Part shown: positions 1-64,000 of the stretch, piece by piece
Layout of the letters: every line of letters starts with the position of its first letter
How positions within the stretch are numbered: position 1 is the stretch's first letter
Source of the DNA: Polynucleobacter sp.
GTDB lineage: Bacteria > Pseudomonadota > Gammaproteobacteria > Burkholderiales > Burkholderiaceae
Reading direction: 5' to 3'
Length of the DNA: 64,000 bases
NCBI RefSeq assembly: GCF_018500155.2
Contig: NZ_JAHBAK020000039.1
Location: 1-64,000 of the forward strand
Translations under genes and position numbers: made by a program
Notes under the pieces: generated by a model
Seen by the model: the letters and a program-made list of their open reading frames with translations, nothing else
Database searches by the model: none
Told to the model about the DNA's origin: nothing

Positions 1-19
1 AGATGTGTATGAGAGACAG
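1..19. other. Probable Nextera/Tn5 mosaic-end adapter remnant at contig edge
   Basis: agatgtgtatgagagacag matches AGATGTGTATAAGAGACAG at 18 of 19 positions (mismatch at position 11), exactly at the window start. Confidence 0.9.
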
Positions 20-691
20 GGTAAGGGGAGGGCTGGCAGGGCGTGGGTTGCCAATCCGCAAGATTCGATCTGTTTCTCGATGGCCTATCCGTTTAAAAGA
101 AGTCCCGCAGAACTCACTGGCCTTAGCCTGTTGGTCGGCTTAGCCGTCATCGAGGGCATTGCACATGCCTGCCATCTCAAACCATCAGACCTTCATCAAG
201 CCGGCCTTCGCCTGAAATGGCCCAATGATCTTTTACTCAACCATGCCAAATTGGCAGGTATTTTGATTGAAGGTGGCCAAGCTAAAGCGGGCGACCCTAC
301 TTGGATGATTATTGGGGTGGGGATCAACTTGCGAAACACAACAGCGATTGAGGCAATGCTAGAGCAAACTGAACTCAAAGCAAGCTCCCTTGAGCAATTG
401 TTACCACCCCAACACATCCTTCCAGATACTGAAGTGCTATGGCTTGCATTGATCGAATCTTTTACGAATCACTTCAAACAATTTGATCAACATGGCTTTT
501 CTGCATACCAAGAGGATTGGCTCAAGTGGGATGCCTTTCTAAATGAGAGGGTCATGATCTCGGGCATCAGTCAAGAATCCATCTATGGCATCGCAAAAGG
601 TGTTGATAAAAACGGCGCTTTACTACTTGAACAAGAGAACAAGACGGTAGCTATATACGCTGGCGATGTTTCTTTAAGATTGCAATCATGA
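20..691 (+). CDS. birA: Biotin--[acetyl-CoA-carboxylase] ligase, 5'-truncated
   Basis: GKGRAGRAWVANPQDSICFSMAYPF and RLKWPNDLLLNHAKLAGILIEG motifs of BirA; the ORF-track start at 5 lies in adapter sequence. Confidence 0.9.
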   Translation, partial: GKGRAGRAWVANPQDSICFSMAYPFKRSPAELTGLSLLVGLAVIEGIAHACHLKPSDLHQAGLRLKWPNDLLLNHAKLAGILIEGGQAKAGDPTWMIIGVGINLRNTTAIEAMLEQTELKASSLEQLLPPQHILPDTEVLWLALIESFTNHFKQFDQHGFSAYQEDWLKWDAFLNERVMISGISQESIYGIAKGVDKNGALLLEQENKTVAIYAGDVSLRLQS

Positions 692-1500
692 GCATGTATT
701 TATTATTTGATGTGGGCAATACTCGCCTGAAATGGGCTGCTGTTGAGTCATCCCAACACCCATCAGACCAACAAAAAAAATTGTGGCCGTATTCTGGTTC
801 AATTAACACCCAATCTTTGCAATCTCCAGCACACCGTCAAGAGCTTGCAGATTACATTTCTAAAACTTTACCCAAACCTGATGTCATCGGTTTTAGTTGC
901 GTTGCCGGAACAGAAGCTATTAATCATCTGCGTGCGCTATTTCCGCAATGGGTAGATCTTCATTGGAGACAACTTCGCGGCGATAGCGCTTATGAGGGTC
1001 TTCGTAGCCTGTATCAAGACCCAAGTAAATTAGGGGCAGATCGCTGGGCTGCAATCATTGCTGCGCGCGCGCTATCTAAGTCTACTTCCTTAATTGTCAA
1101 TGCTGGCACTGCAACCACCATTGATTTGCTGGGATCTAATGGCGTGCATTATGGCGGCTGGATTCTGCCTGGCCTTGATCTCATGCAAAAGAGCTTGGAA
1201 AGCCATACCGCCGCACTCCCACTAGCCCAGAGAAATGAACTACTTCATGGGTTTGGCACCTCTACAAACGACGCCATCATTGGTGGCTGCGATGCCGCAC
1301 AGGTTGGCGCTATCCAGTATGCGCTTACGCTAGCAAATGAGATGCATCTGGGGGTTGAGAGAATTTGGCTTGACGGTGGAAATGCCAAAGTATTAATGAA
1401 TGCTATTGCACACTCGAACAGCTTTCAAGGCACTAAGGTGGAAATTAGTGAGGGCTTAGTCCTTCGAGGGCTTTGGGCTTGGCTTACTCAAAACCCCTAA
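688..1500 (+). CDS. coaX: Type III pantothenate kinase
   Basis: YLLFDVGNTRLKWA N-terminus, GADRWAAIIAA, NAGTATTIDLL, GGWILPGLDLM; 4-bp overlap with birA. Confidence 0.93.
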   Translation: MSMYLLFDVGNTRLKWAAVESSQHPSDQQKKLWPYSGSINTQSLQSPAHRQELADYISKTLPKPDVIGFSCVAGTEAINHLRALFPQWVDLHWRQLRGDSAYEGLRSLYQDPSKLGADRWAAIIAARALSKSTSLIVNAGTATTIDLLGSNGVHYGGWILPGLDLMQKSLESHTAALPLAQRNELLHGFGTSTNDAIIGGCDAAQVGAIQYALTLANEMHLGVERIWLDGGNAKVLMNAIAHSNSFQGTKVEISEGLVLRGLWAWLTQNP

Positions 1501-1518
1501 CATCATCAATCGAATTAC

Positions 1519-2007
1519 TTATTTGCGGATTTTTCCTAGCAAGCTCGTCGTTGAACGCTCATACAAAAAGGGGATTGCAATAGCTTTGCCGCCCCAAGTT
1601 TTTACTAAGTGCGTTTCTGCCAAATCATCAATTTGATAATCGCCCCCCTTGACATAGATATCAGGACGAATTTTCTCAATCAAATTGACTGGGGTTTGTT
1701 CTGTAAAAAGAATGGTCATATCAACGCTTTCGAGCGCCGCTAACAAAGCCAAGCGATCCGCTTCTACATTAATCGGCCTGTCATCACCCTTGCCAAGCAT
1801 TTTGACTGACATATCTGAATTTACGCCAACTACTAAGCTTGCGCCCAATGCTCTGGCCTGATCTAAATAGCTTGCGTGACCACGATGCAAAATATCAAAT
1901 ACACCGTTTGTAAACACAAGTGGCCTTGGTAACAGGGCGATTCGAGCTTTAAGTTGCTCAGCTGAGCAAACTTTAGACTCAAAAGATGGTGGAGGTAAAG
2001 AAGTCAT
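1519..2007 (-). CDS. rfaE2: D-glycero-beta-D-manno-heptose 1-phosphate adenylyltransferase (RfaE2/HldE C-terminal type)
   Basis: VFTNGVFDILHRGHASYLDQARALGASLVVGVNSD nucleotidyltransferase signature; VKGGDY. Confidence 0.9.
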   Translation of the reverse strand: MTSLPPPSFESKVCSAEQLKARIALLPRPLVFTNGVFDILHRGHASYLDQARALGASLVVGVNSDMSVKMLGKGDDRPINVEADRLALLAALESVDMTILFTEQTPVNLIEKIRPDIYVKGGDYQIDDLAETHLVKTWGGKAIAIPFLYERSTTSLLGKIRK

Positions 2008-2099
2008 ATTGCAATATTAATAGTTTTGTTCGTCGCTCAGCGATATTACCCAGAATGTCTTAGACTTCGTGATGAATAACAAGAAAACGCGGAGATGAT

Positions 2100-2681
2100 A
2101 TGACCCCTGTACGTAGCATTCCCCTTACGCGCTGGATTTTGACCTTGATTTACCTATTTTTAGGCTCTGGGGCTGTCCATGCCGCCCCTAATTGCAGCGT
2201 ACTACTCTCTCATACATTTCCTCGACTCCAGGACGAGGCGCCGCAAAATCTTTGCCAGTATCAGGGCAAAGTCATTCTCGTTGTTAATACCGCTAGTTAC
2301 TGTGGCTTCACCAGTCAGTACGAAGGACTTGAAAAGATCTATGCAAAATATAAAGATCGTGGCTTTGTTGTACTCGGCTTTCCTTCTAATGATTTTGGCC
2401 AACAAGAACCAGGTAGCAATAAAGAAATTGCAGAATTTTGCAAAAATACGTATGACGTGAAATTTCCAATGTTTTCTAAAAGCGTTGTCTCAGGTAATAA
2501 CCCAAACCCACTTTTTAAGATGTTAATTGCCAAAACAGGCACTACCCCAAAATGGAATTTCTATAAATATCTAATCGACCGCAATGGCAACGTGGTCGAT
2601 GCATTCGGGAGTGTTACTAAGCCAACAAGTAGCAGCATCACTAACCAAATTGAAAAACTTCTAGAGGAAAAAGTCCAGTGA
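2100..2681 (+). CDS. Glutathione peroxidase family protein with signal peptide (Cys form)
   Basis: VNTASYCGFTSQYEGLEKIYAKYKDRGFVVLGFPSNDFGQQEPGS; hydrophobic N-terminus ending AVHA. Confidence 0.9.
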   Translation: MTPVRSIPLTRWILTLIYLFLGSGAVHAAPNCSVLLSHTFPRLQDEAPQNLCQYQGKVILVVNTASYCGFTSQYEGLEKIYAKYKDRGFVVLGFPSNDFGQQEPGSNKEIAEFCKNTYDVKFPMFSKSVVSGNNPNPLFKMLIAKTGTTPKWNFYKYLIDRNGNVVDAFGSVTKPTSSSITNQIEKLLEEKVQ

Positions 2682-4066
2682 TAAAAAAAAGAATTGCCAT
2701 TATTGGCGCTGGAATCTCTGGTCTAGGCTGCGCTTATGCCTTAAGACAACAACGTGACATCGAGTTAACCTTATACGAGGGCGGAGATCACATTGGCGGA
2801 CACAGCAATACCGTTGATTTCACAACAGAGGTAGATGGAAAACAAATCAGTCATGGCGTTGATACAGGCTTTTTGGTTTTCAATCGCAAGACTTATCCAA
2901 GGCTCGTTCGATTGTTTGAAGAAATTCAAGCGCCGATTGCTCCTTCTGAAATGTCATTTTCCGTATCTATTGACGCTTCAGAAAAAAATCCCATACGACC
3001 AACAATTGAGTGGGCAGGCACCGATATCAACTCATTCTTTGGTCAGCGCTCTAATTTACTATCTCCATCATTTTGGAGAATGGCATATGACATTTTGCGT
3101 TTTAATCGACTTGCAACTTCGTTAGCAAAACAGCAAATCTCAGAAGGCCATCACTACAAAGAGCCCGATGAAACGATTGCCGATTTCTTAGATCGCAATC
3201 GATTTAGCTTAAGCTTTAGAGAAAATTATTTTTTGCCTATGATTGGAGCAATTTGGTCATGCTCAGTAGATCAAATGCTGGAGTTCCCAATTCAAACCAT
3301 GATTCGTTTTTGTCACAATCATGGTCTATTGCAAATTCAAAACCGCCCCCAATGGCTCACTATCAAAGGGGGCTCACGTGAGTATGTCAAACGCATTGTG
3401 GATGCTCTCGAAAAGCACCATGTTGCAATTAAACGCGAATCCGTATTACAAGTGAATGCCGGTCAAAACAGGGATGGCCAAGTTGAAGTCATCAGCCCAT
3501 CAGGATCAGCTTGGTTTGATGAAGTAGTGATGGCATGTCATAGCGATCAGACACTCAATCTAGTAAACGGGATCGACCAACAGGCTAAAAATATTCTGGC
3601 TGCAATTCCTTATCAACATAACCGCGCCATATTGCATACTGATATTCGTTTTTTACCTGAAGCTAAGCGCTGTTGGGCGGCATGGAATTACACTGCAAAA
3701 TCCGGTAGTGCGCCATCTTCTAAACAGCATGTCAGCGTAAATTACTTTATTAATCGCTTGCAACCGCTTCCAGATTCCTTACAAAACATTCCTATTGTTG
3801 TGAGCTTAAATCCCACATCCGAGCCAGATGCAAAATTAGTGCATCAAGAAATTCACTATGCTCACCCCATTTTTGATATGCGCGCCATTCAAGCGCAAAA
3901 AGAATTGCCTCTCATCCAAGGTACATCATCCATTTGGTACTGTGGCGCGTGGACAGGGTTTGGTTTTCATGAAGATGGCTTGCGCTCAGGAGAGTTGGTT
4001 GCCGAGGCCTTAATTGAAAGCCTACGCGCACCACTGGATAACGCTTATCAACAAGATGCTCGTTAA
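2678..4066 (+). CDS. FAD-dependent NAD(P)-binding/flavin amine oxidase-like oxidoreductase
   Basis: IAIIGAGISGLGCAYALRQQ Rossmann motif, GGHSNTVDF, C-terminal GFGFHEDGLRSGELVAE; GTG start overlapping the gpx stop. Confidence 0.85.
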   Translation: MIKKRIAIIGAGISGLGCAYALRQQRDIELTLYEGGDHIGGHSNTVDFTTEVDGKQISHGVDTGFLVFNRKTYPRLVRLFEEIQAPIAPSEMSFSVSIDASEKNPIRPTIEWAGTDINSFFGQRSNLLSPSFWRMAYDILRFNRLATSLAKQQISEGHHYKEPDETIADFLDRNRFSLSFRENYFLPMIGAIWSCSVDQMLEFPIQTMIRFCHNHGLLQIQNRPQWLTIKGGSREYVKRIVDALEKHHVAIKRESVLQVNAGQNRDGQVEVISPSGSAWFDEVVMACHSDQTLNLVNGIDQQAKNILAAIPYQHNRAILHTDIRFLPEAKRCWAAWNYTAKSGSAPSSKQHVSVNYFINRLQPLPDSLQNIPIVVSLNPTSEPDAKLVHQEIHYAHPIFDMRAIQAQKELPLIQGTSSIWYCGAWTGFGFHEDGLRSGELVAEALIESLRAPLDNAYQQDAR

Positions 4067-4852
4067 ATGAACTTTGCAAAGATTAATTTTGGTCAAGTAA
4101 AGCATCGACGCTTAAGGCCTGCGACCAATTCATTTGGTTATGGTGTCTTTACCTTGTCTATTCCAATGAGATCAAGGAAAGACAATCCAAAAATTCTGAG
4201 CGATTACGGGGTTAAAGATAATACATTTGGTATTTGCTCCTTTTATGATAAAGATCATGGTTTAGGGGACACAGACAGCCTTGCCTGGATTGAAAATATC
4301 TTGCAAGAAAATCATATCAATCATGTCGATGGAGAAATTTGGTTAAACACATTCCCCCGAGTTCTTGGTTATGTATTTAACCCTGTTAGCTTTTGGATTT
4401 GTACACGCTCAGATGGTAATGTTCAGGCAGTGCTGGCCGAAGTCAACAATACCTTTGGCGAACGCCACTGTTACTTGCTCTATAAAGACTCCGGAGAGCC
4501 CATACTTTCTGGTGAATCTTTAAAGAGTAAGAAAGTATTTCATGTGTCCCCTTTTTGCGAAGTACGTGGAGAGTATCTTTTTCGCTTCCTATTTTCTCAA
4601 GATAGCCAATCTGGGGCGAACTCTGTAGCCCGCATTGAACTTCACGAAGATAGCACTCCTCTTATTAACACTAGCATTAGCGGGACCAGCAAGCCTCTCA
4701 ATAGACATCATCTTTATAGCGCTTTAGTGCGCTACCCACTCATGAGCTTAGGCGTAATTTTTCGCATTCATTGGCAAGCATTGAAATTGTGGATAAAAGG
4801 TGTACCCTTTTATTCAAAACCAAAACCGCCAGAATTTGAGATCAGCAGATGA
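4067..4852 (+). CDS. DUF1365 family protein
   Basis: KHRRLRPATNSFGYGVFTLSIPM, LLTFPRVLGYVFNPVSFW-type motif, FHVSPF; starts directly after the upstream stop. Confidence 0.88.
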   Translation: MNFAKINFGQVKHRRLRPATNSFGYGVFTLSIPMRSRKDNPKILSDYGVKDNTFGICSFYDKDHGLGDTDSLAWIENILQENHINHVDGEIWLNTFPRVLGYVFNPVSFWICTRSDGNVQAVLAEVNNTFGERHCYLLYKDSGEPILSGESLKSKKVFHVSPFCEVRGEYLFRFLFSQDSQSGANSVARIELHEDSTPLINTSISGTSKPLNRHHLYSALVRYPLMSLGVIFRIHWQALKLWIKGVPFYSKPKPPEFEISR

Positions 4853-6126
4853 ATCGCCCCGGACAATCATTACTATCACGCCTTAGTTTTTCTAGCTCTC
4901 AAAAAGCTAAGAAAAGCCTTTTTGAAAGAGATATCAGCACCCAGACACTACTCAAAATACTCCAAGGGCTACAGAGTGGCCGCCTAACATTAACATTGCC
5001 AAATGGTGATGTGATGGAGTTTGGCAACCGTCAAGACTCACTTAGCGCTGATATTCAAATTCATGATTGGTCAGTCTTTAAGCAAATTCTTTCCCATGGG
5101 GATATTGGGTTTGCGGAAAGCTATATTCGTGGGGAATGGAATACATCGAACCTCAAATCTATTCTTGAACTTGCCATTCAAAATCGATTGATTCTAGAAA
5201 AGGCTATTTATGGCAGTTGGTCAGGCTCTATTTTTTATCGTCTTAAGCATTGGCTACGTGACAACACTAAAACTGGTAGCCGCAAAAATATTCATGCACA
5301 CTACGACCTAGGAAATGCGTTCTATAGTTTGTGGCTTGACCCCACGATGAGTTACTCCAGCGCCTGGTTTTCGGATGGCGACAAACAAACGCTTGCAGAT
5401 GCACAGCGATCCAAAATCAAGCGTATTCTAAATTCACTTCACACTAAAACTGGTGCGCATATTTTGGAAATTGGCTGTGGTTGGGGTGGGGTAATGGAGG
5501 AAGCTCTGTTAAGCCAACGCTCTATTACAGGGCTTACCTTATCTACTGAACAAAAGGCCTTTGCAGATCATCGCTTACAAAAAATTAGCGCCGCCCTCCA
5601 TTCGCCCGCCACTTTTGAAGTGCGACTTCAAGACTATCGCGATTGCAAAGAGCAATTTGATGGTATTGCCTCAGTAGAAATGTTTGAAGCAGTTGGAGAA
5701 AAGCACTGGCCAGAGTACTTCCAAACCGTAGCTCAATGCCTCAAAAAGGATGGCAAAGCCTGCATTCAAACCATTGTGATTGCCGAAGACTTATTCGAAC
5801 GCTATCGTCACAATACCGATTTCATTCAACAGTATGTCTTTCCTGGGGGGATGTTGCCCTCCCGCACTAGCTTTAAAGCACATGCAAATAATGCTGGCTT
5901 GCAAATTGAGGATGAATTTGCTTTTGGCCAAGACTATGCCAAAACATTGTGTATTTGGCGTGACAGTTTCAATCAAAAACTTCAAGAAGTTCGGCAACTG
6001 GGATTTGATGAGGCATTTATTCGACTTTGGAATTTTTATCTCATGTATTGCGCTGCTGGATTTTCACTCAAAAATATTGATGTCGTGCAATTTACACTGA
6101 GCCATCAAGCAAAACAATCTTCATAA
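4849..6126 (+). CDS. Cyclopropane-fatty-acyl-phospholipid synthase family methyltransferase
   Basis: HYDLGNAFYSLWLDPTMSYSSAWF, ILEIGCGWGG, SVEMFEAVGEKHWPEYF, FPGGMLPS; ATGA overlap with DUF1365 gene. Confidence 0.9.
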   Translation: MNRPGQSLLSRLSFSSSQKAKKSLFERDISTQTLLKILQGLQSGRLTLTLPNGDVMEFGNRQDSLSADIQIHDWSVFKQILSHGDIGFAESYIRGEWNTSNLKSILELAIQNRLILEKAIYGSWSGSIFYRLKHWLRDNTKTGSRKNIHAHYDLGNAFYSLWLDPTMSYSSAWFSDGDKQTLADAQRSKIKRILNSLHTKTGAHILEIGCGWGGVMEEALLSQRSITGLTLSTEQKAFADHRLQKISAALHSPATFEVRLQDYRDCKEQFDGIASVEMFEAVGEKHWPEYFQTVAQCLKKDGKACIQTIVIAEDLFERYRHNTDFIQQYVFPGGMLPSRTSFKAHANNAGLQIEDEFAFGQDYAKTLCIWRDSFNQKLQEVRQLGFDEAFIRLWNFYLMYCAAGFSLKNIDVVQFTLSHQAKQSS

Positions 6127-6140
6127 GGTATACGTTTCGC

Positions 6141-6917
6141 ATGGATCAAAAGGGAATTGACAGTTTTACCAATCTGCATGTTTGGATCATTGGCGCTTCC
6201 AGCGGAATTGGCGAGGCCTGTGCCAAAGCCCTTATTCATCAAGGTGCAAAAGTTGCTTTATCAAGTCGCAGGGTAGAGCGTTTAAATGCCATCGCTGCAC
6301 ATGCAACAATCAATAACGTCCTAGTTGTCCCGCTTGATATCACTAATCAGGAACAATTAGAGCAAGGATATGAAACCATTCTCAACACTTGGGGATCGAT
6401 TGATTTATTGTTGTTTGTCTCTGGTATATATACCCCGCAACGCGCTACCGACTTTGATTTTCAGATTGCCGAACAAACGATTGAAGCCAATCTGCTAGGT
6501 CCCATGAGAGCGGTTGCGCTGGTACTCCCTGAAATGCTAAGAAGACACTCTGGGCATATTGCCATCGTCGGTAGTGTTGCTGGCTACAGTGGGCTACCTA
6601 AGGCGCTTGCGTATGGCCCTAGTAAAGCAGCCATCATTCATTTTTGTGAGACGCTTTACTACGATCTGCTGCCAGAAGGCATCAGCGTTCATATGATTTC
6701 ACCAGGCTTTGTGGCAACAGAGGCAACTGCAAAAAATGATTTTGAGATGCCAGCATTAATTAGTGCCCAAGAAGCGGCAGATGAGATTCTAAGTGGTATT
6801 CAAAAGGGTGAATTTGATATTCATTTCCCAAAAAGATTCTCAAGATTTTTAAAGTTCTTGCGAATCCTGCCGTACCCACTGTATTTTTGGATTGTGCGGC
6901 GCTTTGTGAAAATTTAA
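6141..6917 (+). CDS. Short-chain dehydrogenase/reductase
   Basis: VWIIGASSGIGEACAKAL, YGPSKAAI SDR motifs; 14 bp after CFA gene. Confidence 0.88.
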   Translation: MDQKGIDSFTNLHVWIIGASSGIGEACAKALIHQGAKVALSSRRVERLNAIAAHATINNVLVVPLDITNQEQLEQGYETILNTWGSIDLLLFVSGIYTPQRATDFDFQIAEQTIEANLLGPMRAVALVLPEMLRRHSGHIAIVGSVAGYSGLPKALAYGPSKAAIIHFCETLYYDLLPEGISVHMISPGFVATEATAKNDFEMPALISAQEAADEILSGIQKGEFDIHFPKRFSRFLKFLRILPYPLYFWIVRRFVKI

Positions 6918-6949
6918 TACTTCACTAGGCCTTTATTCAAAACCTAAAA

Positions 6950-7594
6950 CTATTTGTATTTATCTTTACGGATTTTCTCTTCAAGATAATCCATGACAGC
7001 AATTGCCTTCGCCTTAGTTCCCGCAATCGAAGGTGAGGTGACATATTTGCCTTGCATCACAATCGTGGGTACCCCATCAATACGGTAGGCTTCAGCCAAT
7101 TGCTTGGCCGCTCTAGCCTTGGAAACCACTGCGAAGGAGCGATAAGTGGCCAAAAAGGAATTACGATCAACGCCTTGAGATGCAACCCAATCTGCTATTT
7201 CAGGCTCAGCAAGTAAACGCTTATTTTCTTTATGCATGGCATACATTACTTTTTCATTTAATGCATCGCCTTTACCCATCGCCTCAAGCGCATAAAAAAG
7301 CTGACTGTGGGGCAACAGATCATCACGGAACGCTACCGGAATTCTCCGAAATACGACATCTTTAGGTTGACGCTTTACCCAAGCACTAAGCTCTGGCTCA
7401 AAATCATAGCAATGCGGGCAGCCATACCAAAAGAACTCAATCACTTCTACCTTGCCTTTGGTCTCTACTGGTTGTGGCACAGGCAAGATGCGATAGTCAA
7501 AACCCTCTTCTATTTTTTGACTCTGCGCACCGACAACGCCACTCAATAGAATGAAGATAGATGCAATGAATATTCTTTTGGTTAATAAAATCAT
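6950..7594 (-). CDS. dsbA: Thiol:disulfide interchange protein DsbA/DsbL family
   Basis: Signal peptide; EFFWYGCPHCYDFEPEL CxxC thioredoxin fold; GVPTIVMQGKY. Confidence 0.88.
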   Translation of the reverse strand: MILLTKRIFIASIFILLSGVVGAQSQKIEEGFDYRILPVPQPVETKGKVEVIEFFWYGCPHCYDFEPELSAWVKRQPKDVVFRRIPVAFRDDLLPHSQLFYALEAMGKGDALNEKVMYAMHKENKRLLAEPEIADWVASQGVDRNSFLATYRSFAVVSKARAAKQLAEAYRIDGVPTIVMQGKYVTSPSIAGTKAKAIAVMDYLEEKIRKDKYK

Positions 7595-7603
7595 CTTTAT
7601 GTC

Positions 7604-8215
7604 CTACTTACTTGCTTTAATCAAAGTGGGTTTGATTCCCATGCTATTGAGCTTTTCTTTTGCGGGATTACTTTCCTCAACGCTACTATATGGTCCCGAA
7701 CGAACGCGCCACAATGTGTTGCCATCACTAGTGACTTCACTCAGTTGCGTCTGAATTCCTTGAATTGCCAAGCTTGCTTTCTGAGCATCTGCATCTGCAC
7801 GCTTAGCAAAAGCGCCTGTCTGCAAAAAATAGACTGCGTCACCCTTGGGGGTCGATGCTGCAGGAGCATTGTCTGCAGACTTTTTGCTATTTACCAAGTC
7901 GCCAATAGGGTCAGCTGATGCTGGAGCTGGGCTTTTCCCTTGCAAGGGCTTATTTAAATCTACAGGTTCAGCGGGCGCTGACTCACTATCAACTGGAGTG
8001 GATGGCTTAATTGTCATGGGCAAATTTGGCGCCCTAACACCCGGCCTTTCCTGAGGAGTATTTTTGGAAAGATAAAAGGCAATCACCAGGGCTATACCCA
8101 GCCCCGCACCTAGGCCCAGAACAAAACCCAAAATAGTTCCACCATATTGAGAGTGGTCTTTTGGAATCGTGTTTTCCTTCATGAAGCTAGATTGTTGATT
8201 CGGTTTTCTCATCAT
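7604..8215 (-). CDS. SPOR domain-containing membrane protein
   Basis: Single N-terminal TM, Pro/Ala-rich linker, C-terminal YFLQTGAFAKRADADAQKASLAIQG...RVRSGPYSS SPOR repeat. Confidence 0.85.
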   Translation of the reverse strand: MMRKPNQQSSFMKENTIPKDHSQYGGTILGFVLGLGAGLGIALVIAFYLSKNTPQERPGVRAPNLPMTIKPSTPVDSESAPAEPVDLNKPLQGKSPAPASADPIGDLVNSKKSADNAPAASTPKGDAVYFLQTGAFAKRADADAQKASLAIQGIQTQLSEVTSDGNTLWRVRSGPYSSVEESNPAKEKLNSMGIKPTLIKASK

Positions 8216-8250
8216 TTCCCCATCTTACCTATTCACTTCACACTTTGCTA

Positions 8251-9978
8251 CTACATCCTTGCTGGAGCAGATACTCCCAAAACTCTCAGGCCATTTTGTA
8301 GAACTTGACGGGTTGCCGACAACAGAGCAAGGCGAGCTAACTTTAAAGACTCATCATCAACCAGTACTCGATCAGCGTTATAAAACGCATGGAAGTCTCC
8401 AGCCAAGTCTCGTAAATAAAAAGCTAAAGCGTGTGGGGCAAGTTCGGCGGCAGCATCCGCAAGCACTTGTGGATATTCAGCCAAACGCCGCAACAAGTGA
8501 TCAGATGCCTTGCTTTGCAATAACGATAGATCTGCGCTGGCAAGATCGGATGTTTTTCCATTCCATTGCTGCAAAATCGAGTTAATCCTTGCATGTGCAT
8601 ATTGCACATAGAAAACAGGGTTCTCATCATTCTGTTGCAGGGCTAAATCAATATCAAATACAAACTCAGTATCTGCTTTACGAGAGATTAGGAAAAAACG
8701 TACTGCGTCACGACCACGTTGTAATGCTAACTCTCTTTCTTCTGGAGTCATTTCTGAATGAACGCCTCCGGACCACTCAACAAGATCTCGTACGGTGACA
8801 TAGGAACCAGCGCGCTTAGAAATTTTTACTTCTTCACCATGTCGCATTACTGTAACCATTTTGTGCAATACATAGTCAGGATAGGTTTTTGGTATTTCCC
8901 AGCCTCGTTTTTGAGCTACGCCTTGCAACCCTGAGCGAACACGAGCAATCGTTCCATGATGATCGCTACCTTGAACGTTAATCACTTTACTAAAACCGCG
9001 CTTCCATTTGCTTGCGTGATAAGCCACATCAGGAACAAAATACGTATAGGTACCATCAGACTTACGCATGACGCGATCTTTATCATCGCCATCATCTGTT
9101 GTTCTAAGCCATAGCGCACCTTCGGATTCATATGTTTTGCCAATAGTTTGCAAATCTTGAACAATTTGATTCACACTTCCGTCCGTATATAAAGAGGACT
9201 CAAGGTAATAGCAATCAAACTGAACGCCAAAGGTTTTTAAATCAATATCCTGTTCATTACGCAGGTATGCCACAGCAAATTTACGAATAGCTTCTAAGTC
9301 ATCATTAAATTCTGGCGAAGCCTTAAATGCCGTTGCGATCTCAGCAATATATTCACCGTTATAAGCTTGCTCAGGCCACTCAGGATCACCTGGCTTCAAA
9401 CCATTTAAACGGGCTTGCACTGACAAAGCAAGATTAGCAATTTGTACGCCAGCATCGTTGTAATAAAACTCACGGTGTACTTTTATGCCTTGTGTAGCAA
9501 GTAAATTTGCCAATGCATCACCTAAAGCTGCTTGTCTACCATGACCCACATGCAATGGACCCGTTGGATTGGCAGAAACAAACTCAATCATGGCGCTTGA
9601 TGATGGGCCATTTCCTATATTGGATTGGCCAAAATGGTTGCCTGCTAAAAATATCTCACCAACTACTGCAGTTTTTGCTTGATTGCTCAAACGAAAATTA
9701 ATAAAGCCCGGTCCAGCGATTTCGCAAGAAGCAATTAACTGATGAAAGCCCGGTTGAGTTTGGAGGCGGTCTACCAATTTCTGCGCCAGCTCCCGAGGAT
9801 TTTGCTTCCATGCCTTAGAAAGTTGGAGGGCGATATTACAAGCAATATCACCATGCTCTACTGCTTTAGGGCGCTCAAGGCGGGGTGTCGGCGCATCCGA
9901 AAAGCCGTGTTCCTTGGCAAGGCCCTGCAGAGCCTCGCTCAGCATCTCAATGAGACGATTTTTATTAGTCAGCAACAT
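8251..9978 (-). CDS. argS: Arginyl-tRNA synthetase
   Basis: [33 protein letters not shown]-like KISKRAG, C-terminal [12 protein letters not shown]. Confidence 0.96.
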
Positions 9979-10013
9979 AGATAAGTGAGTTTATCAGGTG
10001 GTAAGCTACGGAA

Positions 10014-10331
10014 ATGATCTATCAATTTCGCTCCAAAGCTGGTCCAGATGTCATTATGTTGGCAGACTTAACCCAACGCATATTTGATATTTTGGGGCGC
10101 CCACTAGAGCCTAGAGGGATTCTTACCGAAGAACAGCTCCCTGCGCTGATTACAGCTCTGGAGACAGCAATACTGAAAGATCTTGAAGAGCGGGCCAAGG
10201 TCAAGAATGAAATGGATGAGGGGAAAGAAAAACCTAAGTTAGCAGATCGTCTTGGTCAGAGGGCCTATCCGTTCTTAGAACTCATGAAACAAGCGAATGC
10301 AAAAAAAGAGCCGGTAATGTGGGGTGTTTAA
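10014..10331 (+). CDS. DUF1840 family protein
   Basis: [17 protein letters not shown]-terminus and [21 protein letters not shown]-terminus. Confidence 0.75.
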
Positions 10332-13078
10332 TCCACCAAACTGGAAAGCTGTCGGCGAACTTCTTCAATTGACTGCCCACGACGTTTCGCTAGATCCTCA
10401 ATTTGATCGGCGCTAATTTTCCCAACATTGAAATATTGCGCATCAGGGTGAGCCATATAAAAACCACTCACGCTAGAGGCTGGATTCATGGCAAGAGACT
10501 CGGTTAACGTCATACCAATATCTTGTGCGCCGATGACACGCAATAAGTCTTGCTTTACCTCGTGTGCTGGGCATGCTGGATATCCTGGAGCAGGGCGAAT
10601 ACCACGATACTCTTCATTAATCATTTGATCATTTGTCAAAATTTCGTCTGTCGCATAGCCCCATAAATCTGTGCGCACTCGATGGTGCATCAATTCAGCA
10701 AATGCTTCAGCCAATCGATCTGCAAGCGCTTTCAACATAATGGCGCTGTAATCATCATGCTTTGCCTGGAACTGCGCCACTTTCTTTTCCACACCATGGC
10801 CAGTGGTAACGGCAAAGCACCCCAAATAGTCTGCTACACCAGAATCTTTGGGCGCCACATAATCCGCTAGACAGCGATTTGGTCTGCGTACCCCATCAAT
10901 AATGGGTCGCTCTGCTTGCTGGCGCAAGTTATGCCACACAAAGAGAGGATGTTGACGAGCTTCATCGCTATACAAAACAATGTCGTCCCCCACGGTGTTG
11001 GCGGGATAAAAAGCAACTACTGCGTCTGCCTGCAGCCATTGGCCTTTGATTAATTTATCCAGCATGACTTGGGCATCAGCATATACCTTACGTGCCTCTT
11101 CACCCACGACCTCATCATCCAAAATTGCGGGAAACTTTCCTGCCAAATCCCACGTTTGAAAAAATGGCGTCCAGTCGATGTACTTAGCAATGTCGCCTAG
11201 AGAAAAGTTTTTAAATACACGACGACCAATAAACTTGGGCTTCTCTGGCACATAGGAACCCCAATCAATCATCTCGCGATTTTGACGTGCCGCATCCAAA
11301 GAAATCGTTGGGACTGACTTTTTATTGGCGTGCTGTTCACGAATACGCTCATAGTCATCGCGCAAGTCTTGAATAAATTTCTTTGCACTCTCATCAGATA
11401 GCAAACTAGAGGCAACAGAAACTGAACGAGAGGCATCTGGCACATAAACTACCGGACCATCGTAATGGGGAGCAATTTTGACTGCGGTATGCACTCGTGA
11501 GGTAGTAGCCCCACCAATCATCAGTGGAATTTGGCGCTCACGGAAATAATCATCGCGTTGCATTTCTTGCGCAACATAGGTCATCTCTTCCAGTGATGGC
11601 GTAATCAGACCAGACAATCCAACAATATCTGCATTCTCTTCTTTGGCCCGCTTCAGAATTTCTGCGCAAGGCACCATCACGCCCATATTAGCCACTTCAA
11701 AGTTATTACACTGCAAGACAACCGTCACAATGTTTTTGCCAATATCGTGCACGTCACCCTTGACAGTGGCCATGACAATCTTGCCCTTCGCTTTTGCCTC
11801 GCCACCTGCAGCAATATGCTGGCGCTTTTCTTCTTCAATGTAGGGAATCAGTATGGCAACTGCTTGCTTCATCACCCGAGCACTCTTGACCACTTGAGGT
11901 AAGAACATTTTGCCAGCGCCAAATAGATCGCCAACTACATTCATGCCATCCATCAAAGGACCTTCAATGACTTCGATAGGCCTACCACCGGCGCCCATAA
12001 TGTCTGCGCGCAACTCTTCGGTGTCTTGCTCAATAAATGTAGTGATTCCATGAACTAAGGCATGCGTCAATCGCTCGCGGACAGGCGCCTCACGCCACGC
12101 TAAGTTTTCTGCTTGTTTGGTACCGTCACCCTTGAATTGATCGGCTATCGCCAACAATCTTTCAGTTGGCGTTTGACCATCTTTTTCTTTAAAGCGGTTA
12201 AGAACTACGTCTTCAACCCGCTCACGCAGCTCGGGATCCAAGTCCGCATACACACCTAGCTGACCCGCATTGACAATGCCCATGTCCATACCGGCTTGTA
12301 TTGCGTGATACAAAAATACAGTATGAATTGCTTCACGTACGCGATCATTTCCGCGAAACGAGAAACTCACATTAGATACACCGCCGCTCACTTTAGCGCC
12401 TGGCAAATTTTCTTTAATCCAACGGGTGGCATTAATAAAATCTACCGCATAGTTATCGTGCTCTTCAATGCCCGTTGCGATCGCAAAGATATTGGGGTCA
12501 AAAATAATGTCTTCTGCCGGAAATCCAATCTCATTGACTAAGATGTCATAGCTACGCTGACAGATTTGCGTTTTACGCTGAAAAGTATCAGCTTGCCCAA
12601 CCTCATCAAAGGCCATCACAACTGAAGCGGCTCCATAGCGACGAATTAATCGCGCTTGTTTGCGAAAAGGCTCTTCACCCTCTTTTAAAGAGATCGAGTT
12701 GACAATAGGTTTACCTTGGATACATTTCAATCCTGACTCAATGACGCTCCATTTTGAAGAGTCGATCATGATGGGTACACGGGCAATATCTGGCTCAGAA
12801 GCAATCAGATTCAAAAAGCGTGTCATTGCCGCTTCTGAATCCAACATGGCTTCATCCATATTGATGTCAATCACCTGGGCGCCATTTTCCACTTGCTGAC
12901 GCGCTACAGCCAGCGCCTCATCAAATTGATTATTCAAAATCATGCGTGCAAACGCTTTTGATCCAGTGACGTTCGTGCGTTCACCAATGTTGACAAAGCC
13001 TACATCCGTGGTCACATTAAATGGCTCAAGACCAGAAAGCTTCATGGCCGGAATTGCTGTTTTATCCCGATTACTCAT
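10328..13078 (-). CDS. metH: Methionine synthase, C-terminal part (pterin-binding, B12-binding, activation domains)
   Basis: [32 protein letters not shown]12 box, [14 protein letters not shown] activation domain. Confidence 0.95.
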
Positions 13079-14139
13079 GCCGATTCCTCAGCCTTTTCGC
13101 GATAAAAGGCACGCGGCTTACGTTTAGCAACCGCGTTAGCAATTGCACGAATATGATCTGGAGTGGTTCCACAACAACCGCCAACCAAATTGACTAAACC
13201 ATCTTTAGCAAAACCATCCACTAGACTTGAAGTGATATCTGGCGTTTCATCAAAGCCAGTATCACTCATAGGATTTGGCAAACCTGCATTGGGATAGCAA
13301 GACACCGCTGTGTCACATATACGAGAGAGTTCTGCAATATATGGGCGCATTAGTGCGGCACCAAGAGCGCAATTCAAACCAAAAGTGAGAGGTTTTATAT
13401 GGCGCAAGCTGTTCCAAAATGCCTCTACTGTTTGACCTGAAAGAATACGTCCAGAGGCATCAGTCACTGTTCCAGAAATCATTACTGGCAAACGCTCGCC
13501 TGTCTCCTCAAAAAATTCATCGAGCGCAAACAAGGCTGCCTTTGCGTTGAGCGTGTCGAAAATCGTTTCCACTAAAAATAAGTCAACACCACCCGCAAAC
13601 AAACCTTCGATTTGTTCGCGATAAGAGGCTCTTAAAGCATCAAATGTCACATTGCGTGCGCCTGGATCATTGACATCCGGCGAGATGCTTGCAGTCTTTG
13701 GTGTAGGCCCAATAGCCCCTGCAGAAAAACGTGGCTTCTCTGGGGTGCTAAATTTTTCACAAGCGGCACGCGCCAATTTTGCAGAAACCTCGTTCATTTC
13801 GCGCGCCAAACCAGCCATTTTGTAGTCTTCTTGCGCTACTGAAGTTGCACCAAACGTGTTGGTCTCAATAATGTCGGCGCCAGCCTCTAAGTATTGCTCA
13901 TGAATCTTGCTGATGATTTGGGGTTGCGTCAGCACCAAGAGTTCATTGTTGCCCTTAAGGTCGCCAGAGTGATCTACAAAGCGTGTGTTTCCTGGCAAAC
14001 CACGGTAGTCAGCTTCGCTCAGCTTGTACTGCTGGATCATTGTGCCCATAGCCCCATCCAAAATGAGGATGCGCTGCTTCAACAGCTCAGGAAGTGCCTG
14101 ACCGCGCGTATAGGGCTGGGACAAACCATTAAATTGCAT
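13075..14139 (-). CDS. metH: Methionine synthase N-terminal module / homocysteine S-methyltransferase
   Basis: [46 protein letters not shown] Zn-binding motif; 4-bp overlap with downstream metH module. Confidence 0.93.
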
Positions 14140-14212
14140 TACTTAGCCAGGATTAATCTCTAGAATCCCTTATTCTATTGGAAAAGCCACTTTCTTTTAT
14201 CCCGGAGCCTCT

Positions 14213-14680
14213 ATGTTTGGAACTATTCCAGAATTTAATCAAAGCCTTGATATGTTTAAAACGATGTGGGGACAAGGAGCCGCCGCTCAAGCCGGTCAAT
14301 TTCCGTTTACCACTGACGCATCGAAAGCCGCTGGTGGATTTGGAGCTGCCTTTCCAGGCATGGATTTGGAAGAGCTAGAAAAACGCATAAAAGACCTCAA
14401 AAGCGTTGAGAACTGGCTTAACCTCAATCTCAATATTCTGAAGTCCACCATTCAAGGTCTTGAGGTACAGCACGCCACTATGATGGCTCTCAAATCGTTT
14501 GGAGATGCGGTATCGGCAGCTGGTGCTGCTGCGACTAGCCCAACTGCTGCGCCTAAAGATGATGACAGCAGTCAAACCACTAGGGTGAAAGCTAAACCAC
14601 GGAAAACCGCAAAACGCCGTCCTCGCAAAGTTGGCGATCCAACTTTCCTCGACGAAGTAGGTAATTCAGATGAGCAATAG
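14213..14680 (+). CDS. phaM: PhaM-like polyhydroxyalkanoate granule-associated protein
   Basis: MFGTIPEFNQSLDMFKTMWG, LEELEKRIKDLKSVENWLNLNLNILKSTIQGLEVQ; basic KAKPRKTAKRRPRK tail. Confidence 0.7.
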   Translation: MFGTIPEFNQSLDMFKTMWGQGAAAQAGQFPFTTDASKAAGGFGAAFPGMDLEELEKRIKDLKSVENWLNLNLNILKSTIQGLEVQHATMMALKSFGDAVSAAGAAATSPTAAPKDDDSSQTTRVKAKPRKTAKRRPRKVGDPTFLDEVGNSDEQ

Positions 14681-15677
14681 CCTCACCCATAGCAAAAGTG
14701 AGTTGGTGAATATCTAACTCGCGCTTAAACAAAACCGGCACAATCTCACGAGCAGTTGCCGGTTTTTTACATGCTCCAAGCGTCTCAGCTAAACGGTCGT
14801 CATGATGATGGCGCAGCTGTGCAATTCTTTGCTTCATGCCAGTAAAGGGCTTGCCATGTGAAGGCAATACCAAGGTGTCGTTTGGCAATACTAAATATTT
14901 CTCTAAAGATTGCAGATACAAACCAAGAGGATCAGCGTCAGGATCGGCGTCAAATACACTGACATTGGTAGAGATGCGGGGCAGTAACATATCACCAGAA
15001 ATCAAAACTCCAAGCTCTTTGCAAAAAAGTGATGCATGTTCAGGTGCATGTCCGTATCCCATAATGACTTGCCAAACATTTCCACCAATCAATATCAGCT
15101 CACCATCAACAATCCGACGATATTGACGTGGCACTCCAGGGACCATATTGCTGTAGTAGTTAAAACGCGCCCGAATCTTCTCCAAATCCTCTGGAGAAGT
15201 TAAACCATGCTTCTGAAAATGGTCTGCTGAACCACCGCTCCCCGCACGCGCACCAATCGCTGCGCCCCCTTCTTTGCAACTTAACCACTGTGCTGTTAAA
15301 TAATCTGTCATGGATATCCACAGAGGAGCATTCCATTTTTCACAGAGCCACTGAGATAAACCCACATGATCTGGATGCATGTGCGTGACAATGACCCGTA
15401 GGACTGGCAAGCCCTCTAGCTGGGTTGCAAAAATCTGCTCCCACAAAGCTTTCGTTTCATCATTTGCAATGCCACAATCGACGATAGTCCAACCGTCCAC
15501 GCCGTTCAATTGGTCGCGCAAAAGCCATAAATTAATGTGATCTAAAGCAAACGGTAGGCGCATTTTGATCCAACGCACCCCTGGAGCTACTTCGACACTT
15601 TCCCCCAGTTGAGGAACTTTGTCGCCCAAAGGGTAATAAATCTCACTTAACCGCGGATTGGATTGCTCAATAGCCAT
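14592..15677 (-). CDS. MBL-fold metallohydrolase
   Basis: VIVTHMHPDHVGLSQWLCEKW (HxHxDH), GHAPEHASLF, LPSHGKPF. Confidence 0.88.
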   Translation of the reverse strand: MAIEQSNPRLSEIYYPLGDKVPQLGESVEVAPGVRWIKMRLPFALDHINLWLLRDQLNGVDGWTIVDCGIANDETKALWEQIFATQLEGLPVLRVIVTHMHPDHVGLSQWLCEKWNAPLWISMTDYLTAQWLSCKEGGAAIGARAGSGGSADHFQKHGLTSPEDLEKIRARFNYYSNMVPGVPRQYRRIVDGELILIGGNVWQVIMGYGHAPEHASLFCKELGVLISGDMLLPRISTNVSVFDADPDADPLGLYLQSLEKYLVLPNDTLVLPSHGKPFTGMKQRIAQLRHHHDDRLAETLGACKKPATAREIVPVLFKRELDIHQLTFAMGEAIAHLNYLLRRGKLDRQLCEDGVLRFSVV

Positions 15678-15681
15678 AGTT

Positions 15682-16665
15682 TTATTTATTCACGTCCACT
15701 ATTAAACGACCGCGCACATTTCCCGCCATTAAGTCATTTGCGTACTTTAAAGATTCTTCCAAGGTAATCTCATGAGAAATCTCATCAAGCGTTTTCAGGT
15801 CTACCAATTGGCTTAACTGTTCATAGGCAGCAATACGTTTTTCTCGAGCAACGGTCACACTATTGATGCCATATAAAGTGATGCCACGCAAAATAAAAGG
15901 TGCTACCGTCGCTGGAAAGTCCATGCCCTGCGCAAGACCGCATGCTGCAACAGCCCCATTGCTTTTCGTTTGTGCACAAGCGTTTGCCAGCGTATGACTA
16001 CCAACGCTATCGACCACAGCCGCCCAACGCTCTTTTGCTAGAGGCTTACCTGGCTCAGACATTGATCCGCGATCAATAATTTCTGAGGCACCTAATTTTT
16101 TCAAATACTCTGCTTCGGCTGCACGTCCTGTGCTTGCCACTACAGTAAAGCCCAATTTACTCAACAACGTAATTGCAAAACTACCAACACCACCAGCAGC
16201 GCCCGTCACCAACACTTCGCCATCACTTGGTTTGGTCCCATGCTTTTGTAAGGCCATTACACACAACATCGCGGTATAGCCTGCCGTTCCAATAGCCAGG
16301 GCTTGTTTTGGCGTAAAACCCTTTGGCAAAGGTATCAGCCATTCAGCCTTGACGCGGGCTTGCTGAGACAATCCACCCCAATGGCCTTCTCCAACCCCCC
16401 AACCATTTAATAAGACTTGGTCGCCAACTTTAAAGTCGGGATGAGCGCTTTCTAATACCTCACCAGCAAAATCAATCCCTGGGACCATTGGAAAACTTCG
16501 CACAATAGGGCCTTTACCAGTGATGGCAAGACCATCTTTGTAATTGAGGGTTGAATAGGCCACCTTTACCCGCACGTCGCCCTCAGGAAGGTTTGCCTCA
16601 TCAACAGAGCTCAATTCCGCCCTATAGCCTCGATCATCCTTATTGATCACTATTGCTTTAAACAT
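15682..16665 (-). CDS. acuI: Acrylyl-CoA reductase AcuI / YhdH-type MDR oxidoreductase
   Basis: LNYKDGLAITGKGPIVRSFPMVPGIDFAGEV, VLVTGAAGGVGSFAI, LYGINSVTVAREKRIAAYEQL. Confidence 0.85.
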   Translation of the reverse strand: MFKAIVINKDDRGYRAELSSVDEANLPEGDVRVKVAYSTLNYKDGLAITGKGPIVRSFPMVPGIDFAGEVLESAHPDFKVGDQVLLNGWGVGEGHWGGLSQQARVKAEWLIPLPKGFTPKQALAIGTAGYTAMLCVMALQKHGTKPSDGEVLVTGAAGGVGSFAITLLSKLGFTVVASTGRAAEAEYLKKLGASEIIDRGSMSEPGKPLAKERWAAVVDSVGSHTLANACAQTKSNGAVAACGLAQGMDFPATVAPFILRGITLYGINSVTVAREKRIAAYEQLSQLVDLKTLDEISHEITLEESLKYANDLMAGNVRGRLIVDVNK

Positions 16666-16761
16666 CTGTCTTCCTTTGTCTTATTTTGAATATTGGTCTT
16701 TTCCCACAGCATTTGGCTAATAGGTTTATCCTAACGAGCATTGTTGATTATGGAGGTATCC

Positions 16762-17058
16762 ATGAAAAAAATTCTACTATTAACCACACTTTCTAGCTTT
16801 TTACTCGCCGGCTGCTATTCAAGCAAAATTAATATGTCCATGGGCAACATGCGTTTAATCACCTCTAGCGCCAATCCTCAAGATGTTATGGATTTTGCTA
16901 CCAATACCTGCAGAAATGATTTTTATGAAGGCGCTAGCTTTCTTTCTAAGGCTGGCACTGAATATCGCTTTAAGTGCGTTAAACCCCAGGAAAACGAAAC
17001 TTTAATTCCCATTCCTGGAACAACCATTGAACAAAATACTAAAGCTGCCGCAAAGTAA
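16762..17058 (+). CDS. Small lipoprotein, function unknown
   Basis: MKKILLLTTLSSFLLAGCYSS lipobox; GGAGG Shine-Dalgarno 6 nt before the ATG at 16762. Confidence 0.75.
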   Translation: MKKILLLTTLSSFLLAGCYSSKINMSMGNMRLITSSANPQDVMDFATNTCRNDFYEGASFLSKAGTEYRFKCVKPQENETLIPIPGTTIEQNTKAAAK

Positions 17059-17065
17059 CAACTTA

Positions 17066-17566
17066 ATGGCACCGTTTACCTCACAGGAACTTCGCAAAGG
17101 ATTTGCTTCATTTGCGACCGGGGTCACCGTTATTACTTGCGTTGATGAGGATCTGAATCCGCACGGCATCACGATCAGCTCTTTTAATACCGTTTCTTTA
17201 GAGCCTCCGCTGATTCTTTGGAGCCTAAAAAAACATTCACGTTTAATGCCTTGGGTTGAGGTTGGCAAAAAGCATCTAATCCATGTGCTAGAGCGGACCC
17301 AAGAAGACTTAGCGATGCATTTTGCTACCGTCAAAATAAATCAGTTTGAGCGCATTGATCACAGCTTGAGCCCTAGCGGCCTTACAGAAATTCATCACTG
17401 TGTTGCATATTACGAATGTGAAACCATTTCCGTTCATGTGGGTGGCGATCACAATATCATTGTTGCAAAAGTTATTAGCCTAAAAAATCATCCGGAGAAA
17501 GAGCCTCTCATCTTTGCTCGCAGCAAATTTGTCGGTCTCGATTTTTCTGAAATCAAATCCACTTGA
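17066..17566 (+). CDS. Flavin reductase family protein
   Basis: LRKGFASFATGVTVITCVDEDLNPHGITISSFNTVSLEPPLILWSL; ATG at 17066 preferred over ORF-track start. Confidence 0.87.
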   Translation: MAPFTSQELRKGFASFATGVTVITCVDEDLNPHGITISSFNTVSLEPPLILWSLKKHSRLMPWVEVGKKHLIHVLERTQEDLAMHFATVKINQFERIDHSLSPSGLTEIHHCVAYYECETISVHVGGDHNIIVAKVISLKNHPEKEPLIFARSKFVGLDFSEIKST

Positions 17567-17585
17567 GCATTTACAAGGAAATTGT

Positions 17586-18251
17586 ATGCTGCGCTTATGG
17601 GGTCGTAAAAGTTCCATCAATGTATTAAAGGTGCTATGGTGCCTCGCAGAACTGGGCCTTAAAGAGGGCAAGAATTTTGAGCGGATTGATGCTGGGCTGC
17701 AATTTGGCATCGTTCGATCACCAGAATTTTTAAAACTCAATCCCAATGGATTAGTACCCACCCTTGAAATAGGCGACCTAGTGTTATGGGAGTCCAATAC
17801 CATTTTGCGCTACTTGGCTGCTGAGCATGACATGCAACACCGCTTTCCGCATGACGTTAAATCACAGTATGGTTCAGAAAAATGGATGGATTGGCAGGTT
17901 GGTACTATGTGGCCAACTTTACGGCCTGCATTCATCGGATTGACTAGAGTGCCCGAAGCTGACCGTGATTACGTAAGCATCCTGAAATCCTATCAAGATA
18001 CCAATCAGCTATTTGCACTGCTAGATCAAACCCTTCAATCTCAGGCTTATTGCTCGGGGGATGAATTTCATCTCGGGGATATTGTTTTAGCGCTGTGCGT
18101 GCATCGCTGGATTTTGATGAATGAAGCATTTCCCCAACAAACTGGGATAAAGCCACAATTTAATAATATTGATCGCTGGCTAGCGCAACTCAAAGAAACT
18201 ACTTACTTTATGGATTTCGCAGAAAAAGAACTCAATATTATTGCTAAGTAA
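17586..18251 (+). CDS. Glutathione S-transferase family protein
   Basis: LRLWGRKSSINVLKVLWCLAELGL, LNPNGLVPTLEIGDLVLWESNTILRYLA. Confidence 0.88.
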   Translation: MLRLWGRKSSINVLKVLWCLAELGLKEGKNFERIDAGLQFGIVRSPEFLKLNPNGLVPTLEIGDLVLWESNTILRYLAAEHDMQHRFPHDVKSQYGSEKWMDWQVGTMWPTLRPAFIGLTRVPEADRDYVSILKSYQDTNQLFALLDQTLQSQAYCSGDEFHLGDIVLALCVHRWILMNEAFPQQTGIKPQFNNIDRWLAQLKETTYFMDFAEKELNIIAK

Positions 18252-18270
18252 TCTTGAGTTCTTTGCACCT

Positions 18271-21200
18271 CTATTCCTGCTTGAATTTTTTCTGATGGTG
18301 ATCCGCGCCCATAAAGAGATACATTGCAGGCACGACAAATAAAGTAAATAAAGTACCAATCGACAAACCTGTAAAGATCACAATTCCCATCGATTTTCTT
18401 CCAGCAGCACCAGCACCCGATGCAATCACCAAGGGCACTACACCCAACACCATCGCGGCCGTAGTCATCAAAATTGGCCTTAAACGAACACTGCTCGCTT
18501 CAACGATTGCATCCAACTTGCTACGACCTGCCTCTTGAAGTTCATTGGCAAATTCCACAATCAAGATGCCGTGCTTACTAATTAAGCCCATCAATGTAAC
18601 CAAGCCAACCTGCGTGTAGACATTCAGTGTTGTAAACCCAAGATTAATAAAAATAAGCGCTCCAAATAACGCGAGAGGCACTGATACCAAAATTACAATC
18701 GGATCGCGGAAACTTTCAAACTGAGCTGCGAGAACCAAAAAGACAATCAGGATTGCAAAAAACATGGTGACTAAAAATCCACCCGACTCAGCCATAAATT
18801 GCCGCGAAGGGCCGGCGTAGTCCATGTTGTAACCATTAGGAGCAACTTCTTTCAGAGTTTGACGCATGAACTCTAATAGGTCGGCCTGAGAAATGAAGGG
18901 TGTACTCACCCCTGAAATGGTTGCTGAGTTTAGCTGCTGAAAGTGATTGATAGATTGGGGAACCACTCTTTGTTTGATGCTCGCTATTGTTCGTGCCTGA
19001 ATCATGGCGCCACTTGGTGTCCGTATGTAGTAATCCAAAATCTGGTCTGGATTGAGACGATCCGTTTGTTTTACTTGGGGAATGACGCGGTATGAGCGAC
19101 CAGAAACCGAGAAGTAATTTACAAATCCACCGCCCAAAGCAGCCGATAAAGCGGCGCCCACTTGCTGCTGTGTCATGCCTAATGCAGCCACTTTTTCACG
19201 ATCGATCACCAATACATCTTGTGGCTTATCGATCTTTAAATCAGAGTCCACAAAGAAGAAATTTCCACTACGGCGGGCTTTATCCAACACAGCCTGAGAT
19301 ACTTCGTTGAGCTGATCATAAGGCTCAGTCGTATTGATAACCACTTGGACTGGCAAGCCTTGCGCGCCAGGCAAAGCAGGGAACTGAAAAGCAGCAATAC
19401 GAGCTCCAGCAATCGAATTCCATTTTTGCTGTAAATCTTCTTGAAACTTCGTAGCATTGCGGCTACGTTGACTCCAATCCTTTAATAGAATGCCACCAAA
19501 GCTGGAGGTTGGGCTAGTAATCTGAAATGCTTGCTCATATTCTGGCTCTGCCGCAGCAATCGCATAAATTTGATCAGCATAAGTCTGCATTTGATTGACA
19601 GTGCTATTGGGCGGTCCAGATGCTTGCATCAAAACAATGCCTTGATCCTCAGTAGGAGCAAGTTCTGCTCGAGCAGTAGCATACAAATACGTCACGCCAC
19701 CCAACAGAATGACGCCCATCACAATAATGACCTGCCAAGTACTTAGTAAATCGCGCAAGGTAGATTGATAACTGTGATGCACCTTATCAAAAATGTGATC
19801 AATCTTTTTTACAAACGAAGACGCTTCTTGCTCTTCGGTAAAAATACGAGAACACATCATCGGCGATAGGGTTAACGCAATCAATCCTGATACTGCTACC
19901 GCACTTGCTAACGTGAAAGCGAACTCAGTAAATAACGCACCTGTTAGACCGCCCTGAAAACCAATAGGAATATACACAGCAATCAACACTACAGTCATCG
20001 CTAGGATTGGGCTGCCAAGCTCTCGAGCAGCAATGAGAGAGGCCTCTAATGGCGACTTACCTTCCTTCATGTGTCGATCGACGTTCTCAACCACAATAAT
20101 GGCATCATCCACCACCAATCCAATAGCCAAGACCAAGGCTAAGAGAGTCAGCAAATTAATGGAGTACCCCAAAATTTGCATCAAGAAGAAAGTTCCAATG
20201 AGAGATAAGGGCATTGCAATTACCGGCACTGCTACAGCACGCACACTTCCTAAAAAGAGATAAATCACTAAAGTCACAATGATCAACGCCTCTACCAGGG
20301 TTGAAATCACTTCATCAATAGAGCTAGTAATAAATTCGGTAGAGTCGTAAACAATCTTGCCATTCATACCAATTGGTAATTGCTTTTGAATATCGGGAAC
20401 AACGTCCCTTACGCGCTGCGCAACATCCAAAAGATTAGCCTGTGGGGCTACTTTGATACCAATAAAGACTGACTGCTTTCCACTAAATGCGACATTCGTG
20501 TTGTAGTCTTCTGAGCCTAATGAAACATTAGCCACCTGATCTAGGTAAACAATATTGACGCCATCTTTCTTCACTACCAACTTACGGAATTCTTCTAAGG
20601 TATGTAAATCGGTACCCGCAACCAGGTCAACCGCAACCATATCGCCTTTAGTGCTGCCCACTGCAGATAAATAGTTGTTGGCAGACAACGCGCCATATAC
20701 ATCATCAGGACCGACACCAAGACCTGCCATCTTTTCACGATCTAGCCATGCTCGCAGGGCAAACTTTCTACCACCGATAATTTCGGCATTTTGCACACCC
20801 TCAACCGAATCGAGCTTGGGCTTCACAACGCGTAGCAAATAATCTGTGATGGCATTATTTGGCAGCTGATCGCTGTAAAAACCCATATACATGGCGGCCG
20901 TAGACTGCCCAATCTGCACTGTCAATATCGGCTGCTGTGCTTGTGGGGGCAATTGATTTTTTACTGCGCTAATTTGCGTCTGAATCTGAGTCAACGCAGA
21001 ATTAGAGTCGTAGTTCAGCTTGAGCGTAGCGATAATAGTAGAGACGCCACTAATACTAGATGAGGATAAATAATCAATCCCTTGAGCTTGCGCGATGGAA
21101 GCTTCAAGTGGTTGAGTAATAAATCCTGCAATCGTTTCAGGATCTGCTCCATAGTAAGCAGTCGTAATGGTGACAATTGCATTTTGTGTTTGCGGGTATT

Positions 21201-21306
21201 GATTGACTGGCAAAGAGCCGATCGCTTTTAAACCAAACACCAATACGAGCGCACTCACGACCAGTGATAGCACTGGTCTGCGGATGAATATATCGGTCCA
21301 ATTCAT
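18271..21306 (-). CDS. RND multidrug efflux permease (HAE1 family)
   Basis: 1011 aa; FIRRPVLSLVVSALVLVFG, GLVVDDAIIVVENVDRHMKEG, ALTLSPMMCSRI. Confidence 0.93.
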   Translation of the reverse strand: MNWTDIFIRRPVLSLVVSALVLVFGLKAIGSLPVNQYPQTQNAIVTITTAYYGADPETIAGFITQPLEASIAQAQGIDYLSSSSISGVSTIIATLKLNYDSNSALTQIQTQISAVKNQLPPQAQQPILTVQIGQSTAAMYMGFYSDQLPNNAITDYLLRVVKPKLDSVEGVQNAEIIGGRKFALRAWLDREKMAGLGVGPDDVYGALSANNYLSAVGSTKGDMVAVDLVAGTDLHTLEEFRKLVVKKDGVNIVYLDQVANVSLGSEDYNTNVAFSGKQSVFIGIKVAPQANLLDVAQRVRDVVPDIQKQLPIGMNGKIVYDSTEFITSSIDEVISTLVEALIIVTLVIYLFLGSVRAVAVPVIAMPLSLIGTFFLMQILGYSINLLTLLALVLAIGLVVDDAIIVVENVDRHMKEGKSPLEASLIAARELGSPILAMTVVLIAVYIPIGFQGGLTGALFTEFAFTLASAVAVSGLIALTLSPMMCSRIFTEEQEASSFVKKIDHIFDKVHHSYQSTLRDLLSTWQVIIVMGVILLGGVTYLYATARAELAPTEDQGIVLMQASGPPNSTVNQMQTYADQIYAIAAAEPEYEQAFQITSPTSSFGGILLKDWSQRSRNATKFQEDLQQKWNSIAGARIAAFQFPALPGAQGLPVQVVINTTEPYDQLNEVSQAVLDKARRSGNFFFVDSDLKIDKPQDVLVIDREKVAALGMTQQQVGAALSAALGGGFVNYFSVSGRSYRVIPQVKQTDRLNPDQILDYYIRTPSGAMIQARTIASIKQRVVPQSINHFQQLNSATISGVSTPFISQADLLEFMRQTLKEVAPNGYNMDYAGPSRQFMAESGGFLVTMFFAILIVFLVLAAQFESFRDPIVILVSVPLALFGALIFINLGFTTLNVYTQVGLVTLMGLISKHGILIVEFANELQEAGRSKLDAIVEASSVRLRPILMTTAAMVLGVVPLVIASGAGAAGRKSMGIVIFTGLSIGTLFTLFVVPAMYLFMGADHHQKKFKQE

Positions 21307-21313
21307 CTGCTAT

Positions 21314-22645
21314 TTATTCCTGTGGCTTAGGATTAGGTGAATTAGCAGGCTGCACCTTGTTGTTAATAATTAAAGGTGTGCCATTCTTGAGTTTGAGCTG
21401 ACCACTTGTAACAACCGTATCACCCTCATTAATACCTTTGAGAATAGCTACTTGATCACCACGCGTGCTGCCCGTGGTGACAAAGACCTGCTGAGCCTCA
21501 AGCGCAGGCTTACCTTGTTTATCTTTCTTACCAGTCTCTTTGGCCAAAAATACTGTTGAGCCATATGGGTTATAGGTCACGGCAGTCTGTGGCAAAGTTA
21601 ATAACTTCACTTGATCGCCTAACTTAATGTTCACATTGGCAAACATTCCAGGCAAAATTTTCTTATCCGGATTTGCTAGTTGCGCCTCTACCTGGATATT
21701 TCGAGTGTTGGTATCAACTTTAGGACTTACGGCAGTAATCTTGCCTGAAAAGCTAGCATCCTTAAATGCGTCTGTTGTTACTTCAACATCTTGACCCACT
21801 TGAATTTGCTCAGCATTGCTCTGCGGTAATGTAAAGTCCACAAAAATGGGATCAAGCGTTTGCAAAGTTAATAACTTATCCCCGGGATTGACATATTGAC
21901 CAGGATTAATAGAAACGATCCCCACGCGCCCACTAAACGGTGCCTTTAAATTTTTCTTTGCAACTAAGGCTGTTTGTGCTTCAACCTGTGCCTGCTTAGA
22001 CTTTGCGTCAGCTGCGCTTGTATCAAAGACGTTCTTACTAATGGCTTGAATGGCAAGCTGTTGCTTATCCCGCTCGTTTATGACTTTAGCAAGATCAGCC
22101 ATTGCCTTTAGAGAATTGAGCTGCGCAACATCGGAAGCATCATTTAACTTAATCAGCAAATCACCTTCTTTGACGTCTTGGCCTGACTTAATTGGGACAG
22201 ACAATACCAGACCACCAATTTCCGTACTGAGTTCAACGCCTCTAAATGCACGGACGTTACCTACGCTACTCAACTTTGGTTGCCATTCTGAAGTGGCCAC
22301 CACCATCGTAGAAACGGTTGCTGGCGGCAACCCCATTCCTGCAATGAAATTCTTAATCATGAACGTTTTGAATTGATTAAATGCAAAAATCAATCCAAGC
22401 AATAAGAAAACGCCACACAACATAACAGTCATACGACGTTGCAATGGCTCCATTGCCATCAGCTTGGCATACGCCTTTGTGCCGCGCCATTTGGCGCCCA
22501 TGCGGGCATAGAAAGCTTTCGCTTTTTCCCATAGCGCAATGACTTTTTCACGCAATTTCCATTGCTCTGCCTTTAACTTCATCCACGCCCAGATGGCAAT
22601 AATGGCAGCAATCAGTTTGCTCTTAATTGTTTCCAGAAGTTTCAT
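21314..22645 (-). CDS. RND efflux periplasmic adaptor (membrane fusion protein)
   Basis: STEIGGLVLSVPIKSGQDVKEGDLLIKLND, APFSGRVGIVSINPGQYVNPGDKLLTLQ. Confidence 0.92.
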   Translation of the reverse strand: MKLLETIKSKLIAAIIAIWAWMKLKAEQWKLREKVIALWEKAKAFYARMGAKWRGTKAYAKLMAMEPLQRRMTVMLCGVFLLLGLIFAFNQFKTFMIKNFIAGMGLPPATVSTMVVATSEWQPKLSSVGNVRAFRGVELSTEIGGLVLSVPIKSGQDVKEGDLLIKLNDASDVAQLNSLKAMADLAKVINERDKQQLAIQAISKNVFDTSAADAKSKQAQVEAQTALVAKKNLKAPFSGRVGIVSINPGQYVNPGDKLLTLQTLDPIFVDFTLPQSNAEQIQVGQDVEVTTDAFKDASFSGKITAVSPKVDTNTRNIQVEAQLANPDKKILPGMFANVNIKLGDQVKLLTLPQTAVTYNPYGSTVFLAKETGKKDKQGKPALEAQQVFVTTGSTRGDQVAILKGINEGDTVVTSGQLKLKNGTPLIINNKVQPANSPNPKPQE

Positions 22646-24164
22646 TTTGCTCTTTGTTTGCTATGGATTTGGGTTGAAAAGCAGGGCCTTCACGATTCCA
22701 CCAGCCACCGCCGAGTGCAGTAAATAATGCTGCGGTATCTGAGAATCGTGTTGCTTGCGCAGCAACGGATTTCACTTTGGCCTGTTGATACTGATTTTGG
22801 TAATACAACACTGCTAAATAACTCGCCGTGCCTAATTTGTATTGCTGTTGCACAAGATCTAATGTTTCATAGGCATAACGCTCAGCATCAGATGCCGCTT
22901 TCAGTGCTTGCGCGCCAGTCTCAAGCGCTCTCAATGCATTTGCCACTTCTTGAAAAGCATTTAACACTGTTGCTTGATACTGAAAAGCTGCCTGTTCATA
23001 ATTAGCAATAGCGCCGCGACGCTGTGCCAATAATTGTCCACCTTGAAATAGAGGTTGCAATATTCCTCCACCCAATGCCCAAAGTGCTGAATTAGGTCCA
23101 AATAAAGCTGCTGAAGTTAAGGCGGCAGACCCAATGGAACCAGTGATATTAAATTGAGGTAATAGATTTGCAGTGGCCACACCAACAAAGGCATTTTGCG
23201 CCTTTAATTGTGCTTCTGCTGCTCTTACATCGGGCCGTTGACGCACTAAATTTGATGGCACAGATAAGGGTAATTTTTCTGGCAAATGCAGCTTACTAAG
23301 ATCAAACTTTGCAATATCAGAGTTACTAGGTAATTCACCCACAAGCACTGCTAATTGATTGCGTGCAAAAGCGAGGTTACGTTCGTAGTTCACTAAATCC
23401 ACTTGAGAAGTAGACACTAAGGTTCGTTGAGAAGTGACATCTACTTTTGATACCGTACCAATCGCTAATTGCTTTTCTGTGACTTCAGCTAAATTAGTTT
23501 GTGCCTTGAGAATTTCTTCTGTTGCTTGCATCTGCGCACGCAATGCCGCTTCTCTGACGGCGCCTGTTACAACGTTTGCTGTTAGCGATAAATAGGCACC
23601 CTCCAATTGAAACTGTGCAACTTCAGCTTGCGCTCTTGCACCCTCTACCGCTCGTCTTGCGCCACCAAATACATCGAGCTTGTAAGTGACATTGACTGAG
23701 GTGTTATAGAGGTTATAGGTATCAGAACCATAGGGTAAGCCGTAAATAGCAGATGGCTGAAGTTGCCTTGAAGCATTGGCACCAACCCCTATTTGAGGAA
23801 AATACAGTCCTCCAATTTGCGCATTGACATTCTCTTGAGCAGCCCGCAAGGCAGCATCTGCTGCACCAAGGTTAGGATTTTGTTGCAATGCCTTTTTAAT
23901 CAGCGTATCAAGCTCAGGCGATTTATACAGCTCCCACCACTGCGCCTCAATATCTGCGCCCTCAACAAATTCTTGGTCTGTGCCACCAGGCACCCCAGGA
24001 GCAGTTGCCAACTTTTTAGTTAATGGGCCTTCTGTATAAGAAGATGTTTTAGGGGCATCAGGCTGCTTAAAATCAGGGCCAACAGCACACCCAGAAATCA
24101 CACCAACGCAAACTAGCGCAATGAGATGCAAATGTGAGGGACGGTGCGTTTTTGGGTGCAACAT
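22623..24164 (-). CDS. RND efflux outer-membrane lipoprotein (NodT/OprM family)
   Basis: VISGCAVGPDFKQP lipobox, RRAVEGARAQAEVAQFQLEGAYLSLTANVV, RQRPDVRAAEAQLKAQNA. Confidence 0.92.
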   Translation of the reverse strand: MLHPKTHRPSHLHLIALVCVGVISGCAVGPDFKQPDAPKTSSYTEGPLTKKLATAPGVPGGTDQEFVEGADIEAQWWELYKSPELDTLIKKALQQNPNLGAADAALRAAQENVNAQIGGLYFPQIGVGANASRQLQPSAIYGLPYGSDTYNLYNTSVNVTYKLDVFGGARRAVEGARAQAEVAQFQLEGAYLSLTANVVTGAVREAALRAQMQATEEILKAQTNLAEVTEKQLAIGTVSKVDVTSQRTLVSTSQVDLVNYERNLAFARNQLAVLVGELPSNSDIAKFDLSKLHLPEKLPLSVPSNLVRQRPDVRAAEAQLKAQNAFVGVATANLLPQFNITGSIGSAALTSAALFGPNSALWALGGGILQPLFQGGQLLAQRRGAIANYEQAAFQYQATVLNAFQEVANALRALETGAQALKAASDAERYAYETLDLVQQQYKLGTASYLAVLYYQNQYQQAKVKSVAAQATRFSDTAALFTALGGGWWNREGPAFQPKSIANKEQNETSGNN

Positions 24165-24297
24165 GTATTACAAATAGAATTTGCTTTGGTCTTTATTAGA
24201 GTTATTTGAACACAAAAAAGACTTCCAGGCTTAGCAACAGCCTGATTAATATCGTGAAGTGGGTACGCTAGATTGCTTAATGACTTAAAGTCAAAAT

Positions 24298-26130
24298 TTA
24301 CTCGACAGTAACGCTCTTTGCCAAGTTTCGGGGCTTATCTACATCAGTGCCACGCGCACAAGCGACATGGTATGCCAGCAGTTGCAGGGGAACCACATGG
24401 AGAATCGGGGATAAGTTGCCGTAGTGCTCTGGCAGACGAATCACATTGATTCCTTCGCTACTTACAATTTCTGTATCTTGATCAGCAAAAACATACAGCT
24501 TTCCACCGCGTGCTTTGACCTCTTGCATATTGGATTTAAGCTTTTCCAACAACACATCGTTTGGCGCAACGGTCACCACCGGCATCTTATCCGTTACAAG
24601 CGCTAAAGGCCCATGCTTTAGCTCGCCTGCGGGATAAGCCTCGGCGTGAATATAAGAAATTTCTTTGAGCTTTAAAGCGCCTTCTAAAGCAATCGGATAG
24701 TGCAACCCTCTTCCCAAAAAGAGCGCATTCTCACATTTCGCAAAAGCATGGCTCCAGGCAATAATTTGTGGCTCCAGAGCCAATACCGCATGCAGTGCTT
24801 TTGGCAAATGGCGTAATTCACGCAAAATGTCTTTTTCTTTTTCAGCAGAAATTTTGCCTGAACGTTTAGCGATGGAAATGGCCAAAAGATAAAGCGCCAG
24901 CAACTGAGTCGTAAACGCTTTGGTGGAAGCTACGCCAATTTCAGCGCCTGCCTTAGTTAAAAAATGCCAATTAGTTTCACGGACCATCGCACTACTCGCA
25001 ACATTACAGACTGCAAGCGTATATTGATGGCCAAGAGATTTAGCATGGCGCAAAGCAGCCAAAGTGTCTGCAGTCTCGCCTGATTGTGAAACAACTACTA
25101 TTAAAGTCTTAGGGTTTGGTACTGTTGTTCGATAGCGATATTCGCTAGCTATTTCAACCTGCGTCGGGATACCGGCAATGTCTTCTAACCAATACTTTGC
25201 AACACATGCAGAGTAGTAACTCGTTCCACAAGCCAAAATTAAAATTTGATCAAATGCATTCCACTCATTAGAGCTGGCGCCAAATAACTCTGGCCCAAAC
25301 GAAGTGATATTGGTTAGAGTGTCTCCAATTGCTCTTGGCTGCTCAAAAATTTCCTTTTGCATGTAATGCTGGTAAGGGCCAAGATCAACAGAATCTGCTT
25401 GAGCCGGCATTGGCTTTTCTTCGCGTTTTGCAGAGTGGCCAGCCTGATCAACCACTATTACGCTATCTGCATTTAAAACTGCAACATCGCCTTCTTCTAA
25501 ATACATCATTGAGTGTGCGCGACCAGCCAATGCAAGTGCATCAGATGCTAAGAAATTTTCTTTTTCACCAAGTGCTATTACTAAAGGCGAACCTACTCGA
25601 GCACCCACTAAAGTGGTGGGATTATCTTGGGCAATCACACCAATAGCATATGCACCATGAAGCTTGGGCAATACCGCCCTGACGGATTGGGCAATATCTT
25701 TTTGCCCTGAATTTTTATACTCCTGATGAATTAAGTGGGCAATAACCTCAGTATCAGTCTCAGAAGTAAATTCATAACCAACGGCTTTTAACTCAGAACG
25801 TAGCACTTCATAATTTTCAATAATGCCGTTATGAACCACCGCAATCAAATTATTTGAAATGTGTGGATGCGCATTTTGGGTATCTGGTTTACCGTGAGTA
25901 GCCCAACGGGTATGAGCAATTCCTAGAGTGCCTTGAAAATCTTTTGCTTGATCAGCAAGCTCAGATACGCGGGCAGTGGTACGCGCTCTTTGAATAGGAT
26001 GTTGTGAAGCATCGCTATTAATCACAGCAAAACCACAAGAGTCATAGCCGCGATACTCGAGGCGACGCAATCCCTCTACCAAAACATCAACAATATTTTT
26101 ACGAGATACAGCCCCGACAATGCCACACAT
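24298..26130 (-). CDS. glmS: Glutamine--fructose-6-phosphate aminotransferase (isomerizing)
   Basis: MCGIVGAV N-terminus, [17 protein letters not shown]-terminal [15 protein letters not shown]. Confidence 0.97.
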
Positions 26131-27656
26131 TACTTCTTACCTCGCGCTACTGCCTTGCTTGCAGTCTTCATTGCTTTTTTTGCAGGCTTTTTAGTAGTTA
26201 ATTTTTTGGAAACCGATTTTTTAATCGTCACTTTCTTTGTTGCAGACTTTTTCTCTTGCTTAACTGGTCGCTGCCATTGCAAAGAAACTTGCTTAGCTCT
26301 GGAGACAGTTAATTGATTTGCGGGCGCATCCTTGGTCAAGGTTGTACCGGCACCCAAGGTTGCACCCCGGCGCACTCGAACTGGTGCAACTAGCTGAGTA
26401 TCTGAACCAATAAATACATCGTCTTCTATGATGGTTTGATGCTTGTTCACGCCATCGTAGTTACAAGTAATGGTGCCTGCGCCAATATTGACTCTAGAGC
26501 CAACAAGAGAGTCTCCAACATATGCCAAGTGATTGGCTTTGCTGTTAGCCGCTATCTTGCTATTCTTTACTTCAACAAAATTACCAATGTGCACATCGTT
26601 TGATAAATCAGCACCAGGACGAAGACGTGCGTACGGGCCAATCACAGATTGATTGCCAACCTTAGCGCCATCTAGGTGGCTATAAGCATGAATTGCAACA
26701 TTTTTACCAATGACACTGTTGCGAATAACGCAGTATGGTCCAACCTTCGTACCAGATGCCAGCGTCACACAACCTTCAAATACACATCCAACATCGATAA
26801 ATACATCCGAGCCACACTCAAGAGTGCCGCGCACGTCTATGCGCGCGGGATCCGCAAGCGATACTCCTGCATCCATGAGTTGTTTTGCAATGTTGTGTTG
26901 ATGCAAACGCTCAAGAGCGGCAAGTTGATCGCGACTATTCACTCCAACAGTTTCATACTCCTGATCAGCCTGAGTGGTGCGGATAGGCACCCCATCTTGA
27001 ACAGCCATCGAGATCACATCAGTTAAGTAATACTCTCCTTGAGCGTTGCTTGAGCGCAAAGACTTTAGCCATTTTTTCAAAGATTGTGTCGGCAACACCA
27101 TGATGCCAGTATTAATCTCTTGAATCGCTTTTTGAGAAGATGAAGCATCTTTTTCTTCAACAATGGCTTTTACAGCGCCATCCGTATCACGAACTATGCG
27201 CCCATATCCAAATGGATTGCTTAAGTTCTGTGTGAGAAGGGCCAATGCAGAATCTTTACCTCGGACGCCATCAGCCAATTTAGCCAACGTGTTTAAAGTT
27301 TTCTGCGTAGTTAAGGGCACATCTCCATACAACACTAAAGTAGGCACACTCACATCGAGCTTAGGCAATGCTTGTAAAAGTGCATGACCTGTTCCTTTTT
27401 GCTCAGCTTGTAACGCAGTGGTGACCTTATTAAATGCAGAATTGGATTTAGCGATGCCCGCAATAAAATCTTTCACTTCGGCTGCGCCATGTCCCACCAC
27501 CACTACTGGGCCATTTTTAGAGGACTTACCTTGAAGGCTTACGGCAGTTTCCAAGACATGCTGAAGGAGCGGCTTTCCTGCCAAAGTTTGCAGGACTTTG
27601 GGCAATGCAGATTTCATCCGCTTTCCTTGCCCCGCAGCCAAGATGACGATATTCAT
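26130..27656 (-). CDS. glmU: Bifunctional UDP-N-acetylglucosamine pyrophosphorylase/glucosamine-1-P acetyltransferase with Lys-rich C-terminal tail
   Basis: [55 protein letters not shown]; tail [40 protein letters not shown]. Confidence 0.95.
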
Positions 27657-28561
27657 AAAGGAGGATTATAAGTCCCCTGAATCATAGTTCCACAAGCTAA
27701 TTCATCTAAATCCACCTCATCAATCGCCTTATCACCAGCAGATCTGGCCGCAATTCCAGTCAGCTCTGTTGAAATTTCCAAATTTTGAAAATCAAAGGCT
27801 TCTGTATCCATGAGATGGGAAGGAACGATGTGGTGCATTGCGCGAAATAAATTCTCCACACGACCTGGATGCTTTTTTTCCCAATCTCGCAACATCTCTT
27901 TCATTACTTGTCGCTGCAAGTTAGGCTGACTGCCGCAAAGATCACACGGAATAATCGGAAAGTTCATATCTCCCGCATAGCGTTCAAGCAATTTTTCAGG
28001 AACATAAGCAAGTGGACGAATCACAATATGCTTGCCATCATCGGACCGTAATTTAGGGGGCATTCCTTTTAACTTGCCCGCATAGAACATATTGAGCATC
28101 AAAGTTTCTAGAATGTCATCACGGTGATGTCCTAATGCAATCTTTGTTGCACCCAGCTCATCAGCAACGCGATACAAAATACCTCGACGTAGGCGAGAGC
28201 AAAGCCCGCAGGTTGTTTTTCCTTCAGGAATAACTCTCTTCACAATGCTGTAGGTATCTTGCTCCTCTATGTGAAAAGGAATGTCCAAACTCTTAAGGTA
28301 GTTAGGCAATACTTCGGCTGGAAAATTAGGTTGCTTTTGATCTAAGTTGACCGCAACAATTTCGAAGTTAATCGGCGCACGCTCACGCAGCTTCATCAAG
28401 ATATCCAGCATGGCATAACTATCTTTACCACCAGATACGCACACCATTACCTTATCGCCATCCTCGATCATTCCAAAATCACCAATGGCTTGACCAACTA
28501 AACGACAAAGTTTTTTCTCTAACTTATTTTCTTCAAAAATGACTTTACGAATATCGCCCAT
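27653..28561 (-). CDS. ttcA: tRNA 2-thiocytidine(32) synthetase TtcA
   Basis: [18 protein letters not shown]-loop, [25 protein letters not shown]. Confidence 0.95.
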
Positions 28562-28585
28562 AACAATTTAATTCTTCTGGATCTT

Positions 28586-28981
28586 TTAGACCTGTTTCAT
28601 GCGAAACACTTCAACCCCTACAGAATAGCAATCTGGGTATACATCAGGCTTTGAGGTACTCACTCTGGCTGCTAAGACTTTTGGGTGCTGCAACATAGCA
28701 GTCACAATATCGTCGCAAAAAGTTTCTTGCAATTGAATGTGTCCCCGTGAAGCGCGCTCCTTAATCGTTTCACGCATGAAATCGTAGTCAACTACTTCAT
28801 CGAGCTGATCATGAGTAGGTGTATTCACTGCAAGTGGCACATATAAGTCGACATTGAGAATGACGCGTTGCTCAGCTTTTTTCTCAAAATCATGTACTCC
28901 GATATTGATGTAGATCTCATAGTCGCGTAAAAATAAACGACGACAATCAATTAGGGCTGGATGAGAAAGAATGGCATGCAT
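28586..28981 (-). CDS. folB: Dihydroneopterin aldolase
   Basis: DYEIYINIGVHDFEKKAEQRVILNVDLYVPL; VRVSTSKPDVYPDCYSVGVEV-type C-terminus. Confidence 0.87.
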   Translation of the reverse strand: MHAILSHPALIDCRRLFLRDYEIYINIGVHDFEKKAEQRVILNVDLYVPLAVNTPTHDQLDEVVDYDFMRETIKERASRGHIQLQETFCDDIVTAMLQHPKVLAARVSTSKPDVYPDCYSVGVEVFRMKQV

Positions 28982-28997
28982 GATGAACTTAGGGGTA

Positions 28998-29807
28998 TTA
29001 GTTTGTTTTAAACATCACATCGCGTGACGAAGGTAGAAGATGTTGGCCACCATCCACAAACAAGGTTGTTCCAGTGATTGCATTGGCATTGGCTAAAAAC
29101 ACCGCGGCCTTTGCAACATCAAGCGGGGTAGAAGATTTACCCAGCGGTGTCATTTGATGAGCTTTAGCAAATCCATCATCCGTTTGATTACCTGATGGCA
29201 ATGAAATGCCAGGAGCCAAACCAATCACTCTCAGGGTAGGCGCAAAGTCCATTGCTAAAACTTCTACCGAGGTTGCTAGTGCAGCTTTTGAAAGTGTGTA
29301 AGACAAATAATCAGGATTGAGATTAATTAATTTTTGATCAAGCAACTGAATCACACTTGGAATATTTTCAATAGAACGTTGTTGTGATTTTTGATAATCA
29401 AACATGAGCTGTGCAAGCAGTATGGGCGCAGTTAAATTCACCTGCATATGAGATTGCAAACTATGGCTGCTGAGTTGCTTTTCTGAATTTGCGCGATCGT
29501 ATTCAAAAATGGAGGCGCTATTTACCAAACAATGCAGGTTCGCAAATTCTTTGGTTACCACTGCAAAAAGCTGTTGCACTGCAGATTCATTCGTTAGATT
29601 TGCCTGAAAGGCAACGGACCTTACTCCTAAAGCCAGAATTTCTTTAACGGTATCAGAAGCTTCAGTTACTGATTGCCCGTAGTGAACAGCCACATCCCAG
29701 CCCTCGCGAGCAAATTGCAAGGCAATTTCCCGACCAAGGCGCTTGGCGGCGCCGGTGACCAAAACTGCCTTATTTTTCCGGGAGGGGGTATTTGAACTGG
29801 GGTTCAA
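28998..29807 (-). CDS. SDR oxidoreductase, FolM/pteridine reductase-like
   Basis: VLVTGAAKRLGREIALQFAREGWDVAVHYG; SYTLSKAALATSVEVLAMDFAP; GTTLFVDGGQHL; adjacent to folB; TTG start (exact start uncertain). Confidence 0.8.
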   Translation of the reverse strand: MNPSSNTPSRKNKAVLVTGAAKRLGREIALQFAREGWDVAVHYGQSVTEASDTVKEILALGVRSVAFQANLTNESAVQQLFAVVTKEFANLHCLVNSASIFEYDRANSEKQLSSHSLQSHMQVNLTAPILLAQLMFDYQKSQQRSIENIPSVIQLLDQKLINLNPDYLSYTLSKAALATSVEVLAMDFAPTLRVIGLAPGISLPSGNQTDDGFAKAHQMTPLGKSSTPLDVAKAAVFLANANAITGTTLFVDGGQHLLPSSRDVMFKTN

Positions 29808-29832
29808 TTAAATTCTCTTAGACTAGCGAGGT

Positions 29833-31020
29833 ATGGATATTACCTTGACCAGCCTAGAAAAAGAGCACAGCGAGCTTCTAAAGGCCAAAATAGCAGCACA
29901 AATCGCCTCCCAAGGGGGTTGGATGCCCTTTTCTCGCTACATGGAAATGGCCCTCTATGAACCAGGCATGGGTTATTACAGTGCAGGGGCTCATAAGCTA
30001 GGGCCCGGCGGAGACTTTACAACCGCCCCTGAGCTAAGCCCCTTGTTTGGCGCAGCGATTTGCTCCACGCTAATACCAGTACTCGATGGACTGAGGGCAA
30101 ATGGATTACCCACGCAAATTTTAGAATTTGGTGCTGGAACCGGCAAATTAGCCACCTCCATCCTGACACGACTTCAAGATCTTGGTTTTGTATTGGATCG
30201 CTACGACATCATCGAGATCTCTCCAGACTTAGCACAGCGCCAACAAGAGCGAATGACTAAAACCATTGAGCAAATTCACAGTCCAACACAGTGTGAATGG
30301 CTCAGTGAGTTACCGAAAAATTACAAAGGCATCATTCTGGCAAATGAAGTAATTGATGCAATACCTTGTGACATGGTGATTTATCAAAATGGCTTTTGGT
30401 ATTGGCATGGTGTTGCAATTGAGAATAGTCAACTCATTTGGAGAGTAGGATCGCCGGTTGATCAAAAGTTATTACCAAAAGCACTATTAGATGGAAATTT
30501 TTCTGAGGGCTATATTACTGAACTACATGCCCCGGCGAATGCCTGGATGCATCACGTTGCCAAGCAATTACATACTGGATTATTTTTAAGCTTTGATTAT
30601 GGCTTCCCAGAGAACGAGTATTACCATCCACAGCGTTTGCAAGGTACGCTGATGGCGCATCACCGTCACCACGCCATTCAAGATCCGTTTTATTTACCCG
30701 GCCTGTGCGATCTCACAACGCATGTGGAGTGGTTGCAAATCGCTCAAAGCGCTCTTGCAGAAAATACAGATGATGTATTTCTTACCAATCAAGCAGGATA
30801 TTTATTAGATGCCGGCATTGGAGATATTGCACTTGAAATCGGTGACCCAAGTAATCCGGAAACTTTTTTACCAATATCTAATGCATTACAAAAATTACTA
30901 TCCGAGGCAGAAATGGGTGAGCTATTTAAAGCCTTTGCGTTTTCAAAGAATTTAAAACCATTATTGCCAGGAATGTCTTTACAGGATCTACCAGGATTAC
31001 GCGGTAGAAATCGACTTTAG
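29833..31020 (+). CDS. MidA/NDUFAF7-type SAM-dependent methyltransferase (DUF185)
   Basis: GWMPFSRYMEMALYEPGMGYYSAGAHKLGPGGDFTTAPELSPLFGAA; ILEFGAGTGKLA; SFDYGFPENEYYHPQR. Confidence 0.9.
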   Translation: MDITLTSLEKEHSELLKAKIAAQIASQGGWMPFSRYMEMALYEPGMGYYSAGAHKLGPGGDFTTAPELSPLFGAAICSTLIPVLDGLRANGLPTQILEFGAGTGKLATSILTRLQDLGFVLDRYDIIEISPDLAQRQQERMTKTIEQIHSPTQCEWLSELPKNYKGIILANEVIDAIPCDMVIYQNGFWYWHGVAIENSQLIWRVGSPVDQKLLPKALLDGNFSEGYITELHAPANAWMHHVAKQLHTGLFLSFDYGFPENEYYHPQRLQGTLMAHHRHHAIQDPFYLPGLCDLTTHVEWLQIAQSALAENTDDVFLTNQAGYLLDAGIGDIALEIGDPSNPETFLPISNALQKLLSEAEMGELFKAFAFSKNLKPLLPGMSLQDLPGLRGRNRL

Positions 31021-31023
31021 GTA

Positions 31024-32148
31024 TTAGCCCAACGCTGCAGATATTGCTGCTAGGCGAGCCACCTCAAAAGCGCTGCCTATCCGCTCACCATTGGAGCGAT
31101 CCTGCGCCGCAACACCAGCAATCACATCAGCAGTATTGAGCGCCTGAGCATCGCGCATTGCCCGAATCAAAGATGAAACATGAAATCCCATCTTTTGAGC
31201 AAGATTGAGAAGCGCTTGTCCACGTTCAGGTTTACGCCAAACATCCGCTCTATTAAACCAAGCCAAAACATCAACTGCCTGAAATGATTCCTGACTCTTG
31301 TTGATTAATGTTGTCAATTCGCAAAAGATTTCACTGAAATCACGGGTCTCTATCGGCATTCGAACACATTCTGCCCATGATCGTATTACGCTCGCAGGTA
31401 ACTGCATAAGAAGAGCTGCACAGCGCTCATCCAAATGATTACCAGCTTCATCCAAATGGGTCATTAACTTCTGCCGAAAGCTTTCATTGGCTAACTGCTC
31501 GCTTAATTGCAACGGCAGCATATCTTTTGATGCGCCGGTATCGAGCAACACCTGAAACATATGCATCGGTTTTTTAGCTACCAACCCCTTTGCGAGCTCT
31601 TGCCATATACGTTCAGGAGATAAAACATTTAACTCGCCCGCTTGAACGATCGCCTTTAAGGCAAGCATGGTCTCGTCTGCCACAATAAATTCAGGGAACC
31701 GTGCCGCAAATCGCGCAATTCGCAAGAGGCGCAAAGGATCCTCTGCAAATGCATCGGATACATGTCGAAATATTTTGGCGGCTAAGTCTTGTTGCCCGTT
31801 ATAAGGATCTAAGATAGGACCAATCAATTTTCCATCAGCAGCTACCTCTTGAGCCATCGCATTAATCGTTAAATCACGTCGCTGCAAGTCTTGCTCAAGA
31901 GTCACCGAAGGGTCAGCATAAAAGTGAAATCCTTTATAACCCTTTCCAGTTTTGCGCTCAGTTCGCGCCAATGCATATTCAGCTTGAGTAATTGGGTGTA
32001 GAAAAACTGGGAAATCTTTTCCTACAGGACGAAAGCCTTTGGCAAGCATTTCCTCAACACTTGAACCCACCACCACGTAATCAATATCGTGCATAGGTAG
32101 ACCCATTAAGGAATCTCTAATTGCGCCGCCAACGGCATAAATTTTCAT
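31024..32148 (-). CDS. cca: CCA-adding tRNA nucleotidyltransferase
   Basis: [54 protein letters not shown]. Confidence 0.95.
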
Positions 32149-32150
32149 TG

Positions 32151-33056
32151 CTAGATGCCTTCTAGACTACGTCGACTGATTTTAAAAACCTCGCCAAGGG
32201 CATCAATTCCATTGGCCGGCAAAACGTTAGGTAGCTGCATTGATGCAATATTGTCGCGAGACATCAAAGTAGGCCCCGGCAAAAACTCAAAAGCCAATGC
32301 TTGGAGATACCCCACAAACGCAGGCACAGGAATAATGGCGCAAGTGGTTTTAGCTTTGCGCGCCGCCAATTCCACAATCTCTCGCATTGTATAAATTTTA
32401 GTGCCCACCAAATCATAGGATTGATGAATGGTTTTTGGCATGGTTAACGACTTTACAAATGCTGTTGCTACATCTTCAACACCCACCGGCTGAAACTGAG
32501 CTTGGTGATTCGCCAAAGGCATCGCAGGAAATAATTTTGTGAGCTTGGCAAATAGATTGATGAATTGATCCTGCGCACCAAAAATTACTGATGGCCTAAA
32601 GATTGTCCAATCTAAATCGCTTGCCTTTACAGCAGCCTCCCCGTCTCCTTTGCTACGCTGATACATTGAAGGGCCATTTGAATTAGCACCAAGGGCACTC
32701 ATGTGCAAGTAACGCTTAAGGCCATGCATTTGCATTGCAGTCATAATATTTTTAGGAAGATCCACATGCGCGGCTTTAAAGATCTTGCCATAGGGCTGTG
32801 CAGGCCTATCGTGCAACACGCCTACTAAATTGATCACTGCACCACCGGGCTTTACACGAGCGCAGAGAGACTGCAGCTCGTCAAAATCATGAACATCAGC
32901 CTCTTCAATATGCACTTTGGGTAGCATGCGCAATTCGCGCCCCATTGCAGGATGACTACTCGGAATCAATACAGAATATCCAGCAAGCTGCAGTTGCGCC
33001 GCTAAAGCACGTCCAACAAATCCATTGCCACCAATCAACAAAATGTCATATTGCAT
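32151..33056 (-). CDS. NDUFA9-like NAD(P)H-binding atypical SDR
   Basis: [48 protein letters not shown]. Confidence 0.83.
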
Positions 33057-33075
33057 GTTTTCCCCGTTATTGCCT

Positions 33076-35034
33076 CTAAGGTAATTCAGATGGTGTAGCA
33101 GTTTTTGGCGAGATGATGCCCAATCGCTGTTTCAATGATTGCACCTGTCCGTTCATCACCGATGAATAGTAATTTGCATTTGACAATACATTTTTTACAT
33201 AAGTACGCGTTTCATTGAAAGGAATTGTTTCTGCAAATATTGCCCCCTCTGTAGGGCTTGTGAGCTTTTCGCGCCAAGCCTTTGAGCGAGATGGGCCTGC
33301 GTTATAAGCGGCCGATGCCAATACCCAAGAACCATCTAAATCTATTAAAACCATATTGAGATAGTTACTTCCTAGGGTCAAATTGGTATTGGTATCGCTA
33401 AGCTTATCGTTGGTGTAATTGGTCATTCCTATTTTCTTAGCTACATATTTAGCAGTATTGGGCATCACTTGCATCAAACCCGATGCGCCAACCGAAGAGG
33501 ATGCATTCATAATGAAGCGAGACTCTTGACGTATCAAGCCATATGCCCAGGCAAGATTCAGATCAATTTGCCTTGCAATGGGTGAGAGCTCCTCACGAAA
33601 TGGAGTGGGGTAGCGCAGATGAAAATCATGCTCTTGCTTGGTGCGATCAGCAGTATTGACCACCCGATCATACAAATTGATTCGCTTTGCGTATTCAGCG
33701 GCGGCTAACAACTGCCGATCGGTCATATTGCGCAACTCCCAATTCCACTCACGATTACCTTCAAAACGTAAGTTCATCGCATATAAGCGTTCTCCCCTTA
33801 TGAACCCTTTACGCGTTGCCATTGCATCAATCTCTTGCTCAGTCACCTTAGTACGAGCTGGCGCATGATTTGATTTTCCCAACTCTTCTCGAGCCAACTG
33901 ACCATAAAAGTTGTATTGGTCTGCAATCATTTCAAAACTATCTTTTGCTTTTGCCTCCTGACCCTCAGCCTTGAGAGCACGACCATACCAATAAGTCCAT
34001 GCGGGATCTTTTGCGCGCACAACGGGGTTCATGCCATCAATCGCATTTTTAACAAGAGTCCAATCTTTAGCCCGCAAGCCGGCGCGCACCTTCCACTCTT
34101 GCGATTCCACTGAGAGCAATTCGTTATAACCAAGTTCTTGCTGGAAACGATAGGCGTCATCGGCATTGGGATCTAATTTTTTAGCCAAAAATTGACCTAT
34201 GACACCCCAAGCAACCGCTTGATTTTCTTTGCTATAACGCGATGATGTTTGCAGAAAGTCTCGATATGCTTTTGATGGGTCTGTTTTGGCAACTTTGACT
34301 ATTTCCCCAATAGGATCATCGCCGCCTAAGCGCTTAGCCATAGTGTCAAAACCTCTTTCACTAGCAGCACGTCCGATTGCTTTTGCTTCACTTGGGGTCA
34401 TACCCCCAGCTGCCACCAATGCAGGCACTAATTCTTGGCATGCTTGACCAAAATAACTGGGGTCTAACAATATTGAACGCGCATCAACAGCTAGCTTTGT
34501 TGGGTTTTCACCTTGCGATAACTTTGATAGTAATGAATAGCATTTCACTTGCGTATCGTCATCCAAAACAAACTTGGCATATTCAGCATCAAAACGCGAC
34601 CAGTCTTTTCTTTTTCCCAATACAAGGAGCCAGTCATTGCGTAAACGATCGGCTAGGGCAGTACCTTGGTACTGATTTAAAAATGCGACTACTTGTGCAT
34701 CAGCACTGTAATCATTACGAGCACCACCAGCACTATCAAAGAGCTGAGGCTTAATCCGAAAGTACGCCACATAATCATCAAAGGGGTAGTTCACTAAATT
34801 CGATGCTAATTGCTGTGTGCGAAAAACATCATTCTTTTTAGCAGCCTCTCGTAAGTCGATAAACATCCGATCAGTGTCATTAATCTCTGGAGGAGCCACT
34901 TTGCTTTCATACGACTTTGGTAGATGTGGTTTCTTTGTTTTTTCTGCATAGGCCGATGACATGAGTAAGGCAAGACCCAACATCATGACTTTGGTCCATC
35001 GGAAAACTGCGCTATTTTTTAACTTCTTTCTCAC
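33076..35034 (-). CDS. Lytic murein transglycosylase (Slt70-like)
   Basis: YGLIRQESRFIMNASSSVGASGLMQVMPNTAKYVAKKIG, AYNAGPSRSKAWR; signal peptide. Confidence 0.92.
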   Translation of the reverse strand: MRKKLKNSAVFRWTKVMMLGLALLMSSAYAEKTKKPHLPKSYESKVAPPEINDTDRMFIDLREAAKKNDVFRTQQLASNLVNYPFDDYVAYFRIKPQLFDSAGGARNDYSADAQVVAFLNQYQGTALADRLRNDWLLVLGKRKDWSRFDAEYAKFVLDDDTQVKCYSLLSKLSQGENPTKLAVDARSILLDPSYFGQACQELVPALVAAGGMTPSEAKAIGRAASERGFDTMAKRLGGDDPIGEIVKVAKTDPSKAYRDFLQTSSRYSKENQAVAWGVIGQFLAKKLDPNADDAYRFQQELGYNELLSVESQEWKVRAGLRAKDWTLVKNAIDGMNPVVRAKDPAWTYWYGRALKAEGQEAKAKDSFEMIADQYNFYGQLAREELGKSNHAPARTKVTEQEIDAMATRKGFIRGERLYAMNLRFEGNREWNWELRNMTDRQLLAAAEYAKRINLYDRVVNTADRTKQEHDFHLRYPTPFREELSPIARQIDLNLAWAYGLIRQESRFIMNASSSVGASGLMQVMPNTAKYVAKKIGMTNYTNDKLSDTNTNLTLGSNYLNMVLIDLDGSWVLASAAYNAGPSRSKAWREKLTSPTEGAIFAETIPFNETRTYVKNVLSNANYYSSVMNGQVQSLKQRLGIISPKTATPSELP

Positions 35035-35120
35035 TATCTAACCCTGTATCAATCAGCCAAGCGCTCAAATTACGCTTGGTCACTAAGTTAATTACTATAT
35101 TTGTTAATTTTCACCTGATA

Positions 35121-35747
35121 ATGGTCGATATGCACGGGAATTCAGTAAAAACACTTCGCCAAGAATTATTAAAACAACGCAAAGATTTTGCGGTTGGGGC
35201 GAATTACTCGCAAGCATCTGCCGCTCTTATAGCCAGTCTGAATAATTTTTTGGTAAAGGAGGGTGCAGCTTTTAGGTCGATTGCGCTGTACTGGCCTATT
35301 CAAGACGAAATCGATTTACGCCCTGCTTTATCGATCTGGGCGAAAAGCGCTATTGGGCGACTGCTAGCACTTCCTGTAGCTCGCCCAGACAAACATCTTG
35401 ATTTCTATGAATGGCAAGAAGGTGATAGCTTGGTTCCAAGCGAATACGGGATACCGGAGCCAGATCCTAGCAATATAGCTAGGCCTGCAATACATCCTGA
35501 CTGCATCTTGATTCCTTGCGTGGGATGGTCGAGCTCGACTGCGAATGACAAAACGTATTATTGGCGCCTAGGCTACGGTGGCGGCTATTTTGACCGCACA
35601 CTTTCCACGCTCCGCCAAAAAAATCCCAATCTCATTTGCATTGGTATTGGCTTTGATTGGCAAAAACTAGATGACAGTCAATGGGCTGCGCAAACTCACG
35701 ACGAGCCCCTAGACTTCCTGATTACTGAATCAGGCTTACTACGTTAG
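35121..35747 (+). CDS. 5-formyltetrahydrofolate cyclo-ligase family protein
   Basis: ALYWPIQDEIDLRPAL, PCVGWS...YYWRLGYGGGYFDRTL; ATG at 35121 likely rather than 35076. Confidence 0.87.
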   Translation: MVDMHGNSVKTLRQELLKQRKDFAVGANYSQASAALIASLNNFLVKEGAAFRSIALYWPIQDEIDLRPALSIWAKSAIGRLLALPVARPDKHLDFYEWQEGDSLVPSEYGIPEPDPSNIARPAIHPDCILIPCVGWSSSTANDKTYYWRLGYGGGYFDRTLSTLRQKNPNLICIGIGFDWQKLDDSQWAAQTHDEPLDFLITESGLLR

Positions 35748-36566
35748 ATCCAAATTCTCGGCAATGGCAAGCACAGCATCGGCCTGATTCAGAGAATAAA
35801 AATGTAAACCCGGGGCTCCAGCGGTGAGAAGTTGATCACATAAATCCGTTACCACTTCTTCGCCAAATGCACGTATTGAGGCAATATCATCGCCATAAGA
35901 CTGCAGACGCAATCTTATCCAACGTGGAATCTCTGCGCCACATGCATCGGAGAAGCGCAACAATTGACTGCTATTGGTAATCGGCATGATGCCAGCAATG
36001 ATTGGCTGTGAAACACCCAAATCATAAGCCTCATCAACAAAACGAAAGTAGGCATCACTATTGTAAAAATACTGTGTAACAGCGGAGTTAGCACCAGCTT
36101 TCATCTTCTGCACAAAGAAATCAACATCGCTTGCAGGCGACTTTGCCTGCGGATGAGTTTCCGGATAAGCAGCAACATCAATATGAAACCAATCACCGGT
36201 CTCAGAGCGGATAAATTCCACTAATTCATTGGCGTGATGGAACTCACCATACTGACCCATTCCAGAAGGTAAATCACCACGTAAAGCCACAATACGCTTT
36301 ACGCCAAGCGTCTGATATTGCTTGAGCATTTCACGCACACTTTCACGCGAACTACCTACGCAAGATAAGTGGGGAGCAACAACAGCGCCAGCAGCATGAA
36401 TATCACTTACCACCTTAAGAGTGCCAGATTGGGTGGAACCGCCGGCACCAAAAGTCACGGAATAAAACGAAGGCTTGAGCGTTTCACTGAAACGCTCTCG
36501 CACAAGATGCAACTTATTCTCACCTTCCGGTGTTTTTGGAGGAAAGAACTCGACGCTTAATTCCAT
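35739..36566 (-). CDS. metF: Methylenetetrahydrofolate reductase
   Basis: MELSVEFFPPKTPEGE, FYSVTFGAGGST, VKRIVALRGDLPSG, GANSAVTQYFYNSDAYFRF. Confidence 0.95.
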   Translation of the reverse strand: MELSVEFFPPKTPEGENKLHLVRERFSETLKPSFYSVTFGAGGSTQSGTLKVVSDIHAAGAVVAPHLSCVGSSRESVREMLKQYQTLGVKRIVALRGDLPSGMGQYGEFHHANELVEFIRSETGDWFHIDVAAYPETHPQAKSPASDVDFFVQKMKAGANSAVTQYFYNSDAYFRFVDEAYDLGVSQPIIAGIMPITNSSQLLRFSDACGAEIPRWIRLRLQSYGDDIASIRAFGEEVVTDLCDQLLTAGAPGLHFYSLNQADAVLAIAENLDLT

Positions 36567-36596
36567 GATTTTGGGCCTGATAAAAGATAAATTGGA

Positions 36597-38042
36597 TTAA
36601 TAACGATAGTGGTCAGCCTTGTATGGGCCTTCCTTCGTTACGCCAATATATGCGGCTTGTTGATCAGTCAATTCAGTCAGTTGGGCATTGAGTTTCTTGA
36701 GCTGCAAGCGTGCAACCTTTTCATCCAAATGCTTTGGCAAGGTGTAAACACCGATTGGGTATTTATTAGTACCCACTGCATTCCACAACTCAATTTGCGC
36801 AATGACTTGATTGGCAAATGAAGAGCTCATTACATAAGAAGGGTGACCCGTGCCACAACCGAGGTTTACAAGGCGGCCCTTAGCCAAAATGATTAAACGC
36901 TTTTCAGGCTGACCATTGGTGGCTGGGAATATCACATGATCAACTTGAGGTTTGATCTCTTCCCATTTGTACTTTTCAATACCAGCTACATCGATTTCAT
37001 TATCAAAGTGACCAATATTACAAACGATTGCTTGATCTTTCATTTTCACCATATGGTCATGCGTGATCACATGGTAGTTACCAGTAGCTGAAACAAAGAT
37101 GTCTGCTTTATCTGCCGCGTAGTCCATCGTGACGACGCGATAGCCTTCCATGGCTGCTTGCAGGGCGCAGATTGGATCAATTTCAGTAACCCAAACTTGG
37201 GCTGACAGGGCACGTAGAGCCTGTGCAGAGCCTTTACCTACATCACCGTAACCGCAAACGACTGCAACCTTACCTGCCACCATCACATCCGTTGCGCGCT
37301 TGATAGCGTCAACCAATGATTCGCGGCAACCATAGAGGTTATCAAACTTGCTCTTAGTTACTGAGTCATTCACGTTAATCGCTGGGAACTTTAATTCACC
37401 TTTAGCAAACATTTGGTAGAGACGGTGTACGCCTGTAGTGGTCTCTTCAGTAACGCCCTTCACTTTTTCCAAGCGTGTGGAATACCAAGTTGGATCTTCT
37501 GCTAGTTTTTTCTTGATCGCTGCAAAAAGAATAGTTTCTTCTTCGCTAGTAGGGTGATTTAAACAAGCTTGATCTTTCTCAGCACGGGCGCCAAGATGCA
37601 ACAACAAAGTAGCATCGCCACCGTCATCCAAAATCATATTGGTATAACCGCCATCAGCCCATTCAAAAATGCGATGAGTGAAGTCCCAATACTGTTCCAG
37701 TGTTTCGCCTTTAATTGCGTATACAGGGGTGCCATTAGCGGCAATAGCTGCTGCAGCATGATCTTGGGTTGAGAAAATATTGCAAGACGCCCATTGCACT
37801 TCTGCACCAAGAGCCTCGAGGGTCTCGATTAATACTGCAGTCTGAATGGTCATATGCAATGAACCAGTAATCCGCGCGCCACGTAGGGGCTGTTGTGCTG
37901 CAAACTCATCGCGAATAGCGATTAAGCCCGGCATCTCAGTTTCAGCAATGGCGATCTCTTTGCGGCCAAAGTCAGCCAATGAAATATCAGCAATTGCGCA
38001 ACGAGTTGCTACAAAGTTTTTTAAGTCAGTAACGGTATTCAT
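36597..38042 (-). CDS. ahcY: Adenosylhomocysteinase
   Basis: [38 protein letters not shown]-terminal [10 protein letters not shown]; start at 38042 with GGAG just upstream, not the longer ORF start at 38102. Confidence 0.96.
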
Positions 38043-38047
38043 GAATG

Positions 38048-38076
38048 CTCCAGCTAAATACGATCCAATGCTGGAG
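38048..38076 (-). promoter_or_regulatory. Putative Shine-Dalgarno-sequestering hairpin of the SAH riboswitch expression platform
   Basis: CUCCAGC (38076-38070) perfectly complementary to GCUGGAG (38054-38048), which contains the ahcY SD GGAG. Confidence 0.65.
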
Positions 38077-38110
38077 TACAAACTCGCTAGCCGTTGAATC
38101 ATGGGTTAGC

Positions 38111-38208
38111 GAGCGCAGTTGCAATTAGCAATTTCCATTTCGAAAATCACTCCCTTCAAGCCTGGGGAAATATTGAAGATTAACATTCCTTGCAACGCTC
38201 CTTGAAGG
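38111..38208 (-). promoter_or_regulatory. SAH (S-adenosylhomocysteine) riboswitch aptamer
   Basis: Minus-strand RNA CCUUCAAG-GAGCGUUGCA...CAGG-CUUGAAGG...GCAACUGCGCUC: P1 8-bp stem (38208-38201/38160-38153) and pseudoknot GAGCG+UUGC with GCAA+CGCUC (38111-38122); directly upstream of ahcY-metF. Confidence 0.92.
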
Positions 38209-38210
38209 TA

Positions 38211-38236
38211 TGGCGTAATTGTAAACAATTACGCCA
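38211..38236. repeat. Perfect 11-bp inverted repeat with 4-nt loop
   Basis: TGGCGTAATTG TAAA CAATTACGCCA between metK and the SAH aptamer. Confidence 0.9.
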
Positions 38237-38263
38237 TATTTCGCCTTTTAACTACAAAACCAC

Positions 38264-38280
38264 TTCTAAGGGCCTTAGAA
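38264..38280 (-). terminator. Short hairpin downstream of metK, possible weak terminator
   Basis: TTCTAAG GCC CTTAGAA followed by GTGGTTTTG on the minus strand; T-tract imperfect. Confidence 0.35.
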
Positions 38281-38293
38281 CACCCTTAAATGC

Positions 38294-39460
38294 TTAAAGA
38301 CCTGCTGCTGCACGTAATGCAGCCGCTTTATCAGTCTGCTCCCAGGTAAATTCTGGCTCTTCACGTCCAAAGTGGCCGTAAGCTGCAGTTTTCCGATAAA
38401 TCGGACGCAATAAATTCAGCATCTTCACAATACCTTTTGGACGCAAATCAAAGTGCTCAGACACCAATTGCGCAATCTTTTCATCAGAGATCTTGCCAGT
38501 ACCAAAAGTACTCACCATCACTGATGTAGGTTTTGCAACACCAATTGCATAAGAAATCTGAATCAAGCATTTGCTTGCTAAACCTGCAGCTACTACGTTC
38601 TTAGCTACATAACGTCCTGCATAGGCAGCAGAGCGGTCCACTTTTGAAGGATCTTTGCCTGAGAATGCACCGCCACCATGAGGAGCTGCGCCGCCATAGG
38701 TATCCACAATAATTTTGCGACCAGTCAAGCCACAATCACCTTGTGGACCGCCAATCACAAAACGACCTGTTGGATTTACCAAGAAGTTAATTGCGCCCTT
38801 AATCAAATGTTTAGGTAATACAGGTTTGATGATTTCTTCAACTACCGCTTCACGCAATTTTTCCAAGGAGATATCTTCATCATGTTGGGTAGACAAAACA
38901 ACGGTATCTATTGAGTCAGGCTTGCCATCTACATAACGCAGAGTAACTTGTGACTTCGCATCTGGGCGCAACCAAGTTAGACGTCCATCACGACGCAGCT
39001 GTGATTGACGCTCAACCAAACGGTGTGACAAATGGATCGGTAGTGGCATGAGTTCCGCCGTTTCATCACAAGCGTAACCAAACATTAAACCTTGGTCACC
39101 AGCACCTTGGTCTAGGCCATCGTCATGAGCCTTATCAACACCTTGGGCAATGTCTGGACTTTGCTTGTCATAAGCCACCAGGACTGCACAACCTTTGTAG
39201 TCGATGCCATAAGCAGTATTGTCGTAACCAATTTCACGCAAAGTATTGCGTGCCACTTGTATGTAATCTACGTTTGCATTGGTAGTAATTTCTCCTGCGA
39301 GCACTACCAGACCGGTATTACATAAGGTTTCTGCAGCAACGCGTGCAGTAGGATCTTGGGCCAAGATGGCATCCAAAATTGAATCTGAGATTTGGTCCGC
39401 TACTTTATCGGGGTGACCTTCAGAGACTGACTCTGAGGTAAAGAAGTAATCATTTGCCAT
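38294..39460 (-). CDS. metK: S-adenosylmethionine synthetase
   Basis: [54 protein letters not shown]. Confidence 0.97.
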
Positions 39461-39580
39461 TGCATATTCCTTTAAAAATTAACACGATCTATAGGACAAC
39501 TCGACGTGCCTGGAACTACAACGGCGACGCTTTAGCAGAATTTTTGAATCGCCCTGCAAGTTGTCTTAACTCAGCGATAC
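39461..39580 (-). promoter_or_regulatory. Long structured 5' leader of metK (candidate cis-regulatory RNA)
   Basis: Outer stem GACAACU/AGUUGUC (39565-39559/39501-39495) enclosing GGCGA/UCGCC (39553-39549/39527-39523); possible promoter TTGGTG-N18-TAAAAT at 39614-39585. Confidence 0.4.
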
Positions 39581-39662
39581 ATCGATTTTATCTGAAAAAA
39601 GCCAAATTCACCAAGACACCCATAAATTTGGTCAATACAGCGGCATTGAATATCATTGGGGG

Positions 39663-40526
39663 GTGCGAAAAACCCTACTCAAAATTAGCCTTAATAGCAT
39701 TGCAGCAATGCCTCTCTCGGTAGTGCAGGCGTTTGGTGCATTGTTGGGTCTTCTCGCCTATGTGGGCTCTAGCCACTATCGATCTCTCTTTAGACCTCAG
39801 TATGAGTCTGTCACAAAAATTCATCATCTACCTTTTCAACTATGGAAAGCAGTAAGAGCATCGGGCATGCTGTTTTCCGACAGCCTATGGATTTGGAGAA
39901 ACCCAAACAAGGCTTTGCAATTAGTTGAAATACAAAATTGGGACGTCGTTGAATCTGCCATTAAGGAGGGGCATGGGTTAGTCATGCTAACCCCACATCT
40001 TGGTGGCTTTGAAATTATTCCAAGGGTCCTAGCGCAACATTTTCCAGCTACTATTTTGTATCGGCCCTCTCGCCAACAATGGCTTAATGAAGTCGTTGAA
40101 GAAGGGCGCGCTTATCCCAATATGCATTTTGTTCCCACCAACCTCAATGGCGTACGTCAAATGACAAGAGCGTTGACACGCGGTGAAGCCATCGGGATTC
40201 TTCCAGACCAAGTTCCCAGCGGAGGAGAAGGAGTATGGGTGCCTTTCTTTGGTAGACCTGCCTACACCACGCCTCTTCCCGCAAGGCTTGCCAATCGCAA
40301 CAATACGCCAGTAGTCATGTTCACAGCCAAGCGCAAGTCACTGGGTGAGGGCTGGTTGATGCAAGCAAATAGACTGGCGCCATTTCCTGAAGATGCTACT
40401 TTGGCAGCCGCACAATTAAATACTGCGATTGAAAATGCAGTCCTCGTTGCACCAGAACAATTCATTTGGTCATACAACCGCTACAAGCATCCAGCTGGAG
40501 CAGAATTGCCGCCTAACGCTCAGTAA
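39663..40526 (+). CDS. LpxL/HtrB-like lipid A biosynthesis acyltransferase
   Basis: GLVMLTPHLGGFEIIPRVLAQHFPATILYRPSR (HX4E), GVWVPFFGRPAYTTPLPARLA. Confidence 0.88.
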   Translation: MRKTLLKISLNSIAAMPLSVVQAFGALLGLLAYVGSSHYRSLFRPQYESVTKIHHLPFQLWKAVRASGMLFSDSLWIWRNPNKALQLVEIQNWDVVESAIKEGHGLVMLTPHLGGFEIIPRVLAQHFPATILYRPSRQQWLNEVVEEGRAYPNMHFVPTNLNGVRQMTRALTRGEAIGILPDQVPSGGEGVWVPFFGRPAYTTPLPARLANRNNTPVVMFTAKRKSLGEGWLMQANRLAPFPEDATLAAAQLNTAIENAVLVAPEQFIWSYNRYKHPAGAELPPNAQ

Positions 40527-40542
40527 CTATCACTTTATTCAA

Positions 40543-41442
40543 ATGGCCTGGTTATCCAATCTTTTCAATTTTTTAGGGCTCAGCTTATTGCGCCTTTTTG
40601 CTTTTCTTCCCTACACCATCACCGTTTATGTTGGCTATAGCTTGGGATGGTTAGCAGCACATATTCCCAACAGTCGCGCGCGAGTAGTAAAAACCAACCT
40701 CCGTTTATGTTTTCCACATCTGAAAGAGCCAGAAATTGATGCGCTCGCGTTAGAACATTGGAAGTTATTTGGCAGAAGTGTGATCGAGCGAAGCAGAGTG
40801 TGGCTTGGAACAAGCGATCAAATCCTTTCATTTGTTGAGCTTGACTCTCGCGTGCCATTGGGAGATCGCAAACCAAGAATCTTGGTGAATCCACATTTTG
40901 TAGGGCTCGAGGGTGGCTTCATGGCACTCTCTGCGCTGGCCAAGAAAAATGGTTGGCCACGTGGCGCCGGTCTTTATCAAAAAATGAAAAATCCTTTTTT
41001 TAATCAAAAGATGGTTGAATGGCGTGATCGATTTGGGGCAAAGTCAATCGAAAGACAAAGTAGGTTGCGTGATCTCATACGAGAAACACGCGATGGTAAT
41101 TTTGTCGTGATTGCGCCTGATATTGACTTAGGTCCACGAGATTCTATTTTTGTGCCGTTTTTTAATATTCCTACCAGCACCGTCACTTCAGTTTCCCGTT
41201 TGGCGAAATTAAGTGGGGCAGAAGTTTGTCTCATGACAACTTTGTTAAATCAAGATAAAACGGGCTACATCTGTACGATTGATGAGCCACTAGACAATTT
41301 TCCTAGTGAAGACCCAGAGGCAGATACCGCTCGCCTAAATCAATGTATCGAGAAACTTGTTCGACAAAGACCAGCAGAGTACTATTGGGTACATAAACGC
41401 TTCAAGCATCGCCCTCCTGGCGAGCCCAGCTTTTACCAATAA
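40543..41442 (+). CDS. LpxL/HtrB-like lysophospholipid/lipid A acyltransferase
   Basis: RILVNPHFVGLEGGFMALSALAKKNGWPRG, RPAEYYWVHKRFKHRPPGE; start at MAWLSNLF (40543). Confidence 0.88.
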   Translation: MAWLSNLFNFLGLSLLRLFAFLPYTITVYVGYSLGWLAAHIPNSRARVVKTNLRLCFPHLKEPEIDALALEHWKLFGRSVIERSRVWLGTSDQILSFVELDSRVPLGDRKPRILVNPHFVGLEGGFMALSALAKKNGWPRGAGLYQKMKNPFFNQKMVEWRDRFGAKSIERQSRLRDLIRETRDGNFVVIAPDIDLGPRDSIFVPFFNIPTSTVTSVSRLAKLSGAEVCLMTTLLNQDKTGYICTIDEPLDNFPSEDPEADTARLNQCIEKLVRQRPAEYYWVHKRFKHRPPGEPSFYQ

Positions 41443-41451
41443 AGAGATACT

Positions 41452-42354
41452 GTGAGCACCCAAACAATGCATGCCAAACGCAAAATCCGCTTCACCAAAA
41501 TGCACGGTGCTGGTAATGACTTCATTGTGCTCAATGGCATTCATCAAGATTTAAGCGGGATCTCACAACAACAATGGCAGTCTTTGGCCCACCGTCAATT
41601 TGGCATTGGCGCTGATCAAATTTTATTGGTGGAAAAAACCGACCGACCTGATGCGGACTTTAAATATCGCATCTTTAATGCTGATGGCGGCGAAGTGGAG
41701 CAGTGCGGAAACGGATCGCGCTGTTTTGTACGCTTTGTTCTGGATCAGGGTCTGTCTCAAAAAAATCCTTTGCGCGTTGAAGTTGCACACACTGTTCTTA
41801 CCCTCAAAGCACATGATGACGGTCAAGTTGAAGTGGATATGGGCGCCCCCATTTTTGAGCCAAACAATATTCCATTTATTCCAAATGGCTTAGCCAGCAT
41901 GCAAGAGTTTCATGAAACTCTATATGCTTTACCACTAGAGCATCCAGCAATGCATGGGAGCTTTGTAGGCGTTGTTTCTATGGGCAACCCCCATGCCGTT
42001 CAAGTAGTTGGTGATATTGAAAGCGCCCCCGTTCTTTTGGAGGGAGCTGAAATTGAGCGACACCCAGCATTTCCAAAAAGGGTGAATGCCGGCTACATGC
42101 AAATCATCAACCGCAATGAAATTAAGCTTCGTGTCTATGAACGCGGCGCTGGCGAAACGCTTGCATGCGGTACTGGAGCATGTGCAGCAGTCGTTTCAGG
42201 TATTCGCAGAGGGCTACTGGATTCGCCGGTGAAGGTACATACGCGCGGTGGCGATCTTCAAATTTCTTGGAATGGCATCGTGAATGATGTTGTACAAAAC
42301 GTCATCATGATTGGTCCTGCTGTCACCGTTTTTGAAGGCGAAACAGAAATCTAA
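41452..42354 (+). CDS. dapF: Diaminopimelate epimerase
   Basis: [53 protein letters not shown]. Confidence 0.96.
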
Positions 42355-42358
42355 AACG

Positions 42359-43027
42359 TTAGATGCCGTACTTATCGCGATAGGCTTTAACTGCAGGCAA
42401 ATAATGATTTAGCTGACTATCGCTTGATGCCGTCAAGAAAGACATCAAGCCGGTTAAATTTGCAATTGAAATCACTGGCAAGCCGAATTCCTGCTCAACT
42501 GCTTGCACCGCTGATTTATCGCCAATCTCGGTTGCCGTTCCCGATCTTTCCATGCGATCGAGAGCAATAAGAACTGCGGCTGGCTCTGCTCCAGCTTTTT
42601 TAATAAGATCGACAGACTCTCTCACGGAGGTGCCTGCTGAGATGACGTCGTCAATAATGACCACTCTTCCCTTGACTGGCGCTCCCACCAATACCCCACC
42701 TTCACCGTGATCTTTTGCTTCTTTGCGGTTGTAGGCATAAGGCACATTTACACCATTGTCTGCCAAAGCAATTGCTGTAGCCGCAGCAAGCGTAATGCCC
42801 TTATAAGCAGGTCCATACAGCATGTCAAATGGCAACTTTGAATCTTGCAAGGCTTTTGCGTAATAACGACCTAATGCGCCCAAACGCGCGCCATCATCAA
42901 AACCACCGGCATTAAAGAAATATGGTGAGAGTCTGCCCGCTTTAGTTTTAAACTCCCCAAAGGACAAAACCTTTGCCTCTAAGGCAAAACGAATAAAGTT
43001 ATCTTGATTTGAATTATTTGAGCTCAT
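42359..43027 (-). CDS. pyrE: Orotate phosphoribosyltransferase
   Basis: [49 protein letters not shown]. Confidence 0.95.
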
Positions 43028-43035
43028 AGGCCTAC

Positions 43036-43818
43036 ATGTTACGCATCATTTCAGCGAACCTCAACGGTATACGTTCAGCAGTGAAAAAAGGATTTCTACC
43101 CTGGGCCATCAAACAAAAGGCGGACTTCATTTGTTTACAAGAGCTTAAGGCCCAACGCGATGATCTCGAAGATGCCATTTTGAATCCTGATGGGCTACAT
43201 GGCTTCTTTCACCACGCAGAAAAGAAGGGATATAGCGGTTGCGGGATCTATACACCCCACAAGCCAGATGATGTCTTGTATGGATATGGCAATGCAGAAT
43301 TTGATGCTGAAGGTCGATATGTCGAGGCACGCTTTAAAGATCTGTCGATTATTTCCGTTTATATGCCATCTGGATCGAGCTCACCCGAGCGCCAAGAGGC
43401 CAAATATCGTTATTTAGACAGCTTCTTGCCTCACCTTATCAAACTTAAAAAGTCTGGGCGAGAAATTGTGCTCTGTGGCGATGTCAATATTGCTCACCAC
43501 GAAATCGATTTAAAGAATTGGAAAGGCAACGTTAAAAATTCTGGCTTCCTACCAGAAGAACGCGCCTGGCTCACCAATCTGTTTGATAACGTCGGCTATG
43601 TAGATGTGTATCGCCATCTAGAACCCAACGCCAGCGAAACTTGTTACACCTGGTGGAGTAACCGCGGCCAAGCCTATGCTAAGAATGTTGGCTGGCGTAT
43701 TGATTATCACATTAGCACCCCTGGCATAGCAGCCACAGCAAAGAAAACTTCTGTCTATAAAGACGAAAAATTTTCAGATCACGCGCCGCTGATCGTTGAT
43801 TACGATTGGAAGGTTTAG
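43036..43818 (+). CDS. xth: Exodeoxyribonuclease III
   Basis: [62 protein letters not shown]. Confidence 0.94.
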
Positions 43819-43836
43819 CCAACCTAAGAGAGAAAA

Positions 43837-45156
43837 TTATTTCTCTTCTTGAGGGGCTTGAACAATCTTGAAATGCATCGTCGCCCAAATCAGTATCAAT
43901 ACCGGCACACCAATGATTGCGGTTCCGAAGAAAAAGGCTTGATATCCATAATGGTCAACAAATACACCGGAGAAGCCGGCTAGCCACTTTGGCAAAAGCA
44001 ACATCATTGAACTAAACAAAGCATACTGAGTAGCAGAGTATCGAATGTTCGTGAGCGAAGATAAAAAAGCAATAAAAGCGGCACTCGCAATACCTGAACT
44101 CAAGTTGTCAGCAGAAATTACCCAAATCAGTCCATGCAAGTCATGCCCTTGGTTGGCTAACCAAGCGAACAACACATTACTAACGGCAGATAAAACCGCC
44201 CCCAAAAATAATATTTTCAAGACGCCATAACGCAATGTAAGCACACCACCTAAAAATGCACCCAGCAGCGTCATCACCACACCAAAGACTTTACTGACAG
44301 CAGCCACTTCATCTTTGGTGTAACCCATATCGACATAAAATGGGTTTGCCATAATGCCCATCACAACATCACTAATGCGATAGATTGCAATTAGCGACAA
44401 GATCAAAACTGCATGCCAACGATAGCGCCTAATAAATTCAGCAAAGGGTTCAATTAAGGTTTGATAAAGCCAGGCTTTTGCATTGCGCGCTTTTGGTAGT
44501 TCATATGCGGCAGGCTCTTTACTAAATAAAGTCGTTAAAACACCGACCCCTATAGATCCGGCCATACAAAGGTAGGCAAATTGCCATGCACTTGCATCGT
44601 AGCCAACACCCGTTTCTGCCCTAGCTGCAAGCCACAAAACACCCGCCCCAGCCCAAATGAGCGCCAAGCGATAACCCGTTTGGTAGGTTGCCGCCAAAGC
44701 CGCCTGATGATCGCTGTCGGCGGATTCGATACGAAAAGCATCTAATGCAATATCTTGAGTGGCTGAGCCAAAAGCCACTAAAAGGGCGCACCACACCATC
44801 GCATTGAGCGCAATTTTTGGATCCAATGTCGACATTCCAACAAGCCCCAAAATAATGAGCGCTTGCGCAAGAATTAACCAACTTCTTCTACGGCCTAGCA
44901 GCCGAGTAAATAATGGAATTTGTATTCGATCTACTAAAGGGGCCCACACCCATTTGAATGCATAAATCAAACCCACCCAAGTTAAATATCCGATGGTGCT
45001 GCGATCAATGCCTGCCTCACGTAACCAAAAACTTAACGTTCCCAGAACAAGCAATAAAGGTAATCCAGCCGAAAACCCCAAAAAAAGCATTCGCAAGCAA
45101 GGCCATTCCAGATAAACCCGAAAGTCTTTTAGCCAAGATTGAACTGCTGCAAACAC
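43837..45156 (-). CDS. ampG: AmpG-like MFS muropeptide transporter
   Basis: LFLGFSAGLPLLLVLGTLSFWLREAGIDRSTIGYLTWVGLIYAFKWVWAPLVDR; 12 TM-like hydrophobic segments. Confidence 0.85.
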   Translation of the reverse strand: MFAAVQSWLKDFRVYLEWPCLRMLFLGFSAGLPLLLVLGTLSFWLREAGIDRSTIGYLTWVGLIYAFKWVWAPLVDRIQIPLFTRLLGRRRSWLILAQALIILGLVGMSTLDPKIALNAMVWCALLVAFGSATQDIALDAFRIESADSDHQAALAATYQTGYRLALIWAGAGVLWLAARAETGVGYDASAWQFAYLCMAGSIGVGVLTTLFSKEPAAYELPKARNAKAWLYQTLIEPFAEFIRRYRWHAVLILSLIAIYRISDVVMGIMANPFYVDMGYTKDEVAAVSKVFGVVMTLLGAFLGGVLTLRYGVLKILFLGAVLSAVSNVLFAWLANQGHDLHGLIWVISADNLSSGIASAAFIAFLSSLTNIRYSATQYALFSSMMLLLPKWLAGFSGVFVDHYGYQAFFFGTAIIGVPVLILIWATMHFKIVQAPQEEK

Positions 45157-45171
45157 CTTGATGTTGATGTC

Positions 45172-45762
45172 CTAGGCGCGGCGAACACGGAACAAGGCAA
45201 GGCTGCCAAAAAGATTTGGCATCAACGTCACTTGACGGCCATCGTGCAAGATACATTGATCTATCACTTGTAAGCCTAGGCTTGAAGCCAACTTTTCAAA
45301 GTCAGCCACTGTCAAAACGCGTACATTGGGAGTGTTGTACCACTGATAAGGCAGGCTCTTGGAGACAGGCATACGCCCAAGAGCTACTGCCAAGCGATGA
45401 GACCAGTGGCCAAAGTTCGGAAATGACACTATCGACTCTTTGCCCACTCGCACAACTTCGCGCAAGATTTTTTCTGTCTGATGAATGGTTTGTAAAGTTT
45501 GAGAGAGAACAACAGTATCAAAACTATGGTCTTCAAATAAAGCCAAACCGCCTTCTAGGTCTTGTTGAATAACATTCAAACCTTTTTGCACACATGAGAG
45601 AACACGCGCATCATCAATCTCTACACCATAAGCATGAACAGGCTTTTGCTTTTGCAAAAACTGGAGAAAGCTACCATCACCACAACCCAGATCAAGCACT
45701 TCGGTATTGGGCAATATCCAGTTAGCAATTGCTGCGAAGTCGGCGCGTTTATTCATCATCAC
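45172..45762 (-). CDS. metW: Methionine biosynthesis protein MetW
   Basis: [56 protein letters not shown]; overlaps metX. Confidence 0.93.
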
Positions 45763-46898
45763 GCTTGAACCTCACGCATCTGATTAAAGTAGGCACGGAC
45801 CAAACTGTGATAACGCTCATCATCTAGCAAAAAGGCGTCATGCCCATGTGGCGCATCAATTTCAGCATACGTTACTTCACTCTTATTGCTTAAAAGAGAT
45901 TGCACTATCTCACGACTTCGATTGGGCGGGAAGCGCCAATCTGTAGAAAAGCTGACTACTAAAAATTTAGCCTGCACCTCTGCTAAGGCGCGATTCAAGC
46001 TGCCATCAAAACGTCGAGCGGGATCAAAATAATCTAGCGCCCGTGTAATCAATAAATAAGTATTGGCATCGAAGTAGGTCGAGAATTTATCCCCCTGATG
46101 GCGCAAATAACTCTCTACCTCGAACTCAACATCAAAGCTGAAACGATAATCATTAGACTCGCCATGAGGACGCTGTAATTCGCGCCCAAACTTTTCGGCC
46201 ATGTCATCATCTGATAAATAGGTGATGTGTCCAACCATACGAGCCAAGCGCAACCCACGTTTTGGCACAACACCATGTTCGTAATAGTTACCACCATGAA
46301 AATCTGGGTCGGACAAAATCGCATTGCGGGCAACTTCATTAAATGCAATATTTTGTGCGCTCAATTTAGGTGTGGAGGCAATTACCACGCAATGATCCAA
46401 GCGCTTTGGAAACTGTATTGCCCATGCCATTGCCTGCATGCCGCCAAGACTGCCACCCATCACCGCTGCAAATTTACGAATACCTAGCTTATCGGCTAAG
46501 CGTGCCTGAGTATTCACCCAATCTTCTACCGTGACCACAGGAAAATCGGCGCCATAGGGCTTGCCACTTGCTGGATTAATGCTCATTGGACCTGTAGACC
46601 CAAAGCAGGAGCCCAGATTATTAATTCCGATCACAAAGAAATGGTCTGTATCAACCGGCTTGCCAGGACCAATCATGTTATCCCACCACCCTAGTTCTTC
46701 AGGATCATCAGGACTCGGACCAGCAACATGATGTGATGCATTTAAGGCATGACAAACTAACACTGCATTGCTCTTGTCGGCATTGAGTTTGCCGTATGTT
46801 TCAATGACTAAATCGTAACCAGACAACATGGCGCCACTCTGCAAAGGCAGGGGCTCAGCAAAATGTATGGTGTTTCTAGAGAGATGTAGCTCGCTCAT
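45759..46898 (-). CDS. metX: Homoserine O-acyltransferase
   Basis: [74 protein letters not shown]. Confidence 0.95.
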
Positions 46899-47545
46899 TC
46901 GGACAGAAGTAGACGCAAACTGACATCAGAGGCGTCAGTTGGCAATTTCTTAAAACCACTGCGGGCAAAGCGATGCCAACGGCCCAATACGAAACTCATC
47001 AACATTGCGGCACGGATGCTCACCTCTTCTTGACCTAACTTAGACCATGCGCCACCTTGAGTTTGAGCAATACGTAACGCTTGCTTTAGAGAAGCTTCGA
47101 CCCGATCAAGCACTTGAGTAATACGCTCCTGTAAGCGATCATCTTCTTGTAACAATGCATCGCCCAACAACACACGGGTCATGCCAGGATTTTTTTCAGC
47201 AAAGAACAGCAACATTTGCAAAATGCCGTGAGCTTGGGCTAGCCCTGATTCTTCCTTTTGATTAATTTGATTAATCAAACCAAATACAGTTTGCTCAATG
47301 AATGAAATCAAACCTTCAAACATTTGTGCTTTACTAGCGAAATGTCGATATAAGGCTGCTTCGGAAACATCGATTTTGGCAGCCAACGCTGCTGTCGTTA
47401 CGCGCTCACCTTTGGGGTTTTGCAACATCTCGGCCAGCACCTGCAAAATTTGTAGCCTACGTTCCCCAGGGCGCGGACGCTTGCGTGTTTTACCAGCGTC
47501 AGCATTATTGCTTTCGATGTTCGCTGGATCTAGTGAATCACGCAT
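46895..47545 (-). CDS. slmA: Nucleoid occlusion factor SlmA (TetR family)
   Basis: [61 protein letters not shown]. Confidence 0.88.
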
Positions 47546-47555
47546 AGCTATCTAC

Positions 47556-48458
47556 TTATCTGGAACGAATCATTGTGCCGAATGCTTGCTCGGTCAAGAT
47601 TTCTAGTAACAAAGAATGCTCAATGCGGCCATCAATAATGTGCACAGAATTGACGCCGCTCTTAGCAGCGTCCAATGCCGAGGAAATCTTAGGCAACATG
47701 CCACCAGAAATCGTGCCATCAGCAAACAAGCCATCAATTTCTCTGGCAGTCAAATCGGTGAGTAGCACGCCGTTTTTATCCATCACACCAGGAATGTTGG
47801 TCATCATGACCAATTTTTCAGCATGCAAAATCTCTGCCATTTTGCCTGCCACCAAGTCAGCATTGATGTTGTAGGCCTGACCTTCTGCACTAAATCCTAT
47901 AGGAGATATCACCGGAATAAATGCATCATCTTGCAATGCTTTAACCACAGCGGGATTAATCGATTCAATCTCGCCAACAAAACCAATATCTACTTTTTTA
48001 CCCGGCTCTGTATCGCTAGGAATCATCATCTTCTTAGCATGAATAAGGCCACCATCTTTGCCAGTCAAGCCCACAGCCTGACCCCCAAAATGGTTAATCA
48101 ACATCACAATATCTTGTTGCACTTCACCGCCAAGAACCCATTCAACAACCTCCATGGTTTCTTCGTCAGTGACACGCATCCCCTGAATAAAAGTACCGGT
48201 CTTGCCGATCTTCTTAAGGGCTTCATCAATTTGCGGACCGCCACCATGAACAACGACAGGATTCATACCAACCAATTTGAGCAAAATCACATCGCGCGCA
48301 AAACTTTCTTTAAGGCGCTCTTCAACCATCGCATTGCCGCCATATTTGATGACAATAGTTTTACCGTGGTACGCACGAATATATGGCAATGCTTCCGCAA
48401 GTATCTCCGCTTTTAACAACGGAGAGATATCGCCAAGAGTAGGTAAATGCTTAGTCAT
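47556..48458 (-). CDS. argB: Acetylglutamate kinase
   Basis: [43 protein letters not shown]. Confidence 0.96.
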
Positions 48459-48470
48459 TACTCAATCAAT

Positions 48471-48974
48471 TTATTCGCCAAACAATTTTTGGCGGAGTTC
48501 ACGACGCTCTTGTGCTTCAAGAGATAAATTGGCTGTAGGCCTTGCAATTAAACGGTTTAAGCCAATTGGCTCGCCTGTCTCTTCACACCAACCATAGTCA
48601 CCTGACTCGATGCGACCAAGTGCTTGCTCTACTTTTTTTAGCAACTTACGCTCACGATCACGTGTACGCAATTCCAATGCGTGCTCTTCTTCAATCGTTG
48701 CGCGATCAGCAGGATCTGGAACCAAAATATTTTCACGTAGATGCTCAGTAGTTTCTGAAGCATTTTTCAAAATATCTTCTTTGAGCGTTAATAGTTTTTG
48801 ACGGAAAAAATCTAACTGCGCAGCATTCATATAGTCCTTGTCAGACATTTTGAGCAATTCTGCTTCTGTTAAAGGCGCACCCTTGACTGCCTTAGCGCTA
48901 GCTGACTTTGCGCTAGTAGCTTTGCTACTGGCTTTTGCAGTGCTTGCAGGTTTTGTTGCTGTTTTTACCGTCAT
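48471..48974 (-). CDS. dksA: RNA polymerase-binding protein DksA with Ala/Lys/Ser-rich N-terminal extension
   Basis: LLKMSDKDYMNAAQLDFFRQKLLTLKEDIL, DPADRATIEEEHALELRTRDRERKLLKK, YGWCEETGEPIGLNRLIARPTANL. Confidence 0.93.
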   Translation of the reverse strand: MTVKTATKPASTAKASSKATSAKSASAKAVKGAPLTEAELLKMSDKDYMNAAQLDFFRQKLLTLKEDILKNASETTEHLRENILVPDPADRATIEEEHALELRTRDRERKLLKKVEQALGRIESGDYGWCEETGEPIGLNRLIARPTANLSLEAQERRELRQKLFGE

Positions 48975-49095
48975 CTCATTCTTTCCTAGATTTGAAGCAT
49001 TATTGCCTCATTCTGCCAAACTTTTACAGCCTTTTATGAATATTCATCCACCTTCATCAAACTAGGCCGTGGCGGCGGATTGTACCCGAATATAT

Positions 49096-50157
49096 TTACA
49101 CCAAACATCCCTCAAGCCCCGCCAACAGGGTGTCTTTTGGTAAATCAATGCCTATAAAAACCATACGGGTTTGTTTCGGCTCAGCCCCCCAGGGACCCGC
49201 CAAATCGCTTCCCATCATCTGGTGAACGCCTTGAAATACCACTTTTCGACTGGTTCCCTTCACGTAAAGCACGCCTTTATAGCGCAGCATCTTCTCTCCA
49301 AATACCTCCAAAATGCCACCCAAAAAGTCTTCCAATTTTTTATGATCAAAGGGTTTATCACTACGAAAAACAAACGACTGAATTCGGTCCGTATGGCCAG
49401 CATGCCCATGGTGATGATCATGACTGTGATCGTGTCCACAAGTACCGTGATCATGGTCATGCGAGTGGTCATGGCCACAATGGGCATGATCGTGATCGTC
49501 TTGCTCCAAGAAATGCGGGTCGATATCAAGTTTGGCATTTAGATTAAAGCCTTTGAGATCGAGCACCGCGTCTAATGGCACCACCCCTTTTGAGATAGCG
49601 CTTATAGGGGCTCGCGGATTCATATGCATGAGACGTTGACGAAGCGCTTCCACCTCGGATGGCGACACCAAGTCCGTTTTCGTAATAAAGATTTGATCGG
49701 CAAAGCCTACCTGCCTCTGAGCTTCCTCGTGCTCCGTCAACTGTTGTTGACCATGCTTAGCATCTACCAGGGTTACTACAGCATCTAAAACATAGTGGTC
49801 GGCAACATCATCATCCATAAAGAATGTTTGTGCCACAGGACCTGGATTAGCAACACCGGTAGTCTCAATCACTACACGATCAAAATGAATTTTTTTCTCT
49901 TTGCGTTGCTCCCATAGCGCATTTAATGCCTCAACTAAATCGCCACGAATGGTGCAACAAATACACCCATTACTCATTTGCACAATATTTTCTTCGTGAT
50001 CTTGAACCAAAATATCGTTATCAATATTCTCTTCACCAAATTCATTTTCGATGACAGCAATTTTTTTGCCATGGTCCTCAGTGAGGATGTGTTTTAGCAA
50101 AGTCGTTTTTCCGCTTCCTAAAAAACCGGTCAAAATGGTTACGGGAATTAATGCCAT
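49096..50157 (-). CDS. CobW/COG0523 family GTPase with His-rich metal-binding loop
   Basis: [19 protein letters not shown] Walker [47 protein letters not shown]. Confidence 0.93.
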
Positions 50158-50188
50158 AAATAATCCAATCCAAATCTATTGATCATGC

Positions 50189-50206
50189 GTTTCCCCAGCG
50201 GGAAAC
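50189..50206. repeat. Perfect 7-bp inverted repeat with 4-nt loop between xerC and cobW
   Basis: GTTTCCC CAGC GGGAAAC. Confidence 0.85.
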
Positions 50207-50226
50207 CTTCTATCTTACCTAGTTCC

Positions 50227-51228
50227 TTAGTCTTTGCCAGCCTTTGCGCGGGGATGGGCTTTATCGTATGCCTGGGCTAAATGTTGAAAATCTAGGGATG
50301 TGTAAATTTGGGTGCTGGCGATACTGGCATGCCCCAACATCTCTTGCACAGCACGCAAATCCTGCGAAGATTGCAAAACGTGGCTAGCGAAACTATGACG
50401 CATCATATGAGGATGCACGTGGGTTGGTAGTCCAGCACGTATTGCTAAAGAACGAAGGCGCGCCTGCACAGTCCTAGGAGATAGTCGTTTGCCAGAGGCA
50501 GATAAAAATAGGGCCTGAGATTTTTCATCATATGACTTCGCATCACGTACTGCGCGCCAAGCCAGCAAAGATTTCATTGCTGGCGCACCAACTGGTACTG
50601 AGCGTCTTTTGCCCCCTTTGCCAAGCACTGTAACCTCGCCAGCATCCCAATCGAACCAGCCCGCAGATTCATATTGACGCTCTTTACTCTGCATCGCATC
50701 GATACCAAGCAACTCCGATAAACGTAGGCCAGAGGAATAGAGCAAATCGATAATGGCCGCATCTCGAATAGACTCATCATCCTTTTTTTCTTCCGCCTCT
50801 TTGACTGCTTGATTAACCAGAGCTAGAGCCTGCTCAACAGAGAGCGCTTTAGGCAGTGATTTCAGTCGCTTAGGTGCCTTGACATCATCCACCGGATTAG
50901 CCACTAGATGACTGGCCACTTTCGCTGCACCGGCACCACGCCGCGCATCTTTTTCAGTCAACCACTCATACCAACCGCGCCAGGCAGAGAGTGCTCTAGC
51001 GATGCTTCTTGAAGACTTCTCTTGAGAGTGCAAGCGGCCAGCCCAGCGACGTACGTGTGCATTACTCACTTTCAATAAATCGACGCCATCCTCAAGCGCA
51101 AAATTTTGTAAATCGCTCAAATCCATGCCATACGCTTTCAGCGTATGTTTTGAAAGTTGTCGCAACACATGAAGCTCATGCAAATACTCTTGCATGAGTG
51201 AATGAAGCTCAGTCGGCTTTAGCTTCAT
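50227..51228 (-). CDS. xerC: Site-specific tyrosine recombinase XerC
   Basis: LSKHTLKAYGMDLSDLQNF, LLYSSGLRLSELLGI, HPHMMRHSFASHVLQSSQDLRAVQEMLGHASIASTQIYTSLD; start at MKLKPTEL likely. Confidence 0.93.
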   Translation of the reverse strand: MKLKPTELHSLMQEYLHELHVLRQLSKHTLKAYGMDLSDLQNFALEDGVDLLKVSNAHVRRWAGRLHSQEKSSRSIARALSAWRGWYEWLTEKDARRGAGAAKVASHLVANPVDDVKAPKRLKSLPKALSVEQALALVNQAVKEAEEKKDDESIRDAAIIDLLYSSGLRLSELLGIDAMQSKERQYESAGWFDWDAGEVTVLGKGGKRRSVPVGAPAMKSLLAWRAVRDAKSYDEKSQALFLSASGKRLSPRTVQARLRSLAIRAGLPTHVHPHMMRHSFASHVLQSSQDLRAVQEMLGHASIASTQIYTSLDFQHLAQAYDKAHPRAKAGKD

Positions 51229-51883
51229 AAGCCTGGATGCGATCCAAAGCTGCTGCGGTGAGTTCTGCAATTTGGCGCAGGTAAAACGCACCCATGTCAG
51301 CAGTAAAACGAGTTTCATCATTACTCGCAAGCAACAGCACTGCTGGTGACTGACTTAATCCAACACTTTTTCCTAATGGCAAACCGATTGCCACCATACT
51401 TTGCCACTCGGGCGAGATATCAGTTTGGCTTGCCAGCAGCTCTAAGCTGGCAGCCGCCAACTCTTTTGCAGAGCCGCACAAAGGCGTATCCACCCAAGGA
51501 CCAAATGCAGAATTAGGCGAGAGCAGCTGCGCTGCCTCGACTTCAAAGACTTCTGCCAAGCCCGTGGTAATGGCTGCCTCAACATCAGATTTATTGTTAG
51601 CCTTCATTAAGCGCAATAGCCATGCGACTAAACTTTGCTGCGTTTTATCGTTGCGACTACCAAAGTGCAACATTTCGCTTAAACGACGATTGAGCTCTTG
51701 ATTTTGATTGCGTAGCACCGTCATCTGACGCTCTTGCAAAGAGATGGCGCGATCTTCATGGGGATGCTTAATCCGAATCTCATTAAAGAGACTAGCGTAG
51801 CGCTCAAAGAAGCCAGGGGTTGCACGCAACCATTCAGCAACCAGCTCTTCTTGCTCTGCCTGTTTTGGATCAATAGCGCTCAT
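51209..51883 (-). CDS. DUF484 family protein
   Basis: VAEWLRATPGFFERYASLFNEIRIKHPHEDRAISLQERQMTVLRNQNQELNRRLSEML; upstream of xerC. Confidence 0.87.
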   Translation of the reverse strand: MSAIDPKQAEQEELVAEWLRATPGFFERYASLFNEIRIKHPHEDRAISLQERQMTVLRNQNQELNRRLSEMLHFGSRNDKTQQSLVAWLLRLMKANNKSDVEAAITTGLAEVFEVEAAQLLSPNSAFGPWVDTPLCGSAKELAAASLELLASQTDISPEWQSMVAIGLPLGKSVGLSQSPAVLLLASNDETRFTADMGAFYLRQIAELTAAALDRIQAYEAKAD

Positions 51884-51921
51884 CTCGTTCTTTCCACTCT
51901 GTTCATTAATAGATTAATTGC

Positions 51922-53394
51922 TCAGCCCAACTTTTTGCGCAAGAGCTCATTAACCTGCCCTGGATTCGCTTTGCCCTGTGAGGCCTTCATGATCTGACCC
52001 ACCAAGGCATTAAAAGCTTTTTCTTTACCAGAGCGAAACTCCTCAACGGACTTTTGATTAGCGGCCAATACCTGATCAATGATGGCCTCAAGAGCACCAC
52101 TATCGCTAATTTGTTTAAGTCCCTTAGCGTCAATAATTTGATCAACCGTGCTGATGGTTTTGCCAGAAACTGCCTCATCCCAAAGGATTGCAAAAATATC
52201 TTTGGCAATCTTGTTTGAAATAGTGCCATCTGCAACGCGCGTTAATAAGGGAGCCAAATGCGTTGCCTTCAGCGGTGCATTCGCTGCTGCAATTCCAGCG
52301 CGATTTAATGAAGAAGCAAATTCTCCTGCAATCAGATTAGCAGCTGCTTTTGCCAAGGGCTTTCCTACAATGGCCAAAAGCTCTTCAAATACTTTGGCAG
52401 TATCGCGATCTTGAGTAAGCAACTGCGTATCGTAGGCACTTAAACCAAACTCTCCCTGCCATTGCTCTCTTAGCTGCGCGGGAAGGGCGGGCATCCCGCC
52501 TCGAACCTGGGCGATCCAGGCGTCATCAATCACGACCGGCAGCAGATCGGGGTCAGGAAAATAGCGGTAATCGTTGGCATCTTCTTTACTGCGCATGCTG
52601 CGGGTCTCTTGTCGATCGGGATCATAGAGACGTGTTTCTTGCACCACCGTACCGCCATCTTCAATCAACTCGATTTGACGTCGCACTTCATATTGAATAG
52701 CCTCTTCTAAGAAGCGGAATGAATTCAAATTCTTAATCTCGCAGCGTGTACCAAATTCAGTCTGACCTTTGGGGCGAACTGAAACGTTGGCATCACAGCG
52801 GAAAGATCCCTCTTGCATATTGCCGTCGCAAACTCCTAACCAGACTACCAATGTATGAAGTGCTTTGGCATAAGCCACTGCCTCCGCAGCACTACGCATC
52901 ACTGGCTCGGTAACAATCTCCAAAAGCGGCGTTCCTGCACGATTCAGATCAATACCACTAGAAGGCTCACCATGAGGTCCAATAAAACCCTCTTCGTGAA
53001 CAGACTTGCCGGCATCCTCTTCCATGTGCGCACGCGTTAGTTCAACCGTCTTAACTTCATCTCCAACAAGAATGTCAATTTTTCCGCCAACAACTACTGG
53101 GATTTCAAACTGACTAATTTGATAACCCTTAGGTAAGTCTGGGTAGAAATAATTTTTACGCGCAAAAATACTTGCTGGAGATATTTTTGCCCCAACCGCC
53201 AATCCAAAGCGAATTGCATGCTCAACGGCTTGACGATTTAATACCGGCAATACACCAGGCAATGCTAGATCAACAGCGCAAGCTTGTGTATTAGGCTCTG
53301 CACCAAAACGTGTACTAGCACCGCTAAAAATTTTTGATTGTGTTTGCAGTTGTGCGTGGGTCTCAAGACCAATAACGACTTCCCATTGCATCAT
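51922..53394 (-). CDS. gatB: Asp-tRNA(Asn)/Glu-tRNA(Gln) amidotransferase subunit B
   Basis: [51 protein letters not shown]-like [12 protein letters not shown]. Confidence 0.96.
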
Positions 53395-54908
53395 GCCACC
53401 TCACTTGCTGAACGCAAATGCCAATCGGTTGCCTGCTGATACTGATGGGCAACTTGTAACAAACGCGCTTCAGAGAAATAGTTCCCAATGAGTTGCATAC
53501 CAATCGGTAAATTGTTTGCACTAAAACCGCAAGGCGCACTCATTGCAGGTAAACCCGCTAAATTGGTAGAGAGGGTATAAATATCTTCTAAATACATTTG
53601 CACAGGATCATTTGATTTCTCACCTAGGCGCCAGGCCACATCAGGGGCAACGGGGCCTAGAATGACATCACACTCTTTAAACGCTGCTTGAAAATCGGAG
53701 GCAATAATGCGGCGAATTTTTTGTGCTTGTAAGTAGTATGCGTCGTAATAGCCATGACAAAGCACATAAGTACCAATCAAAATACGCCTTCTAACTTCAG
53801 CACCGAATCCTTGTGTGCGAGATTTTTGATACATATCGCCAAGATCTTTGTATTCACTTGCACGATGGCCATATCGCACACCATCAAATCGACTTAAGTT
53901 ACTTGAAGCTTCGGCTGGAGCTAAAACGTAATACACCGGAATAGAAAGCTTGGTTTTAGGCAAGCTGACTTCAACCAACTTTGCACCCAAACTTTCTAAA
54001 GTTTTAGCAGCCTCATTGACGGATGCCGCAACATCATTAGCCAAACCTTCTGCAAAAAATTCTTTAGGCAGTCCAATGCGCAAGCCCTCTAGTGGTTTTG
54101 CAGGATTTGCATTGTCTGTCTGCCACGCTTGATGAAGATAGCGCCCGAAATCTTCACCAGAGTCTGCAAGCGAAGTGGAATCTTTTGGATCATGTGACGA
54201 CATTGCCGAAAGTAACAAAGCGCAATCTTCGGCCGTTTTACCCATCGGGCCGGCTTGATCCAAAGAGGAGGCGTAAGCAATCATGCCGTAACGAGAAACC
54301 CGTCCATATGTGGGCTTGATGCCAGTGAGCCCACAGAATGCTGCAGGTTGCCGAATAGAGCCGCCAGTATCTGTACCGGTTGCAATGGGGGCTAAGCCAG
54401 CAGCAACTGCAGCGGCTGAACCGCCAGAAGATCCGCCAGCAACATGAGCCCTGTTCCATGGATTTAAAACAGGACCATAGGCAGAATTCTCATTTGAAGA
54501 CCCCATGGCAAATTCATCCATATTGGTTTTGCCCAAGCAAACCATACCGGCGCCATTAGGATGGTTTTCGTCTGGGATACCTAGATTAGCCACCACCGTT
54601 GCATCAAACGGACTCTGATATCCAGATAAGATTTTGGAGGCTGCAGTGGACTTCCATCCCTTGGTAACGAACACATCCTTATGGGCCACAGGGATGCCGG
54701 TCAATTTGCCAGCATTACCAGATGAAATGAGTGCATCCGCTTTATTTGCTTGCTCTAAGCTTAAGTGAGCATTCACATCAATGTATGCATTCCACTGTTT
54801 GCCTGCCTCAATACGGTCCAAAAAGTACTGGGTAAGCTCCTTGCTGGAGACCTCTTTAGCGGCCAGCGCTTTAGCCATCAAAGCTATTGGGGTATTGTGC
54901 CAACTCAT
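53391..54908 (-). CDS. gatA: Asp-tRNA(Asn)/Glu-tRNA(Gln) amidotransferase subunit A
   Basis: [53 protein letters not shown] amidase signature. Confidence 0.97.
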
Positions 54909-55198
54909 TCGATCACCCTAGGTACTAGGAAGTAACCATCCTGCTTTGCAGGGGCTGATTGCATATTTGCAGCACGCTGATCAGACTCAGTGACTTGATC
55001 GACACGCATAGGCTGGGCCAATTCGCGTAAAAACAAAATAGGGTGTGCAAGCGGCTCTAAACCGCTGGTATCAACAGCTTGCATTTCTTCAACAAGGGAA
55101 AAAACGGCCTGTAATTGAGGCAAAACTGCCTCGGCTTCTGCCTGACTTAATTCAAGCCTGGAAAGGTGCGCAATGCGCTGGACATCATCAAGTTTCAT
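54905..55198 (-). CDS. gatC: Asp-tRNA(Asn)/Glu-tRNA(Gln) amidotransferase subunit C
   Basis: [53 protein letters not shown]; overlaps gatA. Confidence 0.94.
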
Positions 55199-55235
55199 GG
55201 GGCGCTAGAGTATCATTCTCATATATTTTCATTAA

Positions 55236-56303
<1,068 letters not shown>

Positions 56304-56327
56304 GCGACATACACGTCGATTAGGGAA

Positions 56328-57260
56328 TTGCAACATAGCGCTCCACCACTTTTCAGACAGGGCATTCCGGCCTTACTTAAACTGATTGTCTGTCTGTCGA
56401 TCAGCATCGCTCTGATGCTGATCGATTTTCGTTTTAAAGCACTCGATCCTATTCGCAGTAATGTGAATTGGATTTTGCGCCCACTCGAATATGTCATGAT
56501 GGCGCCGCGCAATGCATTTGAAGCATTGTCAGATTACTTCACCACACGCGCAACTCTTGATCAGGAAAATCAAATCATGAAAGTTCGCCAAGCTGAACTT
56601 TCATTGCTCGCCAATCAATCTGAATTTTTAATGGTTGAAAATCAAAACTTGCGCGAGTTAATGGCCCTACAAAAACAAGTGCCGTTCAAAACTCTACCAG
56701 TAGAGATTCTGTTCAATCCACCCAACCCCATTTCACAACGAATCGTCATTAATCGTGGCAGTAATGATGGTTTAAAGTTGGGTAACCCCATCGCTAACGA
56801 TGCTGGTATTTTGGGACAGGTCGTGCGCTTGTATGAGCGGTCTGCGGAAGTATCTCTTTTAGAGGATCGCGATTTTGCCGTCCCTGTTCAAGTCGCTCGA
56901 AATGGGTTGAGAGCAGCCGTTTTTGGAACTGGGCGAGGAAACCCTCTTGAGTTACGCTACCTGCCCGTGGCAAGTGATCTAGAGGTCGGAGATATTTTAT
57001 TGACCTCAGGAATTGACGGTGTTTACCCTCCAGGCTTTGCTGTAGCAGTGATTAGCAAAATAGAGCGCAATATAGACAAAAACTCCTCTAACGTATTTTG
57101 TGTGCCAGTAGCCGCGGTCAATCGCTATCGTCAAGCGCTAGCATTGTTGTATGACCCTCAATTTGACGCAAAGGCACCTACTCTGAATAAATCTGCCAAT
57201 GGCGCGCCACTTACTAATACTCCGGGCCGTCGCCAAACTCGATCTCGAGGTATGCAATGA
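56328..57260 (+). CDS. mreC: Rod shape-determining protein MreC
   Basis: N-terminal TM then coiled coil; VINRGSNDGLKLGNPIANDAGILGQVVRLYERSAEVSLLEDRDFAVPVQVARNGLRAAVFGTG; TTG start. Confidence 0.92.
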   Translation: MQHSAPPLFRQGIPALLKLIVCLSISIALMLIDFRFKALDPIRSNVNWILRPLEYVMMAPRNAFEALSDYFTTRATLDQENQIMKVRQAELSLLANQSEFLMVENQNLRELMALQKQVPFKTLPVEILFNPPNPISQRIVINRGSNDGLKLGNPIANDAGILGQVVRLYERSAEVSLLEDRDFAVPVQVARNGLRAAVFGTGRGNPLELRYLPVASDLEVGDILLTSGIDGVYPPGFAVAVISKIERNIDKNSSNVFCVPVAAVNRYRQALALLYDPQFDAKAPTLNKSANGAPLTNTPGRRQTRSRGMQ

Positions 57261-57781
57261 TCGACTTTCAAAGTGGATATATTCTGCGGCCAGTCAATCC
57301 GCTGTTTATTTATTTCAGCCTATTTTGCGCACTCATGCTCAACCTCTTACCCATTGGTAATTATGGTTGGGTTCCAGACTGGCTAATTCTTTGTATAGTG
57401 TTTTGGAATATTCATCAGCATCGATATGTCGGAGTTATTTGGGCTTTTGTATTTGGCTTGTTGATGGATGTGCATAACTCTGATCTATTAGGGCTGCATG
57501 CCTTTACCTACTCACTGGTTGCCTATATTGCAATCTCGTGGCACCGACGCATAGTAGCTCTTACAGTGGTTTCGCAAGCTTTACATTTACTGCCAATCTT
57601 TTTGCTAGTCTCCTTATTCCCCGTGCTAGTTCATTGGATATTGAGTGGTGAGCTGTACTGGTGGGCATTAACGGGTGCTATTCAAGCGCTGATTGAAGCG
57701 CTCCTTTGGCCGCTTGCTACCCGCGTTCTACTGGCGCCACAACGTCGACCAATCGACGTTGATCACAATCGACCGCTCTAA
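57257..57781 (+). CDS. mreD: Rod shape-determining protein MreD
   Basis: Small polytopic membrane protein between mreC and mrdA; GLLMDVHNSDLLGLHAFTYSLVAY. Confidence 0.9.
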   Translation: MIDFQSGYILRPVNPLFIYFSLFCALMLNLLPIGNYGWVPDWLILCIVFWNIHQHRYVGVIWAFVFGLLMDVHNSDLLGLHAFTYSLVAYIAISWHRRIVALTVVSQALHLLPIFLLVSLFPVLVHWILSGELYWWALTGAIQALIEALLWPLATRVLLAPQRRPIDVDHNRPL

Positions 57782-57789
57782 GAAGCTGC

Positions 57790-59697
57790 ATGGTCTCTTT
57801 CAAAAAGCCTGACCTCGATACTTTTCAGGAACGCATTCATATTGCGACCTTATTTGTTACATTTTGTTTTTTACTACTTGTCACGCGGTTAGTTTGGTTG
57901 CAACTCGTGAGTCATGGCAAGTATGCTTTGCTAGCAGAAAGCAATCGCATTGCTATTGTTCCAGCACCAGCTAACCGCGGGCTCATTATTGATCGCAATG
58001 GTATTGTGATTGGGCGCAATTATTCAGCATTGACATTGGACGTTAATGCTGAAGAAGTGAAAGGTAATGTAGATCAACTAATTAGCGAGCTCTCAGAAAT
58101 CATCGACATCTCCCCTAGAGATAAACGCAATTTCAAGCGCTCTTTGGAGGACTCGCGCAATATGGGAACCATCCCTCTGCGCTCTATGCTCAATGAAGCT
58201 GAAACCGCTCGCTTCATGGCAAACCGCTATCGCTTTCCAGGCGTAGAGATCCGAGCCAGAAGCTTTCGTGAATACCCATATAACGAGTTAGCCTCTCACC
58301 TAGTTGGCTATATCGGCCGCGTCTCTCAGCGCGATAAGGAACGCATGCAAGCTGAAATTGAAAACTCTAAAGCTGATGATCCAGATGCTTTACAGGCATC
58401 GTTTCTACCGGGAATTCAATATGTCGGCAAGATTGGCCTAGAACAAAGTTACGAATCGGTATTGCGCGGCGTACCAGGATACGATCAGGTGGAAATTACC
58501 GCGGGCGGCAAGCCAGTACGCACTCTATCAAGTTCACCTTCAGTGCCAGGCAAAAATATTGTGTTGTCTGTAGACATCAAACTGCAGTATCTCGTTGAAC
58601 AGTTATATGGAAATTTTCGGGGTGCATTTGTAGCAATTGAGCCAGAAACTGGCGATATTTTGGCATTTGTTTCGAAACCCAACTTCAACCCCAATGATTT
58701 TGTTGAAGGGATTGATTCGGTTACCTGGAAAGAGCTCAATGATTCTCCACAAAAGCCGCTCTATAACCGCCCACTCAAAGGTATTTATCCTCCAGGCTCT
58801 ACATATAAACCATTCATGGCGCTTGCAGCACTTGAAAATAAAAAACGCACGCCCTCACAAACGATATCGGATCCTGGATATTTTGATTTTGGAAATCATA
58901 CTTTCCGAGATGACAAGAAGGGCGGCCATGGCATTGTTGACATGCAAAAATCGATTGTTGAGTCTTGCGACACTTACTATTATTTGCTTGCTCGTGATAT
59001 GGGCGTAAATATGATGCATGACTTTATGAAGCCTTTTGGTTTTGGTCAAATCACTGGAATTGATTTACAGGGCGAAGCGCGCGGAGTATTGCCATCTACT
59101 GAATGGAAAAAAAATACTTTCAAAAAACCTGAACAACAAAAATGGTATGAGGGCGAAACCATTTCGCTTGGCATTGGGCAGGGCTATAACGCATTTACTA
59201 TCTTGCAACTTTCGCACGCAATGGCAAACCTTGCTAACAATGGTGTAGTAATGAAGCCCCACCTGGTAAAAGCCATTGAAGATCCGTTTACTCGTAATCG
59301 CGTGCTTACAACCCCTAAAGAGAGCTATCGTATCGAACTGAGCCCAGAAAATATTGAAGTGATTAAAAAGGCTATGGTCGAGGTAAACGTATCTGGAACT
59401 TCTGCAACAGCGTTTAAAGGTGCAGGTTATGTCGCCGGCGGAAAGACTGGAACAGCACAGGTATTTAGTCTGAACTCCAAAGAATATAAGCATGGAGCAA
59501 CGGCAGAATTTTTACGCGATCACGCTTTGTACATTGCATTTGCGCCAGCTGATAAACCAACCATTGTCATTGCCATGGTGGTAGAAAATGCTGGTTTTGG
59601 TGCACAATATGCAGCGCCGATTGCACGCAAAGCGTTGGACTTCTACATTGAGGGCAAGTGGCCTAAGGAGATTCCTGAATGGAAAAGAGCCCCTTAA
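57790..59697 (+). CDS. mrdA: Penicillin-binding protein 2
   Basis: RGLIIDRNGIVIGRNYSALTLDV, YPPGSTYKPFMALAAL (SxxK), GGKTGTAQVF (KTG). Confidence 0.95.
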   Translation: MVSFKKPDLDTFQERIHIATLFVTFCFLLLVTRLVWLQLVSHGKYALLAESNRIAIVPAPANRGLIIDRNGIVIGRNYSALTLDVNAEEVKGNVDQLISELSEIIDISPRDKRNFKRSLEDSRNMGTIPLRSMLNEAETARFMANRYRFPGVEIRARSFREYPYNELASHLVGYIGRVSQRDKERMQAEIENSKADDPDALQASFLPGIQYVGKIGLEQSYESVLRGVPGYDQVEITAGGKPVRTLSSSPSVPGKNIVLSVDIKLQYLVEQLYGNFRGAFVAIEPETGDILAFVSKPNFNPNDFVEGIDSVTWKELNDSPQKPLYNRPLKGIYPPGSTYKPFMALAALENKKRTPSQTISDPGYFDFGNHTFRDDKKGGHGIVDMQKSIVESCDTYYYLLARDMGVNMMHDFMKPFGFGQITGIDLQGEARGVLPSTEWKKNTFKKPEQQKWYEGETISLGIGQGYNAFTILQLSHAMANLANNGVVMKPHLVKAIEDPFTRNRVLTTPKESYRIELSPENIEVIKKAMVEVNVSGTSATAFKGAGYVAGGKTGTAQVFSLNSKEYKHGATAEFLRDHALYIAFAPADKPTIVIAMVVENAGFGAQYAAPIARKALDFYIEGKWPKEIPEWKRAP

Positions 59698-60830
59698 AGA
59701 AAATCCAAACGCTATTTTTTAGTTTTTTTGCTGGATTAGATCGCCAGTTAGGCTTTATTTTGCTTGGCTTAGCGGCTGTCGGATTTTTTACTTTTATTTC
59801 AGCAAGTCAAAATACACCTGTACAAATTGCCGATGAATTACGCAATCTTGCATTGTCGTTTGTAGTGATGTGGCTGGTCTCTCGCATTCCTCCAAAGTGG
59901 TTAGAGATGGGCGCGGTTTGGATTTATGGAATTGGAGTTGTGCTGCTAGTTGCTGTCGCTGCATTTGGCTTAATTAAAAAAGGTGCGCGCCGCTGGCTCA
60001 ATATTGGGGTAGTCATACAACCATCTGAAATCATGAAGATAGCTATGCCACTCATGCTGGCATGGTACTTTCAAAAACGCGAGGGCATTCAAAAAACTTG
60101 GGACTACGCAGTAGCAGGAGTTATTTTGGCTATTCCCGTTTTTTTAATTGCGCGTCAACCTGATCTTGGCACTGCCTTATTAGTTTTTGCTGCTGGACTT
60201 TACGTCATTATTTTGGCCGGCTTACCCTGGAAGTGGATTTTGCCTTTTGTGATTCTTGGGGCCATAGGTGTTCTGCTGATTATTATTTTTGGCAATACGA
60301 TCTGTGCACATGATGTTGCATGGCCTTTTGTTCACAACTATCAAAAGCATCGTGTTTGTACCTTGCTAGATCCCAGCAGCGATCCACTTGGCAAGGGCTT
60401 TCATACCATTCAATCCATGATTGCAATTGGCTCTGGTGGCTTTTTTGGCAAAGGCTGGTTTCAAGGAACCCAAGCTCACTTAGAGTTCATTCCAGAAAAA
60501 CATACCGACTTTATTTTTGCAGTGTATTCAGAAGAGTTTGGGCTGGTCGGCAATCTTTTATTGCTTGCGCTATTTTTTGCTTTGATTAAACGTGGCCTAG
60601 CAATCTCTGCGAGCGCTCCCAATTTATTTACTCGATTACTAGGTGCGGCAATTACTCTAATATTTTTTACTTATGCATTTGTGAATATTGGCATGGTGAG
60701 TGGATTACTACCTGTGGTTGGTGTACCACTTCCGTTTATTAGTTATGGTGGCACTGCTTTAGTTACCTTGGGATTTGGCGCTGGAATTTTGATGAGTATT
60801 CATCGTCACAGACGATTGGTACAAAGCTAA
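59679..60830 (+). CDS. rodA: Rod shape-determining protein RodA (SEDS family)
   Basis: PSEIMKIAMPLMLAWYFQ, RQPDLGTALLVFAAGLYVI, HTDFIFAVYSEEFGLVGN, PLPFISYGGTALVTLGFGAGILMS. Confidence 0.95.
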   Translation: MEKSPLKKIQTLFFSFFAGLDRQLGFILLGLAAVGFFTFISASQNTPVQIADELRNLALSFVVMWLVSRIPPKWLEMGAVWIYGIGVVLLVAVAAFGLIKKGARRWLNIGVVIQPSEIMKIAMPLMLAWYFQKREGIQKTWDYAVAGVILAIPVFLIARQPDLGTALLVFAAGLYVIILAGLPWKWILPFVILGAIGVLLIIIFGNTICAHDVAWPFVHNYQKHRVCTLLDPSSDPLGKGFHTIQSMIAIGSGGFFGKGWFQGTQAHLEFIPEKHTDFIFAVYSEEFGLVGNLLLLALFFALIKRGLAISASAPNLFTRLLGAAITLIFFTYAFVNIGMVSGLLPVVGVPLPFISYGGTALVTLGFGAGILMSIHRHRRLVQS

Positions 60831-60873
60831 TCTTTGAGCAGTCGTAGGTTAGCGCAAGCAAATTGAAAGCAAT

Positions 60874-60901
60874 AAAAAAGCCCGGCATGCCGGGCTTTTT
60901 T
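60874..60901. terminator. Bidirectional rho-independent terminator between rodA and HU gene
   Basis: aaaaaagcccggcatgccgggctttttt: perfect GC-rich dyad AGCCCGGCATGCCGGGCT flanked by A and T tracts. Confidence 0.93.
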
Positions 60902-60917
60902 AATAACTAAGGAAGAA

Positions 60918-61202
60918 TTACTTCTTACGCTTGTTAACTGAATCTTTAAATGCTTTACCAGCAGAAAACTTAACAGTTTTTGCAGCTGCAATTTTGAGTG
61001 GCTCGCCAGTTTTTGGGTTACGGCCCATACGTGCAGCGCGCTTACCAGATGCGAAAGTACCAAAGCCAATCAGTTGTACTGAATCACCTTTAGTAACAGC
61101 TTTGATGATGTTCTCAATAGCAGAATTCAAAGCGAATTCTGCTTTAGCTTTAGAGATCTCCGCGTCGTCAGCAATCGCTGCGATTAGTTCGGCTTTGTTC
61201 AA
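60918..61202 (-). CDS. hupB: HU family DNA-binding protein
   Basis: [53 protein letters not shown] start at 61202 with AAGGAG 6 nt upstream. Confidence 0.93.
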
Positions 61203-61314
61203 GTGAAGCTCCTTATAAATATTGATGTCGGCGCACATTGCGCTTACATGATTTTAACCATAAAAAAATACAAAAATAAAGCTAAGTAACAACAATTTTT
61301 AAAACTACTACAAA

Positions 61315-61680
61315 TTACTCTTCTAGCACTTCAATACCAGAAACAAAATATTCAGTGTCTCCAAAACATGTTGTCGGCAATCCAATGTGCTGATCGTATT
61401 TTAGAGCGACTTTTTTTCCTAAGTTAGCATTTATTTTTTGCGCCACAGCATCATCACGCACCGTAAAGAGGAATTTTTCTGACATGGTTCCAGGCATCGA
61501 AACCATTGCTAACTCACCCTCCCAAGTTTTGCAAATATATCCTCTTTTGGAAAATTTCTGCACATAACCAGCCCTTTCCCCGCTGCCATAGCTCCACGTA
61601 AGCATTAGCCACGTATAGGCTGAAATAGCTACTAAGCCAATTAAAACAAGGCTTAGCAGCCACTTTATAAAGCTATTCAT
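61315..61680 (-). CDS. Hypothetical single-TM membrane protein
   Basis: N-terminal TM IKWLLSLVLIGLVAISAYTWLML; conserved-looking GYICKTWEGELAM and TCFGDTEYFVSGIE. Confidence 0.7.
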   Translation of the reverse strand: MNSFIKWLLSLVLIGLVAISAYTWLMLTWSYGSGERAGYVQKFSKRGYICKTWEGELAMVSMPGTMSEKFLFTVRDDAVAQKINANLGKKVALKYDQHIGLPTTCFGDTEYFVSGIEVLEE

Positions 61681-61798
61681 ACGATATTCTCCGGACTATA
61701 TCCACATAAACCCTAGCTGGGCCTCTAACTCCATCATAAACAGTTTATGGGGCCCCGGGAGCTTCGCAGCTGGCCGCACGATTTATATTGCAGCAATT

Positions 61799-62098
61799 TT
61801 ATGGACAAAGCGCATTTTCTAATTGCTCAGTTGTAGCGTCGCCCAATATGAGAAGCCGTTTTTTTCGACCATTTTGACCCGAAATCAACTGAATCTGTTT
61901 CTGGGGAATTTTGAGCTGTTTAGATAACCAAGCCAAAAGGAACTCATTTGCCTTGTTTTCCACTGCCGGCGCTTGCAATGAAATTTTTAAGCATTCGCCA
62001 TGCTGGCCTAAAACTTTTGTTTGTTTTGCGCCCGGTTGACAATGCAAATCAAGGGTGAGCCCCTTGGGGGTCTTTTTTATCCAAATGGGTGTCATCAA
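61799..62098 (-). CDS. DUF167/YggU family protein
   Basis: LDLHCQPGAKQTKVLGQHGECLKISLQAPAVENKANEFLLAWLSKQLKIPQKQIQLISGQNGRKKRLLI. Confidence 0.9.
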   Translation of the reverse strand: MMTPIWIKKTPKGLTLDLHCQPGAKQTKVLGQHGECLKISLQAPAVENKANEFLLAWLSKQLKIPQKQIQLISGQNGRKKRLLILGDATTEQLENALCP

Positions 62099-62118
62099 AG
62101 TACTTTAAACTTAATCCC

Positions 62119-62784
62119 ATGCCACACAAAAATTCTCAAGCCCTAGAGCAACTCTTTAAAAATAATCGCACCTGGGCAGAGAGCATGGTGGCAAAAGATG
62201 CCGATTTCTTCAAGCGCTTAGTCTCCCAGCAGGCCCCTGAATACCTGTGGATAGGGTGCTCTGACAGCAGGGTCCCAGCGAATGACATCGTCAATTTATT
62301 GCCAGGCGAGTTGTTTGTACACCGAAACGTTGCGAACGTCGTTGTGCACACTGATTTAAATTGTTTATCAGTGATTCAATTCGCAATCGACTTGCTGAAG
62401 GTGAAGCACATATTAGTAGTTGGGCACTATGGTTGCTCCGGTGTACACGCCGCACTAACTGACAGACGTGTAGGCCTTGCTGATAATTGGTTACGCCATG
62501 TTAAAGATGTACATCAAAAATATGAACGTTATTTAGGGGATGTTATCCCAACCCCAAAACGCCAAGATAGACTATGCGAGCTCAATGTCATCGAACAAGT
62601 AGTGAACGTTTGTGAAACGACCATTGTTCAAGATGCTTGGGCACGCGGACAAAATTTAACTGTTCATGGTTGGGCATATCGACTAGAGACTGGTTTGGTA
62701 AATGATTTGGGCATGTCAAGCAGCTCCACGGAAGAAATGCTTGAACGCTACTCCAAATCCATCAAGCGCTACGAAATCGAGTAG
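62119..62784 (+). CDS. can: Beta-class carbonic anhydrase
   Basis: YLWIGCSDSRVPANDIVNLLPGELFVHRNVANVV, HILVVGHYGCSGVHAAL; start at MPHKNSQ (62119). Confidence 0.93.
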   Translation: MPHKNSQALEQLFKNNRTWAESMVAKDADFFKRLVSQQAPEYLWIGCSDSRVPANDIVNLLPGELFVHRNVANVVVHTDLNCLSVIQFAIDLLKVKHILVVGHYGCSGVHAALTDRRVGLADNWLRHVKDVHQKYERYLGDVIPTPKRQDRLCELNVIEQVVNVCETTIVQDAWARGQNLTVHGWAYRLETGLVNDLGMSSSSTEEMLERYSKSIKRYEIE

Positions 62785-62791
62785 TTCCTGC

Positions 62792-63691
62792 TTGCTTAAA
62801 TACCTATCTAATCATGCAGGGGTTGTTTTTGTAACACTCCTGGCTCTAGTGCCATACAAGCTTTTAGTATCCATAGGCCATGGCTTAGGCTACATGGCTG
62901 CTAGGATTTCGGGAGATAGAAATCGCGTTGTAAAAATCAACCTTCGGATGTGCTTTCCCAAGCTAGATGAAACAGAAATTGATGTTCTCAGCAAAAAACA
63001 TTGGCGCTTGCTTGGTCGTAGCTTGGTAGAAAAAAGCATTATTTGGCGCGGCAGCGAAAATCAATTAAGCAATATGATTGAAGTGAAATCCGCTGTGGAT
63101 CTTACAAACCGCAAACCACGCATTTTGGTGAATATGCATTTCACTGGAATTGAAGGAAGCATTATTTTGAGTGCGCTTGCTAAAAAAATGGGGTGGCCAC
63201 GCACCTCTGGATTTTTTCAGAGAATGAAAAATCCATTCTTTAATCAAAAAATGATTGAATGGCGCAACCGCTTTGGGGGCAACTCTATTGATCGTCAGGG
63301 CAATGCTAAAGCCATCATCCGAGAAATTCGAAACGGCGATTTCATCATCATCGCGCCAGATGTCGATTTAGGTCTTAAGGATTCTGAGTTTGTGCCTTTT
63401 TTTGGTATTGAAACAAACACCATCACAACCATTTCTCGGTTAGCTAAAATTACGGGCGCAGATGTTTGCATGATGCTCACCACACTGAAGCCTGATGAAT
63501 CTGGATATCTATGCGAAATCAGCAAGCCGCTGGAAAATTTTCCCAGCAATGATCCAAAAACAGATACGGCGCTCTTAAACCAATATTTTGAAAAAGAAAT
63601 TCGGCTTCGCCCAGCTGAATATTATTGGGTGCATAAGCGCTTTAAAAACCGACCAAATCAAGAGGCTAACCCCTACAACCCTTCTAAGTAA
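62792..63691 (+). CDS. LpxL/HtrB-like acyltransferase, paralogue of 40543-41442
   Basis: RILVNMHFTGIEGSIILSALAKKMGWPRT, MKNPFFNQKMIEWRNRFGG, RPAEYYWVHKRFKNRP; start uncertain (TTG 62792 versus ATG 62702 overlapping can). Confidence 0.85.
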   Translation: MLKYLSNHAGVVFVTLLALVPYKLLVSIGHGLGYMAARISGDRNRVVKINLRMCFPKLDETEIDVLSKKHWRLLGRSLVEKSIIWRGSENQLSNMIEVKSAVDLTNRKPRILVNMHFTGIEGSIILSALAKKMGWPRTSGFFQRMKNPFFNQKMIEWRNRFGGNSIDRQGNAKAIIREIRNGDFIIIAPDVDLGLKDSEFVPFFGIETNTITTISRLAKITGADVCMMLTTLKPDESGYLCEISKPLENFPSNDPKTDTALLNQYFEKEIRLRPAEYYWVHKRFKNRPNQEANPYNPSK

Positions 63692-63716
63692 GGGGCTTTT
63701 GCCCTATCATTAGAAG

Positions 63717-64000
63717 ATGACAGAACGTATTGGGCTATTTGCCGATCTTCATAGCAATCTCGAGGCTTTTGAGGCCTGCATGAGTAAAGCAGAAGAACTA
63801 GGAGTAAACCGCATGGTGTTCCTAGGGGATCTAGTTGGCTATAACGCTGATCCTGTAGCTCTCATTGAGCGCATTGCCTATTTAGTCGAATCTAAAAAAG
63901 CGATTGCATTACTAGGCAATCATGATGAAGCTATTTTTAAAGATAGTCGCAACCAAATGAATGCCCATGCTAATGCCGCTATCGAATGGACCAAAGCTCA
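63717..64000 (+). CDS. Metallophosphoesterase family protein, truncated at window end
   Basis: MTERIGLFADLHSNLEAFEACMSKAEELGVNRMVFLGDLVGYNADP...IALLGNHDEAIF: DxH, GDxxGY and GNHD motifs; not in ORF track because no stop in window. Confidence 0.85.
   Translation, partial: MTERIGLFADLHSNLEAFEACMSKAEELGVNRMVFLGDLVGYNADPVALIERIAYLVESKKAIALLGNHDEAIFKDSRNQMNAHANAAIEWTKA

Follow-up and report, generated by a model that had tools for sequence, protein, structure and literature searches.

An SAH riboswitch upstream of ahcY-metF in Polynucleobacter and a proposed model of its switching

Riboswitches of the SAH family sense the by-product S-adenosylhomocysteine (SAH) and switch on SAH-recycling genes. 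Here we examine a candidate member in a 64,000-nucleotide stretch of DNA (the window) from Polynucleobacter, a freshwater bacterium, in which an initial annotation had proposed an SAH riboswitch between metK and ahcY. In beta-proteobacteria, ahcY-metF is the core SAH-riboswitch regulon and metK lies outside its control, according to the passages on these regulons in PMC4239095. The Polynucleobacter locus resembles the regulons described there for Ralstonia, Burkholderia and Comamonadaceae in its ahcY and metF targets, in leaving metK uncontrolled and in having one or two elements per genome, a single copy being present in the genome analysed here; the initial annotation, which had called this the expected regulon, agrees with that description. 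Unlike those lineages, Polynucleobacter is absent from the main text of PMC4239095, and a 5' palindrome such as the one found here is not described in its passages on these regulons.

Identity and anatomy of the aptamer

When the window was scanned with all 4227 Rfam families, the single match was RF01057 (SAH riboswitch), at 38209-38104 on the minus strand, with 49.3 bits and a window-wide E of 4.3e-6, covering positions 1-78 of the 78 of the model. The covariance search that had been proposed as a check thus returned a significant score, above the gathering cut-off of 37 bits. P1, P2 and the conserved core (GAGCG-UGC and CCAGG) are all present, and the distal strand GCAACUGCGCUC pairs with GAGCGUUGC to form the P4 pseudoknot (Table 1); in relatives, this distal strand is invariant save for two positions. 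The coordinates first given, 38111-38208, are correct for the minus-strand sequence, and the 8-bp P1, the conserved core and the distal pseudoknot strand all lie where they had been placed.

The full match to the model, P1, P2, the GAGCG..CAGG core, the distal P4 strand and the downstream ahcY-metF are features shared with RF01057 at large. The locus differs from the Rfam model in a 10-bp P3 hairpin, in a region that the model leaves unpaired, and in a lineage-specific expression platform outside the paired part of the model. In relatives, 34 of 70 distinct P1-P4 linkers could fold into a helix of at least 8 pairs (G.U allowed), compared with about 2.6% of shuffles.

Compact pseudoknots in the leaders of methionine-cycle genes are known from several classes (PMC10907184), and the element could in principle belong to another SAM- or SAH-binding class, such as SAM/SAH or SAM-II, and respond to SAM. 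This is very improbable, as RF01057 alone reaches its cut-off, and does so over the full model, and a target of ahcY-metF rather than metK suits the SAH class as its regulons are presented in those passages of PMC4239095. The score of 49.3 bits is moderate beside those of relatives, which reach up to 70 bits, as might be expected of a functionless relic or a chance resemblance; however, nearly all genomes of the genus retain the element, with conserved core and platform, and we give this reading next to no weight. Since the covariance model, the gene context and the near-universal conservation in genus and family agree, the element is almost certainly the SAH riboswitch of ahcY-metF, as initially annotated, and it is an ordinary new member of a known family. 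The RNA of 38209-38104 would accordingly be expected to bind SAH, judging from its sequence.

Table 1. Features of the metK-ahcY-metF locus in the window
Feature	Position	Strand	Basis or remark
metK, methionine adenosyltransferase, upstream gene	38294..39460	-	TIGR01034
Perfect 13-bp palindrome TATGGCGTAATTG-TTTA-CAATTACGCCATA, 4-nt loop	38209..38238	-	arm covariation in relatives
-10-like hexamer TACAAT; predicted +1 A at 38211	38218..38223	-	leader conservation; putative promoter
SAH riboswitch aptamer (RF01057)	38104..38209	-	cmscan 49.3 bits, full length
P1 5' strand CCUUCAAG	38201..38208	-	sequence and model alignment
P4 pseudoknot 5' strand GAGCGUUGC	38192..38200	-	sequence and model alignment
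P2 hairpin GGAAUGUU/AAUAUUUC	38167..38189	-	model alignment and fold
CCAGG of core	38161-38165	-	sequence
P1 3' strand CUUGAAGG	38153..38160	-	sequence and model alignment
P3 hairpin AGUGAUUUUC/GGAAAUUGCU, P1-P4 linker	38127..38151	-	fold; relatives' linkers against shuffles
P4 pseudoknot 3' strand GCAACUGCGCUC	38111..38122	-	sequence and model alignment; duplex about -10 kcal/mol
Anti-P4 helix 5' strand GCUCGCUAACC, overlaps P4 end	38104..38114	-	alignment, 96.4% of cells paired
Anti-P4 helix 3' strand GGCUAGCGAGU, one A.C mismatch in this genome	38082..38092	-	same alignment
Anti-Shine-Dalgarno strand CUCCAGC	38070..38076	-	leader helix count against shuffles
GCUGGAG with ahcY Shine-Dalgarno GGAG (38051-38048)	38048..38054	-	leader helix count against shuffles
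ahcY, adenosylhomocysteinase	36597..38042	-	TIGR00936; closest solved chain 3d64
metF, methylenetetrahydrofolate reductase	35739..36566	-	TIGR00676

Gene neighbourhood and distribution

The riboswitch lies between metK upstream and ahcY downstream, as had been noted, and thus ahead of SAM-cycle genes (ahcY and metF), the location expected for RF01057; the matches of the three genes to TIGR01034 (metK), TIGR00936 (ahcY) and TIGR00676 (metF) are all above the curated cut-offs. The 30-nt interval reported between ahcY and metF is exact (stop 36597, start 36566). On the opposite strand, a gene for 5-formyltetrahydrofolate cyclo-ligase (35076-35747) shares 9 bp with the end of metF. The true start of ahcY is likely the ATG at 38042, which is preceded by a Shine-Dalgarno sequence. 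We rejected the ORF start at 38102 because its frame is not conserved, a single nucleotide disrupting it in L020 and others, and because its ATG sits in the loop of the anti-P4 helix. The longest ahcY ORF begins 60 nt upstream of the likely start, such that automatic annotation could mis-assign it.

The same riboswitch was found in 143 of 151 Polynucleobacter genomes (116 of the 117 of good quality) and, across the family, in 188 of 200. Among the genus genomes with no match are the incomplete G028, G092, G112 and G138, in which ahcY sits at the end of a contig or close to it. A loss of ahcY and riboswitch in G033, listed as complete, was considered and rejected because metK is absent from the same genome, the stretch being probably missing. 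A search of viral contigs for the SAH-riboswitch core pattern found none. In one genome of the genus, a second SAH riboswitch (L119, G015:C86:21563-22456) lies before metH, 20 kb from the ahcY copy on the same contig; as its leader ends much like the ahcY copy of that genome, it likely arose by local duplication.

Alternative helices and a model of switching

The 3' strand of P4 overlaps an 11-pair helix, anti-P4, and the two structures are mutually exclusive. Over 65 distinct leaders, 96.4% of the cells of anti-P4 are paired, against 19-42% when the helix is slid. Among 71 distinct leaders, 57 have a Watson-Crick helix over the GGAG of the ahcY Shine-Dalgarno sequence, with 7 bp in 36 of them, where shuffles give 14% and about 0.6%, respectively; the other 14 have no helix over the full GGAG. 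All these counts are inflated by the shared ancestry of the leaders. Two-sided changes are confined to one anti-P4 pair, which goes from G-C to A-U in 13 of the 65 leaders, and G.U variants are seen elsewhere. The anti-P4 hairpin (-12.3 kcal/mol) and the P4 duplex (-10.0 kcal/mol) are of similar stability. With the P4 strands masked, pairing of the Shine-Dalgarno sequence went from 0.71-0.98 to 0.28-0.72, such that it is still partly paired in the model.

From this structural competition, we infer both the direction of switching and control at the level of translation. The leader most likely has a promoter of its own, from which transcription would begin about 3 nt upstream of P1. At high SAH, the P1/P2/P4 pseudoknot would bind the ligand and hold GCGCUC in P4, which would block the formation of the anti-P4 helix GCUCGCUAACC/GGCUAGCGAGU; the downstream RNA would then refold and free the GGAG from CUCCAGC, such that ahcY, and then metF, could be translated. 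At low SAH, the anti-P4 helix would displace P4 and the Shine-Dalgarno sequence would remain paired. In its details, this translational ON-switch platform is a model that we favour with moderate confidence.

The same aptamer could act instead on transcription, the anti-P4 helix being an intrinsic terminator whose formation is prevented by SAH binding. In relatives such as L018, L063 and L088, the helix is indeed followed by a U-run (GGCGGGCUUUUUU, GGUGGGCUUUUUUUU). In the window, however, only UUUGU follows it, and the terminator scan gave no site there, a hairpin over the Shine-Dalgarno sequence being present instead; termination is therefore an unlikely explanation at this locus, and translational control remains our preferred reading. 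The U-run after the anti-P4 helix is terminator-like in L018, L063, L088 and L103, where the switch may act by termination. Given the leaders with no helix over the full GGAG and the several relatives with a U-run after anti-P4, the mode of control may vary between clades of the genus.

A promoter-like hexamer and the palindrome over it

All 90 genus leaders contain a TAYAAT hexamer; in 89 it lies 16-18 nt ahead of GAGCG, and an A occupies the predicted +1 position in 83 of the 90. In one group, the hexamer arises at the stop codon of metK; in most loci of the family, TACAAT is found at 14-16 nt. A good -35 box for a sigma-70 promoter was not found at the leader, so it is the -10-like hexamer that suggests a riboswitch promoter; from its position, the transcript would begin at the foot of P1, 3 nt before the helix.

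The hexamer is spanned by the palindrome, which abuts P1. In 48 genomes, pairs 6, 8 and 9, numbered from the loop, underwent at least 6, 6 and 7 changes, always on both sides, these counts being approximate because the tree of flanking sequence from which they were taken is weakly resolved and L028, with short flanks, is misplaced in it. Over pairs 1-11 in these genomes, there is one half-changed state only (L109, a G.U). A further 72 loci, partly from the same genomes and picked without requiring a match to the outer left arm, gave 9 distinct variable palindrome blocks and two half-changed forms. On the wider alignment, the palindrome scores 0.222 for covariation, compared with 0.061 for shuffles.

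We rejected the palindrome as a dispersed repeat, its core occurring once in the genome, and as a terminator of metK, there being no U-run after it. It is like the operators of SahR, SamR and MetR in that it lies over the promoter of a SAM-cycle gene, but it covaries at its variable positions instead of keeping a motif, and the MetR site ATGAA-N5-TTCAT is absent from its 30 bp. The passages of PMC4239095 on the distribution of SahR report it from alpha, delta and some gamma groups, but not from beta. Constraint on the promoter can account for the right arm. We propose, tentatively and with some doubt, that the riboswitch promoter of one Polynucleobacter subclade carries a structurally maintained palindrome, which may be a functional hairpin in RNA read through from metK, an operator or DNA structure at the promoter, or a palindrome that template-switch mutation keeps perfect. 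Elsewhere in the window, a second perfect 13-bp inverted repeat (60873-60902) is bounded by A/T runs on either side and resembles a bidirectional terminator.

Our analysis confirms a correct annotation and adds to it a proposed expression platform, a P3 hairpin, a promoter-like hexamer, a 5' palindrome and the likely ahcY start. For Polynucleobacter, it supplies this start and a testable switching model, in which the ligand would activate the expression of ahcY-metF. Were the palindrome a read-through hairpin or a DNA structure or operator, it would be a second regulatory layer on an SAH riboswitch, and, as it covaries, it could show whether near-perfect inverted repeats of bacteria persist by structural selection or by mutational copying.
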